From: Armatimonadota bacterium
GTDB taxonomy: Bacteria > Sysuimicrobiota > Sysuimicrobiia > Sysuimicrobiales > Kaftiobacteriaceae
Length of the DNA stretch: 64,000 bases
Direction: 5' to 3'
Assembly: GCA_031459765.1 (NCBI GenBank)
Contig: JAVKHY010000003.1
Span: 124,001 to 188,000 of the forward strand
The position numbers and the translations under genes were made by a program. Below the pieces are notes generated by a model, which worked only from the letters and a program-made list of their open reading frames with translations, ran no database searches and was not told the origin of the DNA. Of this stretch, positions 1 through 64,000 are shown piece by piece. The stretch's first letter is position 1; the number at the start of each line of letters is the position of its first letter.

Positions 1-1
1 C

Positions 2-97
2 CAGACCTACCACTTCTGTTCGAACGGCTGCAAGGCGGCGTTCGACAAGGAACCCCAGAAGTACGTAGAGCACCGGGGGCACGCCCACGGCCACTGA
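2..97 (+). CDS. YHS-domain protein, C-terminal fragment
   Basis: This is the 3' end of a gene that begins before the window; the frame from base 2 encodes about 31 residues and stops with TGA at 95-97. It shows the CSNGCKAAFDKEPQKY signature of YHS domains, small metal-associated modules often found on or beside copper and heavy-metal ATPases, followed by a His-rich tail (HRGHAHGH). A second YHS protein lies at 2017-2205 and a Cu+-ATPase at 2789-5374, so a metal-handling role is inferred. What the missing N-terminus holds cannot be seen. Confidence 0.7.
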   Translation, partial: QTYHFCSNGCKAAFDKEPQKYVEHRGHAHGH

Positions 98-120
98 GCC
101 CCGGAGCGCGTCGAGTGAGC

Positions 121-160
121 GCGAGCGCCCGGTCCGCGCGACCGGGCGCTCGCGTCTTTA
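121..160 (+). terminator. Rho-independent-like terminator after the YHS gene
   Basis: A perfect 14-bp stem (121-134 with 140-153) encloses a 5-nt loop and is followed by a short T-rich stretch (GTCTTTA). It lies 24 bases after the stop of the truncated YHS gene and directly before the next promoter array, so it probably separates the two transcription units. Confidence 0.6.
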
Positions 161-222
161 ACGAAACCTTCAACATCTGCTAACGACGCCTTAAGCACCC
201 GCCGCGCCCGCCGGGATACACT
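158..222 (+). promoter_or_regulatory. Four-repeat, 11-bp-phased operator with -10 box (copy 1)
   Basis: Hexamers TTAACG, TTCAAC, CTAACG and TTAAGC begin at 158, 169, 180 and 191, exactly 11 bp apart with 5-bp spacers. A -10-like TACACT lies at 217-222, 20 nt after the last hexamer, and there is no separate -35 hexamer. This matches the architecture of promoters activated by OmpR/PhoB-family regulators; the hexamer resembles the Bacillus PhoP half-site TT(A/C/T)ACA. It precedes the methyltransferase-like gene at 259. Confidence 0.7.
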
Positions 223-258
223 GCCAGCGCATAGAGGAAAGGAGTGTGCAGCAGCGTG

Positions 259-816
259 ATGTACGGTTTTTTTGTGCCGCTCGTGCTGGGGTTCACCGTC
301 AGCGGGGTCAGCGCCTTCACAGCCGCCTTCTCCCGGCGCTTCGGAGAGCACGGCGGTCAGATGGCGACGATGATCCTGCGCAACCTCGTGGGAATCCCAC
401 TGTGGGCGGCCGGCTACATCCTGGCCTGGCAGGCGTCGACACCGTGGCTGTTCGCCTCAGGTCCGGCGGTCCGGATCACAGGGTGGCTGCTGATCGTCAC
501 GGGGTCGATCCCCGTGATCTTGGGCCACCTGCAACTGGGGTGGCGGACGCACATGCCGTCGGTCCGGGATACCCTCGTCCGCACGGGTCTGTACGGCCGG
601 GTGCGGCATCCCATCTACGCCGGCGGCCTGTTGATCTTCCCTGGCCTGGTCCTGATTCGGCCGACATCGGCGGTGGCGGCGGCGAGTGCACTGGGCCTTC
701 TCTGGGTGATTCTGCAGGCCAGGCTCGAGGAACTGGACCTCGTGCAGCGATTGCCGGCGTACCGACAGTACATGCGGGAGGTGCCCCGGTTTGTCCCGCG
801 GGCATCGCGGAGGTGA
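259..816 (+). CDS. Isoprenylcysteine carboxyl methyltransferase-like (ICMT/PEMT) membrane protein
   Basis: This predicted integral membrane protein of about 185 residues has hydrophobic segments near residues 1-20, 45-60, 70-90 and 135-155. The C-terminal half carries the family pattern (RTGLYGRVRHPIYAGG, then LEELDLVQRLPAYRQYMREVPRFVP), where the RHP..Y..G and the E...L stretch form the SAM-binding region of ICMT/PEMT methyltransferases. The substrate is unknown; bacterial members are often annotated only as isoprenylcysteine carboxyl methyltransferase family. An AAGGAG at 239-244 fits GTG 256 or ATG 259 better than GTG 244, which it overlaps. The gene sits under the copy-1 repeat operator, so it is probably co-regulated with the copper genes. 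Confidence 0.7.
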   Translation: MYGFFVPLVLGFTVSGVSAFTAAFSRRFGEHGGQMATMILRNLVGIPLWAAGYILAWQASTPWLFASGPAVRITGWLLIVTGSIPVILGHLQLGWRTHMPSVRDTLVRTGLYGRVRHPIYAGGLLIFPGLVLIRPTSAVAAASALGLLWVILQARLEELDLVQRLPAYRQYMREVPRFVPRASRR

Positions 817-958
817 CCGTAGACAAGTCCGGCCCGCCTGCCACGCGCCGGTGCCCGCCGGCGGTGGGGCGGGAGTCGATGGAGCTGGGTAGCGCGTCCC
901 TCCTGCGCCTACGGGCTGCGGGGGGCCGCGATCTTCACCGTCCTGACAGGAGGCGGAG

Positions 959-1600
959 ATGGGCTACCGCTTCGCCAGCTTCGCGTTCGCTGCGCTCATC
1001 GCGACGCTGTGGTCAGCGCAACCTGCGTTCGCCGCACCCGCCGATCCCGATCCCACGCCGCACATCGTCCAGACCGGGGAGACGCTCTGGTCCATCGCGC
1101 GTCGCCACGGCCTGTCCGTCGACGCGCTCGCCGCGATCAACGGTCTGCCCGATGACAACCGGCTGTATCCCGGGCAGCGGGTGATCCTGGGGCCGAGCGC
1201 CGGCACGCTGCAGGGAGTTCCGCGCCCCCGGCTTGCCTGGCCCAGTCGGGGCCTGATCACCTCGCGGTTTGGATTTCGCTGGGGACGTCACCACCACGGC
1301 ATCGACATCGCCGCGCCGGCGGGGACCCCGATCACCGCCGCCCTCGACGGCACGGTGCAGTTCGCCGGCCGGCTGGCCGGCTACGGGCGCTTGGTGATTC
1401 TCAACCACGGCGGCGGGCTCACCACCTACTACGGCCACGCCTCGCAACTCCTGGTGAAGGTGGGCGACCGGGTGACACAGGGACAGCTCGTGGCGCGCGT
1501 GGGCGCGACCGGCGAGGTGACGGGGCCGAACCTGCACTTCGAGGTGCGCCGGAACAAGGTCCCTCTGGATCCGCTCGCCTTCCTGCAGGGACAGCGCTGA
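959..1600 (+). CDS. LysM-M23 secreted peptidoglycan endopeptidase
   Basis: This 213-residue protein has a signal peptide (cleavage probably after QPAFA, about residue 25). A LysM domain follows at about residues 36-78 (VQTGETLWSIARRHG), then a C-terminal M23/LytM domain at about 105-205. The zinc ligands look intact: HHGIDIAAPAG (HxxxD), YYGHAS, and NLHFEV (HxH type). It probably cleaves peptidoglycan cross-bridges outside the membrane. The start has an AGGAGG box a few bases upstream. No repeat operator directly precedes it; it may be read through from the methyltransferase gene 140 bp upstream. Confidence 0.88.
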   Translation: MGYRFASFAFAALIATLWSAQPAFAAPADPDPTPHIVQTGETLWSIARRHGLSVDALAAINGLPDDNRLYPGQRVILGPSAGTLQGVPRPRLAWPSRGLITSRFGFRWGRHHHGIDIAAPAGTPITAALDGTVQFAGRLAGYGRLVILNHGGGLTTYYGHASQLLVKVGDRVTQGQLVARVGATGEVTGPNLHFEVRRNKVPLDPLAFLQGQR

Positions 1601-1610
1601 TGCGCTCGCC

Positions 1611-1676
1611 TTAACACAACCTTAACAGTTCCATAAGGTCGCAATAACCATCTGCCGCCCCTCCCGCGGCTAGGAT
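1611..1676 (+). promoter_or_regulatory. Four-repeat, 11-bp-phased operator with -10 box (copy 2)
   Basis: Hexamers TTAACA, TTAACA, ATAAGG and ATAACC begin at 1611, 1622, 1633 and 1644 with exact 11-bp period. A -10-like TAGGAT lies at 1671-1676, 21 nt after the last hexamer. The first two repeats are perfect matches to each other and to the Bacillus PhoP half-site. The array lies 34 bp before the start of the His-rich peptide gene at 1710 and probably drives 1710-2205. Confidence 0.75.
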
Positions 1677-1709
1677 GAACGCGATACTCGCTCGGGGAGG
1701 AGGACGACG

Positions 1710-1994
1710 ATGGCTGAGCTGTGGCAGGCCTATGGGACGTGGGTGCTCTACGGGTTGTTCTTCCTGGCTTTCCTGTGGCTGCACGGGTTCATGCACGGCG
1801 GCCACGGGGGGCACGGAGGCGCGCATGGCCGGCCTGCGAGGAGGGGATCGCCAGACGCCCAGAGACCGCACCACAGCCCTCCTGCCGCGCATTCAACCGA
1901 CGCCTCCTCCATTGACGACCATGCGACGTCCGGACCGTATCATGACCACGCTCCGGACCAGAAGGCTCACACGCGCCGTGGAGGCTGTTGTTAG
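1710..1994 (+). CDS. Small His-rich single-pass membrane protein
   Basis: This 94-residue protein has one N-terminal transmembrane helix (about residues 8-28, WVLYGLFFLAFLWLHGF) followed by a histidine- and glycine-rich segment (HGGHGGHGGAHG), more scattered histidines and a terminal GGCC. The His clusters and Cys pair suggest metal binding, and the flanking YHS and Cu-ATPase genes suggest copper. I do not recognise a named family. A GGGGAGGAGG box lies about 6 nt before the ATG. The gene is the first under the copy-2 repeat operator and is followed 22 bp later by a YHS gene. Confidence 0.65.
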   Translation: MAELWQAYGTWVLYGLFFLAFLWLHGFMHGGHGGHGGAHGRPARRGSPDAQRPHHSPPAAHSTDASSIDDHATSGPYHDHAPDQKAHTRRGGCC

Positions 1995-2016
1995 ATGCTC
2001 GAAGGAGGGGACGCCG

Positions 2017-2205
2017 ATGCCGACGTGTCCGGTCTGCGGAAAGCCCGCAAACAAGGCGCTGTTCTCGGAGTACCGGGGCGAGATTTACTACTTCGCCTGC
2101 CCGGCGTGCAAGGTGCGGTTTGAGGAGGATCCCCCGCGCTACCTGACCGCGGGTCCCCTGCCGCACGATCATCACCATCACGACGGTCACCACCATCCCG
2201 ACTGA
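2017..2205 (+). CDS. YHS-domain / zinc-ribbon-like metal protein with His-rich tail
   Basis: This 62-residue protein has CPVCGKPANKALFSEY and YYFACPACKVRFEEDPPRYL, giving two CxxC pairs in a YHS-like arrangement. Its tail (HDHHHHDGHHHPD) is a typical metal-binding tail. The ATG at 2017 was chosen because GAAGGAGGGG ends 6 nt upstream; upstream residues in the same frame are an unsupported extension. It is probably a small soluble copper chaperone or metal buffer for the P-type ATPase downstream. It parallels the truncated YHS protein at 2-97. Confidence 0.75.
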   Translation: MPTCPVCGKPANKALFSEYRGEIYYFACPACKVRFEEDPPRYLTAGPLPHDHHHHDGHHHPD

Positions 2206-2277
2206 CACCTTCCGGGCGCCGGAGGTTCCCTTCGTGGTCGTGGCGGGGAGCGAACACCGTGACCGTGGGGGCAGGTC

Positions 2278-2343
2278 TTAAGGAATTCTTAACCACCCCC
2301 TAATCCGCTCTTAACCATCGCTTGTGGCCTGGCGGGCTACGAT
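2278..2343 (+). promoter_or_regulatory. Four-repeat, 11-bp-phased operator with -10 box (copy 3)
   Basis: Hexamers TTAAGG, TTAACC, CTAATC and TTAACC begin at 2278, 2289, 2300 and 2311 with exact 11-bp period. A -10-like TACGAT lies at 2338-2343, 21 nt after the last hexamer, as in copy 2. It lies upstream of the small membrane protein at 2382 and of the Cu+-ATPase, so it probably controls the copper export operon. Confidence 0.72.
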
Positions 2344-2381
2344 GGGTCCAGGCTGGCGCAAGGGGTGGGAGGGAACGGGTC

Positions 2382-2480
2382 ATGAGGCGGGAGGCGATGA
2401 TTGCCGTGCTCTACGGCGCCTTTGTGGGGTGGCTGATCGCCGCGGTGCCTGCGGCCGTGGGGCGGATGGTCCGTGGATAG
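2382..2480 (+). CDS. 32-residue membrane peptide
   Basis: This short reading frame encodes MRREAMIAVLYGAFVGWLIA followed by a few small residues and a basic end: one hydrophobic helix flanked by arginines. A GGGAGGG box lies upstream of the ATG, and its stop overlaps the next gene's GTG (2473). It is the first gene behind the copy-3 repeat promoter, so it is likely translated. I recognise no family; peptides like this often act as small regulators or subunits of membrane transporters. Confidence 0.5.
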   Translation: MRREAMIAVLYGAFVGWLIAAVPAAVGRMVRG

Positions 2481-2796
2481 TGCAGCCCCAGAGTCCTATC
2501 CCGCGCGCATCCATGCCGTCGCATCGACGGGCGCCTCTAGGCCAAGCCTGATGGCGCGCCTGCGCCTCAGGGCGGAGGACGAGACCTGGATGATGATGAG
2601 CGGGCTGATCGCGCTCTGCGCTCTGACCGCCGTGGGCGTCCTGATCCTGCCGATCTTCGGACCGCGCGTCGCCGCCGTCACCGCGGTGGTGCTGGTCTCG
2701 GCCATTGTGCTGGTATGCTATCTCATCTGCGTCCCGCGCGCCCTCGCGGGCGCCGCATCTCCTCACCGGCGTGGAGGGTCCCGTCGAGATGCCTGA
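2473..2796 (+). CDS. Small two-helix membrane protein upstream of the Cu+-ATPase
   Basis: About 107 residues from GTG 2473, or 81 residues from ATG 2551 ([13 protein letters not shown]). Two hydrophobic segments ([18 protein letters not shown] and [20 protein letters not shown]) form a hairpin of membrane helices, followed by a short basic tail. It overlaps the preceding peptide gene and the following ATPase gene, so translation is coupled. No recognised family; an accessory role to the ATPase is inferred only from position. The start is uncertain. Confidence 0.55.
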
Positions 2797-5374
2797 TGAC
2801 AAGAATCCGCCTGAAGCGGTGGAAGTTGTCCTGCCGATCCGGGGCATGTCCTGCGCGTCATGCGCGGCGACTATCGAAGGAGCGCTGGCCGGGATGGCCG
2901 GCGTGCGGCGGGCCAGCGTGAACCTGACCGCCGAGAAGGCGTTCGTCACCTTCGACCCCGCCCGGGTGACGCCGGCCCAGATGGCGCGGGTCGTCCGGGA
3001 CCTCGGGTACGGGGTGGGGACCGAGGATCTGGTGTTGCAGATCGGCGGTATGAGCTGCGCGTCATGCGTTGCCGCGATCGAGGGCGCGGTGGGCGGCATG
3101 CCCGGCGTGGAATCGGTGCAGGTCAGCCTGGCTGCGGGTTCGGCGCGCGTCACCTACTATCCGGGCGTGACGACCCCGGCCCAGATCAAGCGGACGATCC
3201 GCGATCTCGGCTACGAGGCGGCGGAGCGGCTCGAGGGCGTAGCCGCGCTGGACCGGGAGCGCGAGGCCCGCCGGCGCGAGATCCGGCGGCAGGGCCGGTG
3301 GGTGCTGATCTCCTGGCCGCTGGCGCTCGTCGTGATGCTGGGCACGTTCCAGGAGGTGTGGATCCTGCCGCGGTTCGTGCCGAGAGTGCTCGCCAACCCG
3401 TTCGTGCTGTTTGCGATCACGACGCCGATCGTCTTCGGCCCGGGGTGGCAGTTCTTCGTGAACAGCTACCGCGGTCTGCGCCACGGCGTCACCGATATGA
3501 ACCTGCTCTACGCCACGGGCATCGGCGCCGCCTACCTCATCGCCGTCCTCAACACCTTCTGGCCGCAGGCCGGGTTCGGCGGCCCGGAGGCCACCTTCTA
3601 CGAGGCCGCGGCGCTGCTGACGGCGTTCATCATCCTCGGGCGGTACCTCGAAGCGCTCACTCGCGGCCGGGCCTCGGACGCCATCCGTAAGCTGATGAGC
3701 CTGCAGCCGAAAGTCGCCCGGGTGCTGCGGGACGGCGCCGAAGTCGAGATCCCGGCCGACGAGGTCGAGGTCGGCGAGATTGTGGTCGTCCGCCCGGGCG
3801 AGCAGATCCCCGTCGACGGCATCGTGCTCGAAGGCTACTCCGCGGTGGACCAGTCCATGCTCACCGGCGAGTCGATGCCGGTGGAGAAGCGCGCCGGCGA
3901 CGAGGTCATCGGCGGGACGCTGAACAAGACCGGGGCGTTCCGGTTCCAGGCCACGAAGGTCGGCCGCGAGACGGCGCTGGCGCAGATCATCAAGCTGGTC
4001 GAGGAAGCCCAGGCCAGCAAGGCGCCCATCCAGAAGCTGGCCGACCTGGTCGCCGGCAAGTTCATCTTCTGGGTGCACGTGCTGGCGCTGACCGTGTTCC
4101 TGTTCTGGTTCTTCCTGGGCTACCAGGCATTCTTCACTCCCGGAACGCGCCTGATGCTCACGCCCTACACCCTGGCCGGAGTCGGGGCCTTCGGGTTCGC
4201 GCTGCTGGTCTCCGTGGCGGTGCTGGTGATCTCCTGTCCCTGCGCGGTGGGCATGGCCACGCCCAGCGCGATGATGGCCGGCACCGGGAAGGCGGCGGAG
4301 CACGGAATCCTGTTCAAGGGCGCCGACGCCATCGAGAACGCCAGCAAGCTGACCACCATCGTCTTCGATAAGACGGGCACGCTGACCAGAGGCGAGCCAT
4401 CCGTAACGGACGTCATCCCCGTCCCGGGGTGGTCAACGGACAGCGTGCTGGGGCTGGCCGCGGCGGCCGAGGTGAATTCCGAGCACCCGCTCGGGGAGGC
4501 GATCCTGCGCGGGGCCCGCGCCCGCGATCTGGCCGTCGAGGAGCCCGAGAGCTTCAACGCCATCCCGGGTCACGGCGTAGAGGCGACGGTGCGGGGCCTG
4601 CCGATCCTGCTCGGCAATCGCAAGTTGATGCGAGACCGGGACGTGGACCTCTCGGGCCTCGCCGGCCGGGCGGAGGCGCTGGAGCAGAACGGGAAAACGG
4701 TCGTGTTCGTTGCCGCGGACCGGCGTCCGGTCGGGCTGATTGCCGTCGCCGATACGTTAAAGGAGCACTCCGCCGAGGCCATCCGCATCCTGCACCGCCT
4801 CGGCCTGCAGGTCGTGATGATCACCGGCGACAACGAGCGGACCTCGACGGCGATCGCCCGTCAGGTCGGCATCGACCGCGTCCTGGCCGAAGTGCTGCCG
4901 CAGGACAAGGCGGAGGAAATCCGGCGGCTGCAGCAGGAGGGCCGCCGCGTGGCCATGGTCGGCGACGGGGTGAACGATGCGCCGGCCTTGGCCCAGGCGG
5001 ATGTCGGGATGGCGATCGGCTCCGGCACCGACGTGGCCAAGGAGACCGGGCACGTCATCCTGATCAAGGACGATCTGCGGGACGTCGTCACGGCGATCGA
5101 GGTCGCCAGGGCGACGATGCGCAAGGTGAAGCAGAACCTGTTCTGGGCGTTCGTGTACAATACGGTGACCATCCCCGTGGCGGCTGGCGCGCTCTACCCG
5201 TGGTCGCAGCAGGTCGTCAGTCCTGAGCTCGCCGCGTTCCTGATGGCGATCAGCTCGCTCACCGTAACGCTGAACACGACTTTGCTGAAGCGCTTTGCTC
5301 CGAGCTTGCGGGTCGCGGCGGGGAGGCCCCTGCGACTCCCCGGCCCGGTACCGGTCGCCGGGGGGGAGGGGTGA
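2789..5374 (+). CDS. copA: Cu+-exporting P1B-1-type ATPase
   Basis: This 861-residue protein pumps monovalent copper out of the cytoplasm using ATP. It has two N-terminal HMA domains, each with GMSCASC (about residues 18 and 90). Further on are TGES (about 357), the intramembrane CPC ([12 protein letters not shown], about 483), DKTGT with the phosphorylated Asp (about 527), the [10 protein letters not shown] motif and GDGVNDAP (about 725). The last two helices carry YN (FVYNTVTIP) and MxxSS ([11 protein letters not shown]), which together with CPC define copper specificity (P1B-1). ATG 2789 was chosen because GGAGG lies about 11 nt upstream and an upstream extension has no family similarity. 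It is under the copy-3 repeat operator. Confidence 0.95.
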
Positions 5375-5381
5375 GGTGACG

Positions 5382-5588
5382 ATGGCGGGGCGAGAAGGCG
5401 GCATCCGGCGCGCCGGTCTGCTGGGGGTACTGGTGGCGCTGGCGGCGGCCCTAGCCTTTTTCGGAATCACGGCCGTGTTGGGCGGCTATCCTCCTGTGGC
5501 GCGCTACGGCGGGGCGGCGTGGGTGTTCCTGCTCACGTGGATCATCACGATGCCGGTGCTGGCTCCATTGCTGAAGGCGCGGAGCTAG
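5382..5588 (+). CDS. Small membrane protein downstream of copA
   Basis: This 68-residue protein has two predicted helices (GLLGVLVALAAALAFFGIT and AAWVFLLTWIITMPVLAPLL) and a basic first ten residues. It starts 7 nt after the copA stop, so it is in the same transcription unit. It is unrelated by eye to the hairpin protein at 2473. No family recognised; a metal-transport accessory role is inferred from position. Confidence 0.6.
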   Translation: MAGREGGIRRAGLLGVLVALAAALAFFGITAVLGGYPPVARYGGAAWVFLLTWIITMPVLAPLLKARS

Positions 5589-5610
5589 CGGATTTGTGAG
5601 GAGGGCGGGC

Positions 5611-5691
5611 ATGCCGAGGGGGCACGGAGTGCGGCGCGATCCGCGCCGCTACGCGCGGAGACACGGGGACACCGCCCTCAAGAGGGATTAG
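5611..5691 (+). CDS. Possible 26-residue Arg-rich peptide
   Basis: The frame encodes a strongly basic peptide (MPRGHGVRRDPRRYARRHGD and six more residues) with a well-placed GAGGAGG about 7 nt before the ATG. It lies 22 nt after the previous gene. Length alone gives no support, but the ribosome-binding site is among the best in the neighbourhood. It could be a real microprotein or a leader peptide for the genes that follow. Confidence 0.3.
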   Translation: MPRGHGVRRDPRRYARRHGDTALKRD

Positions 5692-5787
5692 ACACGCCGA
5701 TAAGGCAATGTTACCCACGTTTCGCGCGTTGCGGCGCATCGTAAGGGTCGAAGGCGGGGGAGTGCGCCGAATGAGGTGCGATGACGG

Positions 5788-5943
5788 GTGAACCCCATCT
5801 GGCACGCGCTGTGGTTGACGGTGGAGACGGCGCTCTGGTTCGTGCTGATCGGCGGCGCCGTGGCCGTCGTCGTGTCCGCGGTGCAGAACTGGCTGCACGT
5901 GCGGTTGTTTCGACGACGAGTGGAGGCCGGGGGAAAGCCATGA
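5788..5943 (+). CDS. 51-residue single-pass membrane protein
   Basis: Starting from GTG 5788, the product has a hydrophobic span (WFVLIGGAVAVVVSAVQNWL) and a basic C-terminal end (LFRRRVEAGGKP). Its stop codon overlaps the ATG of the next gene (ATGA at 5940-5943), a strong sign that it is a real, coupled gene. The ribosome-binding site is weak (AGGTG). It is one of several tiny membrane proteins in this copper/cytochrome island. Confidence 0.5.
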   Translation: MNPIWHALWLTVETALWFVLIGGAVAVVVSAVQNWLHVRLFRRRVEAGGKP

Positions 5944-6515
5944 TGGTAAACCCGAAGGTGGCCGCGTGGGCTGGAGTGCTCACGTTTCTGCTGGTCGGCG
6001 GGGCCGCGACGGGCGCGACGGCCCATAAGGGCAAACTCCCCGAGGACGCCCTGACCCTGGTCCGCCAGGCCTCGGGGCTGTTGGCTCAGAACCCCGCCAT
6101 GACCGGGGAGGTGAAGGAGCGCCTCGAGGCGGTCCTCGAGTCGAAGAAGACCGCGGGGGTCAATCTGGGGCAGGTTAGAGAAGCGCTGCGGGCGCTGGAC
6201 CGAGGCGACATCGCCGAGGCGCGGAGGCTGCTCATAGCTTCGATCGGACCCGCGGGACTGGTCAAACCTCCGGAAGGACCCGGTCGCTCCGTCTCGTCGC
6301 CGGCACCGGCCGCCACCGGCGCTGTGTCCCCGCCGGCGCCTGCCGTCCAGCCGCCGATGCCGCCGTCCGCGGATGTGGCGATGAAGATGGCCGAGCCCCT
6401 GCGGGTCAGATTCGCTCGCTCCCCCGTGGAAATTGCGCTGCTTGCCGCCGCGCTGGCGCTCATCGGGCTCGGCGCCACCTCGCTGCGGCGCGGCCGCGGG
6501 GAGGTGCACTCGTGA
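5940..6515 (+). CDS. Secreted/membrane-anchored protein of unknown function
   Basis: The 191-residue product starts with a signal-like segment (about residues 8-29, ending GAATGATA). A helical, charged domain follows (about 30-105), then a Pro/Ala/Ser-rich linker (about 115-150) and a C-terminal transmembrane helix (about 163-180, IALLAAALALIGLGATSL) with a basic tail. It is therefore anchored at one or both ends with an exposed linker. A GGAGG box precedes ATG 5940. It overlaps the neighbouring genes by 4 bp on both sides, so it belongs to the cytochrome b unit. The family is not recognised; an extracytoplasmic partner of the cytochrome is plausible. Confidence 0.6.
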   Translation: MMVNPKVAAWAGVLTFLLVGGAATGATAHKGKLPEDALTLVRQASGLLAQNPAMTGEVKERLEAVLESKKTAGVNLGQVREALRALDRGDIAEARRLLIASIGPAGLVKPPEGPGRSVSSPAPAATGAVSPPAPAVQPPMPPSADVAMKMAEPLRVRFARSPVEIALLAAALALIGLGATSLRRGRGEVHS

Positions 6516-7597
6516 CAACGAGAATCGAGCCGTGGCAAACAGAGCAGCCCGACGCGCGCCAGCGTGCGGGAGCATGGCGGGCGCTCGACGAGCGTCTGGG
6601 TCTCTCCGAATTGACATATCCCGTTCCCCGGCACGCCAACACCCTGGCGTACTCGCTGGGCGGAATTTCCCTGATCGGGTTCATCGTGCTGATCATTTCG
6701 GGCATCCTGCTGGCGCAGTACTACTCCCCCATGCCGCAGTTCGCCAACGACAGTGTGCGCGCGATGATGCAGGGGATGGGTCTCCAGCGGTTCGTGCGCG
6801 GCATTCATTACTGGGCGGCGCAGGTCGTGATGCTGGCCGTCGTGCTGCATCTGTTGCGGGTGTTCTTCACGGCATCGTTCAAGAAGCCCAGGGAGGCGAA
6901 CTGGGTCATCGGCGTCGGGCTGCTGGCCACAACCATCGGTCTGTTCTTCACGGGGACGGTGCTGAAGTGGGACCAGGAGGGGTTCGAGGCCCTCGAGCAC
7001 AACGTGGCGATCGGCGAACTGCTGGGAGGTCTGGGCCACTGGTTCGCGCACGCGTTTGCGCAGAACGTCCCCATTCTTGTGCGGCTGTACATCGCCCACG
7101 TCAGCATCCTGCCGGGAATCCTCATCCTTCTGCTGGCCGCGCACTTCTGGCTGATCCGGCGGCACGGTATCTCGGCGCGGCCCGGCCGTCCTGTAGGGGA
7201 GTACCTGCCGTTCTCGTCGCACCTGAAGCATCTGGGAAAGTACGCCCTGGTGCTTGTGGGCGTGGTGCTGGCGCTGGCGGTGCTGCTGCCGCCCATCGTT
7301 GGACCGGCGCCGGTTGAGGGCATCGAGGTCACCAAGCCACCGTGGCCGTTCCTGCCGTTGTTTGCCTTTGAGAACTGGATTGGCGTCCCGGGCCTGTTCT
7401 GGGTCAGCGTCGTAGCGTTTGCTCTGCTCCTGCTGGTACCATTTGTCGACCGTTCACCCGAGGTGCTCCCGGCGCGGCGCCGCCTGGCGATTGCCGTGGC
7501 CGTCGTGATCGTGCTGGCCCTGGTCGGGTTCGGCCTGCTGGCCTATCTCACGCCGGGCGCCGAGCACGTTGGAGGTGTGCTGCGTGCGTTCGCCTGA
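6512..7597 (+). CDS. Diheme cytochrome b (b6/b-type) without visible Rieske or c1 partner
   Basis: This 361-residue membrane protein has the four-helix cytochrome b core: HYWAAQVVMLAVVLHLLRVF in the second helix and HWFAHAF...RLYIAHV in the fourth give the histidine pairs that bind two b hemes. A C-terminal part of three to four helices follows. The Qo-site motif that is normally PEWY reads PPWPFLPLFAFEN, so the conserved Glu and Tyr are absent. No Rieske iron-sulfur or cytochrome c gene is adjacent; instead it is flanked by tiny membrane proteins. It probably moves electrons between quinol and an unidentified partner. The start is GTG, overlapping the upstream stop by 4 bp. Confidence 0.85.
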   Translation: MTTRIEPWQTEQPDARQRAGAWRALDERLGLSELTYPVPRHANTLAYSLGGISLIGFIVLIISGILLAQYYSPMPQFANDSVRAMMQGMGLQRFVRGIHYWAAQVVMLAVVLHLLRVFFTASFKKPREANWVIGVGLLATTIGLFFTGTVLKWDQEGFEALEHNVAIGELLGGLGHWFAHAFAQNVPILVRLYIAHVSILPGILILLLAAHFWLIRRHGISARPGRPVGEYLPFSSHLKHLGKYALVLVGVVLALAVLLPPIVGPAPVEGIEVTKPPWPFLPLFAFENWIGVPGLFWVSVVAFALLLLVPFVDRSPEVLPARRRLAIAVAVVIVLALVGFGLLAYLTPGAEHVGGVLRAFA

Positions 7598-7787
7598 GCG
7601 CCGGCTGCCGTGGGCGTTTCTCGCCGCCTTCGCGGCGGCGACGCTCACCCAGGGCGTGGGCGCCAAGCTGGTCATCCGGCTGGTGAATGGTTCGCTGCCT
7701 GATGTGATCCTCCCGGGACTCGCGATCCTCGCTGGCGCATATGCCTTGCTGGTCATCGGCCTGGTCCGCCTGGTGGGGGATCGGTGA
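7584..7787 (+). CDS. Small membrane protein overlapping the cytochrome b gene
   Basis: A 67-residue product with two hydrophobic segments (WAFLAAFAAATLTQGVGAKL and LPGLAILAGAYALLVIGLV). GTG 7584 was chosen because GGAGG at 7571-7575 fits it and it overlaps the cytochrome gene end by only 14 bp. Position suggests a small subunit of the cytochrome complex; no family is recognised. Confidence 0.55.
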   Translation: MRSPERRLPWAFLAAFAAATLTQGVGAKLVIRLVNGSLPDVILPGLAILAGAYALLVIGLVRLVGDR

Positions 7788-7791
7788 GAGC

Positions 7792-7911
7792 ATGAGGTTC
7801 CCGGAAGACGGACTGCCCGACGAGCCAGCGGGCGACCGTGTCGTGCTCATCCTCTTGCTGCTGGCGGCGGCGGCCTTCGCGATCATGCTTATCTGGCTGG
7901 TGGCGCGATGA
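7792..7911 (+). CDS. 39-residue single-pass membrane peptide
   Basis: The reading frame gives MRFPEDGLPDEPAGDR followed by a hydrophobic helix rich in Leu and Ala and a short WLVAR end. It starts 4 nt after the previous stop and its TGA overlaps the next ATG (ATGA, 7908-7911), so it is coupled on both sides. This supports a real gene although no family is recognised. The acidic N-terminus and single helix resemble small subunits of respiratory complexes. Confidence 0.5.
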   Translation: MRFPEDGLPDEPAGDRVVLILLLLAAAAFAIMLIWLVAR

Positions 7912-8195
7912 CGGCGCCCTCCGTCTCCTCCGTCTCAACCCGGCTGCGCGTCATCCAGGGACACCTGCAGGCCGTGGACCGGCTGGTCGCGCAGGGCCGC
8001 ACGCTGGAGGCCGTCGCGCAGCTGCGGGCCGTGCGGGCCGCGTTGGGGGCTGTGACCGCCCAGATCTGTCGGCACCACATGCTTCGCTGCCTCCGGGCGG
8101 GGGCATCGTCGCCGGAGGTGGACGACCTCCTGACGGCATTCCGGGCCGCCGCGGGCCGAACCCACCGGCGTCGCGGATCCCGCTGCGCCGCGTAG
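7908..8195 (+). CDS. CsoR/RcnR/FrmR-family repressor with altered metal site
   Basis: This 95-residue all-helical protein matches the CsoR family: RLRVIQGHLQAVDRLVAQGR, then LRAVRAALGAVTAQICRHHMLRCL. In copper sensors the ligands are Cys-x(n)-His-x3-Cys. The His-x3-Cys pair is present (HMLRC), but the first cysteine, normally in the DRYCxDVL stretch, is replaced (GRTLEAV). There is an extra Cys three residues before the first His. It may sense a different metal or sulfur/aldehyde species. It ends the operon of small membrane proteins and cytochrome b, next to the two-component genes. The N-terminal tail is short and the C-terminus is Arg-rich. Confidence 0.75.
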   Translation: MTAPSVSSVSTRLRVIQGHLQAVDRLVAQGRTLEAVAQLRAVRAALGAVTAQICRHHMLRCLRAGASSPEVDDLLTAFRAAAGRTHRRRGSRCAA

Positions 8196-8328
8196 CCTTC
8201 TCCTGCAATGCGAGAACCTCCCCGGCCGAATCGCTGGCCCCGAATTCGGAATCGCGATACCCTAGAGCACGGGCCGTGTGCCGGTCGGCGTATCCAGGGC
8301 GAGGCGGGCGACAGGGAGGGGAACGGCG

Positions 8329-9009
8329 GTGAAGATCCTGGTGGTGGATGATGAGGAGACGATGGTCCGGTCGCTGTCCACGCTGCTCGCGCAGGAGGGG
8401 TACGAGGTGGTCGTGGCCGCCGACGGGGTACAGGCGCTGGACGCCGCACGCGCCGAACGCCCCGACCTCATCCTGCTGGATGTGATGTTGCCGGGAATGG
8501 ACGGTCTGGCCGTGTGCCGGCAGATCCGCTCCTGGTCCGTCGTTCCCATCATCATGCTGACCGCCAAGACGGCCGAGGTGGACAAGGTGGTGGGGCTGGA
8601 GGTGGGTGCGGACGACTACGTGACCAAGCCCTTCAGCTCCCGCGAGTTGGTCGCCCGGGTGAAGGCGCAGCTGCGGCGGGCTCAGATGCAGGGCCAGTAC
8701 GCGCAGCAGGAGCGGCTTGCCGCCGGGGACGTCGAGATCGACGTGGGCCGCCGCCAGGTTACCGTCGCCGGAAAGGAGGTCGCCTTCTCCCCGAAGGAAT
8801 TCGACCTGCTGAGGGTGTTGGTCAGCCACGCCGGCCGTGTGCTCGGTCGCGACTTTCTCCTCAACAGCGTGTGGGGCCAGGATTTCTTCGGCGATACGCG
8901 CACGCTGGACGTCCACATTCGCTGGCTCCGGGAGAAGATCGAAGACAATCCCAGCAAGCCCGCCCGTATCGAGACGGTGCACGGCGTGGGCTACCGCTTC
9001 CGCGTGTAG
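8329..9009 (+). CDS. OmpR/PhoB-family response regulator
   Basis: This 226-residue regulator has a receiver domain (VDDEE near the start; phosphorylated Asp in LILLDVMLPGMDG at about residue 51; Thr/Lys in MLTAK and TKPF) and a C-terminal winged-helix DNA-binding domain (about residues 130-225; DVHIRWLREKIEDNP, VHGVGYRF). GTG 8329 was chosen after GGGAGGGG; upstream sequence is not family-like. The kinase gene follows 7 bp later. Regulators of this subfamily bind direct repeats with 11-bp spacing, which is exactly what lies at 158, 1611 and 2278. This protein is the best local candidate to bind them. Confidence 0.9.
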   Translation: MKILVVDDEETMVRSLSTLLAQEGYEVVVAADGVQALDAARAERPDLILLDVMLPGMDGLAVCRQIRSWSVVPIIMLTAKTAEVDKVVGLEVGADDYVTKPFSSRELVARVKAQLRRAQMQGQYAQQERLAAGDVEIDVGRRQVTVAGKEVAFSPKEFDLLRVLVSHAGRVLGRDFLLNSVWGQDFFGDTRTLDVHIRWLREKIEDNPSKPARIETVHGVGYRFRV

Positions 9010-9016
9010 ACGTCCC

Positions 9017-10426
9017 ATGTTCCGCCGGATCCGCTGGAGGCTGCTGGCCACCTACCTGATCGTTGTGTCTTCCGCCCTGGTCTTCCTGGGCGTGCACCTG
9101 GCGCGGCAGTTCGAGGCGGCGTTCACGGAGCAACTCAAGGTCGATCTCCTCGACCTGGCCCGTCTCATGGCGATCAATGCGGTCGAAGGACTCGGTTCGG
9201 GCGACGTCGAGGCCATTGCCCGACATCTTCAGCGCGCGCATCACGCGGCGGACAGTCCCCTCGTCATGGTCACGGATGCGGAGGGCGTGATCGTGGCCGT
9301 GCAGGGCCTGCCGGAGGTCGCGATCGGAGCCCGGGCACTGGCACATCCCAGCGTGCCCGAGGCGCTGGGCGGCAAAGAGGTCACAGGCGTTGGCGCGGTG
9401 CCAGGAAGCGGCGAAGCAGTCTATGCCGCGGTGCCGGTGCGCACGGGCGCCCGCCTCCTGGGAACGGTGCACGTCGCCCGCCCGCTGACCTACCTCCATG
9501 CGCAGATACAGCATCTCCGCTGGGTCGTGGCCTGGGGCACGGTCGTGGCGCTGCTCATCGCGACGGGGGTGGGGCTGCTCCTTGCCCGCAGCATCGCGGC
9601 GCCAGTACAGCAGATGCAGCTTGTGGCCGGCCGGCTGGCCGCCGGCCGGTTGAGCGAACGCGTGCCGGTGCAGACCCGCGACGAGCTCGGCGACCTGGCC
9701 CGATCGCTGAACTACATGGCCAGCGAACTGGAGCGCATCGATTCGATGCGCCGGGCCTTCGTGGCCGACGCGGCGCACGAGCTGCGCACCCCGGTGGCCA
9801 ACCTCGCCGTGGCCGTCGAGGCCCTGAAGGCGGTGCTCGAGAGGCACCCGGATCAGGCGGCCCCGGTAGCCGGCGACATCGAGCGCGAGGTGGCGCGGCT
9901 GCGCCGCCTGGTGGAGGACCTGCTCGATCTCTCCTTGGTCGACGCCGGGCAGGTGCGGCTGAATCTCACCGCTGTGTCGCCGGCCGATCTGCTCCGGCGC
10001 GCTGCGCAGCCATTTCAACCCCGTGCCGAGCGATCCCGCATTACGCTCAAGCTTGAGATCCCCCCGCGTCTCCCCGCGGTGAAGGCGGATGCGGACCGGA
10101 CGATCCAGGTCTTGAGCAACCTCCTGGACAACGCCTTCAAACACACGTCCCCCGGGGGAACCGTGACGGTCGGCGCCGCGGAACGCCGCGGCCACGTGCT
10201 GCTCAGCGTCGCGGATACAGGGCCGGGGATCCCGGAATCGGAGCTGCCGCATATCTTCGACCGGTTCTACAAAGTGGACAAGGCGCGGGCGGGCGGAGGA
10301 GGCGGAGCCGGGCTGGGCCTGGCCATCGCCAAGCGCCTCGTCGAAGCTCAGGGCGGCATTATCATGGTGGAAAGCAACCCGGGTCAGGGCACCCGCTTCA
10401 TGGTCGCGCTGCCCAAGGAGGGATAA
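9017..10426 (+). CDS. Sensor histidine kinase
   Basis: This 469-residue kinase is the partner of the upstream regulator. It has a transmembrane helix at about residues 9-29 and an extracytoplasmic sensor domain at about 30-165. A second helix (about 170-190) leads to HAMP (about 193-245), HisKA with the phosphorylated His in ADAAHELRTPVAN (about 253), and HATPase_c with N (NLLDNAFKH), G1 (DTGPGIP) and G2 (GLGLAIAK) boxes. The sensor region shows no Cys-rich or His-rich metal motif, so the signal is unknown although the genetic setting suggests metal or envelope stress. Confidence 0.9.
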   Translation: MFRRIRWRLLATYLIVVSSALVFLGVHLARQFEAAFTEQLKVDLLDLARLMAINAVEGLGSGDVEAIARHLQRAHHAADSPLVMVTDAEGVIVAVQGLPEVAIGARALAHPSVPEALGGKEVTGVGAVPGSGEAVYAAVPVRTGARLLGTVHVARPLTYLHAQIQHLRWVVAWGTVVALLIATGVGLLLARSIAAPVQQMQLVAGRLAAGRLSERVPVQTRDELGDLARSLNYMASELERIDSMRRAFVADAAHELRTPVANLAVAVEALKAVLERHPDQAAPVAGDIEREVARLRRLVEDLLDLSLVDAGQVRLNLTAVSPADLLRRAAQPFQPRAERSRITLKLEIPPRLPAVKADADRTIQVLSNLLDNAFKHTSPGGTVTVGAAERRGHVLLSVADTGPGIPESELPHIFDRFYKVDKARAGGGGGAGLGLAIAKRLVEAQGGIIMVESNPGQGTRFMVALPKEG

Positions 10427-10658
10427 GCAGCCTCGCCCGGTGATCCACGTGTGCTGCTCTGGCCGGATGGTGCGGTGGCGACCTCCGGGGAAGGCGGATC
10501 GGATGGCGTGCACTATCCTCCGGCGTCCTGCACCTGTTTCAACTCTGCCGGACCTTGCTGCAGATCCCGCCGCTCCCCTCTCCGGCGCTGAGCATGGTCG
10601 CATCTGGTCGGCCGGGCCGCCCGTCGCGCCCTGGTCTTCGTCCCGATGATGATATGCT

Positions 10659-10696
10659 TTGACGCGGCGCCGGCAGGAGCACTATATTCTGTAGTG
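10659..10696 (+). promoter_or_regulatory. Promoter with BlaI/CopY-type operator over the -10 box
   Basis: TTGACG (10659-10664), an 18-nt spacer and TATATT (10683-10688) form a sigma-70-type promoter. Overlapping the -10 is a near-perfect inverted repeat, CACTATA-TTC-TGTAGTG (10680-10696, one mismatch), closely resembling the TACA/TGTA core of BlaI/MecI/CopY operators. It sits about 40 bp before the blaI-like gene, so autoregulation is very likely. The rest of the 10427-10733 gap shows nothing clear. Confidence 0.72.
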
Positions 10697-10733
10697 TTCG
10701 ACCTGGCGGAGGATCCGACGAGGAGATGCGGAG

Positions 10734-11192
10734 ATGTCCAAACGAGCGGCGGGGTGGGTCTTTCGCGCGCGCGGGCGCGGGTTGACCTGCGTGCTGGGCT
10801 CCCTCGAGGCCGAGGTGATGGAGGAGGTGTGGCGCCAGGGCGAGACGACCATCCGGCGGGTCTGGGACGCGCTGGCGAAGCGGCGCCCGATCGCCTTCAA
10901 CACCGTGATGACCGTCATGAACCGTCTGGCCGAGAAGAGGATCCTCGTCCGACGAGGGCACCGCGGGGCCTACCGGTTCGCGGCGCGGGAGCCGCGCGAC
11001 GCGTTCATGGCCAGGGTCTCCCGCGAGATCGCCCAGGGTCTGGTCCGTGACTTCGGGGACTATGCCGTCGCCCAGTTCGTGACGGCGGTGTGGGACGTCG
11101 ATCCGGCGAAGCTCGAAACGCTACGGCGCGCGCTCGCCGACCAGGAGCGGGAAGGAACCCGCCGGGCTCGAGAAGGACGCGTGGCGGGGTGA
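10734..11192 (+). CDS. BlaI/MecI/CopY-family transcriptional repressor
   Basis: This 152-residue protein has an N-terminal winged-helix domain (LGSLEAEVMEEVWRQGETTI, then NTVMTVMNRLAEKRIL), the hallmark of BlaI/CopY repressors, and a C-terminal helical dimerisation region. BlaI-type proteins are cleaved by a BlaR1 metalloprotease; CopY-type ones respond to copper through a C-terminal CxC. Here neither a BlaR1 gene nor a CxC motif is present, so the inducing mechanism is unclear. Context (copper island, operator at 10680) suggests it controls itself and possibly nearby genes. Confidence 0.85.
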   Translation: MSKRAAGWVFRARGRGLTCVLGSLEAEVMEEVWRQGETTIRRVWDALAKRRPIAFNTVMTVMNRLAEKRILVRRGHRGAYRFAAREPRDAFMARVSREIAQGLVRDFGDYAVAQFVTAVWDVDPAKLETLRRALADQEREGTRRAREGRVAG

Positions 11193-11536
11193 CTTCGGGC
11201 GGTGGCTCTGGGGCAGAGTCAGCCCGTTGGCCCGATCTAATCGAAGTCATTCGACCAGGGCGTCGCCGCCCCCGGCGCAATCTTGCCAGGGAGCCTCGGA
11301 TGTGCTATGCAAGGGGTAACCTCTGTCATGAACGTGATGGCGTGAGCATCCCAAGATCTGTCTCTATCAGCCACGAGTGGGCCTTCCCCAGCCGCCCGCG
11401 CGAGTGCATCTGTCTTCCGCGAAGGCGTACTGCCTTCGCGCCCTCCGAATAGCTCGGTTCCTCCGCAGGTAATTCACGGCATCTGGTCGGCGCTGTCGCG
11501 CCGGTTGACCTGCCTTGTTGTACGGAGGTGGAGCAG
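11193..11536 (+). other. Gene-free leader with a 9-bp inverted repeat
   Basis: No convincing gene is seen. A perfect stem, CGCGAAGGC (11418-11426) with GCCTTCGCG (11432-11440) around a 5-nt loop, lies about 100 bp before the next start. It lacks a T-run, so it is more likely an operator or leader structure than a terminator. I looked for thiamine and SAM riboswitch signatures because the downstream transporter resembles ThiY/SsuA systems and found none. Confidence 0.35.
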
Positions 11537-12673
11537 ATGCACGAGAACAGAAATTTGCCCATGGCTTTTCGCTCCAAGGTAGCGCGGGAAGATTGCTGCC
11601 GCGATGCGGCAGGTGTCCGGCCGTCCGCTGCGTCGACCACCGGTTCAGCGATCGATACCGCGCGGTTTCCCAGGCGTGAGCTCTTACGCCGGGCGCTCCG
11701 CACCGCGGCGGCGGCCGCGGCCCTTTCGCTGCTTCCGCGTCCGGTCGGCGCTCAGGCCCCCCGGAAGATCCGGCTGGGCTTCTGCAGCCAGGTCCTCTGC
11801 ATCATCCCCTATGAGGTGGCGCGCAGCCAGGGTTTCTACGCCGGAGAAGGCCTGGACGTCGAGCTGGTGTACTTCCGCGGCGGGACGGCGGCCATGCAGG
11901 CGCTGATTGGCGGGGCGATCGACTACGCGGCGACCTCGTATGACGTGTCGGTGGCCGCCTTCGGACGCGGCGCCGATATCGTGAGCTTCTTTACGACGGG
12001 GCGGCTCCCATTCTTTGCCCTCGCGGTGGGGCCGAAGACCGCCGCGGCCATCCGCGGCCTTCCGGATCTCGCGGGCCGCACCGTCGGCGTCTCCGCCGCC
12101 GGCAACGCCGACCATCAGCTGTCGATCTATCTCCTGCGCCGCGCCGGGATCGATCCGGCCGCCGTGCGCTTTGCCGTGCTCGGTCCCAATCTCTACGAGG
12201 CGCTGCGCGTCGGGCACGTGGACGCGGGGATGGTGCAGGAGCCGGCCACGACGCTGATCGCGCGGGCGGGCGGCCGGGTCCTGGTCAACCTGATGGATCC
12301 GGCGCAGGCGGATCGCTACCTGGGAGGTCCCTACGCCCACATGGGAGTCGCGGTCCGGCGGCAGGAGTGGGACAGCCGCCGCCAGGAGATGCAGGCGCTG
12401 GCGCGGGCGCTGCGCCGGTCGCTGCGGTTCATGCGCATTGGCACGCCCCGCCTGCTGGTGGACGCTCTCCCGCCGGACCTGATCGCCGGGGGGGACCGCG
12501 CGCTGCTGGAACAGATCCTGGCGCGCCGCCGGCGCGTGTTGTACACGGACGATGGCCGCATCGCGCTCGACGCCGTCCGCCGGGTGGCCGAGGTCGCGCG
12601 CCAGGCCGGAGCCCTGCCCGTGAACGTGGATGTGACCCGGCTGATCACGTACGGCATTCTGGACAGTCTGTGA
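11537..12673 (+). CDS. NitT/TauT-type ABC importer substrate-binding protein (SsuA/THI5-like)
   Basis: The 378-residue product has an unusually long charged N-terminus (about 38 residues). A twin-Arg-like export signal follows (PRRELLRRALRTAAAAAALS), with probable cleavage after VGAQA. The mature domain starts KIRLGFCSQVLCIIPYEVA and contains GFYAGEGLDVELVYF and GGTAAMQALIGGAIDYA, typical of SsuA/TauA/THI5-like periplasmic proteins that bind sulfonates, nitrate, taurine or pyrimidine precursors. Two cysteines near the binding cleft (FCSQVLC) are uncommon in this family. GGAGG lies 8 nt before ATG 11537. It forms an overlapping three-gene transporter with 12670 and 13446. Confidence 0.8.
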   Translation: MHENRNLPMAFRSKVAREDCCRDAAGVRPSAASTTGSAIDTARFPRRELLRRALRTAAAAAALSLLPRPVGAQAPRKIRLGFCSQVLCIIPYEVARSQGFYAGEGLDVELVYFRGGTAAMQALIGGAIDYAATSYDVSVAAFGRGADIVSFFTTGRLPFFALAVGPKTAAAIRGLPDLAGRTVGVSAAGNADHQLSIYLLRRAGIDPAAVRFAVLGPNLYEALRVGHVDAGMVQEPATTLIARAGGRVLVNLMDPAQADRYLGGPYAHMGVAVRRQEWDSRRQEMQALARALRRSLRFMRIGTPRLLVDALPPDLIAGGDRALLEQILARRRRVLYTDDGRIALDAVRRVAEVARQAGALPVNVDVTRLITYGILDSL

Positions 12674-13449
12674 ACGCGCTGGAGATCCGCGACCTCACGG
12701 TGACCTACGGCGGTCACGTGGTCCTCCGCCGGCTGTCCCTACAGGTGCCCGCCGGGAGCTTCCTCAGCCTGGTCGGCCCTTCAGGGTGCGGCAAGAGCAC
12801 CCTGCTGCGGGCGATCGCGGGCCTGCTCCCCCCGGCGGAGGGCGAGATCGTCCTCTTTGGCCAGCCCGTGCATCGCTGCTCTCCTGCCGTGGGCATGCTC
12901 TTCCAGGAGGATGCGCTGCTGCCCTGGAGGACGGCCCGGGAGAACGTGGCCTTGGGATTGCGGTTTCGAGGGATGCCAACCGACCGCGCCCGTCAGGAAG
13001 CCGAGCGGTGGCTGGATCGTCTGGGTCTGCGGGCGTTCGCCGATCACTACCCGCACGAACTCTCCGGCGGCATGAAGCAGCGCGTGGCGCTGGCCCAGGT
13101 GCTGGCGCCCCGGCCGCGGCTGCTGCTGATGGATGAGCCCTTCGCCAGCCTGGACGCCATCCTCCGACACCTGGTGCAAGCGGACTTCCTCTCCCTGGTC
13201 CGGGAGACGGGCGTGACCGTGCTGCTGGTGACGCACGATCTCGAAGAGGCGCTGCTGCTGTCCGAGCAGGTGGCGCTGATGTCCGCGGGCCCGGGGGCCC
13301 GCATCACGCACCTGCACCGGGTGCCCTACGGCTATCCCCGAGATCTCGCCGCGGTGCGCGCGCTGCCGGCCTTCGGGCAGCTCTTGCAGGAGGTCTGGAC
13401 GCAGCTGCAGCGGGAGGCAGGCCGGATGGGATGGGAGGTGCCGGCATGA
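12670..13449 (+). CDS. NitT/TauT-type ABC transporter ATPase (SsuB/TauB-like)
   Basis: This 259-residue ATPase has Walker A GPSGCGKST (about residue 40), Q-loop (FQEDALLPW), signature LSGGMKQR, Walker B LLLMDEPF and the switch His (VTHDLEEAL). LLPW after the Q-loop is typical of SsuB/TauB/NrtD proteins. It powers the importer formed with the binding protein upstream and the permease downstream, overlapping each by 4 bp. The substrate is not determined by sequence. Confidence 0.88.
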   Translation: MNALEIRDLTVTYGGHVVLRRLSLQVPAGSFLSLVGPSGCGKSTLLRAIAGLLPPAEGEIVLFGQPVHRCSPAVGMLFQEDALLPWRTARENVALGLRFRGMPTDRARQEAERWLDRLGLRAFADHYPHELSGGMKQRVALAQVLAPRPRLLLMDEPFASLDAILRHLVQADFLSLVRETGVTVLLVTHDLEEALLLSEQVALMSAGPGARITHLHRVPYGYPRDLAAVRALPAFGQLLQEVWTQLQREAGRMGWEVPA

Positions 13450-14204
13450 GGCGCGCCGGGACGCTGCTGGCTGTCCTCACCGTCTGGGAGGCGGCGGCCC
13501 GGCTGGGCTGGATCAGTGCGCTGCTCACGCCGCCGCCGACGCAGATCCTCGAGGTCCTCCTCGAGGCGTTGCGCCGCGGGCAGATCTGGCCGCACCTCGC
13601 CGTCACATTGACCGAGGCCGTCGGGGGCCTCCTTCTGGGCCTCGCCGCGGGCGCGGTGCTCGGATTGGGGGCCGCGCTGCTGCCCGCGGTGGCGGAGGTG
13701 CTGCAGCCGGCCATGACCCTGCTGAACGCCATCCCCCGGGTGATCCTGGCCCCCTTGTTCGTGATCTGGTTCGGGATCGGCGCCGGCTCGAAGGTGGCGC
13801 TCAGCTTTCTCCTGGTGGCGGTGACCGTATTCTTCGCGGTCTATTCCGGCATCCGGCACGTGGATCCGCGGCTGATCGATCGGGTGCGCACGCTGGGCGG
13901 AGGCGGACGGGACGTGATTCGCGAGGTCTACCTCCCCTCCGTGATGGGCTGGTTGCTCAGCAGCCTGAAGATCGCGGTGGGCTTTGCGTTCACCGGGGCC
14001 GTGGTGGGCGAATTCGTGGCGAGCAGCCGCGGACTCGGTTACCTCCTGTCGTTCGCCCAGAGCACCTACAACGCGGCGATGACCATCGCCCTGATTGTGG
14101 TCGTGGTCGCGGTGACCTTTGTGATCTTCATGGGATTCGAGTGCCTGGAACGCGCCGCCTTTCGCTGGCGGCGGCCGCGGAGGGCTGCCGGGTCGCTGGA
14201 GTGA
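13446..14204 (+). CDS. NitT/TauT-type ABC transporter permease (SsuC/TauC-like)
   Basis: This 252-residue membrane protein has about six helices and the cytoplasmic EAA loop (DRVRTLGGGGRDVIREVYLP) that docks on the ATPase. NAIPRVILAPLFVIWFGIG is typical of the SsuC/TauC group. It begins inside the ATPase stop codon (ATGA). It completes the importer at 11537-14204; the adenylyltransferase gene follows 59 bp later, hinting at a sulfur or cofactor-precursor substrate, though that is only positional. Confidence 0.88.
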   Translation: MRRAGTLLAVLTVWEAAARLGWISALLTPPPTQILEVLLEALRRGQIWPHLAVTLTEAVGGLLLGLAAGAVLGLGAALLPAVAEVLQPAMTLLNAIPRVILAPLFVIWFGIGAGSKVALSFLLVAVTVFFAVYSGIRHVDPRLIDRVRTLGGGGRDVIREVYLPSVMGWLLSSLKIAVGFAFTGAVVGEFVASSRGLGYLLSFAQSTYNAAMTIALIVVVVAVTFVIFMGFECLERAAFRWRRPRRAAGSLE

Positions 14205-14263
14205 GGGGAGTCGACGGTGCGCCAGAACGGGATTCTGATTCTGTAGTAGCGGAGAGCAGCGAC

Positions 14264-15433
14264 ATGTCGACGGTCGTCCGGAAGGGATCCGTCCTGTCAC
14301 GGGAGCAACTGGAGCGCTACGCGCGGCAGATCATCCTCGAGGAGCTCGGCGTCGCCGGCCAGCGCCGGCTGCTGGAGAGCAAGGTCCTGATCGTCGGCGC
14401 GGGCGGGCTGGGCAGCCCGGTGGCGCTCTACCTGGCCGCGGCCGGCGTGGGGACGCTGGGCGTGGTGGACGGCGACCGCGTGGACCTCACCAACCTGCAC
14501 CGGCAGGTGCTGCACTACACCCACGACGTCGGCCGTCCCAAGACCCAGTCGGCCCGCCGCACCCTGGAGGACATCAACCCCGACGTCACCGTGGTCCCCT
14601 ACCAGACGGTGCTCAGCAGCGACAACGCCCTGGACATCCTGCGCGACTACGACGTGGTGGTCAACGGCAGCGACAACTTCCCCACCCGGTACCTGGTGAA
14701 CGACGCCGCCGTCTTCCTGCGCAAGCCCCTGGTGGACGCCAGCATCCTGAAATGGGAGGGGCAGGCCACCACCTTCCTGCCGGGCTCCGGGTGCTACCGC
14801 TGCCTGTTCCCGACGCCGCCGCCGCCGGGCGCCGTGCCCTCCTGCGCCGAGGGCGGGGTCATCGGCGCGCTGGCCGGCTTCATGGGGACGCTGCAGGCGC
14901 TGGAGACGGTGAAGCTCCTGCTTGGACGGGGGGACGTGCTGGTCAACCGCCTGCTGATCTTCGACGCCCTCTCCGGCGAGGTCCGCACCCTGCGCTGGAA
15001 CCGCAACCCGAACTGCCCGGTGTGCGGCGACCATCCCACGATCACCGCGCTGATCGACTACGAAGCCTTCTGCGGCGTGCCCACGCCGGCTGAACCTCGT
15101 CCTCCGGCAGCCATCCCTTCCGTTCCGGAGGTGAGCGTCGCCGAGACCCAGATGATGATGGAACGCGGCGAGGCCGTGCTGATCGACGTCCGCGAGCAAT
15201 GGGAGTGGCGCACTGCGCGGATCCCCGGGGCCGTCTTGATTCCCCTGGGGGAGATCTCGCGGCGCGCGGACGAGATTCCAGCGGGCGGGACGGTGATCGT
15301 GTACTGTGCGACCGGCCGGCGGAGCGCCATCGCGGTGGAAACCTTGCGTCGAGCCGGTCATCAGGGCGCGCTCAACATGGCCGGTGGCATCGTGGAATGG
15401 ATGAACCAGGAGTATCCGGTGGAGTCCGGCTGA
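14264..15433 (+). CDS. moeB: MoeB/ThiF adenylyltransferase fused to rhodanese
   Basis: This 389-residue fusion has an N-terminal E1-like domain (about residues 1-250: VGAGGLGSPVALYLAAAGVG for ATP, DNFPTRYLVND) and zinc-binding CxxC pairs (GCYRCLF, NCPVCGDHP). The C-terminal rhodanese domain (about 285-389) carries an active-site loop CATGRRSA. Such fusions activate the C-terminal Gly-Gly of a sulfur carrier (MoaD, ThiS or CysO-like) and supply sulfur. ATG 14264 was preferred because an upstream in-frame extension overlaps the permease and has no family match. moeA-moaC-mog lie at 42808-45036, so a molybdopterin role is possible, but ThiF or CysO-type function cannot be excluded. Confidence 0.87.
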   Translation: MSTVVRKGSVLSREQLERYARQIILEELGVAGQRRLLESKVLIVGAGGLGSPVALYLAAAGVGTLGVVDGDRVDLTNLHRQVLHYTHDVGRPKTQSARRTLEDINPDVTVVPYQTVLSSDNALDILRDYDVVVNGSDNFPTRYLVNDAAVFLRKPLVDASILKWEGQATTFLPGSGCYRCLFPTPPPPGAVPSCAEGGVIGALAGFMGTLQALETVKLLLGRGDVLVNRLLIFDALSGEVRTLRWNRNPNCPVCGDHPTITALIDYEAFCGVPTPAEPRPPAAIPSVPEVSVAETQMMMERGEAVLIDVREQWEWRTARIPGAVLIPLGEISRRADEIPAGGTVIVYCATGRRSAIAVETLRRAGHQGALNMAGGIVEWMNQEYPVESG

Positions 15434-15506
15434 TTCAGCACAGCAATCCGCAGGTGGGGCCGTCGGTGCCGTTCTCGCCGCTGGCACTATTGCCTGCGGG
15501 CCGAGG

Positions 15507-16471
15507 CTACCGCCGGAGCCGGGGGTTCAAGATTCCCTCGAGCGCGAACCCGGTAAAGGCAAAGCCCAGCACGGCCATGGTGATGAGGAGCCCGGGCGGG
15601 ATGACCCACCACTTCCAGGCCCCGCCCAGGAAGGCGCTGCGCACCTGCGCGTAGTACAGCGTGGCGCCCCAGGATTTCGCGGGCGGATCGCCCAGGCCGA
15701 GAAAGGACAGCGAGGCTTCGATGAGGATCGCCCCGCTCGCGGCCAGATGAACTGCGCCAGCGCCAGGGACAGCACGCCCGGCAGGATGTGGCGGCGGAGA
15801 ATCCGGCCGGAAGAGGCGCCCAGCGCCCGCGCCGCATCGACGAACTCCAGTGCGCGCAGGGAGAGCACCTGCGCCCGCAGCACCCGCGCCGGCCGGGCCC
15901 AGACCAGCGCGCCGATGACGAGGACGATGTTCCACAGCGACGGCCCGAGGTAGGCCGCCAGCAGGATCATCAAGGGAAGGAACGGGATGACGAGCACGAC
16001 GTCCACGAGCCGCATCAGCACGGCATCCGCCCACCCGCTGAAGTAGCCCGCCACCACGCCCACCACCGTACCGATGGAGATGGCCGCGGCGGCGGCCAGG
16101 AAGCCGATCGTCATGGAGATGCGGATCCCGTAGATCAGCTCGCTATGAGCGTCGCGTAGCGCATGATGGCCCAGCGAGGCGATGTCGAACCTCCGGCCAC
16201 GCCGCCAGACGGCGGCCAGCCCCCAGACGATGCCGGCCAGCGTGGCCAGCAGGAGCCAGGGGATCGGCTCGTTGTTGTTGTCCGGATAGAACAACGGGTC
16301 GAAGACTAACGTCATCAGATTCCAGCCGGGATAGCCGCTCTGGTACGTGTAAGGATTCAGCCACCCTTCGTCACGGGTAATCGCCGGACGCACCGGGCCC
16401 ACCTGCGCCGTGCCCGGCGCCAGCAGCAGGGTGGCCGCCAGCGCCGCCGCCACCAGCCGCCATCGTTTCAC
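15507..16471 (-). pseudogene. Chimeric, frameshifted peptide ABC transporter remnant (binding protein N-terminus joined to DppC-type permease)
   Basis: Reading from GTG 16471, the first 70 or so residues are the start of a DppA/OppA-like binding protein (signal peptide, then DEGWLNPYTYQSGYPGWNL and FDPLFYPDNNNEPIPW). Without a stop, the frame runs straight into a DppC/OppC-like permease (ELIYGIRISMTIGFLAAAAA; VDAARALGASSGRILRRHIL). Near 15740-15750 the frame shifts by one, and the permease end (ILIEASLSFLGLGDPPAKSWG ... FALEGILNPRLRR) continues in another frame to 15507. So a deletion fused two genes of one operon and a frameshift broke the product. No other dpp genes remain nearby. A sequencing error could explain the frameshift but not the fusion. 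Confidence 0.8.
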
Positions 16472-16662
16472 GCCACCACCTCTCGTCGCCAGTCTCCCTA
16501 CGGGCAGTAGTGGACGTTCGGTCGCGCCCCGCCCCGCGGCTTCCTGTCGGCGCAAGGGACCCGTGTCGCGCGTCCGGCAGGATCCTCTCCCCACACGTGA
16601 GCTGGAGGGCAGCTCCCTGGTCCCCGCCGGCAGGCGGGGAGCCGTGGCGGAGTGGGGACGGT

Positions 16663-17366
16663 TCAGTTCGTCCGCACCGCGATCCGTCGCAGGACGACAA
16701 CCCGTCGAGGGGTGATCCGACAGGTATAGGCCGCCAGCATGACGCCGCGCGCTGCGGCCCGCCGTGCCGCGCGGGCGAAGGCCGGGTCGGCTTCCACGAA
16801 GGGTCGCAGCAGGCGCGCATCGTCGCGCAGGACGAACCACACCACCGCGGCCCGCCGTCCCCTGGCCGCCGCCCGGGCCAGCGCTTCCAGGTGGCGGGCC
16901 CCGCGACGCGTCGGCGCGTCGGGAAACAGGGCGACGCCGCCGTCCACGCGGTTGCAGGACTTGGTTTCGACGAGGCAGCGGCCGCGGCGGCTCCGCAAAA
17001 CGAAGTCGATCCGGCCCCCGCCGAAGGGCACCTCGCGCCGCCAGACCGCGTACGCCCTGAACGCGGCCAGGGCGCGTCTGCGGAGGGCGGCCTCGAACAG
17101 ACGGTTCGGCCACCGCGCGTCCATGCCCACCCAGCGACCCCCGTGGCGGACGAGGAGGAGGGTACCGGCGGTGCGTCCCGGCCGGTGGGTCAGAAGCGCC
17201 ATCCCCCGGGTGCCCGGTCGGAGCAGCTCCGTCATCCGTCCCGAGTTCGGCAGGTAGAGGTAGAGCCGCCGGTCGCGGCGGCGGGCCAGGACGGCGAAGC
17301 GGTTGACCCGGCGGATGATCCGGACGGCGACCAGCGGCCGGGGCAGGGGGACGGTGACCGGCCCGC

Positions 17367-17370
<4 letters not shown>
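16663..17370 (-). CDS. sfsA: SfsA-family nuclease-like protein
   Basis: This 235-residue protein matches SfsA (once called sugar fermentation stimulation protein; now viewed as a nuclease-like fold with an OB-type N-terminus). Landmarks are [35 protein letters not shown] (the E-x-K acidic/basic pair typical of PD-(D/E)xK enzymes) and [20 protein letters not shown]. The GTG start overlaps the end of glnS by 4 bp, so it is translated from the same transcript. The cellular role is uncertain; DNA or RNA binding is supported for homologues. Confidence 0.88.
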
Positions 17371-19088
<1,718 letters not shown>

Positions 19089-19121
19089 GCGCTAACAATA
19101 CCCCCAGTGCGGCGCAGGTTC

Positions 19122-19221
19122 AATCCGCCTCGCGCGCGGCGGATGAAATCGACGAAGACAGGCCGAGAGCGCCGAGCAGGGCAGGACGAAGAGTTCTGCA
19201 GCGGTAAAGCTCCACCCTTCC
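19122..19221 (-). promoter_or_regulatory. Possible T-box-like leader of glnS
   Basis: On the minus strand upstream of glnS the sequence reads GGGTGG, six bases, then ACCGCTGC (about 19221-19198), followed by AACTCTTCGTCCT (about 19197-19184). This resembles the T-box antiterminator core (GGGTGGNACCGCG ... TTCGTCCC) that binds an uncharged tRNA end. A strong hairpin, ATCCGCC with GGCGGAT, follows at 19122-19144. However, the bulge is longer than usual and no clear Stem I or specifier loop was identified, so this stays tentative. Confidence 0.3.
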
Positions 19222-19345
19222 CGGTGACGGCGTGGCATCCACCTTGCTGGTGATCTCCCCGCGCCTGCCGCCGCTCGTCTAGGAGCGCCCGGGGCGGGGC
19301 AGGCCAAGACATGGGATTGCTCGGGGGAACAACTCAGGAACTCCT

Positions 19346-19382
19346 GCGACGCAGCGGTGGAAGATTTCCCACCCTGCGTCGC
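19346..19382. other. Strong bulged hairpin between glnS and the PilZ gene
   Basis: CGACGCAG pairs with CTGCGTCG, and inside it GGTGG pairs with CCACC around an 8-nt loop, with one bulged base. It lies 50 bp before the PilZ start. There is no T-run after it, so it could be a 5' untranslated-region structure or operator. Read on the minus strand it contains GGGTGG...ACCGCTGC, echoing the glnS leader motif 150 bp away. The rest of the 19089-19429 gap shows no gene. Confidence 0.35.
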
Positions 19383-19429
19383 CGCGTGCCTGTGCGTCCT
19401 GCAGACCGCTGACGGGGAAGGAGGGCCGG

Positions 19430-20047
19430 ATGTATCGGCCCAGAGTGGGTGAGCGTGTCATGGTCGAGATCCTGCCGGCCGGCGAGACCTATGCCGGCGA
19501 GGTGCAGGAGATCGCCGACGAGCATCTGATCCGCCTGGCCGTTCCCCTCGCGGAGGACGGGCCCCTCCCCGACGATGCCGACGTGCGCGTCACCTTTGTC
19601 CGCAAGGACGGGCTCTACGAGGAAGCAGGGCGGGTGCGGGAGATCGAGAGAGTCCCCGAGGGGCGGATCACCATCCATCTGGAGGGGGAGGCGGTGCGCA
19701 CCCAGCGCCGCGACTTCGTCCGCCGCGACGCCAGCCTGAACGCCGAGTTGACGTGGAACGCCCAGGTCCAGCGCTGTGTGACGAAGGACGTCAGCGGCGG
19801 CGGGGTCAGCCTGCTCTTTGGCCAACCGCCGCCCTTCGCCGAAGGCGCGCAGTTCACCGTCGTGCTGAACATTCCCGACGGGCGCCAGCCCATCCGGGCG
19901 CAGTGTCAGGCGAAGTACGTGCGGGAAGTCCTGCGCGGGTCGCGGTACCTCGTGGGCAGCCAGTTCCTCCAGATCGCCGAGGATGACCGCCAGCGGATCG
20001 TCCGGTTCGTCTTCCGGCTGGAGTTGAGTCAGAGGCGGCTGCGGTAG
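19430..20047 (+). CDS. PilZ-domain c-di-GMP-binding protein
   Basis: This 205-residue protein has an N-terminal YcgR/flagellar-brake-like beta-barrel (about residues 1-90) and a C-terminal PilZ domain (about 95-200). The c-di-GMP motifs are present: RRDFVRRDA (RxxxR) and DVSGGGVSLLF (D/N-x-S-x-x-G). Such proteins lower motility or alter surface behaviour when c-di-GMP binds. GGAAGGAGGG precedes the ATG. The gene stands alone, convergent with hpt, whose stop adjoins its own. No flagellar or pilus genes are in the window, so its target is unknown. Confidence 0.9.
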   Translation: MYRPRVGERVMVEILPAGETYAGEVQEIADEHLIRLAVPLAEDGPLPDDADVRVTFVRKDGLYEEAGRVREIERVPEGRITIHLEGEAVRTQRRDFVRRDASLNAELTWNAQVQRCVTKDVSGGGVSLLFGQPPPFAEGAQFTVVLNIPDGRQPIRAQCQAKYVREVLRGSRYLVGSQFLQIAEDDRQRIVRFVFRLELSQRRLR

Positions 20048-20602
20048 TCAGGGCGTCGCCGCGAGGACCTCGGGCTTGAGCACCCCGATGTAGGGCAGGT
20101 TGCGGTACAGCTGCCGGTAGTCCAGCCCGTAGCCCACGACAAAGGTGTCGGGGACCTCGAACCCGCGGTACGTGATGGGCAGGGTGTCCACAATTCGCCG
20201 GGCGGTCTTGTCCAGCAGCGTGCAGATGCGGAGGCTGGCCGGGTCCCGGGCGCGCAGGGTCCGCAGGAGGTAGGCTGCGGTCAGCCCCGTGTCGATGATG
20301 TCCTCCACGAGGAGGACGTGCCGGCCGCTGATCTCTTCGTCCAGGTCTTTGATCAACCGTACCGCCCCCGAGGTGGCCTGCGCCGAGCCGTAGGAGGTGA
20401 TGGCCATGAAGTCCAGGGCCACCGGGATGGTCATGGCCCGGGTCAGATCGGCCACAAAGTACAGCGCTCCCTTCAGCACGCTGACCAACAGGGGCGGCGT
20501 CTCCGCGTAGTCGGCCGAGATAGCTGCAGCCAGTTCGCCTACCCGCGTCCGGATCTCCGCCTCGGAGAACAGCACGCGGTCGATGTGGTCGTGCAGCGTC
20601 AT
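20048..20602 (-). CDS. hpt: Hypoxanthine phosphoribosyltransferase
   Basis: This 184-residue enzyme salvages hypoxanthine or guanine to IMP or GMP using PRPP. The PRPP-binding loop reads LLVEDIIDTGLT (about residues 97-108) and the substrate-flexible loop region includes MAITSYGSAQATSG; the C-terminal VPDTFVVGYGLDYRQLYRNLPYIGVL is characteristic. It overlaps the upstream nuclease-like gene by 4 bp and shares its promoter at 21003-21031. In many Gram-positives hpt sits with tilS and ftsH; that context is absent here. Confidence 0.94.
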   Translation of the reverse strand: MTLHDHIDRVLFSEAEIRTRVGELAAAISADYAETPPLLVSVLKGALYFVADLTRAMTIPVALDFMAITSYGSAQATSGAVRLIKDLDEEISGRHVLLVEDIIDTGLTAAYLLRTLRARDPASLRICTLLDKTARRIVDTLPITYRGFEVPDTFVVGYGLDYRQLYRNLPYIGVLKPEVLAATP

Positions 20603-20955
20603 CGAGCCAGCCCGTACTTGAAGAGCAGGCTGCGGTAGTCGCGGCCGTAGAAGATCTTAAGTTTTACTTCGGGATACAGTTCGCGCAGGCGGCGGACCTT
20701 GCGGTTCTTCCGGGTGACCAGGCTCTGTTTGAGCGTGGTCAGCTCGATGTAGAGGTCGAAATCGGGCAGGTAGAAGTCGGGGCTGAAGCTCTCCGTGACG
20801 CGCCCCTCGGCGTCGCGTTCCAGAGGGAAACTGCGCGGCTCGTACTCCCAGCGGATTCCGTAGAAGTCCAGCAGGCGGGCCAACTCTTCTTCGGAGGCGT
20901 GGGCGAAGCGAGGTCTGGTGGATGGGGCGTCGCGCAGCTCCGTGCGATCAGCCAC
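20599..20955 (-). CDS. Small PD-(D/E)xK-like protein coupled to hpt
   Basis: This 118-residue protein contains FSPDFYLPDFDLYIELTTLK followed by KNRKVRRLRELYPEVKLKIF. An acidic PD, about 12 residues, then E-x-T/K and a conserved basic helix is the layout of small restriction-endonuclease-fold proteins (DUF559 or VSR-like). The Lys of the canonical ExK is replaced by Thr (ELT), so activity is doubtful. An N-terminal helix (EEELARLLDFYGIRWEYEP) precedes it. It begins with GTG and shares 4 bp with hpt. Function unknown. Confidence 0.6.
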   Translation of the reverse strand: MADRTELRDAPSTRPRFAHASEEELARLLDFYGIRWEYEPRSFPLERDAEGRVTESFSPDFYLPDFDLYIELTTLKQSLVTRKNRKVRRLRELYPEVKLKIFYGRDYRSLLFKYGLAR

Positions 20956-21002
20956 CGTGGTGCGCCTTCACCTCCCGCCGTCAGCGACCGTATTTCCGAC
21001 CT

Positions 21003-21031
21003 AGTATAGCCCCGTCGGGAGGAACATTCAA
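21003..21031 (-). promoter_or_regulatory. Sigma-70-type promoter for the nuclease-like/hpt operon
   Basis: On the minus strand TTGAAT (21031-21026), a 17-nt spacer and TATACT (21008-21003) form a well-spaced promoter about 48 bp before the GTG at 20955. No inverted repeat overlaps it. Confidence 0.6.
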
Positions 21032-21093
21032 GCAGAGGAGACTTCCGGCCCCGGCCAGAAGTCATTTAAGATATCAGCAGGAGGAAGGCGTTC

Positions 21094-22248
21094 ATGCCCG
21101 AGGCCGTCCCGGATACCGATCTCGAGCGGTGGATCCTGCGCCTGCGCAGCGCGGATGTCACCGTCCGCAGCGACGCCGCGCATCAGCTCGGCAAACTGGG
21201 GGACGAGCGCGCCGTGGCGGCACTGGGGAACGCCCTGCAGGACTCCGACGAGTACGTGCGCAAGAGCGCGGTCATGGCGCTGCGCCGCATCGGCGGCACG
21301 GCGGCCATGGAGGCGCTGCGGACCGCCCTGGCCGACCGCTCCGAGCAGGTGGTCCTCCAGGCCGTGAACGGGCTCCGCGACATGCGCGATGCAGGGGCGG
21401 TGGAGCCCCTGATCCGGGTCCTGGCCCGCCGGGAGCGCTCGCTCCAGCTGGCGGCCACCGACGCCCTGATCCGGATCGGGGCCGAGGCGGTCGGGCCGCT
21501 CATGGAGGCGTTCAAGGACCGCAACCTCCGCCGGCGGATCGGCAACCAGGTCTGGAAGATTCTGGTGGACATGGGCCCGCGCGCCATCGATCCGCTGCTC
21601 CAGATGATCAGGGATGAGAACCAGTACGTGCGGGTCACCGCCATCTCGGTGCTCGGCCGCATCGGGGACAAGCGGGTGGCCGGACCGCTGACCCACCTCT
21701 TCCTGGACGACCCCCGTATGCAGGAGGGGGTGGTGACGACGATCGCCCGGCTGGAGGAACGCGGGGTCCTGGAGGTGCCCCAGACCGCGGACCGCGAGGT
21801 CTCGCTGCCGCGCGAGGTGGTGGACGGACTGCAGGAGCGTCCGCGGGAGGATGTGACCAAGCAGCTCGTGGAGGCCCTGGAGAATCCCAGCGGCAAGGTC
21901 CGCCGCTTTGCCCTGAAGGCGCTCTTCGCCCTCCTGGGGGAGGGGGCGCTGGACTATCTGGTCAAGGCGCTGGCCGACGAGGATGTGGACGTGAAGCGGC
22001 TGGCCATCCGGATCATGGCCCGCCTGCGGGACAAGCGGGTCGTGGACCCTCTGGTCCAGCTGATTCTGCACGACGGCGAGCAGGTGGAGGAGGCGGCCTG
22101 GAACACCCTCAAGGTGCTGACCGGTCTGCGGGAGTATGAGGAGTTGCGCGCCCGCGTGGCCAAAGAGCGCGCCGGCACCCGCCCGCAGGTGCGCAAGTTC
22201 ACCCGGGACAAGGACATCTCGCCCGACTGGTGGAGAGAGCAGGACTAA
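21094..22248 (+). CDS. HEAT-repeat scaffold protein
   Basis: This 384-residue protein is built of about ten HEAT/PBS-lyase-type helical repeats of roughly 31 residues (for example VRSDAAHQLGKLGDERAVAA, VRKSAVMALRRIGGTAAMEA, VRVTAISVLGRIGDKRVAGP, VKRLAIRIMARLRDKRVVDP). There is no signal peptide or catalytic motif. Such proteins are protein-protein scaffolds or, in a few cases, phycobilin lyases, which is unlikely here. GGAGGAAGG precedes the ATG. It heads the forward run that continues with macrodomain, CutA and SurE genes. Confidence 0.85.
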   Translation: MPEAVPDTDLERWILRLRSADVTVRSDAAHQLGKLGDERAVAALGNALQDSDEYVRKSAVMALRRIGGTAAMEALRTALADRSEQVVLQAVNGLRDMRDAGAVEPLIRVLARRERSLQLAATDALIRIGAEAVGPLMEAFKDRNLRRRIGNQVWKILVDMGPRAIDPLLQMIRDENQYVRVTAISVLGRIGDKRVAGPLTHLFLDDPRMQEGVVTTIARLEERGVLEVPQTADREVSLPREVVDGLQERPREDVTKQLVEALENPSGKVRRFALKALFALLGEGALDYLVKALADEDVDVKRLAIRIMARLRDKRVVDPLVQLILHDGEQVEEAAWNTLKVLTGLREYEELRARVAKERAGTRPQVRKFTRDKDISPDWWREQD

Positions 22249-22276
22249 CCCGATCCCTGTCCGCGGCCGCCGCCTG

Positions 22277-22807
22277 GTGAGGGCCGTGGAGCGCCGCATC
22301 GGCCGTACCGTCCTCTCCGTCCATCAGGGCGACATTACGCGGCTCCAGGTCGACGCCATCGTGAACGCCGCGAACACGCACCTCTGGATGGGCGGCGGGG
22401 TGGCGGGGGCGATCAAGCGGGCGGGCGGGGTCGAGATCGAACGAGAGGCGGTCCGCCTGGGCCCCGTCGCCGTGGGGGAGGCGGTGGCCACCCATGCCGG
22501 GCGGCTGCCGTGCCGCCACGTCATCCATGCCGCGACGATGGGGCCGGATCTCGTGACCAGCGCGGAGGCGATCCGCAACGCCACCCGATCCAGCCTGCGA
22601 CTGGCCGACGCCCTGGGCCTGACCTCGCTCGCCTTCCCCCTGCTGGGCACCGGCGTCGGCGGGTTTCCGCCGCAGGAGGCGGCGCGACTCATGGTGGCGG
22701 AGACGGTGGCCTATCTGCAGGGGGGCAGTTCGCTGGCGGCGATCGTCTTTGTCGGGTTCACCGCGGAGGCGGCGGAGGCCCTGGCCAGAGCTGTGGAGGA
22801 GGCGTGA
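22277..22807 (+). CDS. Macrodomain protein (ADP-ribose-binding)
   Basis: This protein of about 176 residues is a single macrodomain. The ADP-ribose-binding features are QGDITRLQVDAIVNAANTHL, the glycine loop MGGGVAGAIKRAGG and the phosphate-binding loop FPLLGTGVGGFP. It probably removes or reads ADP-ribose or O-acetyl-ADP-ribose. GTG 22277 or GTG 22286 could be the start; upstream sequence is not family-like. The stop overlaps the GTG of cutA by 4 bp. Confidence 0.88.
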   Translation: MRAVERRIGRTVLSVHQGDITRLQVDAIVNAANTHLWMGGGVAGAIKRAGGVEIEREAVRLGPVAVGEAVATHAGRLPCRHVIHAATMGPDLVTSAEAIRNATRSSLRLADALGLTSLAFPLLGTGVGGFPPQEAARLMVAETVAYLQGGSSLAAIVFVGFTAEAAEALARAVEEA

Positions 22808-23139
22808 GGGAGCACATCGTGGTCTTGGTGACGGCCCCGTCGCGCGAGGAAGCCGAGCGGATCGGTCGCGCGGTGGTGGAAGACCGGCTGGCCGCCTGCG
22901 CCAATGTGGTGCCGGCTGTCGCCTCCACCTACTGGTGGCGGGGCGCGGTGGAGCAGGCCGGGGAGGCGCTGCTCGTCCTGAAAACCTGCCGGGACCTCCT
23001 GGAACCGCTGGGGCGTCGCGTCCGTGCCCTCCACAGCTACACCGTTCCCGAGGTGATTGCGCTGCCCATCGCGGGGGGCAATCCCGACTATCTCCGGTGG
23101 ATCGACGAGTCGGTGCGCGCACCCGGGGGGGAGCCCTGA
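22804..23139 (+). CDS. cutA: CutA1 divalent-ion tolerance protein
   Basis: This 111-residue protein of the trimeric, PII-like CutA1 family shows VVLVTAPSREEAERIGRAVV, LAACANVVP, STYWWRGAVEQAGEALLVLKT, and HSYTVPEVIALPIAGGNPDYLRWI. CutA1 was named for copper tolerance in E. coli but its biochemical role is still unclear. It is coupled to the macrodomain gene by overlap and followed 8 bp later by surE. It is not under the 11-bp repeat operators of the copper island. Confidence 0.92.
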   Translation: MREHIVVLVTAPSREEAERIGRAVVEDRLAACANVVPAVASTYWWRGAVEQAGEALLVLKTCRDLLEPLGRRVRALHSYTVPEVIALPIAGGNPDYLRWIDESVRAPGGEP

Positions 23140-23146
23140 GGGCGTC

Positions 23147-23932
23147 GTGCGTGTCCTGATCACCAACGACGACGGCATCGCCTCGCCGGGGTTGGCCGCG
23201 CTGGTCCGTGCCTTCGACCGGCTGGCCGAATGCTTCGTCGTCGCGCCGGAGCAGGAGCGCAGCGCCACCGGGCACGCCATCACGCTGCACAAACCGCTGC
23301 GGGCCGCACCCGCGACCATCGCCGGGTCCCCGGCCCGCGCCTGGTCGACGAACGGCACCCCCGCGGACTGCGTGGCCCTGGGCATCCTCGACCTGCTGGA
23401 GGCGCGGCCCGACGTGGTCGTCTCCGGGATCAACGTCGGCCCCAACATGGGTCGGGATCTGACCTACTCGGGCACGGTGTCCGGGGCCATGGAGGGGGCG
23501 ATCTTCGGGATCCCCAGCATCGCCGTCAGCATCGCCGCCTTCCGCAACCCGATCTTCACCCCCGCCGCGGAGTTCGCCGTCCACCTGGCCCAGGCCATCG
23601 GGCGCCACGGGCTGCCGGAGGACACCCTGCTCAATGTCAACGTCCCGAACCTGCCGCGGGAGGAGATCCGCGGCGTGGCCATCACCCGTCAGGGCACCAG
23701 GCGGTACGTCAGCCGGCTGGAGAAACGCACCGACCCGCGGGGCCGGGTCTACTACTGGTTGACGGGGGACCCGGCGCCGCAGCCGGACGAGGCGGGCACC
23801 GATTCCTGGGCGCTGACCCAGGGGCTAATCTCCGTCACGCCCATCGGATTGGACCTGACCAGCGAGCGCCTGCGCGCCGAACTGGCCCGGTGGGCCCTGC
23901 AGGTGCCGGGAGGAGAACCCACCGCGCCGTAG
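23147..23932 (+). CDS. surE: 5'/3'-nucleotidase SurE
   Basis: This 261-residue metal-dependent phosphatase acts on nucleoside monophosphates. The N-terminus VRVLITNDDGIASPG holds the metal-binding Asp pair, followed by VVAPEQERSATGHAITLH, SGINVGPNMGRDLTYSGTV (metal-binding Asn and Ser) and IPSIAVSI. The C-terminal arm (YYWLTGDPAPQPDEAGTD...) is typical. It lies in the same run as the macrodomain and cutA genes, with an 8-bp spacer. The start is GTG, consistent with coupling to cutA. Confidence 0.95.
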   Translation: MRVLITNDDGIASPGLAALVRAFDRLAECFVVAPEQERSATGHAITLHKPLRAAPATIAGSPARAWSTNGTPADCVALGILDLLEARPDVVVSGINVGPNMGRDLTYSGTVSGAMEGAIFGIPSIAVSIAAFRNPIFTPAAEFAVHLAQAIGRHGLPEDTLLNVNVPNLPREEIRGVAITRQGTRRYVSRLEKRTDPRGRVYYWLTGDPAPQPDEAGTDSWALTQGLISVTPIGLDLTSERLRAELARWALQVPGGEPTAP

Positions 23933-24006
23933 AACCAACCTCCCGCGCCGCGCCCGGCGTGGCGTTCTGAATCCATCGCCGCAGACGTCGGACCTTTCGT
24001 CGGAGC

Positions 24007-24699
24007 ATGGGGACGGTCCAACTTCAGAACGTCAGCAAATTCTACCCCAACGGCGTCGTCGCGTTGCGCGACGTCACCCTGCGAATTGAGCGCGGCGAGT
24101 TCGTCTTCGTCGTCGGTCCCACCGGCACCGGAAAATCGACCCTGCTGAAACTGATCTACCGCGAGGAGACCCCCACCGGCGGGCGGGTCTTCGTCGACGG
24201 CCGCGACGTGGGCCGCCTGCCGCCGCGGGGGGTGGCGCGGCTGCGGCGGGGGCTGGGGGTCATCTTCCAGGATTTCAAGCTGTTGCCGGCGCGCACCGTC
24301 TACGAGAACGTCGCCTTCGCGTTGCGCGTCACCGGCGTCCCCTCCGGCGAGATCCACCCCCGGGTGATGCGCGCCCTGGATCTGGTCGGTCTGGCCGACC
24401 GGACGGAGGCCTTCCCCCACGAACTCTCCGGGGGCGGCCAGCAACGGGTGAGCATCGCCCGGGCCATCGTGAACGATCCGCCGCTGCTGCTGGCCGACGA
24501 GCCGACCGGCAACCTGGACCCGGACTCCTCCTGGGAGATCATGCAGATCCTGTCCCGCATCAACCGGCGCGGGACCACGGTGATCATGGCCACCCACAAC
24601 AAGACCGTCGTGGACCTCCTGCGCCGCCGCGTCGTCCAGCTGTCTGCCGGCCAGGTCGTCCGGGACGAGTTCCGGGGGCGGTATGGCCCGGACGCGTAA
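24007..24699 (+). CDS. ftsE: Cell-division ATP-binding protein FtsE
   Basis: This 230-residue ABC ATPase works with FtsX to activate cell-wall hydrolases during division. It has Walker A GPTGTGKST, Q-loop FQDFKLLPARTVYENVAFAL (the FxDFKLL sequence is typical of FtsE), signature LSGGGQQR, Walker B LLLADEPTGNLDP and the switch His in MATHNKTVV. It overlaps ftsX by 17 bp, and the LytM-domain gene follows ftsX, forming a complete FtsEX-activator module. Confidence 0.95.
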   Translation: MGTVQLQNVSKFYPNGVVALRDVTLRIERGEFVFVVGPTGTGKSTLLKLIYREETPTGGRVFVDGRDVGRLPPRGVARLRRGLGVIFQDFKLLPARTVYENVAFALRVTGVPSGEIHPRVMRALDLVGLADRTEAFPHELSGGGQQRVSIARAIVNDPPLLLADEPTGNLDPDSSWEIMQILSRINRRGTTVIMATHNKTVVDLLRRRVVQLSAGQVVRDEFRGRYGPDA

Positions 24700-25588
24700 C
24701 CCCGCCGTGGCGGAGACCGCCGCCTCCTTCGTGGCCGACGCCTGGGCCAGCTTCCGGCGCAACGGGCTCATGACCGCAGCGGCGGTGACGACGATCACCG
24801 TGGCGTTGCTGGTCGTGGGGACGGCCGTCCTGGTCGGTCTCAATCTGGAGAAGGTGGCGCGCGCCGTGGAAGGCCAGGTGCAGGTGGTGGCCTTCCTCCG
24901 CGACGGCCTGCCGCCGTCCGATATCTCCAGGACGCGGGCCGCGGTGGCCGCCCTGCCGGGGGTGCGGTCGGTGCGCTTCGTCGGGCGGGACGCCGCCCTG
25001 GAGCGGCTCCGGAAGCAGTTGGGGGGAGGAGCGGCCTTCGCCGACCTGGTCTCGACCAATCCCCTCCCGGACTCCCTGGAACTGACCCTGGCCGACCCGA
25101 AGCAGGCGCCCGCCGTGGCCCGGGCGGCGGCGCAACTGCCGGGGATCAGCGACGTCGGATACGGCGGAGAGGTGGTGGACCGCCTCCTGGCCCTGACCCG
25201 CGGCGTGCGGGTGCTGGGAGCGGCGCTGACCCTGTTTCTGACCGCGGTCGCGCTGGTCGTCGTCGTCAGCACGATCCGCCTCACCATCATCGCCCGCAGG
25301 CGCGAGATCGAGATCATGCAGCTCGTCGGCGCCACCCGCTGGTTCGTGCGCTGGCCCTTTCTGATTGAAGGGGTCCTCCAGGGAATGGCCGCCGGTGCGC
25401 TGGCCTCGGCCGTCCTGGCCTCCGCCTACGCCCTCGGCATCGCCCGTGTTCAGGGCGCCATGCCGTTCCTCCCCGCGGCTTCCATTGCGGAGGCGGCGGG
25501 TCCCCTGATCGTCTGGGTAATGGTCACCGGTGTCGCCGTCGGGGGCGCCGGCAGCCTCATCGCCATCCGCCGCTTCCTGGCCTCATGA
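24683..25588 (+). CDS. ftsX: Cell-division permease-like protein FtsX
   Basis: This 301-residue membrane protein has four helices, with a large extracytoplasmic loop (about residues 60-165) between the first two that recruits the murein-hydrolase partner. The C-terminal three helices form the MacB/FtsX-type permease fold; RREIEIMQLVGATRWFVRWPFLIEG is a family landmark. It does not move a substrate but transmits FtsE ATP hydrolysis across the membrane. It overlaps ftsE upstream and the LytM gene downstream (4 bp). Confidence 0.94.
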   Translation: MARTRNPAVAETAASFVADAWASFRRNGLMTAAAVTTITVALLVVGTAVLVGLNLEKVARAVEGQVQVVAFLRDGLPPSDISRTRAAVAALPGVRSVRFVGRDAALERLRKQLGGGAAFADLVSTNPLPDSLELTLADPKQAPAVARAAAQLPGISDVGYGGEVVDRLLALTRGVRVLGAALTLFLTAVALVVVVSTIRLTIIARRREIEIMQLVGATRWFVRWPFLIEGVLQGMAAGALASAVLASAYALGIARVQGAMPFLPAASIAEAAGPLIVWVMVTGVAVGGAGSLIAIRRFLAS

Positions 25589-26754
25589 CACCGTCCGTCC
25601 GCAGGCGCCTCGCCGCCGGTTTCCTGGCCATGTTCCTGGCCGTCCCGCCCGCATCGGCCGCGGCGGAGACCGCCCCTGCGACGGTCTCGCCGGCGACGAC
25701 CGCGCCCGCCGGGGGTCGGGCCCAGCTCCGCCGCTTGCTGGACCGGTTGAGCCGGTCGCGACACCGCCTGCGGGAGGTGAAACGGGCGGAACGGCGCGTC
25801 CTCTCGGCCCTGGAGGACATCGATCGCTCCCGGGAGGCCACCGAACGACGGCTGGCCGAGCTGGCGCAGGAGCAGGAACGCTCGAAGGCGGAGGTGCAGA
25901 AGGCCGCGACGCATCTGGCCGACCTCGAACGCCGGCTGGCCGCGCACCGGGCGCGCCTGGGTGGGCGGCTGCGGACGATCTACCTGTACGGGCGGACCGG
26001 GTATGTGGACGTTCTCCTCGGGGCGGGCGACGTCGGCGAGTTCGTCACGCGCTGGCAGTTCCTTTCGACCATTGTGGGCGCCGACGCCCGGTTGATCCGC
26101 GAGTACGCGGAGGATGTCGAGGAGTCGCAGGCCTGGCTGGCGGTGCTGCGCCAGCAGCAGGCCCGCCTCGCCGCCGTCGCCGCCGAGACGGAGGCCCGGC
26201 GCCGCGAGGTGGTCGCGGAGGAGCGCGCCAAGCGCACCGTGCTGGCCCGCCTCCAGGAAGAGCGCGCCGCCTTCGAGCGGATGGTCGCCGAGCTGGAGGA
26301 GGACTCGCGCCAGCTGGAGGCGCTGATCCGGCGCAGCCAGGGTGCGCCGCGCAGCGTGGCGCTCGCCCGCAGCCTGGCCGGTTTCATCTGGCCCGCCCGC
26401 GGCGTCTTCACTTCTGGGTTCGGCATCCGGCGCCATCCCATCTTCCGCATCCGACGGATGCACACCGGGCAGGACATCGCGGCGCCCTACGGCTCGCCCG
26501 TGCTGGCCGCAGGGGACGGCCGGGTGATCTATACCGGCTGGTTCGGCGGGTACGGGAAGATCGTGGTGCTCGATCACGGCGACGGCCTCTCCACGCTGTA
26601 CGCCCACCTCTCCGCGATCCTCGTAGGGGTGGGGCAGGCCGTACGCCGGGGGCAGGTGGTCGGACGGATCGGCAGCACCGGCTACAGCACCGGGCCGCAT
26701 GTCCACTTCGAGGTGCGGGTGCAGGGCCGGCCGATCGACCCGGCCCGCCGGTGA
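25585..26754 (+). CDS. EnvC-like coiled-coil LytM (M23) protein
   Basis: The 389-residue product has a signal peptide (to about ASAAAE, residue 28). Long Arg/Glu-rich coiled coils follow (about 48-125 and 170-245), then a C-terminal LytM domain (about 270-385). Unlike E. coli EnvC, whose LytM site is degenerate, all M23 zinc ligands appear present here: HTGQDIAAP (HxxxD), LYAHLS and GPHVHFEVRVQG (HxH). It may therefore be an endopeptidase itself rather than only an amidase activator. Coupling to ftsEX places it as their effector. Confidence 0.92.
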   Translation: MTPSVRRRLAAGFLAMFLAVPPASAAAETAPATVSPATTAPAGGRAQLRRLLDRLSRSRHRLREVKRAERRVLSALEDIDRSREATERRLAELAQEQERSKAEVQKAATHLADLERRLAAHRARLGGRLRTIYLYGRTGYVDVLLGAGDVGEFVTRWQFLSTIVGADARLIREYAEDVEESQAWLAVLRQQQARLAAVAAETEARRREVVAEERAKRTVLARLQEERAAFERMVAELEEDSRQLEALIRRSQGAPRSVALARSLAGFIWPARGVFTSGFGIRRHPIFRIRRMHTGQDIAAPYGSPVLAAGDGRVIYTGWFGGYGKIVVLDHGDGLSTLYAHLSAILVGVGQAVRRGQVVGRIGSTGYSTGPHVHFEVRVQGRPIDPARR

Positions 26755-26800
26755 GCCGATGCCCCGCCCCAGGTCGCCGGTTGGACGCCGGGCGGGTAGA

Positions 26801-28237
26801 ATGATGGGCGTGAACACTTCGCTACCCCTCTCGCGTCGCCTCATCGTCACGGCGGTGCTGGTGGTGGTCCTGGCCCTGGTCGGGGCGATCATCGCCCAGA
26901 CCGCGCCCGACCCCCGGCGCCAGGGTCGCGCGCTGCTGGACGCCGTCGTCCGCCAGGTCCAGCAGACCTTCATCCGCCGCGTCGCCGACGACCAGCTTTA
27001 CGCCGGAGCGACCAAGGCCCTGCTGGAGGAGGCCGGCACCGCCTGTGCGCGGCGGGTGACCGCGCCGCAGCCGACCGGCACCGGGCGCGCGCGGTTCTAT
27101 GCGCTGCTGGACCGGGTAGAGGCGCAGTGCGCCGACCCCCAGCGCGGCCCGGACGCGCTCTACCTGGCCGCAGCCAAGGGCATGTTGGAGGCGCTCGGGG
27201 ACCAGTACACCCGTCTGATGGACCCCCGCGCCTACCAGATGTTCCTGCAGGACACCCAGGGATTCTTCTCGGGCATCGGGATCTACATCGACGTGAAGGA
27301 CGACTACCCCATCGTGGTGCAGCCGATCGCCAACACCCCGGCGGCCCGAGCGGGGTTGAAGGCTGGCGACCGCATCGTGGTCGTGGACGGCGTGGCGACC
27401 AGGGGGATGTCGCTGCAGGAGGCGGTGACGCGGATCCGCGGCAAGGAGGGGACCCCCGTCCGGCTGCGCATCCGGCGCGGCGAGGCGGAACTGGACGTCA
27501 CCATCGTCCGCGCCCGGATTCAGATCACGGCCGCGGAGGGACCGGAGAGCCTGGACGAGGCCACGCGCCAGGAGCTGGCGCGCCAGCGGATCGGCTATGT
27601 GAAACTCATCACCTTCAACCACGAGCGGGCCGTGGAGGAGTTCGACCGCGTGGTGGAGCAGGCCCGGCGCGACGGCGCCAGGGCGCTGATCTTCGACCTG
27701 CGCACCAACGGCGGCGGGCTTCTCGACCAGGCCATCCGCGTGGCCAGCCGCTTCCTGCCCACGGGTCAGCCGATCCTCCACCTCTACGATCGAAACGGCC
27801 GCCGGGCCTCGGAGCGCTCCCGGCGTGGGGCGAAGATCGCCCTGCCCACGGTGGTGCTGGTGAACGAGTTCTCGGCCAGCGCCTCCGAGATCGTGGCCGG
27901 GGCGCTGCAGGACAGCGGGACGGCCACCATCGTCGGCGTCCATACCTTCGGCAAGAACCTCATTCAGTCCATCGTCGACCTGCCCATGGGCGCCGGCGCC
28001 GCGATCACCTCGGCGAAGTGGGTCACCCCCCGGGGGCAGGACATCAGCGGGAAGGGGTTGACCCCCGACGTCGTGGTGGGGGAGCCGGAGGAGCGGCTGC
28101 GCGCCACCCTCAAGGGGCGGCCCGAGGCGGAGGTGGAGCAGCGCCTGGCGCAGATGCGGGCCGAGCAACTGCGCCGCGCCGTGGAGATCCTCAGGCAGAA
28201 ACTCCAGCGCAGCCTCCGCCTGCCTGCCGCGGCATAG
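26801..28237 (+). CDS. S41-family C-terminal processing protease (CtpA-like)
   Basis: This 478-residue protein has a signal anchor (about residues 10-32), an N-terminal helical region, a PDZ domain (about 155-235; FSGIGIYIDVKDDYPIVVQP, AGLKAGDRIVVVDG) and an S41 catalytic domain. The nucleophile is in NEFSASASEI (about residue 357) and the general-base Lys is in HTFGKNLIQS (about 382). It cleaves extracytoplasmic proteins and is commonly linked to envelope-hydrolase control, fitting its place right after ftsEX-LytM. ATG 26801 was chosen; 26759 is an in-frame alternative. Confidence 0.93.
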   Translation: MMGVNTSLPLSRRLIVTAVLVVVLALVGAIIAQTAPDPRRQGRALLDAVVRQVQQTFIRRVADDQLYAGATKALLEEAGTACARRVTAPQPTGTGRARFYALLDRVEAQCADPQRGPDALYLAAAKGMLEALGDQYTRLMDPRAYQMFLQDTQGFFSGIGIYIDVKDDYPIVVQPIANTPAARAGLKAGDRIVVVDGVATRGMSLQEAVTRIRGKEGTPVRLRIRRGEAELDVTIVRARIQITAAEGPESLDEATRQELARQRIGYVKLITFNHERAVEEFDRVVEQARRDGARALIFDLRTNGGGLLDQAIRVASRFLPTGQPILHLYDRNGRRASERSRRGAKIALPTVVLVNEFSASASEIVAGALQDSGTATIVGVHTFGKNLIQSIVDLPMGAGAAITSAKWVTPRGQDISGKGLTPDVVVGEPEERLRATLKGRPEAEVEQRLAQMRAEQLRRAVEILRQKLQRSLRLPAAA

Positions 28238-28239
28238 CG

Positions 28240-29133
28240 ATGGCCCGTCGGCGCCGGGGGTCTTCTGCGCTGGCGTGGATCGCCGCGGCCGCCGCCGTCC
28301 TGGCGATGGGGGTCGCGCTGGGGCTGGCCGCCGCCGCGGGACTGGTACGGTGGGGGGCGGAGGCGCCTCCGCCGGTTCCGGCCCGGCCGCCGGTCGGGCC
28401 CCGGACCCTCCCTGCTGCGCCTCCAGGCGCGCCCGCCCCACGGACTGTTCCGGAGCGGACGCCCGCGCCGCCGGTCGGGCGGGCGGCGATCATCTTCGAC
28501 GATGCCGGGGGTAGCCTGGAGGACCTGGAGCAGATCATCGCCCTGGGGAGGCCGGTGACGGTCGCCGTCCTGCCCGGGCTGCGCTTTTCGCGGGAGGTCG
28601 CCGAGCGCGCCCGCGCCGCCGGATTGGAGGTGTTCCTGCACCTGCCCCTCGAACCGGAGGATCCCACCAAGACCCTCGGCCCCGGTGGCATCACCACGGC
28701 GATGTCCGAAGCGGAGATCGAGCGCGCCGTGCGGGCCGGCCTGGACGCCGTTCCCCAGGCGGTCGGCGTGAACAACCACATGGGCTCGAAGGGCACCGCC
28801 GACCCCCGGGTGATGCGGGCCGTGCTGCGCGTGGTGCGGGAGCGCAACCTGCGCTTCGTGGACAGCGTCACCTCTCCCCGCAGCGTGGCCGCGGCCATGG
28901 CCGCGGAGATGGGTATCCCCGTCGCCTCGCGCCAGGTCTTTCTGGACAACGAGAACGATCCCGCCGCCATCCGGGCCCAGCTGCGCCGCCTGATCCGCCT
29001 GGCCCGGACGACGGGCGAGGCCGTGGCCATCGGCCATGCCCAGCGGGTCACGGCGCAGGTGCTCCGGGAGATGCTGGGAGAATTCGATACGGCGGGTATC
29101 GAGCTCGTGCCGGCGTCGGCGCTGGCGCGCTGA
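28240..29133 (+). CDS. Divergent polysaccharide deacetylase (DUF610/YibQ family)
   Basis: The 297-residue product starts with a signal anchor (about residues 11-35) and a Pro-rich linker (about 45-80). The catalytic-like domain begins AAIIFDDAGGSLEDLEQII and continues with TVAVLPGLRFSREVAERARA, EVFLHLPLEPED, GVNNHMGSKGTADPRVM and VASRQVFLDNENDPAAI, all landmarks of divergent polysaccharide deacetylases. This family regularly follows the EnvC/CtpA pair and is thought to act on envelope glycans; the enzymatic activity is unproven. It starts 2 nt after the protease stop. Confidence 0.9.
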   Translation: MARRRRGSSALAWIAAAAAVLAMGVALGLAAAAGLVRWGAEAPPPVPARPPVGPRTLPAAPPGAPAPRTVPERTPAPPVGRAAIIFDDAGGSLEDLEQIIALGRPVTVAVLPGLRFSREVAERARAAGLEVFLHLPLEPEDPTKTLGPGGITTAMSEAEIERAVRAGLDAVPQAVGVNNHMGSKGTADPRVMRAVLRVVRERNLRFVDSVTSPRSVAAAMAAEMGIPVASRQVFLDNENDPAAIRAQLRRLIRLARTTGEAVAIGHAQRVTAQVLREMLGEFDTAGIELVPASALAR

Positions 29134-29146
29134 GGAGGACATCCCC

Positions 29147-30418
29147 ATGGCCGCTCAGGCCGCCGTGATCGCCCCGAGGGAAGACGCCTGGGAAGTGGCG
29201 CTGCGCCAGTTCAACCTCGCCGCCGATTACCTCCCGCTCAAGCGCGGGATCCGCGAGTTTCTGGCCTACCCCAAGCGCGAACTCACCGTGAACTTTCCCG
29301 TCAAGATGGACGACGGCTCGGTGCGCATCTTCACCGGCTACCGGGTCCACCACAGTACCGTGCTGGGACCCACCAAGGGAGGCATCCGGTATCACCCGGA
29401 GGTCACCCTGAACGACGTGCGGGCCCTGGCCATGTGGATGACCTGGAAGTGCTCCGTCCTGGGACTGCCCTACGGTGGGGCGAAGGGCGCCGTGGTCGTC
29501 AACCCCAAGGAGCTCTCCAACGACGAACTGGAGCACCTCACCCGCCGCTATGCCACCGAGATTAGCCTGCTGATGAGCCCGGAGGGCGACATTCCCGCGC
29601 CGGACCTGGGGACGAACGCCCAGATCATGGCCTGGATCATGGACACCTACAGCATGCACCGCGGCCACTCCACACCCTCCGTGGTGACGGGCAAGCCGCT
29701 GGCCATCGGCGGTTCCTACGGGCGCGCCGAGGCGCCCGGGCGCGGTGTGTGGCTGGTGGCGCGGGAGGCCTGCCGGCGGGTGGGGATCCCCCTGGACGGA
29801 GCGGCGGTGATCATCCAGGGGTTCGGCGCCGTCGGGTCCACGGTCGCCTCTCTCCTCCACGACCACGGGTGTCGCATCGTGGCCGTGTCCGACAGCAGCG
29901 GCGGGGCTTACAACTCCCGGGGGATCGACCCCCGGGCGCTGCGGCGCCACAAGGACGAGCACCGGACCGTTCAGGGGTTCCCGGGCACCGAGCGCGTGAC
30001 CAACGCCGAGATGTTGGAGCTCCCCTGCGATATCCTCGTGCCGTGCGCGGTCCAGGGCCAGATTACCGGAGAGAACGCCCCCCGCCTCCGCACCCGGATC
30101 GTCGTCGAAGGCGCCAACGGCCCCCTCACCCCTGATGCCGACCGCGTCCTGGCCGAGCGCCGGATTCTCGTCGTCCCCGACATCATCGCCAACGCCGGCG
30201 GCGTCATCGTCTCCTACTTCGAGTGGGTGCAGGGACTGCAGCAGTTCTTCTGGACGGAGGAGGAGGTCAATCGGAACCTCGAGCGCATCATCCTGCGCAG
30301 TTTCCACCAGGTGATGGCCACGGCGGAAGAGAAAGGCACGACCCTGCGCACCGCGGCACTGATCCGAGCCATCGGCAGGGTGGCGGACGCCCTGATGACC
30401 CGGGGGATCTACCCCTAA
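29147..30418 (+). CDS. gdhA: Glutamate dehydrogenase (Glu/Leu/Phe/Val dehydrogenase family)
   Basis: This 423-residue NAD(P)-dependent enzyme interconverts glutamate and 2-oxoglutarate plus ammonia. The N-terminal domain carries GPTKGGIRYHPEVTL and PYGGAKGAVVVNP (catalytic Lys) and PEGDIPAPDLGTN (catalytic Asp). The Rossmann domain has VIIQGFGAVGSTVASLL (GxGxxG) and an adjacent VSDSS that may favour NADP or NAD. The length and motifs match hexameric bacterial GDH-1/RocG type. A GAGGAGGA box precedes ATG 29147, 13 nt after the deacetylase stop. Confidence 0.93.
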   Translation: MAAQAAVIAPREDAWEVALRQFNLAADYLPLKRGIREFLAYPKRELTVNFPVKMDDGSVRIFTGYRVHHSTVLGPTKGGIRYHPEVTLNDVRALAMWMTWKCSVLGLPYGGAKGAVVVNPKELSNDELEHLTRRYATEISLLMSPEGDIPAPDLGTNAQIMAWIMDTYSMHRGHSTPSVVTGKPLAIGGSYGRAEAPGRGVWLVAREACRRVGIPLDGAAVIIQGFGAVGSTVASLLHDHGCRIVAVSDSSGGAYNSRGIDPRALRRHKDEHRTVQGFPGTERVTNAEMLELPCDILVPCAVQGQITGENAPRLRTRIVVEGANGPLTPDADRVLAERRILVVPDIIANAGGVIVSYFEWVQGLQQFFWTEEEVNRNLERIILRSFHQVMATAEEKGTTLRTAALIRAIGRVADALMTRGIYP

Positions 30419-30573
30419 AGCCGACGGCCGGGGTCCACAAAGGGAGCGGCTCCTCCCCCCGCGTCCGTGAGAAGGAAGGGGGGAGGGGGCGGCGAAACGG
30501 TTTCCCCAAAATCCGGAACGACCAGAAGTGGTGCAGCAGATCAGCGCCCGTCGTGCGCGGTGCGACGGTGTTT

Positions 30574-30589
30574 CCCCCTGATCAGGGGG
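30574..30589. repeat. 16-bp perfect palindrome upstream of the branched-chain amino-acid operon
   Basis: CCCCCTGATCAGGGGG is perfectly self-complementary and lies 119 bp before livK in the 289-bp gap after gdhA. It may be an operator or the stem of a small terminator (6 bp around GATC), but only ATT follows, so terminator function is weak. The rest of the gap is purine-rich with no gene seen. Confidence 0.4.
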
Positions 30590-30707
30590 ATTCTGTGCGC
30601 TCTCCGCCGCGGCGCGGAGCGGGAAGGGAGGGAGGGGCTCGGTCCAGTCCAGGAGAGCGGTTGGCACCGGGTGGTTCATTCCATCACGTGAGGAGGCTGA
30701 TAGGCGG

Positions 30708-31958
30708 ATGAAGCGACTCCAGATTCCCGTAGCGTTGACGATCGCGGTGCTGCTGGTCGCGGCCTTCCTGGCCCCGCTGGCGCCCGCCGCTACCGTGGGT
30801 CCCGTCACCGACCCGATCGGGGTGGTTCGGATCAACCGCGGGCAGCCCATTACCATCGCCTCCTGGCTCGTCATCGCCGGACCCGATGCGAGCCTGGGCG
30901 TGGACAGCAACCGGGGTATCGAGATCGCCATCGCCGACAAGGGCCGCGTGCTGGGCTTTCCGATCCGGCTGATCAAGGAGGACTCGGGCTGCAACGCCGA
31001 GGGCGGCGTGGCCGCGGCCACAAAGATCGCCGCGAACAAGGCCGTCGTGGCCGCCATCGGCAGCTCCTGCTCCAGCGAGGCCGTGCCCGGCGCGCCCATC
31101 CTCTGGAAGGCGGGCATCGTCACCGTGTCCCCCTCCAACACCGCGCCCAAGCTGACCGACCCCAAGCGGGGCCCGGACTACGACGGCTACCTGCGCACGG
31201 CGCACAATGACCTGGTGCAGGGAAAGGTCGCCGCAGAATTCGCCCGGAAGTCGTTGAAGGTCAGCCGGGCGGCGACGATCCACGACGGCAGCCCGTATGC
31301 CGAGGGGCTGGCCAACGCCTTCGCCGATAACTTCAAGAAGCTCGGCGGAACGATCACCGCGCAGGAGGCGATCGCTCCGACCGACACCGACATGCGCCCG
31401 GTCCTGACGAAGATTGCCGCCGGGAAGCCCGAGCTGCTGTACTTCCCCATCTTCATCGCAGCCGGTGGGTTCGTTGTCCGACAGGCGAAGGAGGTTGCCG
31501 GCTTCGCCAATGTGAAGCTGATGTCCGCAGACGGCACCTTCTCACCGGACTTCCGCAAGGCGGCAGGCGACGCGGTCGTGGGCGTGTATAACTCGAGCCC
31601 GGATCTGTCTCCGGCGGTGCTGGGCCCCGGATACGCCAAGTTCCTGGAGAAGCATCAGAAGCGGTACGGGGAGAAGCCACTGTCGGCGTTTCACCCGCAC
31701 GCGTACGACGCGGCGATGATGATCTTCGCCGCCATCGAGAAGGTGGGGAAGAAAGACGCCGCGGGCAACCTCTACATCGGCCGGAAGGCGCTGCGCGATG
31801 CGCTCTTCGCCACGAAGAACTTCAAGGGGCTGACCGGGACGCTGACCTGCAACCAGTTCGGCGACTGCGCGGACCCGAAGATTGCCGTGTACGTGAGCGT
31901 GTCCGCAGATCCGGCCAAATGGAATCCCGGGACGGATCCTAAGAAGATCTACCCGTAG
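30708..31958 (+). CDS. livK: Branched-chain amino-acid-type ABC substrate-binding protein
   Basis: The 416-residue protein begins with a signal peptide (about residues 1-25, ending PAAT). It has the type-I periplasmic binding fold of LivK/amide-binding proteins, with features such as GPDASLGVDSNRGIEIAIAD, AVVAAIGSSCSSEAVPGAPI and GYLRTAHNDLVQGKVAAEFA. Ligand is unknown: relatives bind leucine, urea, amides or aromatic compounds. It is the first gene of a five-gene importer and is separated from livH by a strong hairpin at 31988-32023. Confidence 0.9.
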   Translation: MKRLQIPVALTIAVLLVAAFLAPLAPAATVGPVTDPIGVVRINRGQPITIASWLVIAGPDASLGVDSNRGIEIAIADKGRVLGFPIRLIKEDSGCNAEGGVAAATKIAANKAVVAAIGSSCSSEAVPGAPILWKAGIVTVSPSNTAPKLTDPKRGPDYDGYLRTAHNDLVQGKVAAEFARKSLKVSRAATIHDGSPYAEGLANAFADNFKKLGGTITAQEAIAPTDTDMRPVLTKIAAGKPELLYFPIFIAAGGFVVRQAKEVAGFANVKLMSADGTFSPDFRKAAGDAVVGVYNSSPDLSPAVLGPGYAKFLEKHQKRYGEKPLSAFHPHAYDAAMMIFAAIEKVGKKDAAGNLYIGRKALRDALFATKNFKGLTGTLTCNQFGDCADPKIAVYVSVSADPAKWNPGTDPKKIYP

Positions 31959-31987
31959 GGTTGCGGGACATCGTGGGGTGATGCTCT

Positions 31988-32023
31988 GAGGGGATGGGTC
32001 CGGTCGTGCCGGCCCATCCCCTC
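31988..32023 (+). terminator. Intercistronic hairpin between livK and livH
   Basis: GAGGGGATGGG (31988-31998) pairs with CCCATCCCCTC (32013-32023), extended inside by CCGG pairing. Only TTG follows, so it is a leaky terminator or an mRNA-stabilising element. Placing such a structure after the binding-protein gene is a common way to make more binding protein than permease. Confidence 0.65.
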
Positions 32024-32057
32024 TTGACGCAAGGACGCGGGGGGACGGACACAGATC

Positions 32058-33143
32058 ATGGGGGTCAACGCGATGGCGCTGCCGCGGAGCCGCTGGTGGC
32101 GCCGGCTGTCCGTCATCGAACTCTACCTCTGGGCCTTCCGGCTGGCCGTCGTCCTGGTGGTGGTCTGGGGTGTGGTGGGGACCGTCCGGGCGGCCCGCTA
32201 CTCGGGCGAGGTCTGGCTCGACTTCGTCGTCTTCGGGTTCTCCCAGGGCGCGATCTACGCCCTCATCGCCCTGGGCTACACCATGGTCTACGGCATCCTG
32301 CGCATGATCAACTTCGCCCACGGCGACATCTTCATGGTGGGGGCCTACACCGCCTACTACGCCGCGCGGGCGCTGGACCAGCGGGGGATCTTCAACAGCC
32401 GACCGCTGCTGAGCCTGGCCCTCATCCTCGTCGTGGCCATGGTGGTCTCCATGGTCACCGCCCTGCTGGTCGAACGGGTCGCCTACCGCCCCCTGCGACG
32501 GGCCCCGCGGCTGGTGCCCCTGATCTCGGCGATCGGGGCCTCTTTCTTCCTGGAGTACGCCGTCCGCGGCCTCTACGGCTCCGGGTTCCAGGCCTATCCC
32601 GAGTTCAACGTCTTCAAGGGCGAGTGGGTGCTCTTCGGCGTCGGCATTCTGCGCACCCAGGCCGTGGTCATCGTCTCCGCGCTCATCCTCATGGCCGCGC
32701 TCTATCTGTTTGTGATGCGCACCAAGACGGGTACGGCGATGCGTTCGGTGGCCGAGGACATGGAGGTGGCGGCGTTGATGGGCATCAACGTCGACCGGAT
32801 TATCGTCATCACCTTCGCCATCGGCGGGGCCGCGGCGGGCGCCGCCGGCATCCTCTACGCCCTGGTCTTCAAGCAGGTGCACTTCTTCATGGGGTTCTAT
32901 CCGGGGATCAAGGCCTTCACCGCGGCGGTGCTGGGCGGGATCGGCAACATCCCCGGCGCGTTGCTGGGCGGCGTGGCCCTCGGCCTGATCGAGTCCGTGG
33001 CCCCGATCCTGGTCCTGGACGGCCTGGGGATTGTCGCCCCCTACCAGCTCAAGGACGTCACGGCCTTCATCATGCTGGTGATGGTCCTCATCTTCCGGCC
33101 GTCGGGGATCCTGGGGGAGCGGCTGGCCACGAAGAAGGCGTAG
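32058..33143 (+). CDS. livH: Branched-chain amino-acid ABC transporter permease LivH
   Basis: This 361-residue permease has the LivH core: GFSQGAIYALIALGYTMVYGILRMINFAHGD, then MRTKTGTAMRSVAEDMEVAALMGINVDRI (cytoplasmic loop contacting the ATPases) and AFTAAVLGGIGNIPGALLGG. It carries an extra N-terminal helix (about residues 22-45) not found in E. coli LivH. It forms the channel with LivM. LivM starts 4 nt after its stop. Confidence 0.92.
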   Translation: MGVNAMALPRSRWWRRLSVIELYLWAFRLAVVLVVVWGVVGTVRAARYSGEVWLDFVVFGFSQGAIYALIALGYTMVYGILRMINFAHGDIFMVGAYTAYYAARALDQRGIFNSRPLLSLALILVVAMVVSMVTALLVERVAYRPLRRAPRLVPLISAIGASFFLEYAVRGLYGSGFQAYPEFNVFKGEWVLFGVGILRTQAVVIVSALILMAALYLFVMRTKTGTAMRSVAEDMEVAALMGINVDRIIVITFAIGGAAAGAAGILYALVFKQVHFFMGFYPGIKAFTAAVLGGIGNIPGALLGGVALGLIESVAPILVLDGLGIVAPYQLKDVTAFIMLVMVLIFRPSGILGERLATKKA

Positions 33144-33147
33144 CCCG

Positions 33148-34842
33148 ATGAGCACCCGATCACCGTTGCGGCATGCGGTACGGATCGGCCTCCTCTGGGG
33201 GACGGGAGCGCTGTTCATCTCGCTCGTCGGCCTGATCGAAGCGCTCCAGCAGCGGCAGATCGTCACCGGGATCGTCTCCGGGGGACACACCATCCTCCTG
33301 GTGTTGATCCTGGCGGCGGGGCTCTCCCTGGCGCGCCCGCTGACCGCCGTGGGGGCGGGGGTGCGGCTCGGCGCAGCGGCGCTCGCCGGGGTGATCGCCG
33401 CTCTTCCCGTCGCGCTGTGGCTGCTCCTGAGCCGGGTGGTCAACTTCCGCGCCATGATCGTCGGCGCGACCCCGGAGCTGTACACCATCCTCTCCCTGGG
33501 GCGGGGCCCGGCGGTCCTTCCGTGGCTCCTCCTCGGCGGCGCCCTGCTGGCTGCGGTCGGCATGGCGCTGACGATGCTCCCGCGCGAGGCCCAATCCCTG
33601 GCCACCACCGGGCTGGTCACGCTCCTCATCATCGGGCTGCTCCAGGAACAGGTGCAGCTGATCCTTCAGGCGCCGTGGCTGACCCGGATCCGGGAGGCGC
33701 TCTTCACCTTTGACGGCCTGACGCCGCTGGGCGCCGTGATCGTCGTCGCGCTGAGCGCGGGGGTGAGCAGTCTCTGGCACCGGCAGCGGCCGAGAGCCAG
33801 GGCGCGACTGGCGCAGTGGCCCCCCGCCCGGCGGCGCTGGCTGCAGGTCGGCGGGTTTGCCGCCGCCGTGGCGCTGATCCTCCTGCTGCCGCTGTTCGTC
33901 GGCCCCTTCTTCTCCCAGGTGCTGGTGTTGGTCGGCCTGTACACGCTGATGGGGATGGGGTTGAACCTCGAGGTAGGGTTCGCCGGGTTGCTGGACATCG
34001 GGTTCGTCGCCTTCTGGGCCATCGGCGCCTACACCGTGGGGTTGCTGACCTCGTCGAGCCCCCAGGCCATCGCCCATCTCTCCTGGTGGACGGCAACGCT
34101 GATCGCCGCGGTCGTCTCGCTGATCTCGGGGTTTCTCTTCGGGTTGCCCATCCTCGGCATCCGGGGCGACTACCTGGCCATCGCCACGCTGGGCTTTGGC
34201 GAGATCATCCGCCTACTGGTGCTGTCGGATTTCCTCCGGCCGTGGCTGGGCGGGTCGCAGGGCGTGCTCGGGATTCCCAAGCCGGTGCTCTTCGGCTTTG
34301 AGTTTCGGGGTCCGGAGCAACTCTTCTTCATCACCATCGGGGCCAGCGCCATCGTGGCCTTTGTCGCCGCCCGGCTGCGCGACTCGCGTCTGGGCCGGGC
34401 CTGGATGGCGATGCGCGAGGACGAAGATGTAGCCCAGGCCATGGGCATCAACACCGTCAACATCAAACTCCTGGCCTACGGCATCGGCGCCGTCTTCGCC
34501 GGGGTGAGCGGGGCCATCTTCGCCGTCATGGTCGGCTCCGTCTTCCCCCACTCCTTCTCCGTGCTGGTCTCGATCAACGTCCTGGCCCTGATCATCGTGG
34601 GCGGAATGGGCAGTCTGCCCGGGGTCGTCGTCGGCTCCCTGGCCCTGGTCGGCCTGCCCGAGTTGTTGCGCGAGTTCTCCGACTACCGCTTCCTGGTCTA
34701 CGGCGCGGTGCTGATGGTGATGATGATCCTCCGCCCGGAGGGGCTGTGGCCCGCTGCGGCCCAGCGCCGCGAGTTGCACGAGGAGGTGGCGGCCGTGCCC
34801 GAGCGGGAAGCGGTGGAGATGCTTCCGGGGAGCGATGGCTAG
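33148..34842 (+). CDS. livM: Branched-chain amino-acid ABC transporter permease LivM with long N-terminal extension
   Basis: This 564-residue permease is much longer than E. coli LivM (about 425). The C-terminal portion has the family core: GLNLEVGFAGLLDIGFVAFWAIGAYT, GIRGDYLAIATLGFGEIIRL, GRAWMAMREDEDVAQAMGIN and NVLALIIVGGMGSLPGVVVG. The first 220 or so residues add five to six extra hydrophobic segments with no family match I recognise. The last 25 residues are charged. It lies between livH and livG without gaps. Confidence 0.9.
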   Translation: MSTRSPLRHAVRIGLLWGTGALFISLVGLIEALQQRQIVTGIVSGGHTILLVLILAAGLSLARPLTAVGAGVRLGAAALAGVIAALPVALWLLLSRVVNFRAMIVGATPELYTILSLGRGPAVLPWLLLGGALLAAVGMALTMLPREAQSLATTGLVTLLIIGLLQEQVQLILQAPWLTRIREALFTFDGLTPLGAVIVVALSAGVSSLWHRQRPRARARLAQWPPARRRWLQVGGFAAAVALILLLPLFVGPFFSQVLVLVGLYTLMGMGLNLEVGFAGLLDIGFVAFWAIGAYTVGLLTSSSPQAIAHLSWWTATLIAAVVSLISGFLFGLPILGIRGDYLAIATLGFGEIIRLLVLSDFLRPWLGGSQGVLGIPKPVLFGFEFRGPEQLFFITIGASAIVAFVAARLRDSRLGRAWMAMREDEDVAQAMGINTVNIKLLAYGIGAVFAGVSGAIFAVMVGSVFPHSFSVLVSINVLALIIVGGMGSLPGVVVGSLALVGLPELLREFSDYRFLVYGAVLMVMMILRPEGLWPAAAQRRELHEEVAAVPEREAVEMLPGSDG

Positions 34843-35619
34843 ATGGGACTGCTCGTCTCCCGGGGCTTGACCAAGCGGTTCGGCGGCCTGGTGGCGATCA
34901 ACCAGCTCGACCTGGATGTCGCCGAGCGGAGCATCCACAGCGTGATCGGGCCCAACGGCGCGGGGAAGACCACCTTTTTCAACTGCGTGACGGGGTTCTA
35001 CCGGGCGGAGGAGGGAAGCATCGAGTTCGACGGCACGCCCCTGGAGGGGCTCAGTCCGGACCGGATCACCACGATGGGCATCGCCCGCACCTACCAGAAC
35101 ATCCGCCTCTTCGCCAACATGACAGCGATGGAGAACATCCTGGTGGGGATGCACCCGCACCTCACCTCGGGGTGGCTGGGCGCGATCCTGCGCACCCCCG
35201 CCACCGTGCAGGAGGAGCGCCTGGCCCACCAGCAGGCCCGGGAGCTCCTCCAGTTCGTCGGTCTGCGGGGCAAAGGCGACCTGCTGGCCAAGAACCTCCC
35301 CTACGGACTGCAGCGCCGGCTGGAGATCGCCCGGGCCCTGGCCTCCCGGCCCCGGTTGCTGCTCCTGGACGAGCCCACCGCCGGGATGAACCCGCGGGAG
35401 ACCATTGAGATGATGGCCTTCATCCGGCGGCTGCGCGACGAGCTGGGCATCACCATCGTCCTGATCGAGCACCAGATGCGGGTGGTGATGGGGATTTCCG
35501 ACCTGGTCACGGTGCTGGACTACGGAACCAAGATCTCCGAGGGCACGCCGAAAGAGGTGCAGAACGACCCGCGCGTCATCGAGGCCTACCTCGGCCGGCG
35601 GGGGGCGGTGGCGCACTGA
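34843..35619 (+). CDS. livG: Branched-chain amino-acid ABC transporter ATPase LivG
   Basis: This 258-residue ATPase has Walker A GPNGAGKTT, Q-loop TYQNIRLFANMTAMENILVG, a signature that reads LPYGLQRRLEIARAL in place of LSGGQ (normal for LivG), Walker B LLLLDEPTAGMNP and the switch His in LIEHQMRVVMG. It starts directly after the livM stop and its stop overlaps livF's start (TGATGG). Together with LivF it energises the importer. Confidence 0.94.
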   Translation: MGLLVSRGLTKRFGGLVAINQLDLDVAERSIHSVIGPNGAGKTTFFNCVTGFYRAEEGSIEFDGTPLEGLSPDRITTMGIARTYQNIRLFANMTAMENILVGMHPHLTSGWLGAILRTPATVQEERLAHQQARELLQFVGLRGKGDLLAKNLPYGLQRRLEIARALASRPRLLLLDEPTAGMNPRETIEMMAFIRRLRDELGITIVLIEHQMRVVMGISDLVTVLDYGTKISEGTPKEVQNDPRVIEAYLGRRGAVAH

Positions 35620-36329
35620 TGGCCCTGCTGGAAGTGGAGAACCTGCACGTCTACTACGGCCAGATCCATGCCCTGAAAGGGATCTCCCTCCGGGTCGATC
35701 AGGGCGAGATCGTGACGCTCATCGGCGCCAACGGCGCGGGGAAGAGCACGACCCTCAAGACCATCTCCGGGCTGCTCCGGCCGCGGGAAGGCCGGATGCG
35801 GCTGGGGGAGGAGGACCTGGGCGCCCTGCCTCCGCACGACATCGTGGCCAAAGGCGTGGTCCAGGTTCCCGAGGGCCGGCGGATCTTCGGCCGCCTGACC
35901 GTGATGGAGAACCTCCTGATGGGCGCCTACGCCCGGACGGACCGCGCGGGAATCGCCGCGGACCTGGAGCGGGTCTTCGCCCTCTTTCCCCGGTTGAAAG
36001 AGCGGCAGTCCCAGGTGGCGGGGACGCTCTCCGGCGGGGAGCAGCAGATGCTGGCCATCGGCCGGGGCCTGATGGGTGCGCCAAAGGTGCTGCTGCTGGA
36101 CGAGCCCTCCATGGGATTAGCCCCCGTCCTGGTGGAGCAGATCTTCGAGACCATCACCGATATCAACCGGCAGGGCACAACGATCCTGCTCGTGGAGCAG
36201 AACGCCTTCATGGCCCTCCAGGTCGCCCACCGGGGGTATGTGCTGCAGACCGGCGAGATTGCGCTGGCCGGGTCGGCCAAAGAGCTGCAGGCCAACGAGG
36301 AAGTGCGCAAGGCCTATCTCGGAGGATAG
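35619..36329 (+). CDS. livF: Branched-chain amino-acid ABC transporter ATPase LivF
   Basis: This 236-residue ATPase has Walker A GANGAGKST, Q-loop VPEGRRIFGRLTVMENLLMG (typical of LivF), signature LSGGEQQML, Walker B LLLDEPSMGLAP and LVEQNAFMAL. It is the last gene of the livKHMGF unit and converges on the sensor kinase gene with a 16-bp overlap of the 3' ends, so transcripts from both sides may interfere. Confidence 0.94.
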   Translation: MALLEVENLHVYYGQIHALKGISLRVDQGEIVTLIGANGAGKSTTLKTISGLLRPREGRMRLGEEDLGALPPHDIVAKGVVQVPEGRRIFGRLTVMENLLMGAYARTDRAGIAADLERVFALFPRLKERQSQVAGTLSGGEQQMLAIGRGLMGAPKVLLLDEPSMGLAPVLVEQIFETITDINRQGTTILLVEQNAFMALQVAHRGYVLQTGEIALAGSAKELQANEEVRKAYLGG

Positions 36330-38130
36330 CCGCCGACCGTCGGCTGATCTCCCGCCGACTGCGCCTGCTGGACCCCGGCGCCGCCCCAGGAGATCGGGAT
36401 CGTCACCGTGAAGGTCGTCCCCTCCTGGGGACGGCTGGTGACGCTGATCTGCCCGCCGTGCGCCTCCACGATGTGCTTGGCGATGGCCAGCCCCAGGCCT
36501 GTGCCGCCCGAGCCGCGCGTCCGCGAGCGGTCCGCCCGGTAGAAGCGTTCGAAGACGTGGGGCAGGTCTTCCGGCCTGATCCCCTGGCCGCTGTCGTGCA
36601 CCGCGATCTCCACGGCACCGTTCACCGGCCGGGCCCGGATCTCCACGCGCCCGCCGGGCGGCGTGTACTTCAGGGCGTTGTCCACCAGATTGGTAAAGAC
36701 CTGTTCCAGGCGGTCGGCGTCGGCGACAACGACCAACCCCGCCGGCAGGGACTGGATCAGGGTGAGCCGGGAGTGGTCGGCCAGGGGCCGCAACTTGTCC
36801 ACGGTGTGCGCGATCAGCTCGCCGAGGTCGACCGGCCTGGGGTTGAGGGTGACGCGCTTGCTCTCCAGGAGGGAGAGGTCGAGCAGGTCGTCCACCAGTT
36901 TGACCAGACGGTCGGTCTCGCTCTGGATGATGGAGAGGAACCGCCGTGCCGTGTCTTCGTCGCGCATGGCGCCGTCCAGCAGCGTCTCGACGAAGCCTTT
37001 GATCGAGGTCAGCGGCGTGCGCAGCTCGTGGGAGACGTTGGCCGTGAGCTCGCGACGCAGCCGTTCGGTCTGCCGCACCTCGGTGACGTCGCGCAGCACG
37101 GCCACGGCCCCGGTGATCTCGCCGTCGTGTCCCCGGACGGGGGCGCAGTGGGCCTCGATCACCCGGTCGCCCATCGCCCCCGGCGGGAGTTCCTCGGCCG
37201 TGACCCGCCCGCAGGCCGTCGCCTCGTGCAGCATGGCCGCCAGGCGCCGCTGGCCGAACACCGCCGCGGCGCTGCGGCCGAGGACCTCCTCGCGCCGCAC
37301 GCGCAAGAGCTCTTCGGCGCTGCGGTTGAGCACCGTGATCGCATCGCGGCGGTCGGTGGCGATGACCGCCTCCGTCATCGCGGCGACGATGGCCTCGATG
37401 CGATTGCGTTCGTCGGAGATGGCGGCGACGGTCTGCTCCAGCCGCCCGGCCATGGTGTTGAAGGTCCGTCCCAGGGCGGCCAGTTCGTCGGCCCCGTGCA
37501 CGGGCGCGCGGGTGGAGAGGTCGCCGGCGCTGATGCGCGACGCCGCCTCGCCCAGGGCCAGCAGCGGGCGAGTGATGCGGCGGGAGAGCCAGGCGCCGCC
37601 GACGACCGCCGCGATCAGCCCCAGCACCATCGCCCCCAGCAGCGCCGGCGCCGTCTTCTGGAGCTGGCGGAAGACCCAGGCCCGCGGCGCGGAGACGTGC
37701 ACGACGCCGACGACCTTCCCGTCCCGGTCGAGGATGGGCGCCGCGGCGTACACGCGCCTTATCCCCTGGGGGTCGGCACGGACGGCCTGCGCTTCCTCGC
37801 CGGCGAAGGCGGCGGTGATCTCGGGCGCGGAGGGGTCGACGGCTCCCCCGGGCGACCGTCCCGTGGCATCCAGCAGGGCGATGGTCGCATCCTTCCGCCA
37901 ACGCAGCTGCTGGACCATGGTCTGCAGTTGGGGCAGGTCCTGGCCCGGATCCTCGGCGTACTCGCGCATCATCAACGAGATCAGCTTGGCCTGGGTGGCC
38001 ACGACGTAGGCGTAGGTGTTGACGTACTGTCGCTCCAGGGCCCGGACCATGTAGGCCGTGAAGATGACCAGGACCAGGAAGACCAGCAGCAGATGGCTCC
38101 CCGTGATGTGCCAGCGGATGGAGCGTCGCA

Positions 38131-38131
<1 letters not shown>
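36314..38131 (-). CDS. PhoR-like sensor histidine kinase with PAS domain
   Basis: This 605-residue kinase has a transmembrane helix (about residues 9-31), an extracytoplasmic domain (about 32-150) and a second helix (about 157-180). HAMP (about 182-235) and a PAS domain (about 245-350) precede HisKA, with the phosphorylated His in VSHELRTPLTSIKG (about 367). HATPase_c follows with NLVDNALKYT, DSGQGI and GLGLAIAKHI. The layout matches PhoR/WalK kinases. It is the last gene of a four-gene minus-strand operon; its start overlaps the regulator's stop by one base. The signal may be phosphate or envelope state. Confidence 0.9.
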
Positions 38132-38843
<712 letters not shown>

Positions 38844-38847
<4 letters not shown>

Positions 38848-39248
38848 ATCACCCTCCGTATCTCGCCGCCCAGATAGGCGGTGATGGCGATCAGGACGGC
38901 GCCCAGGCCGGCCAGGGCCACCGCCACTCCCCCGGCCGGGCCCCGCTTCCGCCAGCGCAGGAGGAAGATCCCCGCATATACCGCGGTGACGACGTAGGCC
39001 AGCAGGCTGTGGGTTCGGTGCCGGTCGATGAAGGTCTGGCCGACGCCCTGCGCTCGGAGCGGGAGGTAGTCGACAAAGCCCGTGATGATCGCCCCCACGG
39101 CACCCAGCACCCCCAATCCGATGAGGTAGCGCGAGGCGGTGGCGTAGAACCGGTCGGACGTCCTCAGAGAGAGCAGGTCGAACAGGAAGCTCGTCAGCCA
39201 CAGCGCCACGGGGAAATGGACGAGGAGCGGGTGGACGAGAAACGGCAT
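38844..39248 (-). CDS. DUF2231-type four-helix membrane protein
   Basis: This 134-residue protein begins MPFLVHPLLVHFPVALWLTS, the HP..VHFP signature of DUF2231, and has four hydrophobic helices with histidines at the membrane edges (VHPLLVHFP, DRHRTHSLLAY) that could bind heme or metal. Homologues are often linked to cytochrome or redox systems. It directly adjoins the upstream secreted-protein gene (tag/atg) and overlaps the regulator gene, so all are co-expressed. Confidence 0.8.
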
Positions 39249-39728
39249 CTAGCGCAGCCCGTCCATGACGATCTGCAGCAGGGCGGCCACCCCGCGGGCC
39301 GCATTCTGCACCGCAGCGAGGTTCCCGCTCTTCACCCCCGCCGCGGCCAGCTCATCGGCGGCCTCCAGGACGATCATCACCGAGGCGGCGTTCCGCTCCC
39401 CCTTGATATCGGTCAGAATGCCGTCGCCCTGGCCCTGGCAGACGTGCCCCCAGGAACCGTTGAAGTTCTTCCCCTTCGTCCCCTCGATGCAGTTCAAGGC
39501 GTGGCCGAGGTGGGTCACCGCCGCGGCCGCAGCCTGGGAGGCCGCCGAGTTCTTCGCGTGCTCGATGGCCGTCCGCAGCTGCCCGGCCGCTTTGTTCCCC
39601 GCCTGGGCGGGCGGGCCGTAGTCGCCGCCCCCGCTTCCGCCGTACTGCCCCAGGGCCGCCGCCCCGGCCACCCCCACGAGCAGTCCCGCCGCCACGAGTA
39701 CCGCCGGTATCCGCCTCACCCTCCTCAC
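39249..39728 (-). CDS. Secreted Ala-rich helical protein of unknown function
   Basis: From GTG 39728 the product is about 159 residues; an ATG at 39779 would add 17 residues. It has a basic start and a signal-like helix (AVLVAAGLLVGVAGAAALG), then a Gly/Tyr-rich patch (GQYGGSGGGDYGPP) and a helical domain with two cysteines (NCIEGTKGKNFNGSWGHVCQGQGDG), plausibly a disulfide. A TATGAT -10 at 39743-39738 lies just before GTG 39728, which favours the shorter start. It is the first gene of the operon that ends with the sensor kinase; an extracytoplasmic sensor-partner role is inferred. Confidence 0.6.
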   Translation of the reverse strand: MRRVRRIPAVLVAAGLLVGVAGAAALGQYGGSGGGDYGPPAQAGNKAAGQLRTAIEHAKNSAASQAAAAAVTHLGHALNCIEGTKGKNFNGSWGHVCQGQGDGILTDIKGERNAASVMIVLEAADELAAAGVKSGNLAAVQNAARGVAALLQIVMDGLR

Positions 39729-39802
39729 CTTCCCCCTATCATATGACTTCGCCGCCCCCTCGGGCCGCGCCACCTGCATACGCCACCCGTCGGCCTCCGG
39801 GT

Positions 39803-39830
39803 GTCACAGGAGGGTAACGGAGATGTAAAC
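39803..39830. promoter_or_regulatory. Three-repeat, 11-bp-phased operator-like array near the PhoB/PhoR operon
   Basis: GTCACA, GTAACG and GTAAAC begin at 39803, 39814 and 39825, exactly 11 bp apart. On the minus strand these read GTTTAC, CGTTAC and TGTGAC. The array lies between the divergent operons at 39728 and 39879. Spacing is that of PhoB/OmpR-family sites, and the sequence differs from the TTAAC repeats of the copper island, suggesting a different regulator, most likely the one at 38131. Confidence 0.45.
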
Positions 39831-39878
39831 GCCGCCGGCAAGGAAGCTCTTCCAGGGCGTCGAAGGCGATGAATCGTC

Positions 39879-41582
39879 ATGCCCGACGACGTGCTGTTTC
39901 CTCCGCCCCCGACCCCCGAAGCCATCGAGTGGCCGGGCAGCGCCATCGGCGCCGGCAACTGCATCACCCGCACGAAGACCCGGACCGCCGTCTTCGACAA
40001 AGCCATCGATCGGATCGAGGGGCGCCGGGATGCCCTCGTCGGCGCCGCGGTGGCCCACATCACCCGACGGGCCGGCCGGGAGCCGCTGTACCGGCACGAT
40101 GTCGTGATCCACGGCGTTCGGGTGCGGGTCACGACGAACTCTCCCCATCTCTACGACTTCTGGGTGGACAACTGGTACGGGGTGGAGGAATGGCAGGCCG
40201 CCACCGGCCGGCGTCCGCCCCGCGATCCGCAGATCACGGTCTACGCCCTGGGCGGAGTCGCCGACCAACAGGAAGCCGCGTACTACAGCCGCAAGACGAA
40301 TACCATCGTCTTCTTCAATACGGCCTACTACGGCCAGCTGAAGTCCTGGGTGCTGGGCGCGGTAGGACGGGTGCTGGCCGAGGAGTACGGGATCCACTCC
40401 ATCCACGGCGCCTGCGTGGAGGTGGACGGTCGGGGCGTGCTGTACATCGCCCCCACCGGGACGGGGAAGAGCACCTCCTCCTACGGATTGATGGCCCATC
40501 CGCGGACGCGCTTCCACTCCGATGACTGGGTCTACGTGCGGTACACCTACGCCCTCCGGGACGGGCGCCGCCTGCATCCCGTGGCCGTGCGCCCGGCGCA
40601 GGGGAGCGAGGTGCGGGGCTACCAGGTGTTCCGGTGGCTGGCGCGGCAGGGTGCGGAGCGCACCGACGCCACCGTGTACGGGCTCGACCTGGAGCACCGG
40701 GAGGTGGCGGTGCCGGTGCGGGCCCTGGACCTCGAGGCCCCCGTGGAAGCCTACGCCTATACCTCGGAGAAGATCTTCTACCTGCGGACCAACCTGGTGG
40801 AGAACTTTCCGCTGGCCGCAATGGAGATGCTGCGCTCCAAGATGGAGAACGTGCCCGAGATCACCCCGGCCTTTCTGCAGCGCCGCGACCCGGCGCTGGA
40901 GGATCTGGTGGAGGCCATCCGCCGGGAAGGGGGTGCGGTCTCCGAGTTCTTCGCCGACACGTCGCGGGACCAGCTCAAGCGGCTGCTGGGCCGGCTGATC
41001 GCTTTCGACAACGCCCGGGCGATGCTGGACATCGCCCGGGTCCTGCCGCCCGAGCGGGTCTTTACCCGCCCCCTGGAGCCCGCGCGGCTGTCCACCGTCT
41101 TCCTGCTGCGGCGCGACAGCGCCGACGCGACGGTGGCGGAGCGGCTGACGCTGGGGGCCTTCATGTCCGCGTTGCTGATCGGGGAGACGCCGGAGAAGAA
41201 ACGGGAGATCGCCTATAACGCCTACCGGGCCGTGGACGACGAGGAAGAGAAACTCTACATCCTCGGCCTGGAGCACGAGGCCGGAGGAGGCGAGGTGTTC
41301 CGGGTGTTCGAGCGGCGGCAGGATGTTCCGGAGACCCTGCGGGAAGAGTTCGAGCTGTTCCGGGTCATGCACGGCAGCTGCGCAACCTACGGCCTGAACA
41401 CGATCCTCACCGCCGACCCCCGGGTGCGGGACCGCAAGGAGGCGGTGGCCCTCACGATGCGTCTCATCGCCGTCCTGATCGAGCACCAGCCCCAGACCCT
41501 GCGGCTGACCCTGGACGACTATCGGCCCTTCCTGGCCGCATCGCCCCTGCGCCCCGTGCCCTCCCCGTACCCCGCGACATAG
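39879..41582 (+). CDS. Large HprK/PEPCK-superfamily P-loop protein of unknown function
   Basis: This 567-residue soluble protein has a Walker A loop, APTGTGKSTSS (about residue 190), preceded by HGACVEVDGRGVLYI and followed about 25 residues later by FHSDDWVYV. This arrangement (strand, P-loop, then acidic pair) belongs to the HPr kinase/PEP-carboxykinase fold. It is longer than HprK (about 310) and lacks the HprK signature and PEPCK substrate motifs. The N-terminal 150 residues (including LYDFWVDNWYGVEEWQAATG) and the C-terminal 300 are not recognised. It could phosphorylate a protein or small molecule. No HPr or PTS gene is nearby. Confidence 0.6.
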   Translation: MPDDVLFPPPPTPEAIEWPGSAIGAGNCITRTKTRTAVFDKAIDRIEGRRDALVGAAVAHITRRAGREPLYRHDVVIHGVRVRVTTNSPHLYDFWVDNWYGVEEWQAATGRRPPRDPQITVYALGGVADQQEAAYYSRKTNTIVFFNTAYYGQLKSWVLGAVGRVLAEEYGIHSIHGACVEVDGRGVLYIAPTGTGKSTSSYGLMAHPRTRFHSDDWVYVRYTYALRDGRRLHPVAVRPAQGSEVRGYQVFRWLARQGAERTDATVYGLDLEHREVAVPVRALDLEAPVEAYAYTSEKIFYLRTNLVENFPLAAMEMLRSKMENVPEITPAFLQRRDPALEDLVEAIRREGGAVSEFFADTSRDQLKRLLGRLIAFDNARAMLDIARVLPPERVFTRPLEPARLSTVFLLRRDSADATVAERLTLGAFMSALLIGETPEKKREIAYNAYRAVDDEEEKLYILGLEHEAGGGEVFRVFERRQDVPETLREEFELFRVMHGSCATYGLNTILTADPRVRDRKEAVALTMRLIAVLIEHQPQTLRLTLDDYRPFLAASPLRPVPSPYPAT

Positions 41583-41605
41583 AATGGAGGACGGGAGGGT
41601 CTCCG

Positions 41606-42802
41606 ATGGCTGAGCGCACGACCATCCGCGATCCGCTGGCGTACCTGGACGACGAACTGCGGGACCTCAGAGCACGTGGGTTGTTCCGCTGGCCCCGACT
41701 GCTGGAGGGCCCGCAGGAGCCCGTGGCCCGGTACGACGGCGTCGAGGTGATCAACCTCTGTTCCAACAACTACCTGGGGCTGGCCAACCACCCCGCGTTG
41801 AAGGACGCGGCGCGGCGGGCCCTGGACGCACTGGGGGTGGGCTCCGGCGCGGTGCGGACCATCGCCGGGAACATGGCCATTCACCGCCAGGTGGAGGAGG
41901 AGCTGGCCCGCTTCAAGCACACCGAGGCCACCCTGCTCTACCAGTCGGGGTTCACGGCCAACGCCGGGACGGTCAGCGCCATCCTGGGCAAAGAGGACGT
42001 GATCGTGAGCGACGAGCTGAACCACGCCAGCATCATCGACGGCGCACGGCTGTCGGGGGCGACGAAGAAGATCTACCCCCACAAGGATGTCGCCGCGGCC
42101 CGGAGGTTGCTGGAGGAGTCCCGAGGCGCCCGCCACATCCTGTTGATCACCGACGGGGTGTTCAGCATGGACGGCGACATCGCCCCCCTGCCCGATCTGG
42201 TCCGGCTGGCCGAGGAGTTCGGCGCGATCATGATGGTTGACGATGCCCACGCCAGCGGCGTGCTCGGACGCGCCGGGCGGGGGACGGTGGACCACTTCGG
42301 CCTCCACGGTCGTGTCCACATCCAGGTCGGCACGCTGTCCAAAGCCTTTGCCTGCCAGGGGGGCTATGTGGCCGGCAGTCGGACTCTCGTCGATTACCTG
42401 ATCCACCGGGCGCGCCCGCTGCTGTTCAGCACCTCCCACCCCCCGGCGGTGGCGGCGACGGCCCTGGCCGCGGTCCGGCTCGTGCAACAGCAGCCCGAAC
42501 TCATCGACAGACTGTGGGAAAACACCCGCTTCTTCAAGCAGGGCCTCGCGCAGCTCGGCTTCGACACGGGGATGAGCGAAACGCCCATTACCCCGGTGAT
42601 CGTGGGCGAGGAGCGACGCGCCATGGAGCTCTCCGACCGGCTCTTCGCCCTGGGCGTCTTTGCCCTCGGGATCGCCTTCCCCACCGTCCCGCGGGGCAAG
42701 GCGCGCGTCCGGACCATCGTCACCGCCGGCCACACCACGGAGCACCTGCGGCGGGCCCTGGACGCCTTCGAGCGCGCCGGGCGGGAGCTGCACCTGATTT
42801 GA
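41606..42802 (+). CDS. Glycine C-acetyltransferase / 8-amino-7-oxononanoate synthase family (Kbl/BioF)
   Basis: This 398-residue PLP enzyme of the alpha-oxoamine synthase family condenses an acyl-CoA with glycine or alanine. Landmarks: NLCSNNYLGLANHP, GSGAVRTIAGNMAIHRQVEEELA, DELNHASIIDGARLSG, MVDDAHASGVLGRAGRG and the PLP lysine in VGTLSKAFACQGGY. Sequence resembles Kbl more than BioF, but with no tdh or bio genes adjacent, the substrate is uncertain. It starts 24 bp after the P-loop protein and is followed by moeA after 5 bp, so it may be in the same unit. Confidence 0.9.
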   Translation: MAERTTIRDPLAYLDDELRDLRARGLFRWPRLLEGPQEPVARYDGVEVINLCSNNYLGLANHPALKDAARRALDALGVGSGAVRTIAGNMAIHRQVEEELARFKHTEATLLYQSGFTANAGTVSAILGKEDVIVSDELNHASIIDGARLSGATKKIYPHKDVAAARRLLEESRGARHILLITDGVFSMDGDIAPLPDLVRLAEEFGAIMMVDDAHASGVLGRAGRGTVDHFGLHGRVHIQVGTLSKAFACQGGYVAGSRTLVDYLIHRARPLLFSTSHPPAVAATALAAVRLVQQQPELIDRLWENTRFFKQGLAQLGFDTGMSETPITPVIVGEERRAMELSDRLFALGVFALGIAFPTVPRGKARVRTIVTAGHTTEHLRRALDAFERAGRELHLI

Positions 42803-42807
42803 GGGCC

Positions 42808-44043
42808 ATGAAGACCTTCCAGCAGCTGCTGAGCCCTGCCGAGGCCCGGGCGGCGTTCGCTCGGGTCTACACGCCTCGCCCGCTGGGCGCGGAGCGGGTG
42901 GAGCTCCTGAGGGCCTACGGCCGCGTCCTTGCCGAGGAGATCCGCGCCGCCACCGACCTGCCGGCCTTCGACCGCTCGACGGTGGACGGCTATGCAGTAC
43001 GGGCCGCGGATACGGCGGAGGCCTCCCGGGGCGCGCCGGTGCCGCTGGTCGTCGCTGGCGAGGTCTCCATGGGCCGTCCGGCTCCGGTGCAGGTGGGCCG
43101 CGGGCAGGCGGTGCGCATCCCGACCGGCGGCGCGATCCCCGCCGGCGCCGACGCCGTCGTCATGCAGGAGCATACCGTGCGCAGGGACGGGACGGTGTAT
43201 GTGGAGCGCCCGGTGGCGCCGGGGGAGAATCTGGTGCGCCGGGGGGAGGATGTGCGGGCGGGCGAGGTGGTGCTGGCGCGGGGCCGGCGTCTGCGTCCCC
43301 AGGACCTCGGGCTGCTCGCCGGGTTGGGCCGGGCCGCGGTCGAGGTGTTCCTGCGTCCGCGCGTCGCCGTGGTCGTTACCGGGGACGAGCTGCTTCCCCC
43401 CGGGGCCGCCGCGGGCGAGGGCCAGATCTATGACATGAACACCTACACCCTGGCCGGCCTGATCGAGGCCGCGGGGGGGCTGCCCGTCTGCTGCGGGATC
43501 GTCGGCGACAACCTGCAACTGGTCGTCGAGCGCGCGCGGAGCGCCCACCGGAGTGCGGACGCCGTCATCCTGGCCGGCGGGAGTTCGGTGGGCGAGCGGG
43601 ACGTCGTCGCCGACGCCATCGCGGCGCTGGGCGATCCGGGAATCGTCGTCCACGGGATCGCCATCCGTCCCGGGAAGCCCACCGTCCTGGCCGTGGCCGA
43701 CGGGAAGCCGGTCTTCGGGCTTCCGGGCAACGTCGTCTCGGCCATGGTGATCTTCGACCAGTTCGTCCGGCCGGTCGTGGAGGCGCTGGCCGGCGCGGAG
43801 ACCCCGCCGACCGTAGGTCGCCTCGTCTGCGCCCGGCTGGCCGCCACGCTGCGCGCCGGGGATCGCGAGGATCACGTGCGCGTCACGCTCGAGGTCCGGG
43901 AAGGCACGCTGTGGGCCACGCCCCTGCCCGGCGGTTCGGCGATCATCACCTCCATGGTGCGCGCCGACGGGGTGGTGGTCGTGCCGGCCGGCGCCGCGCT
44001 GGCCGCGGGCCAGGAGGTCGAGGTGCGGCTCTTTGGCCCCTAG
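42808..44043 (+). CDS. moeA: Molybdopterin molybdenumtransferase MoeA
   Basis: This 411-residue enzyme inserts molybdate into adenylylated molybdopterin. Landmarks: [77 protein letters not shown] and [13 protein letters not shown] with [11 protein letters not shown], covering domains I-IV. ATG 42808 lies 5 bp after the Kbl-like gene. moaC begins inside its last codons (TTG 44033) and mog follows, forming a small molybdenum-cofactor operon. Confidence 0.94.
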
Positions 44044-44521
44044 GCTGACGCACGTGGACCGGCAGGGCCGGGCCCGCATGGTCGACGTCACCTCGAAGCC
44101 CGAGACGCCCCGCACGGCCGTGGCCCGCGCCGAGGTGCGGATGAAACCGCAGACGGTGCGGCTGATCAAACAGAACCGGCTGGCCAAGGGAGACGTATTG
44201 GCCGTGGCTCAGGTGGGCGCTGTCGGGGCGGCGAAGCGCACCGACGAACTGATTCCGATGGCCCATCCGCTCCCCCTGACCGGCGTCCAGGTGCGGTTTA
44301 CGCTGGACGAGCGGAGGGGGCGGGTCGGCATCGAGGCGGAGGCCTCGACGGTGGCGCGGACGGGGGTGGAGATGGAGGCTCTGGTGGCAGCGAGCGTGGC
44401 GGCGCTGACGATCTACGACATGTGCAAGGCCGTGGACCGCGCCATGACCATCGACCGCATTCGCCTGGTGCGCAAGAGCGGCGGCCGCAGCGGAGAGTTC
44501 CGCCGCCCGGGGGAGACGTGA
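44033..44521 (+). CDS. moaC: Cyclic pyranopterin monophosphate synthase MoaC
   Basis: This 162-residue enzyme acts with MoaA to make cyclic pyranopterin monophosphate. It has [54 protein letters not shown] (active-site His and Lys) and [25 protein letters not shown]. The likely start is TTG 44033, overlapping moeA by 11 bp; a GTG at 44054 would cut the conserved LTHVD. No moaA is in the window. mog overlaps by 4 bp. Confidence 0.93.
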
Positions 44522-45036
44522 GCGCGGAATTGCGGGGCGCCAGGGTCGCCGTGCTGACCCTCAGCGACAGCATCGCCGGGGGGAGGCACGAGGACCGCAG
44601 CGGCGAGCTCATCGCGGAGACGATCCGCCGCCACGGCGGGGAGGTCGTGGCCCGCGACGTCCTCCCCGACGACCAGCACCGCATCGCCGCCCGGCTGCGC
44701 GCCTATGCCGACGATCTGGGGGCGGATCTCGTGCTCACCACCGGAGGCAGCGGGGTGGCCCCGCGGGACGTGACACCCGAAGCGACCCTGCAGGTGGTGG
44801 ACCGGCTGGTGCCGGGGCTGGTCGAGGCGGCGCGCCTTCAGACGCTGGCCAAGACGCCGCTGGCCATGATCTCGCGGGGCGTGGCCGGTATCCGCCGGCG
44901 GACCCTGATCGTCAATCTCCCGGGCAGTCCCCGGGCCGTCCAGGAGTGGCTTGAGGTCGTCCTCCCGGCGCTGGGGCACGCCGTGGACCTGCTGCGCGGT
45001 CGCTCCGGCCCGTGGGGGGAGCCGCACACACCGTGA
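44518..45036 (+). CDS. mog: Molybdopterin adenylyltransferase (MogA/MoaB family)
   Basis: This 172-residue protein activates molybdopterin by adenylylation before MoeA adds molybdenum. It has [40 protein letters not shown] (the TGGTG-like loop) and [22 protein letters not shown] 44518 overlaps moaC by 4 bp and its stop overlaps the thioesterase GTG, so the whole set is coupled. Confidence 0.92.
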
Positions 45037-45434
45037 GGGATGCCTCCCGCTGCTTCGTCTGCGGTCCCGACAACCCGATCGGCCTGAAGCTGCGCTTTAC
45101 CCGGCTGGGGGAGGGGGTCCGGGCGGAGTTCACGCCGTCCGACCTGCACGTGGGCTACGAGGGGCTGGTCCATGGCGGGATCATCGCTGCGCTCATCGAC
45201 GATGCTCTGGCCAACATCTGGTTTGCGCGCGGGCAGGAGGCCCTGACGGCCAAGATTGAGGTCCGGTTTCGTCGCGAGGTGCGGCCCGGAGAGCGGCTGG
45301 TCGTCACGGCGCACCCGACGGGGTCGAAGGCGGGCCTGGCGACCGCGCGGGCCGAGGTGGTCCGGACGGACGGCGACGTGGTGGCCGAAGGGACGGGCCT
45401 GCTCGCCGTGAAGCGCGACCGCAGCGCGGGGTGA
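45033..45434 (+). CDS. Hotdog-fold thioesterase (PaaI-like)
   Basis: This 133-residue protein starts at GTG 45033 with CFVCGPDNPIGLKLRF (a CxxC typical of one PaaI-like subgroup) and has HVGYEGLVHGGIIAALIDDALAN, whose HGG and Asp are catalytic in acyl-CoA thioesterases, then ALTAKIEVRFRREVRPGERL. It probably hydrolyses an acyl-CoA of unknown chain. It is coupled to mog by overlap although its role in that pathway is not obvious. Confidence 0.85.
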   Translation: MRDASRCFVCGPDNPIGLKLRFTRLGEGVRAEFTPSDLHVGYEGLVHGGIIAALIDDALANIWFARGQEALTAKIEVRFRREVRPGERLVVTAHPTGSKAGLATARAEVVRTDGDVVAEGTGLLAVKRDRSAG

Positions 45435-45438
45435 TGGG

Positions 45439-45702
45439 GTGAGCACGTTCGGGCGCGCGGCTCTCTGGATTGTGATCGCGGCGGTGCTGGCCGTCCTCGT
45501 CCGCCAGCACCTGGGCTACCTCCGCGGGACCCGGCCGCTGAGCTTCGGATCCTTCATGGAGACGGGGGGCTGGCTCATCTTCCTGCTGGTCGCCGCGGCC
45601 GCCGCCTTCGGCGGCCTGGCCGATCCCCGCACGCGGACCGTGGAGATCGCCGCCTCCGCGGTCGCCGTGGTGTTCGTGGTGGTGGGATCGGCCCTGAGGT
45701 GA
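45439..45702 (+). CDS. Three-helix membrane protein of unknown function
   Basis: This 87-residue product starts at GTG 45439 and has hydrophobic segments [33 protein letters not shown] and [19 protein letters not shown]. It begins 4 nt after the thioesterase stop and ends 7 nt before smpB. No family recognised. Confidence 0.6.
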
Positions 45703-45709
45703 GGGACGG

Positions 45710-46168
45710 ATGGCGGAGGGCGAGCACGTGGTGGCGACCAACCGCAGAGCCCGCCACGAGTACCACATCGAGGAGACGTACGAAGCCGGCCTGGTGCTCA
45801 CCGGTACCGAGGTCAAGTCCCTGCGGGCGGGCCGCGCCAGCATCCAGGAGGCCTTTGCCCGCGTCGAGGACGGCGAGGTCTGGCTCTACCACATGCACAT
45901 CCCGCCCTACGAGGCGGGCAACATCTTCAACCACGAGCCGCGGCGCCGCCGCAAACTGCTCCTGCACCGCCGTGAGGTGGATCGGCTCTTCGGCCGCGTC
46001 CGGCAGAAAGGGTACGCCCTGATCCCCCTCCGCGTCTACTTCCGGCGCGGCCTGGCCAAAGTGGAGCTGGCTGTGGGCCGCGGCAAGCGCCAGTACGACA
46101 AGCGGGAGGCGATCGCCGAACGCGAAGCGGACCGTCGGATCGCCCGCGAGATCCGGCGGAGGGGCTGA
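45710..46168 (+). CDS. smpB: SsrA-binding protein SmpB
   Basis: This 152-residue protein carries tmRNA to stalled ribosomes. It has [61 protein letters not shown] and the basic C-terminal tail ([20 protein letters not shown]) that mimics mRNA in the decoding centre. Its RNA partner, ssrA, is 9 kb downstream at 55016-55369 on the opposite strand. The last gene of the unit starting near 41606. Confidence 0.95.
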
Positions 46169-46192
46169 CCGCCCGGCCCCGTCTCCGCCCCG

Positions 46193-46316
46193 CGGGTGCC
46201 GGGAAAAAGATAAGCCTCTCTTGCCCTCGGCCCCAGATCCCGGGATCCGCCCCGTCGGCGCCCGGCATCTCGCCGCGGCAGGCCTGAAGACACCGTCCGC
46301 CGGGCACCCGTTCAGG
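46193..46316 (+). promoter_or_regulatory. Structured leader of unknown type before a membrane-protein gene
   Basis: CGGGTGCC (46193-46200) pairs perfectly with GGCACCCG (46303-46310), closing about 100 nt. A second stem, CCTGAA (46283-46288) with TTCAGG (46311-46316), interleaves with it as a pseudoknot and ends directly at the AAGGAGG ribosome-binding site. Such a closing stem next to the start is what a translational riboswitch looks like. I compared by eye with c-di-GMP, SAM, cobalamin, glycine and fluoride patterns and saw no match. Confidence 0.3.
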
Positions 46317-46332
46317 TAAGGAGGGGTCCCCC

Positions 46333-47145
46333 TTGGGTGCTCTTGCGGCCTTGCTGTTTACCGTTGGTACCTCGGCAGCGATGGCCTACGCCGCCCACCT
46401 CGTCCACCTTGCCCACTTCCATGTGCTCGGAGGCATCCCCGTCGGCGCCGTCGTAATCGGCGCCGGCGCGGCCGTCGGCGCCTCCGTTGCGGTCCGCCTG
46501 TACGCGACCTATGACACCGCGACGATGCGGATCATCGCGCAGATGGGCGGCCTTTTCGCCTACGCGGGGGCGGTGGGCCTGGACTTCTTCGCCCGCCACC
46601 CCACCGTGCTGCAGCGGCCGCTGCTGTCGCAGACGATGGAGGGCATCCGCTACCTCCAGCTCCTGATTCGGGAGGGCGGGGCCGCCTTCGCCCTGCAGAT
46701 GCCGGCGCCGGTCCGGATCCCGGCCGGCATCCACTTCTGGATCGGCGGGATGCGGCTGCTCATCGAGATCGTCGGCGCAGCGGTGGCCACGGGCTGGATG
46801 CTGTCGTTGCTGACCGATGTGCCCTTCTGCTGGAAGAATCGCCGGTTCTACGAGCTGCGCTCGCTGGTGGAGAGCGCCGACGCCCAGGCCGTCCGGGAGT
46901 GGGAGATGGCCATGCATCAGCGCCGCCCCGTCGAGGCCCGGGCGATCATGACCCGGGTGCGCGCGGCGAAGGTCGGGCGGGGCGACCGGCGCTGGATGCG
47001 CATCGTCGTCCACCAGTGCCCGGTGTGCCGGGCCAGCCGGGTGCGCATCGAACGCCGGCGGCGGGGACCGGGCTACACGCGGACCGACCAGTCCGAGGAG
47101 ATCGTGCTCGACGCCGCGCGCGGCGCGGTGCTGCTGGCCACCTGA
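46333..47145 (+). CDS. Membrane protein of unknown function with C-terminal CxxC domain
   Basis: This 270-residue protein starts at TTG 46333, right after AAGGAGG. It has four hydrophobic segments (about residues 1-25, 32-52, 72-92 and 135-160) and a cytoplasmic tail rich in Arg with CPVCRASRVRIERRRRG, possibly a zinc ribbon half-site. No family recognised. It stands alone behind the structured leader and converges with the DUF1850 gene 7 bp downstream. Confidence 0.6.
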   Translation: MGALAALLFTVGTSAAMAYAAHLVHLAHFHVLGGIPVGAVVIGAGAAVGASVAVRLYATYDTATMRIIAQMGGLFAYAGAVGLDFFARHPTVLQRPLLSQTMEGIRYLQLLIREGGAAFALQMPAPVRIPAGIHFWIGGMRLLIEIVGAAVATGWMLSLLTDVPFCWKNRRFYELRSLVESADAQAVREWEMAMHQRRPVEARAIMTRVRAAKVGRGDRRWMRIVVHQCPVCRASRVRIERRRRGPGYTRTDQSEEIVLDAARGAVLLAT

Positions 47146-47152
47146 CCGCCTC

Positions 47153-47602
47153 CTACCGCCGGAGGACGATCCCGAACCGTCTCCGGACCTGGAGGTGGAG
47201 GCCGCCGCCGTCTCCGACCAGGGCCAGGAGGTCCAGAACGTCGTCGTTGATCACGAGGCGCGGGCGGCTCGTCCCGCTGACGCGAATCGACAGCGCGGGC
47301 AGCCATCGGTCGGTGTGCAGCACGAACCGGCCGCCCTCGCGGACGTATCCGGAGGTCGGCAGTCCCGCACCCTGGGAGGCGAACTCCATCCGGACCAGTC
47401 GCAGGCCGCCGGCGGCGGCGACGTAGTGCTCCAGGACGGGGGTCCGCTCCACCGAGTGCAGGTACTCCAGGCGCAGCGTCAGCGGGCCCCGCAGCGGGAT
47501 GACCCGGAGGGCCGACCCGGAATCGTCGCGGATGACGAGGGCCGGGCGGGGCCAGAACACCGCGACCGCCCCCAGGAGGAGGGCGGTCGCGGCCAGCGCC
47601 AC
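47153..47602 (-). CDS. DUF1850 protein, TRAP-associated
   Basis: This 149-residue product has an N-terminal hydrophobic anchor (ALAATALLLGAVAVFW) and a beta-rich domain with LRLEYLHSVERTPVLEHYVAAAGGLRLVRMEFASQGAGLP, the landmark of DUF1850. This family is found almost only beside TAXI-type TRAP transporters, as here: the binding protein and fused permease follow on the same strand order. It begins near the binding-protein stop (47642). Its role in transport is unknown. Confidence 0.85.
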   Translation of the reverse strand: MALAATALLLGAVAVFWPRPALVIRDDSGSALRVIPLRGPLTLRLEYLHSVERTPVLEHYVAAAGGLRLVRMEFASQGAGLPTSGYVREGGRFVLHTDRWLPALSIRVSGTSRPRLVINDDVLDLLALVGDGGGLHLQVRRRFGIVLRR

Positions 47603-47641
47603 GACGGCGCGCGGACGTCCCGACGGCCGTGCGCGCAGCGT

Positions 47642-48619
47642 CTAGCGCACACCCTTCTCGCGGTAGTACCGCTCCGCGCCCGGGTGCACCGGAATGGGCA
47701 TGCCTTCCTTGGCCCGGGCCAGAGCCAGGTCCCTGCCCCTGGCGTGCGCGGCGCGCATGCGGTCCAGGTTCTCCCACAGCGCCTTCGTCATGTTGTACAT
47801 CAGATCGTCATTCAGGTCGGCCCGGGCGATCAACATGGCCATGACGGCGGCCGTCTCGACCGGCGCGGTGAGGCCCCGATAGGTGCCCGCCGGGACCACC
47901 TGACGGGCGTAGAAGGGGTACCGCTGCCGGAGTTCGGCCAGTTTGTCCGCGGAGATCGGGATCAGCGCGATGTCCCGGGAGGCGGCGATGTCCGTCACCG
48001 CGGCGGTGGGGTAGCCGGCGGTGATGAAGACCGCATCGACATGGCCGTCCCGCAGTTGATCGATCCCCGCCGCGAAGGAGAGGAAGTCCGGGCGGATCTG
48101 GCTGTAGAACAGGCCGTGGACGAGCAGGATCTGCCGGGCGTTGGCCTCCGTGCCGCTGCCCGGCGCCCCGACGACCACGCGCTTGCCGCGCAGGTCTTCG
48201 ATCCTGGTGATGTTCTTGGAGCGCAGCGTCACGATCTGGATCGTCTCCGGATAGAGCATGGCCACGCCCCTGATGGTGGTCACAGGCTCGGGCCTGTTCT
48301 GCGCCGTGTTGAAGAACATCTCCTTGCCGTTGTAGGCATAGTAGGCGATGTCGTTCTGCACCAGGCCCAGGTGCGCCTCGCCCCGGGCCAGGAACTGGAT
48401 GTTGGCCACCGACGCCCCGCTGGACTGCGAGGAGACGCGCACTCCGGGCACCTTGCTGTTCCAGATCTCCGCCATCGCCCCGCCCAGCGGGAAGTACACG
48501 CCCGCGGTGCCGCCGGTGACCAGGGCGATCAGCTGCTGCGCCTGCGCCTGCACCGGCGCCAGCAGCACCACCCCGGCGGCGAGCGCCGCCAGCGACCTGA
48601 GGACCATCCTCCGTCTCAT
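47642..48619 (-). CDS. TAXI-family TRAP transporter substrate-binding protein
   Basis: The 325-residue product has a signal peptide (to about VQAQAQ, residue 27) and the TAXI landmarks LVTGGTAGVYFPLGGAMAEIW, VSSQSSGASVANIQFL, LGLVQNDIAYYAYNG, LRGKRVVVGAPGSGTEANAR and YNMTKALWENLD. It delivers a substrate, typically an organic acid or amino acid, to the fused membrane subunit encoded upstream, with which it overlaps by 4 bp. AGGAGGTGC precedes the ATG. Confidence 0.93.
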   Translation of the reverse strand: MRRRMVLRSLAALAAGVVLLAPVQAQAQQLIALVTGGTAGVYFPLGGAMAEIWNSKVPGVRVSSQSSGASVANIQFLARGEAHLGLVQNDIAYYAYNGKEMFFNTAQNRPEPVTTIRGVAMLYPETIQIVTLRSKNITRIEDLRGKRVVVGAPGSGTEANARQILLVHGLFYSQIRPDFLSFAAGIDQLRDGHVDAVFITAGYPTAAVTDIAASRDIALIPISADKLAELRQRYPFYARQVVPAGTYRGLTAPVETAAVMAMLIARADLNDDLMYNMTKALWENLDRMRAAHARGRDLALARAKEGMPIPVHPGAERYYREKGVR

Positions 48620-50691
48620 CGTCCCTGCACCTCCTCTGCTGCCTGACTGCCCAGCCGTACGGCGCGGTACCGCTGCAGCGCCAGCGTGACCGCAATGAGT
48701 CCGAACCCGACCACATCCCAGAGGATGTTGTGGAAGATCAGGGCCACGGCCGCGATCAGGAGCATGACCCGTTCCGGCACCGTGGCCGCGCCGAGAAAGT
48801 ACCCGGCGGCGCCTCCGGCCAGGGCCAAGGTGCCCACCACCGCGGTGGCCGACGCCACGAGGGCGTCGGCAAACGTCGCCTCCACCAGCAGCAGCACCGG
48901 GGAGTAGACGAAGGCGAAGGGGATCAGGATGCCCCCCAGCGCGATCCGCGTCGCCACCAGCGCCGCGGGGAAGGGGTCGGTCCTGGCGATCCCGGCCGCG
49001 GCGTACGCGGCCAGGGCCTCCGGCGGCGTGAGGTCCGCGATCATCCCGAAGTACAGGATGAACAGATGCCCGGCGATGAGCGGGACACCGAGCTGGGCCA
49101 GGGCCGGCGCGGCGATCGCCGCCAGAATGATGTAGGTGGCTGTGGTAGGGATGCCCGATCCGATGATGATGCAGGCCAGGGCCACGAGGACGAGGGTGAG
49201 GAAGATGCTGTGCTGGCCCAGGGCCACCGTCAGGCTGACGAACTTCAGACCGATCCCGGTGAGGGTGACGACGCCGATGATCAGACCGACCGCGGCGCAG
49301 GCCGTGGCCACAGCGATGGCGTTCCGCGCGCCGTAGACCAGCGTGCCCCACATCTCGGTCATCCAGCGGACGACCATCGCCGAGGCCGGCCGCCGTCCCC
49401 GCACCCCGTCCAGGACCACGGTGATCACGTGTACCCCGGCAGAGGTGACGATGCCCCAGAAGGCGGCCGTCATCGGTGTGTATCCTTCCAGCAGAAAGCC
49501 GACGACGAACACCAGCGGGGCGACGAGATACCAGCGGCTGATCAGGATCCTCCGCACGGAGGGCAGCTCGCTGCGGGGCAGGCCCTGCAGGCCGAGACGC
49601 TTCGCCTCGAAGTGGATCATCACGCCCACGGCCAGAAAGTAGAGGATGGCCGGCAGTGCCGCCGCCTTGACCACGGTGAGGTAGGGCACGCCCATGAACT
49701 CCGCCATGACGAAGGCCGCGGCGCCCATCACCGGCGGCATGAGCTGGCCGCCGACCGAGGTGGCCGCCTCGACGCCCGCGGCGAACTTGGGGGCATAGCC
49801 GAGCTTCTTCATCAGCGGGATGTTGAAGACGCCGTCGGTGACCACGTTGGCCACCGAGCTTCCGGAGACCGTGCCGATGAAGGCGCTGCTGAGCACTGAA
49901 ACTTTGGCCGGCCCGCCCGTCATCCACCCCGCCAGGGCCATGGCGACGTCCACGAAGAGCTGCCCCAACCCGGTCCGCTCCAGGAACGCGCCCAGCAGGA
50001 CGAAGAGGAAGACGAAGGTGGCCGAGACCCCGATGGGGATGCCGAAGATCCCCTCCGTGGTGAAGAACATGTGATCCACGACGCGCTGGAGGGAGACCCG
50101 CGGGGCGCCCAGCAGGCCCGGGAGATAGGGGGCGACGAAGGGGTAGACCAGCATGACCGCCGCAATATAGGGGATTCCGGCGATGACCCGGCGGCCGGCC
50201 TCGAGGATGACGAGGATCCCCAGGACCCCGACGACGAGGTCCACCGTCGTCAGCCGGCCGGAGCGCAGCGCCAGGGCCTGCGCGTTGACGAAGAGGTACA
50301 GCATGACCGCCGCCGCGCCGGCGGCCGTGAGGATGTCCGCCACGCCGAACCGGCGCTGTCCCGCATCCCGGCGCCGGGCCGGATAGAGCAGAAAGATCAG
50401 GGCGACGACGAAGGCCAGGTGCGCCGAGCGCTGGCGGATGGCCTCGAAGGTCCCGAAGCGGGCGGTGTAGAGGTGGAAGAGCGACATCGCGCCGGCGATG
50501 ACGGAGACGACCGCGGCGAAGCCGCCGGTCAGCTGGCGGTAGTTGAATTCAGGCTCGACCTCGCGGAGAAGCTGCTCGACCGGCGGCGGACCTGCAAGCG
50601 CCTCAGTGGTAGACACCACTGAAGGAATTCCGCGCCGGGGGCGAGGAAGCCCTGCTTTCCGCGGCGAATCATCAGGCGTTTTCCGCAGCAT
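48616..50691 (-). CDS. TRAP transporter fused permease (4TM/12TM)
   Basis: The 691-residue product from ATG 50691 combines the small DctQ-like part and the large DctM-like part, as usual for TAXI-TRAP. Landmarks include GIFGIPIGVSATFVFLFVLLGA, SSAFIGTVSGSSVANVVTDG, GQLMPPVMGAAAFVMAEF, IIIGSGIPTTATYIILAAIA and LTPPEALAAYAAAGIA. It moves substrate with a sodium or proton gradient. The N-terminal start is uncertain: a GTG around residue 26 lies inside a TCAGTGG/CCACTGA inverted repeat and fits the family N-terminus better, but neither start has a strong ribosome-binding site. Confidence 0.92.
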   Translation of the reverse strand: MLRKTPDDSPRKAGLPRPRRGIPSVVSTTEALAGPPPVEQLLREVEPEFNYRQLTGGFAAVVSVIAGAMSLFHLYTARFGTFEAIRQRSAHLAFVVALIFLLYPARRRDAGQRRFGVADILTAAGAAAVMLYLFVNAQALALRSGRLTTVDLVVGVLGILVILEAGRRVIAGIPYIAAVMLVYPFVAPYLPGLLGAPRVSLQRVVDHMFFTTEGIFGIPIGVSATFVFLFVLLGAFLERTGLGQLFVDVAMALAGWMTGGPAKVSVLSSAFIGTVSGSSVANVVTDGVFNIPLMKKLGYAPKFAAGVEAATSVGGQLMPPVMGAAAFVMAEFMGVPYLTVVKAAALPAILYFLAVGVMIHFEAKRLGLQGLPRSELPSVRRILISRWYLVAPLVFVVGFLLEGYTPMTAAFWGIVTSAGVHVITVVLDGVRGRRPASAMVVRWMTEMWGTLVYGARNAIAVATACAAVGLIIGVVTLTGIGLKFVSLTVALGQHSIFLTLVLVALACIIIGSGIPTTATYIILAAIAAPALAQLGVPLIAGHLFILYFGMIADLTPPEALAAYAAAGIARTDPFPAALVATRIALGGILIPFAFVYSPVLLLVEATFADALVASATAVVGTLALAGGAAGYFLGAATVPERVMLLIAAVALIFHNILWDVVGFGLIAVTLALQRYRAVRLGSQAAEEVQGR

Positions 50692-50809
50692 CGGGTCGGA
50701 CAAGCGGGCAGGTCTACGCCGGTCGTACGATCGGGCATGAGCGGCACTGGGGTCCCCGCGCCGGAACCCCGGCGGCGGCGGCCCATCACGGGAAGCCGGA
50801 GGAGCGGCA

Positions 50810-51337
50810 GTGCGCCGGTGGCGGGTTGCGGGGCTGCTGGTCGTCTTGCTGGCCGTGGGGCCGGTCCCTTCGCATCTTCCGTCGCCTGCGCTCGCCTCCG
50901 GCGGGCCGGCCGCTGCGGTCGTCAGCCTGCCCCACCGCGTTCCCGCCGCGATCGCCAGAGAAGATCTCGAACAGGCCGCCCTGCGGCTGCTCAATGCCGA
51001 GCGGGCCCTTGCCGGCCTGTCCTCCCTTGTCCCGGACGCCGGCATCCGAACCGCCGCGCGCCGGCACGGCAGGGAACTCTTTGCCTCCGGGGTCCTCTCC
51101 CACCGGTCGCGGGACGGACGGTGGCCCGCTCAGCGCCTCAGAGCCCTGGGAATCCGGACCACCGTCGTCGGGGAAAACCTGGCCTACGCCGCCGACGTCG
51201 CCGAGGCACACCGGATGCTCATGGCGAGCACCGACCACCGCCGCAACATTCTCTCCGCCCGGTACCGCAGGGTCGGCCTGGCCGTGCTGGACGGCGGCAC
51301 CTTCGGCATCGTCGTCGTGCAGGACTTCTCGGACTGA
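50810..51337 (+). CDS. Secreted CAP/SCP-domain protein (YkwD-like)
   Basis: This 175-residue protein starts at GTG 50810 after CGGAGGAG. It has a signal peptide (about residues 1-30, ending PALASG) and a CAP domain: LRLLNAERALAGLSSLV, AARRHGRELFASGVLSHRS, GENLAYAADVAEAHRMLMAS and HRRNILSARYRRVGLAV. The CAP cleft histidines (HGREL and DHRRN) and Glu (GEN) are conserved. Bacterial YkwD-like proteins are surface or spore associated. It is divergent from the TRAP genes and lies just upstream of the sortase operon, so it may be co-functional. Confidence 0.85.
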   Translation: MRRWRVAGLLVVLLAVGPVPSHLPSPALASGGPAAAVVSLPHRVPAAIAREDLEQAALRLLNAERALAGLSSLVPDAGIRTAARRHGRELFASGVLSHRSRDGRWPAQRLRALGIRTTVVGENLAYAADVAEAHRMLMASTDHRRNILSARYRRVGLAVLDGGTFGIVVVQDFSD

Positions 51338-51387
51338 CGCCTGCCCACGCGTGCCTTCCGGGCGAGCGTTGCCTCCGGCGTGTTGTT

Positions 51388-51413
51388 CTTTGCGCTCTCC
51401 CTTTGCGCTCTCC
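51388..51413. repeat. Tandem 13-bp duplication
   Basis: CTTTGCGCTCTCC occurs twice head-to-tail (51388-51400, 51401-51413) in the gap between the CAP gene and the sortase operon promoter. It looks like recent replication slippage. Confidence 0.8.
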
Positions 51414-51449
51414 CTTTTGAGTGAGCCGGCATCTGTCTTTTGGAGCCTG

Positions 51450-51477
51450 TTGTGGCCTCGGCCGCGGCGGCTATAAT
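51450..51477 (+). promoter_or_regulatory. Promoter of the LPFTG-sortase-PqqD-HprK operon
   Basis: TTGTGG (51450-51455), a 16-nt spacer and a perfect TATAAT (51472-51477). The predicted start of transcription is about 25 nt before GTG 51511, whose AAGGAG box is at 51496-51501. This is the clearest housekeeping promoter in the window. Confidence 0.7.
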
Positions 51478-51510
51478 GAGGGCGCTTCCGCTGTCCAAGG
51501 AGTTCCGCTC

Positions 51511-52158
51511 GTGGCCGACGAGTTCCGCGGGCTGCAGGTCGCCCAGATCCCCCTGGCGCACGGCGTCGAGACGCTCTCCCCGGTGACCCCTCCCTCCGGC
51601 GGTGGCGCCCCAGGCCCCGCAGGCCTTCTGCCCCTCATCCCCCTTATCCCGCTGTTGCTCGCGCTGTTCGGAGCGCCGCCTCCCCCGGCGGTGGAGGCGC
51701 CGCCGGTGCCGCCGGCCGCCCAACTGCCTGCGCCAGCGACAGAGCCGGCACCGTCGTTGCCGCCCGCTCCTGCACCTCAGGTCCCTCCCGCGCCTGCTCC
51801 CGCTCCGCCGCCGGCGGTCACACCCGGAGTTCCCGCCCCCGGCGCGGCACCGGGTGCTGCGCCGGGGGCGCCGTCGCCTATTCCCGGGGTCGTCGGAGCG
51901 CCCGCACCGGAGGAGCGTCCCGAAATTCCCGCCGCCCCCTCCGGGGTAGAGGGTGCCCCGCGCGCCGCGGTGCCGGAGGCGCCGCGGCCGTCCCCGGGTC
52001 CGGCCGCGGCGGAGGGACCGCCCGGAGGAGCGGCGCTCCCGTTCACCGGCGAACCGTTGTGGATGTGGCCCGCCATCGGAGTGTTCCTGCTGGGCGCAGG
52101 ACTGATGCTGCGCCGCTACGCCGGAATCCGCGGGCGGGTGAAGCCGCCGCGGGAGTGA
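51511..52158 (+). CDS. Pro/Ala-rich protein with LPFTG sorting signal
   Basis: This 215-residue protein begins with about 35 residues (LQVAQIPLAHGVETLSPV) without a normal signal peptide. A hydrophobic stretch follows (LLPLIPLIPLLLALFG, about residues 40-56), then a long Pro/Ala/Gly-rich region (about 57-170). The C-terminus is a textbook sorting signal: LPFTG (about 176-180), a hydrophobic helix (LWMWPAIGVFLLGAGLML) and a basic tail (RRYAGIRGRVKPPRE). The sortase that would cleave it is the next gene, overlapping by 4 bp. AAGGAG lies 9 nt before GTG 51511. The Pro-rich part would act as a stalk through the cell wall. Confidence 0.75.
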   Translation: MADEFRGLQVAQIPLAHGVETLSPVTPPSGGGAPGPAGLLPLIPLIPLLLALFGAPPPPAVEAPPVPPAAQLPAPATEPAPSLPPAPAPQVPPAPAPAPPPAVTPGVPAPGAAPGAAPGAPSPIPGVVGAPAPEERPEIPAAPSGVEGAPRAAVPEAPRPSPGPAAAEGPPGGAALPFTGEPLWMWPAIGVFLLGAGLMLRRYAGIRGRVKPPRE

Positions 52159-52799
52159 CTCGACCCCGGCTCCTGGGAACCCTCTCGGCCGTCCTCGTCG
52201 CCGCGGGCATCGGGTGCATCGCCGTGCCGCTGGTATGGAGCCTTCATACCGCCAGAAGTGTTGCGCCTGCTCAGGCCGAGGCGCTCGCGGCGTGGGAGGA
52301 CGTTGTCCGGGAGGGGTTGGCGGCGGAAGGTGAGACGTCTCATCCGGCTGCCGCCGCCTCCGGCCTGAGGGAGACATCCCGGGCCGCGCCGCTGTGGCTC
52401 TCCATCCCCCGGCTCCGACTGACCCGCCTCATCCCCGAGGGGGCGTCTGCGGGGCACCTGCGGCGGTTCGGCGCCGGGCGGATCAGCTGGACGTCCCTGC
52501 CCGACGGACCCGGCATCGTAGGCATCGCCGGACACCGCACCACCTACGGGGCGCCGTTCTTCCGCCTGGGAGTTCTGCGAACGGGCGACCGCATCGTCCT
52601 GGCCTACCGCGGGCGTACCTACGAATACACGGTCACGCAGCGACGGATCGTCCGGCCCGACGAGGTCGATGTGCTTCGGTCCGCCACCGGCGAGCGCATG
52701 GTCGCCCTGGTCACCTGCACCCCGTTCTACAGCGCGAAGTATCGCCTGGTCGTCTTCGCCAGGCTGCAGGCCGTGTCTTTTTCGCCGCTGCCTCCGTGA
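52155..52799 (+). CDS. Sortase (class C/D-like transpeptidase)
   Basis: The 214-residue product has an N-terminal signal anchor (about residues 8-28) and a sortase domain (about 90-210). The catalytic triad is visible: His in GIAGHRTTYGAPFF (about 128), Cys in MVALVTCTPFYSAKY (about 192) and Arg in YRLVVFARL. The TCTP sequence resembles class C/D enzymes. It is expected to cleave LPxTG between Thr and Gly and attach the upstream LPFTG protein to the wall or another acceptor. Stop/start overlaps (4 bp) link it to the genes on both sides. Confidence 0.9.
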   Translation: MTRPRLLGTLSAVLVAAGIGCIAVPLVWSLHTARSVAPAQAEALAAWEDVVREGLAAEGETSHPAAAASGLRETSRAAPLWLSIPRLRLTRLIPEGASAGHLRRFGAGRISWTSLPDGPGIVGIAGHRTTYGAPFFRLGVLRTGDRIVLAYRGRTYEYTVTQRRIVRPDEVDVLRSATGERMVALVTCTPFYSAKYRLVVFARLQAVSFSPLPP

Positions 52800-53053
52800 C
52801 GCCGCGATTCCTGGCCGCAGACCTCGACGGTCGGCTCATCGTCCTCGACCTCCGCCGGGCCCGGGTCGTGCTGTTCGACCGGCGCTCCGCAGACGTCTGG
52901 CGGGCCGCTGAGGGGCTTACCGCTGAGGAGATCACCGCATTGGTCCGCGCACCGTCCCCGGTCGTCGACGCCGCACTGACCGAACTGGCGACGGCGGAGC
53001 TGGTCACGGCGACAGACGGACGGTGGAGCCGGGTGATGGTGAGATGGGTCTAG
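52796..53053 (+). CDS. PqqD-like (RRE-fold) small protein
   Basis: This 85-residue protein fits the PqqD/RiPP-recognition-element pattern: LDGRLIVLDLRRARVVLFDRRSADVWRAAEGLTAEEI followed by VVDAALTELATAELV. PqqD-type proteins bind leader sequences of peptides or proteins that other enzymes then modify. GTG 52796 overlaps the sortase stop by 4 bp and the following HprK-like gene overlaps its end by 10 bp, so expression is coupled. Pairing PqqD with HprK-like kinases is known in lasso-peptide clusters, but no other lasso genes are here. Confidence 0.75.
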   Translation: MTPRFLAADLDGRLIVLDLRRARVVLFDRRSADVWRAAEGLTAEEITALVRAPSPVVDAALTELATAELVTATDGRWSRVMVRWV

Positions 53054-53904
53054 CCTCCGAGAGCGGTGGGACGACGCTCACCCTGGGGCACTGGCGTGTT
53101 GCGCTCGTCGGCCCGCCGGCGGTGGTCCGCCCCCTCGCCGCGGTGCTCTCGAGTGTGGCGGTGCCGGAACGGGAGATGCCGTCGCTGGGCGTGGTCATTG
53201 CCCGGGACCGCCGCGCCCTGGGCACGGTCGGCGTCATCGAGGCCTGGCAGGTGATCCTTCCCACCCGTGGATGGCTGCCGCTCCTGGTCGGGCACGTCGT
53301 CGGCGCCGCCACGTCCGCGCTGCGCGAGCTTCTCTTCGTCCACGCCGCCGCGGTGGAGTTTGGCGGACGCGGCTACCTGCTCGTCGGACCTCCGGGGGCG
53401 GGGAAGACGGCCATAACCGCCCTGCTCGTGGGCCGCGGCGCCGGGTACCTGTCGGACGAAGTGGCCCTGCTGGATCCGGGCACAGGGCTGGTGCATCCCT
53501 TAACCCTCCCGCTGGCCGTCAAACCACCGACGGCCAGAGCGGTCGACGTCTTCCCTCCGGCACGCGAGGTGGCGTCAGAGGGCGGGGTGCGGTACCTGCT
53601 CCCCTCGCGTGTGGCTTCCGGCCCCGTGCCGCTGGAGGCGGTGCTGCTGCTGGATCCGAGGTCAACACACGGGCCCGCCGTCCTTGAGCGGGCGGAGACG
53701 CTGCTCGCGTTGAGCCGACACCCCTCCAGCTTCCGCTACGAATCCCGCCTGGCGGCGGCCTTTACCGGGTTCGTCGGTCTCCTGCGCCGGGCGCGCTGCC
53801 TGAGGATCGGCTCGGCCTCTCCCGCCCGGGCCGCCGCCCTGGTCGCCGCCCTGGGGGAAGTCGGTGCCGTGGACGGAGCGGCGCGCCCCGTGGGGGACGG
53901 CTGA
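53044..53904 (+). CDS. HprK-like P-loop kinase paired with PqqD
   Basis: This 286-residue protein has HAAAVEFGGRGYLLVGPPGAGKT, in which the P-loop (GPPGAGKT, about residue 122) follows the HprK-type strand, and GRGAGYLSDEVALLDPG with an acidic pair. The fold matches the C-terminal part of HPr kinase but the HprK signature is not evident. It may phosphorylate a peptide or protein recognised by the adjacent PqqD-like subunit. ATG 53044 was chosen. It ends the four-gene sortase operon; the next gene starts 87 bp later with its own ribosome-binding site. Confidence 0.72.
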   Translation: MGLASESGGTTLTLGHWRVALVGPPAVVRPLAAVLSSVAVPEREMPSLGVVIARDRRALGTVGVIEAWQVILPTRGWLPLLVGHVVGAATSALRELLFVHAAAVEFGGRGYLLVGPPGAGKTAITALLVGRGAGYLSDEVALLDPGTGLVHPLTLPLAVKPPTARAVDVFPPAREVASEGGVRYLLPSRVASGPVPLEAVLLLDPRSTHGPAVLERAETLLALSRHPSSFRYESRLAAAFTGFVGLLRRARCLRIGSASPARAAALVAALGEVGAVDGAARPVGDG

Positions 53905-53991
53905 CAAAGTGGAGGAGATCCCGGCCGGGGCCGAGAAGGCGTGCCCGACTTCCCACGCTGTGGAGCGGCACGTGACCCGGAGGTGAGAGAG

Positions 53992-54927
53992 ATGGGCCGG
54001 ACGCATTTTCTGCCTTCCGAGAAGGTGCACTACGCCTGGAACAACAGGCTCGCTCCCGCCCTTGAGATCAACCCCGGCGACACTGTGGTCTTTGACCTGC
54101 GCGAGGTCACCGACAACCAGATCACGCCGACCTCAACCGCCGCCGCCCTGACGACCATCGACTGGAGCCGGGTGTACCCCTTGGGCGGGCCGGTGTTCGT
54201 GAAGGGGGCGCAGCCCGGCGACACCCTGGAGGTGGAGATCCTCGACCTGCACCCGAAGGGCTGGGGCTGGACCGGCGTCATTCCCGGGTTTGGCCTGCTC
54301 CAGGAGGAGTTCACGACGCCCTATCTGCACATCTGGGACCTGTCGGCCGGCGATCACACGACGATGCACGAGAACATCCGCGTGCCGCTGGACCCCTTCT
54401 GCGGGACGATGGGCGTGGCCCCGGCCGAGAGCGGCGAGATCCCGGTCATGCCCCCGGGGGTCTTCGGCGGCAACATGGATATCCGGCATCTGCACCGGGG
54501 AAGTCGGCTGCTCCTGCCGGTCCAGGTGGAAGGCGCCCTCTTTTCCTGTGGAGACTGTCACGCCGCCCAGGGAGACGGCGAAGTGTGCGTGACGGGCATC
54601 GAGGCCCCGATGCACGTGGCTCTGCGTTTCTGGGTGCGCAAGGATCGGCCTATTCCCGAGCCTCAGTTCATCACACCGGGACCGCTCACCGGCAAGTACG
54701 ACGAGAAGGGCTACTACGCCACGACCGGCATCGCCCCCGACCTGATGGAGGCGGCGCGCAAGGCCGTCCGTCACATGATCGGCTACCTGACGACACGTTA
54801 CAGCCTGACGCCCGAAGACGCCTATGTGCTCTGCAGCGTCGCCGTGGACCTGAAGATCAGCGAGGTGGTGGACAAGCCCAACTGGATCGTCACGGCCTAC
54901 GCGCCGCTCTCCATGTTCGCCACGTAA
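53992..54927 (+). CDS. Acetamidase/formamidase family protein
   Basis: This 311-residue enzyme of the FmdA/AmdA family hydrolyses short amides to ammonia and acid. Landmarks: GDTVVFDLREVTDNQITPTS, LGGPVFVKGAQPGDTLEVEIL, GTMGVAPAESGEIPVMPPGVFGGNMDIRHL, and FSCGDCHAAQGDGEVCVTGIE with conserved Cys, His and Glu. ATG 53992 follows CGGAGGTGAGAG. It stands alone between the sortase operon and the tmRNA gene; no amide transporter is adjacent, although the liv-type and NitT-type importers in the window could supply substrate. Confidence 0.92.
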   Translation: MGRTHFLPSEKVHYAWNNRLAPALEINPGDTVVFDLREVTDNQITPTSTAAALTTIDWSRVYPLGGPVFVKGAQPGDTLEVEILDLHPKGWGWTGVIPGFGLLQEEFTTPYLHIWDLSAGDHTTMHENIRVPLDPFCGTMGVAPAESGEIPVMPPGVFGGNMDIRHLHRGSRLLLPVQVEGALFSCGDCHAAQGDGEVCVTGIEAPMHVALRFWVRKDRPIPEPQFITPGPLTGKYDEKGYYATTGIAPDLMEAARKAVRHMIGYLTTRYSLTPEDAYVLCSVAVDLKISEVVDKPNWIVTAYAPLSMFAT

Positions 54928-55015
54928 CAGGCTTTCACAGGGGCGGGGCTCGTACCGGGGGTGAGGCCTTCGAGGTCGTACTTTCGCCTCGCGGCTACGC
55001 ATCGCCGGAGAGCGG

Positions 55016-55369
55016 TGGTGGAGGCGGCGGGAATCGAACCCGCGTCCTGGAGCAGCGAGGGCCAGGCGTCTACGCGTGTAGCTCCGGTATTGAGTCTCGC
55101 GTCCGGACGCTCCCCGGAACCGGATCGTCCGGTCGCCAGCCCGTTAGGTTTCCCGCCGCCCGCCCGGGGCCGGGACGGGGACGGTAGCCGGCCGTTGGCG
55201 CCCAGCCCGGACTGCCGGCCCGTCCGGGTGGACGTACGCGGCTACTTAGGCCGCGTAGGCGTACTGAGTGGTGTTGGCGTTTGTGCGCCGCCCAGGAGTT
55301 TAACGAGGACCCGAGCCACCTCGACGCGCAACCTCGCTTCTGCCTGCCCAGTCGAGACCGATCGCCCCC
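55016..55369 (-). ncRNA. ssrA: Transfer-messenger RNA (tmRNA)
   Basis: The minus strand starts GGGGGCGATCGGTCTCGAC at 55369 and ends with a T-arm (GGGTTCGATTCCC) and CGCCTCC-A-CCA at 55016, giving a 7-bp acceptor stem and encoded CCA. About 354 nt. The tag frame is 55278-55246: GCC to TAA, encoding ANTTQYAYAA (10 residues plus a single TAA). The tag ends AYAA rather than ALAA. It rescues stalled ribosomes with SmpB (45710-46168). A TATAAT box lies just upstream. One-piece, non-permuted form. Confidence 0.95.
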
Positions 55370-55382
55370 ACTGGACAGTACT

Positions 55383-55388
55383 ATTATA
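55383..55388 (-). promoter_or_regulatory. -10 box of the tmRNA gene
   Basis: A perfect TATAAT on the minus strand ends 13 nt before the mature 5' end of tmRNA (55369), leaving a short processed leader. No good -35 hexamer is seen 17 nt upstream. Confidence 0.65.
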
Positions 55389-55492
55389 CCGCCGATCGTG
55401 CCCCGTGAGCCGGGCGGACGAGGGAAACAGCGCGGGATCCTGCGAAGGGATTCACACCTCGTTCCGGACCCCAGGGGGGAGGCTGGAGAAGG

Positions 55493-56509
55493 ATGGCCGC
55501 CGAACGGACGATCGCCCGCGGACCGCGTGTCTGGCTGCGGGCCTTTGTGGGTTTCTACCCGCCCCACGACGCCTCGGCACGCGACCTCGATCCCGTCGCC
55601 AAGTTCCTGTTTTCCGCGCGCAGCGTGATCCTGGTGATCTCAGCGCAGGCCGCGCTCATCGCCGGCCTGCTGGCGCTGGCCGCGCGCCGGTTCGACGGCG
55701 TGGCCTTCCTCCTCGTGCTCGTCGGCTTCGTCACCGCGCATATGATCAGCAACCTGAGCAACGACTACTTCGGGCACCTGCGCGGTCACGACACCCCGGA
55801 CTCGCCGCGGATGCGCTATACGATGCATCCCATCGCCAGCGGCGTCCTCGACCGCCGCACCCTGGGGATGGGATTGACCATCCTCGCGGCCATCGGGACC
55901 GCGATCGTCGTGTACTTCTGGATGACGCGCGGCGGGCCCGCGTTGGCCTTCGCCCTGGCCGGGCTGGCCCTCCTGTACCTGTATGACGCGGCCCCGCGGC
56001 CGCTGAAGAGTCTGGGACTGGGAGAGGTGGCGGCGTTTCTGGTCTGGGGGCCGCTCATGGTGGGCGGGGGCTACTACGTGATTGCGGGAGAGATTTCGGC
56101 GGACGCCTTTCTGATCTCCGTCCCGTACGGGTTGGGTGTCATGTCTATCCTCATGGGCAAGCACATCGACCAGGCCGGGTTCGACCGGAGCCATGGCCAC
56201 CGCACGCTGCCCGTCGTGCTCGGGGACCGCACCGCCCGGGTGGTCAACGGCGCGGTCATCGCCGGGATGTACGTCATCATTGCGGTGTTGATCCTCCTCG
56301 GACGCCTGACCCCCTTTGCCGCGGCGGGGTTTCTCGCCCTGCCCCGTGCGGTCCGGGCCCTGTCGGTCATGGCCCGCCCGCGTCCCGATGCGCCGCCGGC
56401 CGGGTACGTGGGCTGGCCTCTCTGGTACCATCGGGTGTGCCTGGTGCACAACCGGCTGTTCGGCTGGGCCTACATCGCCGGACTGGCGCTCGGCGCGCTG
56501 ATTACCTGA
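55493..56509 (+). CDS. UbiA-family prenyltransferase (MenA-like)
   Basis: This 338-residue protein has about eight to nine membrane helices. The first metal-binding motif reads NLSNDYFGHLRGHDTPDS; MenA-type enzymes have NDYxDxxxGxD here, so one Asp is replaced by Gly. The second motif is DRSHGHRTLPVVLGD (D...G.RTLPV). It would attach an isoprenoid chain to an aromatic or other acceptor, for example in menaquinone synthesis, but the altered motif makes the activity uncertain. It converges with the SLH-domain gene, overlapping by 8 bp. GAGAAGG precedes ATG 55493. Confidence 0.82.
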   Translation: MAAERTIARGPRVWLRAFVGFYPPHDASARDLDPVAKFLFSARSVILVISAQAALIAGLLALAARRFDGVAFLLVLVGFVTAHMISNLSNDYFGHLRGHDTPDSPRMRYTMHPIASGVLDRRTLGMGLTILAAIGTAIVVYFWMTRGGPALAFALAGLALLYLYDAAPRPLKSLGLGEVAAFLVWGPLMVGGGYYVIAGEISADAFLISVPYGLGVMSILMGKHIDQAGFDRSHGHRTLPVVLGDRTARVVNGAVIAGMYVIIAVLILLGRLTPFAAAGFLALPRAVRALSVMARPRPDAPPAGYVGWPLWYHRVCLVHNRLFGWAYIAGLALGALIT

Positions 56510-57014
56510 AGACGTCCGGCTGCCCGCGAACCAGGCTGGCGTAGTCCACACGCCAGCGGCCCGCCTCATCCCGCACCACCGTAACCGTCAGCCGGATACG
56601 GATCTCCGCCGCCCGCCGGGTGCGCACGGTGCCTTGCACCAGGACGGTGCCGCGCGGACCGTCGAGGCGAACCTGCGATCCCGAGAGCTGGAAGGCGGTC
56701 CACTCGGAGCGCCGCAGCTGGGCCGGCCACCCGGGGGGGAGGTGGGTAAGAAACGCTTCGGCCCAGGTCTGTGCCGTGGAGTGGGTCGCATGGGCGAAGG
56801 CATCGTACACCTGCACAACCGCGTTCAACGCCAGCTCCCGCTCGTCCCTGGGGTAGCCCAGGAGGAGGCCGTTCTCCGCAAGTTTCTGCACGGCATCATA
56901 CGCCCAGTGCCAGGGCGGGACATCCTCAAATTGAGAGGGCGGAACCTGGGCGAAGGCGCTCCCGACGGAGACGATGACGGCCAGAGGCAGGACGATCAAC
57001 ACGGCCTTGCCCAT
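56502..57014 (-). CDS. Secreted protein with one SLH domain
   Basis: The 170-residue product has a signal peptide (to SAFAQ, about residue 23). A single S-layer-homology motif follows (FEDVPPWHWAYDAVQKLAENGLLLGYP, about residues 29-58). The remainder is beta-rich (VLVQGTVRTRRAAEIRIRLTVTVVRDEAGRWRVDYA) and resembles a small NTF2/DUF4440-like cup domain. SLH repeats bind pyruvylated cell-wall polymers; usually three are present, so a single one may bind weakly. Alone in its unit. Confidence 0.78.
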   Translation of the reverse strand: MGKAVLIVLPLAVIVSVGSAFAQVPPSQFEDVPPWHWAYDAVQKLAENGLLLGYPRDERELALNAVVQVYDAFAHATHSTAQTWAEAFLTHLPPGWPAQLRRSEWTAFQLSGSQVRLDGPRGTVLVQGTVRTRRAAEIRIRLTVTVVRDEAGRWRVDYASLVRGQPDVFR

Positions 57015-57117
57015 GCGGCACCTCCCGACGGCCAGAGCCTTCGGTGACGGCTCCTGGGCCCTCAGCGCTCCAGCATCCGCCTGCCCCCGTGGCGCGGGGT
57101 CGGACTGCTGCGTCGAG

Positions 57118-58008
57118 TTAGCGCAGCGGCTGAATCACCACCTGGTTCTTCTGGAACAGCGGGATGAGGACGCGGTCGCGCCGGCTGTCGTAGCCGATGT
57201 CGGCCGGCGACTCCACGTTGGGGACGAGCACCTCCGCCGTCGCGCCGGTGACGCGGTAGACCGCGGCGGCGGCCCAGCTGCTCACCAGGAACACGCCGCC
57301 CTGGAGCGCCACGACGCCGTCCAACTGCCCCTTCGGCAGGTTGGGGAGCGGGCGCTGCCGGCCGTCCGCGGTCAGTTCGTAGATCTCGCCGCCCTGGCTG
57401 AAGGTGACGACCACCAGCCGCCCGCCGGGCAGGACGGCGATCCCGTTGGGAGTCTTGAGGTGCGCGCCCTTGGCCACGGTGGAGAGCGCCCCGTTGCGCA
57501 GCCGGTAGACGGCGTCCGTCCCCGAGGGGCTGAAGTCCGGCTTGAGGCCGCTGTCGGTGAAGTAGACCGACCCGTCGGGGCCCGCGGCGGCGTCATTCAT
57601 GAAGGTCGACCCGGGCACGGCCACCGAGCCTTTCGGCGCCCCCGTGCGGCGGTCGAACATCCGGATCGCGGTGATGTCGGTGACGTAAAGGATCTCTCCG
57701 CTGATGGCCATGCCCTTCGGCGCGTTCAGGGTGACCGCGGCGCCCGCGCCGTCGATCCACTTCAGCGTCGCGATCCGCCCGTCGGGCCTGACGCGGGAGA
57801 TGAACCCGTTGTCGTCGGTGGCCGTGGGATTGCCGTTGATGTTGGAGACGAGGTAGACGTCACCGGTGGGATCGTAGAGCACCGACTCCGGCGTCTGGAA
57901 CCCGCTGACCGTCATCGGCGGGGGAAGGGAGGGACCGGCCGATCCTTGGGAGACGGCGAAGGCCATCGTGACCGCGAACACCAAGGCGGACAGCACCCGA
58001 AGCCGCAT
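57118..58008 (-). CDS. Secreted SMP-30/NHL-like beta-propeller protein
   Basis: The 296-residue product from ATG 58008 has a signal peptide (to about GSAGP, residue 25) and a series of beta-propeller blades: QTPESVLYDPTGDVYLVSNI, APKGMAISGEILYVTDI, MNDAAAGPDGSVYFTDSG, TPNGIAVLPGGRLVVVTF and QLDGVVALQGGVFLVSSW. This is the SMP-30/gluconolaconase or NHL fold; metal-site residues were not confirmed, so it may be a binding rather than catalytic protein. GAGGTGAG precedes the ATG. Confidence 0.82.
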   Translation of the reverse strand: MRLRVLSALVFAVTMAFAVSQGSAGPSLPPPMTVSGFQTPESVLYDPTGDVYLVSNINGNPTATDDNGFISRVRPDGRIATLKWIDGAGAAVTLNAPKGMAISGEILYVTDITAIRMFDRRTGAPKGSVAVPGSTFMNDAAAGPDGSVYFTDSGLKPDFSPSGTDAVYRLRNGALSTVAKGAHLKTPNGIAVLPGGRLVVVTFSQGGEIYELTADGRQRPLPNLPKGQLDGVVALQGGVFLVSSWAAAAVYRVTGATAEVLVPNVESPADIGYDSRRDRVLIPLFQKNQVVIQPLR

Positions 58009-58078
58009 CGCGCTCACCTCACGGAGGGAGATTGCTGGGTCGTTTTGCGCCGCGGGGGCGAGTTTTCCTGCCTGGCGG

Positions 58079-58924
58079 TCAGATCATGGGGAGGCTGCGC
58101 GGGGGGCGCCCCAGGGGAAAGGCCTCTTCCAGCCTGGCGATCTCTGCGGGCGAGAGGACCAGGTCGCCCGCGCCGGCGTTCTCGCGGACGTGGTCGATCG
58201 TGGAGGCCTTGGGGATGGCGAACAGAGACTCCCGCCGCGTCAGGAAGGCCAGCGCCACCTGGCGCGGCGTGGCCCCGCGTCGGGCGGCGACCTCGGCAAG
58301 GATGCGGCCGGCGGGGCCGGCGGCCGACGGAAAGTGCCCCGATCCGAAGGGGCTGTAGCCCACCACCGCGACCTGGTGAGCCTCACACCAGGGGATGACC
58401 CTGTGCTCGATGGCGCGCTGGCGGAGGTGATAGACAACCTGGTTGCAGGCGATGCGCCCGGGTCCGGCCAGGCGCAGGGCTTCCTCCAGGTCCTCGACGT
58501 CGAAGTTGCTCAGGCCCCAGAAACGGATCTTGCCGTCCCGGACCAGCCGCTCGAAGGCCCGGATGGTCCCTTCCAGCGGATGGGCGCCGGGCCAGTGCAG
58601 CAGGTAGAGGTCGAGGTAATCGGTGCGCAGGCGCCGGAGGCTGGCCTCGCAGGCCCGGCGGACCCCTTCGAAGGTGGCGTGGTCGGGCAGGACCTTGGAT
58701 GCCAGGAAGACCTGCTCGCGGCGGCCGGCGATCGCCTCCCCGACGATCTCCTCGACCCGGCCGCTCCCGTACATCTCGGCCGTGTCGATGTGGGTCATCC
58801 CTGCATCCAGCCCCGCCCGCAGGGCCGCCACGGCCTGCATCCGACCGTCCCGCTCCAGGTGCCAGGTCCCCTGCCCGATGACCGGAACCGGCACGCCCGT
58901 CCACCCGAAGGGTCGCCGGCGCAT
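58079..58924 (-). CDS. Aldo/keto reductase
   Basis: This 281-residue NADPH-dependent oxidoreductase is a TIM barrel with the AKR tetrad: Asp in MTHIDTAEMYGSGRVEEIVG, Tyr in the same stretch, Lys in VFLASKVLPDH and His in LYLLHWPGAHPLEG. The cofactor region includes IPKASTIDHVRENA. The substrate is unknown; relatives reduce 2,5-diketo-gluconate or methylglyoxal. It lies 70 bp after the propeller gene on the same strand order and may share its promoter direction. Confidence 0.92.
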   Translation of the reverse strand: MRRRPFGWTGVPVPVIGQGTWHLERDGRMQAVAALRAGLDAGMTHIDTAEMYGSGRVEEIVGEAIAGRREQVFLASKVLPDHATFEGVRRACEASLRRLRTDYLDLYLLHWPGAHPLEGTIRAFERLVRDGKIRFWGLSNFDVEDLEEALRLAGPGRIACNQVVYHLRQRAIEHRVIPWCEAHQVAVVGYSPFGSGHFPSAAGPAGRILAEVAARRGATPRQVALAFLTRRESLFAIPKASTIDHVRENAGAGDLVLSPAEIARLEEAFPLGRPPRSLPMI

Positions 58925-59062
58925 CGCACGGGACTTCGACCAGGGAACCCGGCGGGCCCTGCCTCCGTTTCAACGGAGGCGGGCCGGCGCGGCCCGGACA
59001 GGAGAGCATCGGCCGCGGAGGGAAGGGTCTCGCCGTAGCGGACGCTGGGAGGTGGAGGATTG

Positions 59063-59509
59063 ATGAACGCGCGCATGGTCGTCGCTCTGCTCGTCATCGC
59101 CGCGGTCCTCGGCACCGGGACCGCCGCCGCCGCGCAGGACATCGGCGCGGTGATCAAGACGCTGGGCGTCGGTGTGGCGGTGAAGATGTTTGCGCCGCAA
59201 CTGAACACCTTCATCAACGGACTGCTCCAGGCCAGAGACGCCCAGACTCAGCAGACCACCAAGGTCGTGCCCATCCTGAGCATCTCCATCGGGATCGGGT
59301 CCCCGGGTCAGGCCACGGTCGGTGCGGCGCAGGTTTCCGGAACGCGGCGCGCCGTGGACCGGGTCCAGGCCGTGGCGATGCTGGAAGGGAACTTCCAGGG
59401 CTTTTTCTTCGTGAAGGCCCTCGTGCCGGTGGACAGCCTGGAACCCTGGAAGCGGCTGCGGCGGGTCCCGGGGGTCGGGGTCTCCGCCATCATCGACCTG
59501 AAGATCTAG
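59063..59509 (+). CDS. Secreted protein of unknown function
   Basis: The 148-residue product has a signal peptide (to TAAAAQ, about residue 25) followed by a helical stretch (IGAVIKTLGVGVAVKMFAPQLNTFINGLL) and a beta-rich half (VVPILSISIGIGSPGQATVGAAQVSGTRR). No family recognised. GGTGGAGG precedes ATG 59063. Its last codons are part of a 16-bp tandem duplication. Confidence 0.65.
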   Translation: MNARMVVALLVIAAVLGTGTAAAAQDIGAVIKTLGVGVAVKMFAPQLNTFINGLLQARDAQTQQTTKVVPILSISIGIGSPGQATVGAAQVSGTRRAVDRVQAVAMLEGNFQGFFFVKALVPVDSLEPWKRLRRVPGVGVSAIIDLKI

Positions 59510-59527
59510 AGGCCTGAAGATCTAGAG
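59497..59527. repeat. Tandem duplication across a stop codon
   Basis: CCTGAAGATCTAGAG occurs at 59497-59511 and again at 59513-59527, a 16-bp period. The first copy contains the stop codon (TAG, 59507-59509) of the secreted-protein gene, so the duplication added sequence only after the stop. Confidence 0.8.
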
Positions 59528-59574
59528 CGCTCGCGGTGGAGTGCCTCTGGCGGGAAGGACGTCGTGGCGACGAG

Positions 59575-59781
59575 TCACCGCGCGGCGAGGGCCGGCTGCG
59601 GAGCGGTGAGCCGGACGATCTCCGCCGGGTCTTCCACCCGCTCCATGCGGACCGGAAGTCGGGCGCCCCGGGGCGTATCCCGCGCGCCGCAGAGGTCATA
59701 GACGGCGACGACCTCGTCGCCGAATCGGGGTTCGACTTCGACCACGGACCCGCACTGCGGGCACCGCCAGACCGTGCTCAT
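59575..59781 (-). CDS. Small zinc-ribbon-like protein
   Basis: This 68-residue product starts MSTVWRCPQCGSVVEVEPRF and has a further single cysteine (YDLCGARDTP), giving CxxC plus one Cys, close to a rubredoxin-like or zinc-ribbon half-knuckle. ATG 59781 fits GGGAGG upstream; GTG 59787 is an alternative. No further family evidence. It stands alone. Confidence 0.6.
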   Translation of the reverse strand: MSTVWRCPQCGSVVEVEPRFGDEVVAVYDLCGARDTPRGARLPVRMERVEDPAEIVRLTAPQPALAAR

Positions 59782-60213
59782 CGCCACCGACCTCCCGCCG
59801 GCGCCACGGGCGTCTGACCGACTCCCGGCAGCAACCGGCGTGCCGTCTCCGGGCCCTCACTCCTGATAACGTACCCGTGTCGGCCGACTGTTCCGCCGCA
59901 ACGCCCGGCGCCGGAGACCACCTCATCCCCCACCAGGCGGAATCGCCCCTCCGGCTGGCGCCGCGAGGCCCGATCTGGTATGTTTGTTACGAGGACAGTA
60001 TGTCCGCACAGCGGACAGGCCTCGTCGCCCGCCGGGAGGTCGCTCCCGAAGCGGCGCGTCTCGGATCGTGCTCACCTTGTTGCCGTCTGCCGCAGACACG
60101 GTTCCACCAGAGGATCTCCTCGCCAGCCCCCACGTGGCGATCGGTCACCCGGGTCGGCTGGAGAGGAGCGGAGGCCGGATGAAGGCATCCGGCGTGCGGA
60201 GGGAGGGGCAGTC
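59782..60213 (+). promoter_or_regulatory. Long gap with overlapping inverted repeats upstream of the RraA-like gene
   Basis: No gene is supported in this stretch. At 59993-60005 there is GGACA-GTA-TGTCC and, sharing its right arm, a perfect TGTCCGC-ACA-GCGGACA at 60001-60017. Three alternating half-sites of this kind are typical for a dimeric repressor binding cooperatively. The array is about 200 bp before GTG 60214. Other parts of the gap show nothing clear. Confidence 0.4.
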
Positions 60214-60873
60214 GTGACAGAGTTCCCGCAGGAGATCATCGACGGCTTCCGGAGTGTGGCCACGGCCTCGGTGTCGGACGCAGTGGACCGGGTCGTCAAA
60301 CGCCCCGGGTTCATGAGCCACGAGATCAAGCCGGTGTTCCCGGCAAAGATCGCGGGGCCGGCGGTGACCGTCCTGGAGCGCGCCGCGCTGGACAGCCAGC
60401 CGCCCCACCACGCGCTGCAGGCCATCGATGAGGCGGCCCCGGGGGCGATCATCGTCATCGGCATGGAGGATCCCCAGGCGGCGCGCGACGTGGCCCAGTG
60501 GGGCGGCCTGATGACGGCCGGCGCGGTGGCCCGCCGGCTCGGCGGCGCCGTGCTGGACGCCGGCGTGCGGGACATCGAGGAGATCCGCCAGGCGGGCTTT
60601 CCGGTCTTCTCGCGAACGGTCATCCCCAGCACCACCGTGGGACGGTACATCACGGTGGGGCTCAATCTCCCGGTGGTCTGCGGGGGCGTCCTGGTGCGCC
60701 CCGGCGACCTCCTGGTGGGGGACACGGACGGCGTGGTCGTCGTCCCGGCCGAGGCGGCCGCCGAGGTGCTGCGCGCGGCGCGGGAGATCGAAGAGACGGA
60801 GCGCCGGATGGCCGAAGCCATCGGCCGCCTGGGGTCGATCCGCAAGGCGGTCCAGGAATTTGCCCGCATCTGA
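60214..60873 (+). CDS. RraA-like / HMG aldolase-family protein
   Basis: This 219-residue protein has the RraA fold: TASVSDAVDRVVKRPGFM, IAGPAVTV, GAIIVIGMEDPQAARDVAQWGGLMTAGAVARRLGGAVLDAGVRDIEEI and [22 protein letters not shown]. The GGLM/ARRLG and DAGVRD motifs are found in 4-hydroxy-4-methyl-2-oxoglutarate aldolases and in RraA, the RNase E regulator. The metabolic aldolase or decarboxylase role is more likely here because a NitT/TauT-type importer follows. GTG 60214 follows GGAGGGAGGGG. Confidence 0.88.
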   Translation: MTEFPQEIIDGFRSVATASVSDAVDRVVKRPGFMSHEIKPVFPAKIAGPAVTVLERAALDSQPPHHALQAIDEAAPGAIIVIGMEDPQAARDVAQWGGLMTAGAVARRLGGAVLDAGVRDIEEIRQAGFPVFSRTVIPSTTVGRYITVGLNLPVVCGGVLVRPGDLLVGDTDGVVVVPAEAAAEVLRAAREIEETERRMAEAIGRLGSIRKAVQEFARI

Positions 60874-60938
60874 TTCCTGCTGGAGGTGGATGGAAACGGC
60901 GCAGACCGCCGTACCGACGAGGAGGGAGTGAGAAGCTC

Positions 60939-62006
60939 ATGCGACGCAAGGGAGTCGTCATCGTCCTGACCGCGCTGCTGCTGGCGGTCGGGGCGCCGTG
61001 GACATCCGGCGCGCCCGCCCTGCCCAAGATCCGGGTGGGCATCGTGGCGGCGATCGATCAGCTGGGCACCCCGGTGGCGCTGGACCGCGGGTTCTTCGAG
61101 AAATGGGGACTGGACGTGACCATCGCCACCCCCTTCCCGACAGGGGTCGACCTCCTGAACGCCCTGCAGGCCGGCGAGATTCAGATGGGTCAGGTCGGCG
61201 TGCCGTTGATCGGCGCCGTCCTGCGCGGGATGGACCTGGTCATTCTCGGCAACTACAGCGGCAGCAGCAGCCGGCTCGGCGGCGACAACACCATGGCCGT
61301 CGTCAGCCGGCCGGGGACCAACATCACGTCCATCCGCGACCTCCGGGGCAAGCGGATCGCCGTCTCCTTCGGGACCATCAGCCACCTGTACATCCTCGGC
61401 GTGCTGGAGCGGGCGCGGCTCTCCGTGAACGACGTGACGCTGGTGAATACCCCGCCCGCCGAGATGCCGGTGGCCCTGCGCGGCGGGGCGGTGGACGCCT
61501 TCGCCACCTGGGATCCCTGGCCCGTGATCGCCCTGCGGGAGATCCCGGGCACCTATGAGGTGGTCCGCGGCGGCGGGTTCATCGGGTTCATGGGCTTCAT
61601 CGTCGCCACGCGGCAGTGGGCCCTGCAGAACCAGGAGACCGTGGAGAAGTTCCTGGCCGCCCGGGCCGAGGCCGACCAGTTCATGCGGGCCAACCCGGTG
61701 AAGACGGCGGAGATCGCCGTCCGCTGGCTGACCGGGATGCGACCGGAGGTGGCCCTGCGCGGCGTGCGGAACAATCTCCCGACGCTGGACATCCGCATCT
61801 CGTACTACAACTACCTGGCGCTGCACAACGGCATGACCACGCTGCACCGCCTGGGATTCCTGCCGGGGGTCTTCGACGTGAACAAGGTCTTCCATCCGGA
61901 GCCGATGCTGAACGTCATGCGACGGTATCCGAATTTGTTCAGCGATCTGCCGCCGATCCCGCCCTCGGCGATGGTCGGGCCGGGGTACGTCTTCAAGGCG
62001 CCGTAG
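60939..62006 (+). CDS. NitT/TauT-type ABC importer substrate-binding protein
   Basis: The 355-residue product has a signal peptide (to SGAPA, about residue 26) and SsuA/NMT1-like features: KIRVGIVAAIDQLGTPVALDRGFF, VDLLNALQAGEIQMGQVGVPLIGAVL, LRGKRIAVSFGTISHLYILG and GGAVDAFATWDPWPVIAL. The ligand is unknown. It is followed by two distinct permease genes and an ATPase, so the importer has a heteromeric channel. GGAGGGA precedes the ATG. It is unlike the 11537 binding protein in the N-terminus. Confidence 0.85.
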   Translation: MRRKGVVIVLTALLLAVGAPWTSGAPALPKIRVGIVAAIDQLGTPVALDRGFFEKWGLDVTIATPFPTGVDLLNALQAGEIQMGQVGVPLIGAVLRGMDLVILGNYSGSSSRLGGDNTMAVVSRPGTNITSIRDLRGKRIAVSFGTISHLYILGVLERARLSVNDVTLVNTPPAEMPVALRGGAVDAFATWDPWPVIALREIPGTYEVVRGGGFIGFMGFIVATRQWALQNQETVEKFLAARAEADQFMRANPVKTAEIAVRWLTGMRPEVALRGVRNNLPTLDIRISYYNYLALHNGMTTLHRLGFLPGVFDVNKVFHPEPMLNVMRRYPNLFSDLPPIPPSAMVGPGYVFKAP

Positions 62007-62013
62007 GAGGACG

Positions 62014-62841
62014 GTGAGGCAGACCGGGGCCGCGGTCCTGCGGGTGCCGCGGCCCCCCCGCAGGCTGGCGGAGGTGGCCCGGGCGGTGGCGTGGTTCGTC
62101 GCCCCCTTCGTCGCCCTCGGGCTGGTCTGGACGGCGGTCATTGAGGTCTACGATGTCCCGCTGCGGGTGTTCCCCGCGCCGACAGATGTGGCGGGCGCCC
62201 TCCGCCAGCAGGCGGCCAGCGGGGCGCTGGGCAATCACATCTGGCAGAGCCTGCGCCGGGTCTTCGTGGGCGGCACGCTGGCCATCCTGACCAGCGTGCC
62301 CCTCGGCGTGGCCGTCAGCACGAACCGCGTGGTCGCCGCCTTCTTCGCCCCGATCCTGCGATTTTTCTCCGTGCTGGCCGGCATCGCCTGGATCCCGCTG
62401 GCCACCCTGTGGTTCGGTTACGGGTTCGGCGCCATCACCTTCATCATCTTCAACGCCGTGTTCTTCGTTGTGGTCTACAACACCATGCTGGGCGTCAGCC
62501 GGATTCCCCTGGCTCTGCGGAATGCGGCCCGGTCCCTGGGTGCCGGACCCTGGCAGATTCTCACGGAGGTCCTGCTGCCCGGGGCGCTGCCCAATATCGT
62601 CACCGGCATCCGCACCGGCATGGGCTTCGCCTGGCGCGGATTGATCGCCGCGGAGATCATCGCCACGAACGCCGGACTGGGCTACATGCTGTTCCTGGCC
62701 CGGGACTTCTACCGGACCGAGGTGATCGTCCTGGGGATGATCCTCATCGGCGCCATCTGGGTCGCCCTCGACCGGCTGGTGCTGGCCCCGCTGGAGCGGC
62801 GCACCATTGAGCGGTGGGGGCTGACGCGACGCGTGACGTGA
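62014..62841 (+). CDS. NitT/TauT-type ABC permease, subunit 1
   Basis: This 275-residue permease has about six helices and an EAA loop (RNAARSLGAGPWQILTEVLLPGALP). FSVLAGIAWIPLATLWFGYG and FAWRGLIAAEIIATNAGLGY are typical of SsuC/TauC. GTG 62014 follows TAGGAGG. It is 61% of the way through a five-gene unit and is clearly different in sequence from the second permease at 62902, so the two likely form a heterodimer. Confidence 0.9.
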   Translation: MRQTGAAVLRVPRPPRRLAEVARAVAWFVAPFVALGLVWTAVIEVYDVPLRVFPAPTDVAGALRQQAASGALGNHIWQSLRRVFVGGTLAILTSVPLGVAVSTNRVVAAFFAPILRFFSVLAGIAWIPLATLWFGYGFGAITFIIFNAVFFVVVYNTMLGVSRIPLALRNAARSLGAGPWQILTEVLLPGALPNIVTGIRTGMGFAWRGLIAAEIIATNAGLGYMLFLARDFYRTEVIVLGMILIGAIWVALDRLVLAPLERRTIERWGLTRRVT

Positions 62842-62877
62842 GCGGGGAAAGGATCCGCCCCGCCCGCAGGGGGCGCG

Positions 62878-62911
62878 ACGGGCGATGACGGTCGACGGGC
62901 GATGACGGTCG
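62878..62911. repeat. Tandem 17-bp duplication spanning a start codon
   Basis: ACGGGCGATGACGGTCG is repeated head-to-tail (62878-62894, 62895-62911). Each copy contains ATG. The second (62902) starts the permease; the first (62885) is out of frame and gives a six-codon frame ending in TGA at 62903-62905 that overlaps the real ATG. Confidence 0.8.
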
Positions 62912-63732
62912 CCGCGGGGACACCTGTGGTCCACCCGCCGCTGTGGCGCCGGGTCCTGGGGTGGATGCTCACCAGGCCGACCTGGCGCACCCTGGGTCCG
63001 TTCATCCCGGTGGTGGCGCTGTGGGGCCTGGTGGTGCGCCTGGAGATCTTCCCCCGCGCCTTCTTCCCGGGCCCGCTGGATGTGCTGCGGGCCTTCGGCA
63101 CTCTCGTCTACAAGGGGATCCTGCCGCAGTACCTGCAGGACAGCGTGGTGCGCCTGGCCGTCGGTGCGGCGGCGGGTGTGCTCGTGGGCGTGCCCTTCGG
63201 GCTGCTCATCGGCCTGCACGCCGGGAGTTACCGCTTCTTCTGGCCCCTGGTGATCTTCTTTCAGGCCATCGGCGACATCGCCTGGCTGCCCATCCTGCTC
63301 ATCTGGTTCGGGTTCACCCTGCGCACCATGACCTTCGTCATCGTCTACACCGTGGTGTTCCCCGTGATCTTCAACACGGCGCTGGGGGTGCGCACCGTGC
63401 CGACGGAGATGATCCGGGCGGCGCAGATGCTCGGCGCGCCGCGCTGGCGCATCCTCACCGACGTCTTTGTGCCGGGGGCGCTGCCCAACATCGTCACCGG
63501 CCTGCGCAACGGATTGGGCTACGGGTGGCGGGCGCTCATCGCGGCGGAGATCATCGTCGGCACTAGCGGCATCGGCTTCATGATGTTCGACGCGCGGCGC
63601 AGCGGCAGCGTGGTGGAGATGTTGCTGGGGATGATCGTCCTGGGCATCCTCTGGTACGTCGTCGACGGCGGGTTGCTGGCCCCGCTGGAACGGGCGACGG
63701 TCCGGCGCTGGGGGATGGTCGTCGATGGCTGA
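62902..63732 (+). CDS. NitT/TauT-type ABC permease, subunit 2
   Basis: This 276-residue permease has LKHLG-free SsuC-type features: FFQAIGDIAWLPILLIWFGFT, an EAA loop (RAAQMLGAPRWRILTDVFVPGALP) and YGWRALIAAEIIVGTSGIGF. It ends over the start of the ATPase gene by 8 bp. The start is ATG 62902 with a 17-bp duplication upstream that has copied its start region. Confidence 0.88.
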   Translation: MTVAAGTPVVHPPLWRRVLGWMLTRPTWRTLGPFIPVVALWGLVVRLEIFPRAFFPGPLDVLRAFGTLVYKGILPQYLQDSVVRLAVGAAAGVLVGVPFGLLIGLHAGSYRFFWPLVIFFQAIGDIAWLPILLIWFGFTLRTMTFVIVYTVVFPVIFNTALGVRTVPTEMIRAAQMLGAPRWRILTDVFVPGALPNIVTGLRNGLGYGWRALIAAEIIVGTSGIGFMMFDARRSGSVVEMLLGMIVLGILWYVVDGGLLAPLERATVRRWGMVVDG

Positions 63733-64000
63733 CCTGGTCATTCGCCACGTGAGCAAGACCTACTTCGACGTCTACACCGGCCAGCACGTGCACGCCCTGC
63801 GCGACGTCTCCCTGGAACTGCGCGAGGGGGAGTTCGTCAGTATCGTCGGGCCCAGCGGGTGCGGCAAGACCACGCTGCTGAACATCATCGCCGGTTTCAT
63901 CCCCCCCAGCCGCGGCGAGGTCCTGCTGGACGGCCGGCGCGTCACCGGCCCCGGCCCCGACCGGGGCGTGGTCTTCCAGAGTTTCGCCCTCTTCCCATGG
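63725..64000 (+). CDS. NitT/TauT-type ABC transporter ATPase, N-terminal fragment
   Basis: The window ends inside this gene after 92 codons. It starts MADLVIRHVSKTYFDVYTGQ and shows Walker A GPSGCGKTT (about residue 42) and the Q-loop FQSFALFPW typical of SsuB/TauB. It is the energising subunit of the importer that starts at 60939. Confidence 0.88.
   Translation, partial: MADLVIRHVSKTYFDVYTGQHVHALRDVSLELREGEFVSIVGPSGCGKTTLLNIIAGFIPPSRGEVLLDGRRVTGPGPDRGVVFQSFALFPW

Follow-up and report, generated by a model that had tools for sequence, protein, structure and literature searches.

Modification guided by a leader has been described for small secreted peptides and for cofactors, sortases are known for wall proteins, and HprK-related kinases have been linked with exosortase systems. 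The kinases studied in lasso-peptide biosynthesis phosphorylate a Ser at the C-terminus of the precursor, and the phosphate is then extended with hexoses by a nucleotidyltransferase (PMC8498205). Lasso-peptide-type clusters with a kinase occur in the phylum to which the DNA analyzed here belongs, at L096:1077-7802 (precursor MRYEKPQVADFGLIQDHTF...) and at L099:2254-2403 (precursor MKRTYESPRLVVYGHIADNTF...). L096 carries, in one run, genes for a nucleotidyltransferase, an ABC ATPase, a permease, a PqqD-like protein, a precursor with a YEKPQVADFG leader, a cyclase, an HprK-like kinase and a protease, the roles of the cyclase and the protease being read from their sequences. Compared with these partners, the sortase unit that we describe in a 64,000-nucleotide stretch of an Armatimonadota genome (the window) is, in the fuller form found in relatives, the lasso accessory set minus the cyclase and the protease. 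Genes that normally serve to tailor small antibiotic-like peptides are here joined, in an uncultured lineage, to a sortase and a single wall-anchored protein. Our literature search, which was partial in its coverage, found nothing on units joining sortase/LPxTG with PqqD-HprK.

The unit consists of four plus-strand open reading frames that overlap head to tail (-4, -4 and -10) and encode an LPFTG protein, a sortase, a PqqD-like protein and an HprK-like kinase, in that order (Table 1). This order, proposed in an earlier sequence-only reading, is real and complete, and the secreted CAP protein that the same reading placed just upstream is encoded directly before the LPxTG gene. The consensus TATAAT promoter that it also proposed held only in part: the exact -10 box is present, but a scan upstream of the LPxTG gene found no sigma-70 hexamer pair and no -35 partner for the box, which is absent from most relatives. 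The strong ribosome site (AAGGAG, 8 nt away) supports GTG 51511 as the start of the LPxTG gene. For the kinase, ATG 53044 is more likely to be the start than GTG 53023; translation from this ATG overlaps the PqqD stop by 10 nt, as it does in several relatives.

Table 1. Features of the sortase-PqqD-kinase unit and its surroundings, in window positions.
Feature	Position	Strand	Basis
CAP/YkwD-like secreted protein	50810..51337	+	Pfam CAP E 6.7e-11; conserved neighbour of the system
Exact -10 box TATAAT upstream of LPxTG start	51472..51477	+	read directly
Shine-Dalgarno AAGGAG for LPxTG gene	51497..51502	+	read directly; 8 nt before GTG
LPFTG protein, 215 aa, GTG start	51511..52158	+	orthologues at all 11 loci
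N-terminal leader-like motif, residues 6-24 (RGLQVAQIPLAHGVETLSP)	51526..51582	+	conserved across homologues
N-terminal hydrophobic segment, residues 37-55	51619..51675	+	Kyte-Doolittle 2.21 over 19 residues
C-terminal sorting signal: LPFTG + hydrophobic segment + RR, residues 176-204	52036..52122	+	conserved in 11 genomes
Sortase	52155..52799	+	Pfam Sortase E 3e-29; nearest NCBIfam model is class E
PqqD/RRE-like protein, 85 aa	52796..53053	+	predicted fold and sequence/profile matches
HprK-like kinase, 286 aa	53044..53904	+	P-loop GPPGAGKT, HAA and SDE motifs

The Pfam match confirmed the second gene as a sortase gene, the only one of its genome. Its product scored 100 bits against the class E model NF033747, below the cut-off of 160, and His127, Cys188 and Arg197 are invariant in 11 of 11 sortases. 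By contrast with the unit, a further sortase of G030 has no PqqD or HprK beside it, and the LPFNG protein encoded behind it (L119:4597-5355) carries a signal peptide of the ordinary kind. The PqqD-like nature of the third gene product was borne out by family, profile and structure comparisons. Alone, the window protein has no Pfam PqqD match; nine of the 11 family members match (best E 1.5e-6), and profile comparison of the family with lasso-type PqqDs of the phylum gave 97.5% probability. The model (pLDDT 96.9) has the three strands and three helices of the winged fold of a RiPP recognition element (RRE), plus a hairpin. Its top fold matches in the PDB were TbiB1 with the TbiA leader peptide, then the sactipeptide enzyme 5WHY (E 2.6e-3, modest), and TbiB1, a lasso B1 protein, was also matched by sequence (E 6e-5). 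WD-40 entries that scored above TbiB1 in the sequence search were rejected as repeated weak matches in propeller proteins. Beyond the region aligned to lasso PqqDs, members of this PqqD group carry an additional C-terminal hairpin in which two Trp (77 and 84) are near-invariant. The fourth gene product, read as HprK-like, likewise proved to be so: its model (pLDDT 90.7) matches PEP carboxykinase and HprK/P, the expected superfamily, and the P-loop, His100 and Asp138 are invariant in 11 of 11 kinases. All 11 kinases match TIGR04352 (HprK-related kinase A), the window member at 63.6 bits against a cut-off of 200, a score reached by none of the 386 genomes searched.

The LPxTG protein of the window is Pro-rich, with LPFTG near the C-terminus, hydrophobic segments at about residues 37-55 and 182-200, and an RR tail. 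Inspection by eye and hydropathy agreed with the earlier description of a substrate without an ordinary signal peptide: some 35 or more residues, including a Pro-/Gly-rich linker, precede the first hydrophobic segment, which is found in all LPxTG homologues. This segment is followed by Pro (…A-P, …G-A-P), and a Pro just after a hydrophobic segment would disfavour signal peptidase cleavage. At residues ~6-24, the aligned LPxTG proteins, which range from 169 to 218 aa across loci, share the motif (R)G-[VI]-x-[VI]-x-x-[IL]-x-[LF]-x-x-G-x-V-…-S-P. Mean pairwise identity is 0.56 in this motif, 0.35 in the Pro-rich middle and 0.53 in the sorting signal; the N-terminus is conserved across genomes about as well as the sorting signal. 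Ser23, in the S-P pair, is the sole near-invariant hydroxyl residue. In G017 and G038, a tandem paralogue of ~100 residues just upstream has the same motif, Gly/Pro linker and hydrophobic segment and no LPxTG, showing that the motif is not part of the sorting signal and has a role apart from sorting. A search with the sorting signal returned one strong match per genome and nothing further below E 0.08, so the sortase and its substrate look dedicated to each other. Similarly, the LPxTG protein is the only strong match to the N-terminal motif in each genome, the tandem paralogue aside, with one full-length match each. In three f5 genomes the sorting motif is LPFGG or LPYGG, with Gly for Thr (L016:9016-9660, L018:8796-9323, L019:8505-9014). 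Short tandem proteins with the N-terminal motif, one hydrophobic segment, a GPLEVPP tail and no LPxTG are encoded at L019:9174-9494 and by a matching ORF in L121.

The order LPxTG–sortase–PqqD–HprK, with genes overlapping or closely spaced, is present in 11 of the 43 genomes of the phylum, that of the window included; with recurrence in 11 species, we rejected a chance pairing of the four genes. The whole arrangement was absent from every sampled genome outside the phylum; the relatives sampled come from one phylum of uncultured genomes. Genes outside the window were called with a simple script, and alignment was used to fix some of the starts, among them the non-standard start codons of L018, L019 and L020. 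A sortase was found in 13 of 61 genomes, counting the window's own, and ten of the other sortases have PqqD and kinase homologues directly behind them and an LPxTG gene in front. The kinase clade is sharply bounded, with 12 genomes above 330 bits and everything else in 386 genomes at or below 64 bits. Among the 43 genomes, sortase and kinase occur together in 11, the kinase only in one (G040), a sortase only in two and neither in 29 (Fisher's exact p = 1.5e-7, with genomes counted regardless of shared ancestry). In G040 the kinase gene sits at the end of one contig, and a second contig has the ABC genes, CAP and an N-terminal motif at its end, suggesting that an assembly gap falls within the operon. 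Rather than PqqD-HprK always forming a separate unit, this kinase clade is without a sortase in no fully assembled locus. The same well-supported pairs and triples appear whether the tree is built from sortase, PqqD or kinase, and in the concatenated tree the window copy groups with G017 and G038. Neither condition that the earlier reading named as refuting it, a lack of recurrence or a constantly separate PqqD-HprK unit, was found to hold, and linkage of the four genes is well supported.

The relatives carry a larger unit. An ABC ATPase is encoded at 10 other loci and an ABC-2 permease at nine, usually divergently; a PF14907-type nucleotidyltransferase is present at seven other loci and in G040, and as a contig-edge fragment in G037. 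CAP orthologues lie near most other loci, and CAP matches above 100 bits were found only in genomes with a sortase or this kinase. Since the relatives carry these additional genes, the window holds a reduced form. In its genome we found no nucleotidyltransferase, and only remote permeases in place of an orthologous ABC-2 permease; the layout looks as if the ABC/nucleotidyltransferase block had been deleted. In the sister species G001, where the operon is absent, a truncated CAP gene (L152:3404-3646) lies beside genes that are downstream of the operon in the window, which suggests joint loss of CAP and operon, G001 being a draft assembly.

The lasso enzymes said to be missing were indeed not found: neither an Asn-synthetase-like cyclase C nor a protease B2 is among the translated neighbours in the window and at six other loci. 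The Tyr of the lasso leader YxxPxL, which the L096 and L099 precursors have in this form or a close variant, is absent from the LPxTG N-terminal motif; a Pro six positions before Gly is common to the lasso leader and one LPxTG subgroup, a weak resemblance. The phylum uses the PqqD-HprK pair in a second setting other than lasso clusters: at L094:5300-7037 and L095:1414-2845, the pair immediately follows a small exported protein whose N-terminus reads TRRALIRxGWIIPAVL and whose body is rich in Ser, Thr and Gly, and neither locus showed lasso enzymes or a sortase. Outside the phylum, L137:4274-7817 holds a PqqD-HprK-nucleotidyltransferase cassette beside a small RRRFLKTG protein, with polysaccharide-export-like genes in the locus. 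No exosortase was found in G090, whose PqqD-HprK locus looked like an exosortase system, and no sortase lies near any of the 14 remote HprK-like loci from outside the phylum.

We propose, giving it an even chance, a dedicated sortase pathway in which PqqD binds the N-terminal motif of the LPxTG protein as a leader, the HprK-like kinase phosphorylates the protein and the sortase anchors it. The proposal draws on gene linkage, conservation, predicted folds, catalytic residues and the single substrate per genome; from these we infer topology, binding, phosphorylation and its site, and the order of steps. The LPxTG protein would be inserted with its N-terminus probably in the cytoplasm, because a conserved 20-residue motif precedes an apparently uncleaved hydrophobic segment. 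PqqD, by its predicted RRE fold, most likely binds this motif and presents the protein to the kinase, leader recognition being the most likely explanation of the conserved N-terminus. Given this fold and the intact kinase site, binding followed by phosphorylation is plausible. Phosphorylation of the LPxTG protein is itself likely, with the conserved Ser of S-P as a possible site. A C-terminal Ser like that of paeninodin was rejected as the site: the C-terminal residues of the LPxTG proteins vary and include no conserved Ser, so the site must differ if the kinase acts on these proteins. This difference from the studied lasso kinases counts against the proposal, and so does the missing lasso-leader Tyr in the motif. 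In the relatives, capping of the phosphate by the nucleotidyltransferase may follow, similar to what is known from phospho-glycosylated lasso peptides, and the ABC transporter may assist export. Last, the sortase would cut at LP[FY][TG]G and attach the protein outside the membrane. As the nucleotidyltransferase and the orthologous permease are absent from the window's genome, either their steps are not essential there or the pathway is decaying there. A more specific version, in which a surface protein is treated like a RiPP precursor, with an RRE reading a cytosolic leader, the kinase (mostly together with the nucleotidyltransferase) adding a phosphate or phospho-sugar and the sortase anchoring the product, is tentative and on the doubtful side.

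Other readings share part of this evidence. In one, the motif would be an export or insertion signal, PqqD would only chaperone the hydrophobic, Pro-rich precursor so that it stays competent, the kinase would regulate export and the product would be unmodified. The missing normal signal peptide, the mostly divergent ABC-2 genes of the relatives and the motif on a one-segment protein without a sorting signal would all fit; however, the window's genome keeps the motif without an orthologous permease, the active site of the kinase is conserved in every copy, and the usual cargo of ABC-2 transporters is lipids, glycans or drugs, so that we consider this reading rather unlikely. The target of PqqD and the kinase might instead be a different molecule, whether a hidden peptide, the CAP protein or a small precursor encoded elsewhere, with the pair merely co-regulated with the sortase, much as PqqD-HprK pairs elsewhere in the phylum adjoin lasso precursors or small exported proteins. 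We regard this as rather unlikely, given that the overlapping unit leaves no room for a further gene, that each genome offers one strong motif match, the tandem paralogue aside, and that fully assembled loci always pair this kinase clade with a sortase.

That the unit is a decayed lasso-peptide cluster invaded by a sortase gene, with PqqD and the kinase as relics, would account for accessory genes that are the same as in lasso clusters and for the missing cyclase and protease, but it is very improbable for a unit that is intact in 11 species, with conserved catalytic residues and with sortase, PqqD and kinase trees that share well-supported groups.

Our results suggest a surface protein that is recognized and undergoes chemical modification in the cell interior, ahead of its anchoring on the outside. 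If the dedicated sortase pathway is true, anchored surface proteins would be among the targets of RRE-guided chemistry, and PqqD-HprK pairs that stand apart from lasso clusters would gain a defined protein substrate. Under the more tentative RiPP-like reading, a first hydrophobic segment that is left uncleaved could make the product a tether reaching from the cytoplasm to the cell wall, with a phosphorylatable cytosolic end.

Among known systems, the unit resembles the paeninodin and pseudomycoidin lasso clusters in its PqqD/RRE (B1) protein, HprK-like kinase, nucleotidyltransferase, ABC transporter and leader-like substrate N-terminus, but differs from them in having a sortase and no C/B2 at the locus, and in a membrane-anchored LPxTG substrate of 169-218 aa without a conserved C-terminal Ser. 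With HprK-related kinase A it shares a weak but consistent match of all 11 kinases and PqqD next door, although the window kinase stays below the model's cut-off. Like L094 and L095, it has PqqD and kinase directly behind a protein with a charged N-terminus and a hydrophobic segment, whereas those loci have a twin-arginine-like N-terminus, no sortase and no LPxTG signal. Finally, it shares with sortase/LPxTG systems of the class E/D-like kind, with one neighbouring substrate, the His/Cys/Arg residues, the LPxTG motif, hydrophobic segment and positive tail, and the adjacent genes; unlike them, it has a substrate without a signal peptide, a conserved N-terminal motif, some LPYGG or LPFGG motifs and a tie to PqqD and a kinase.
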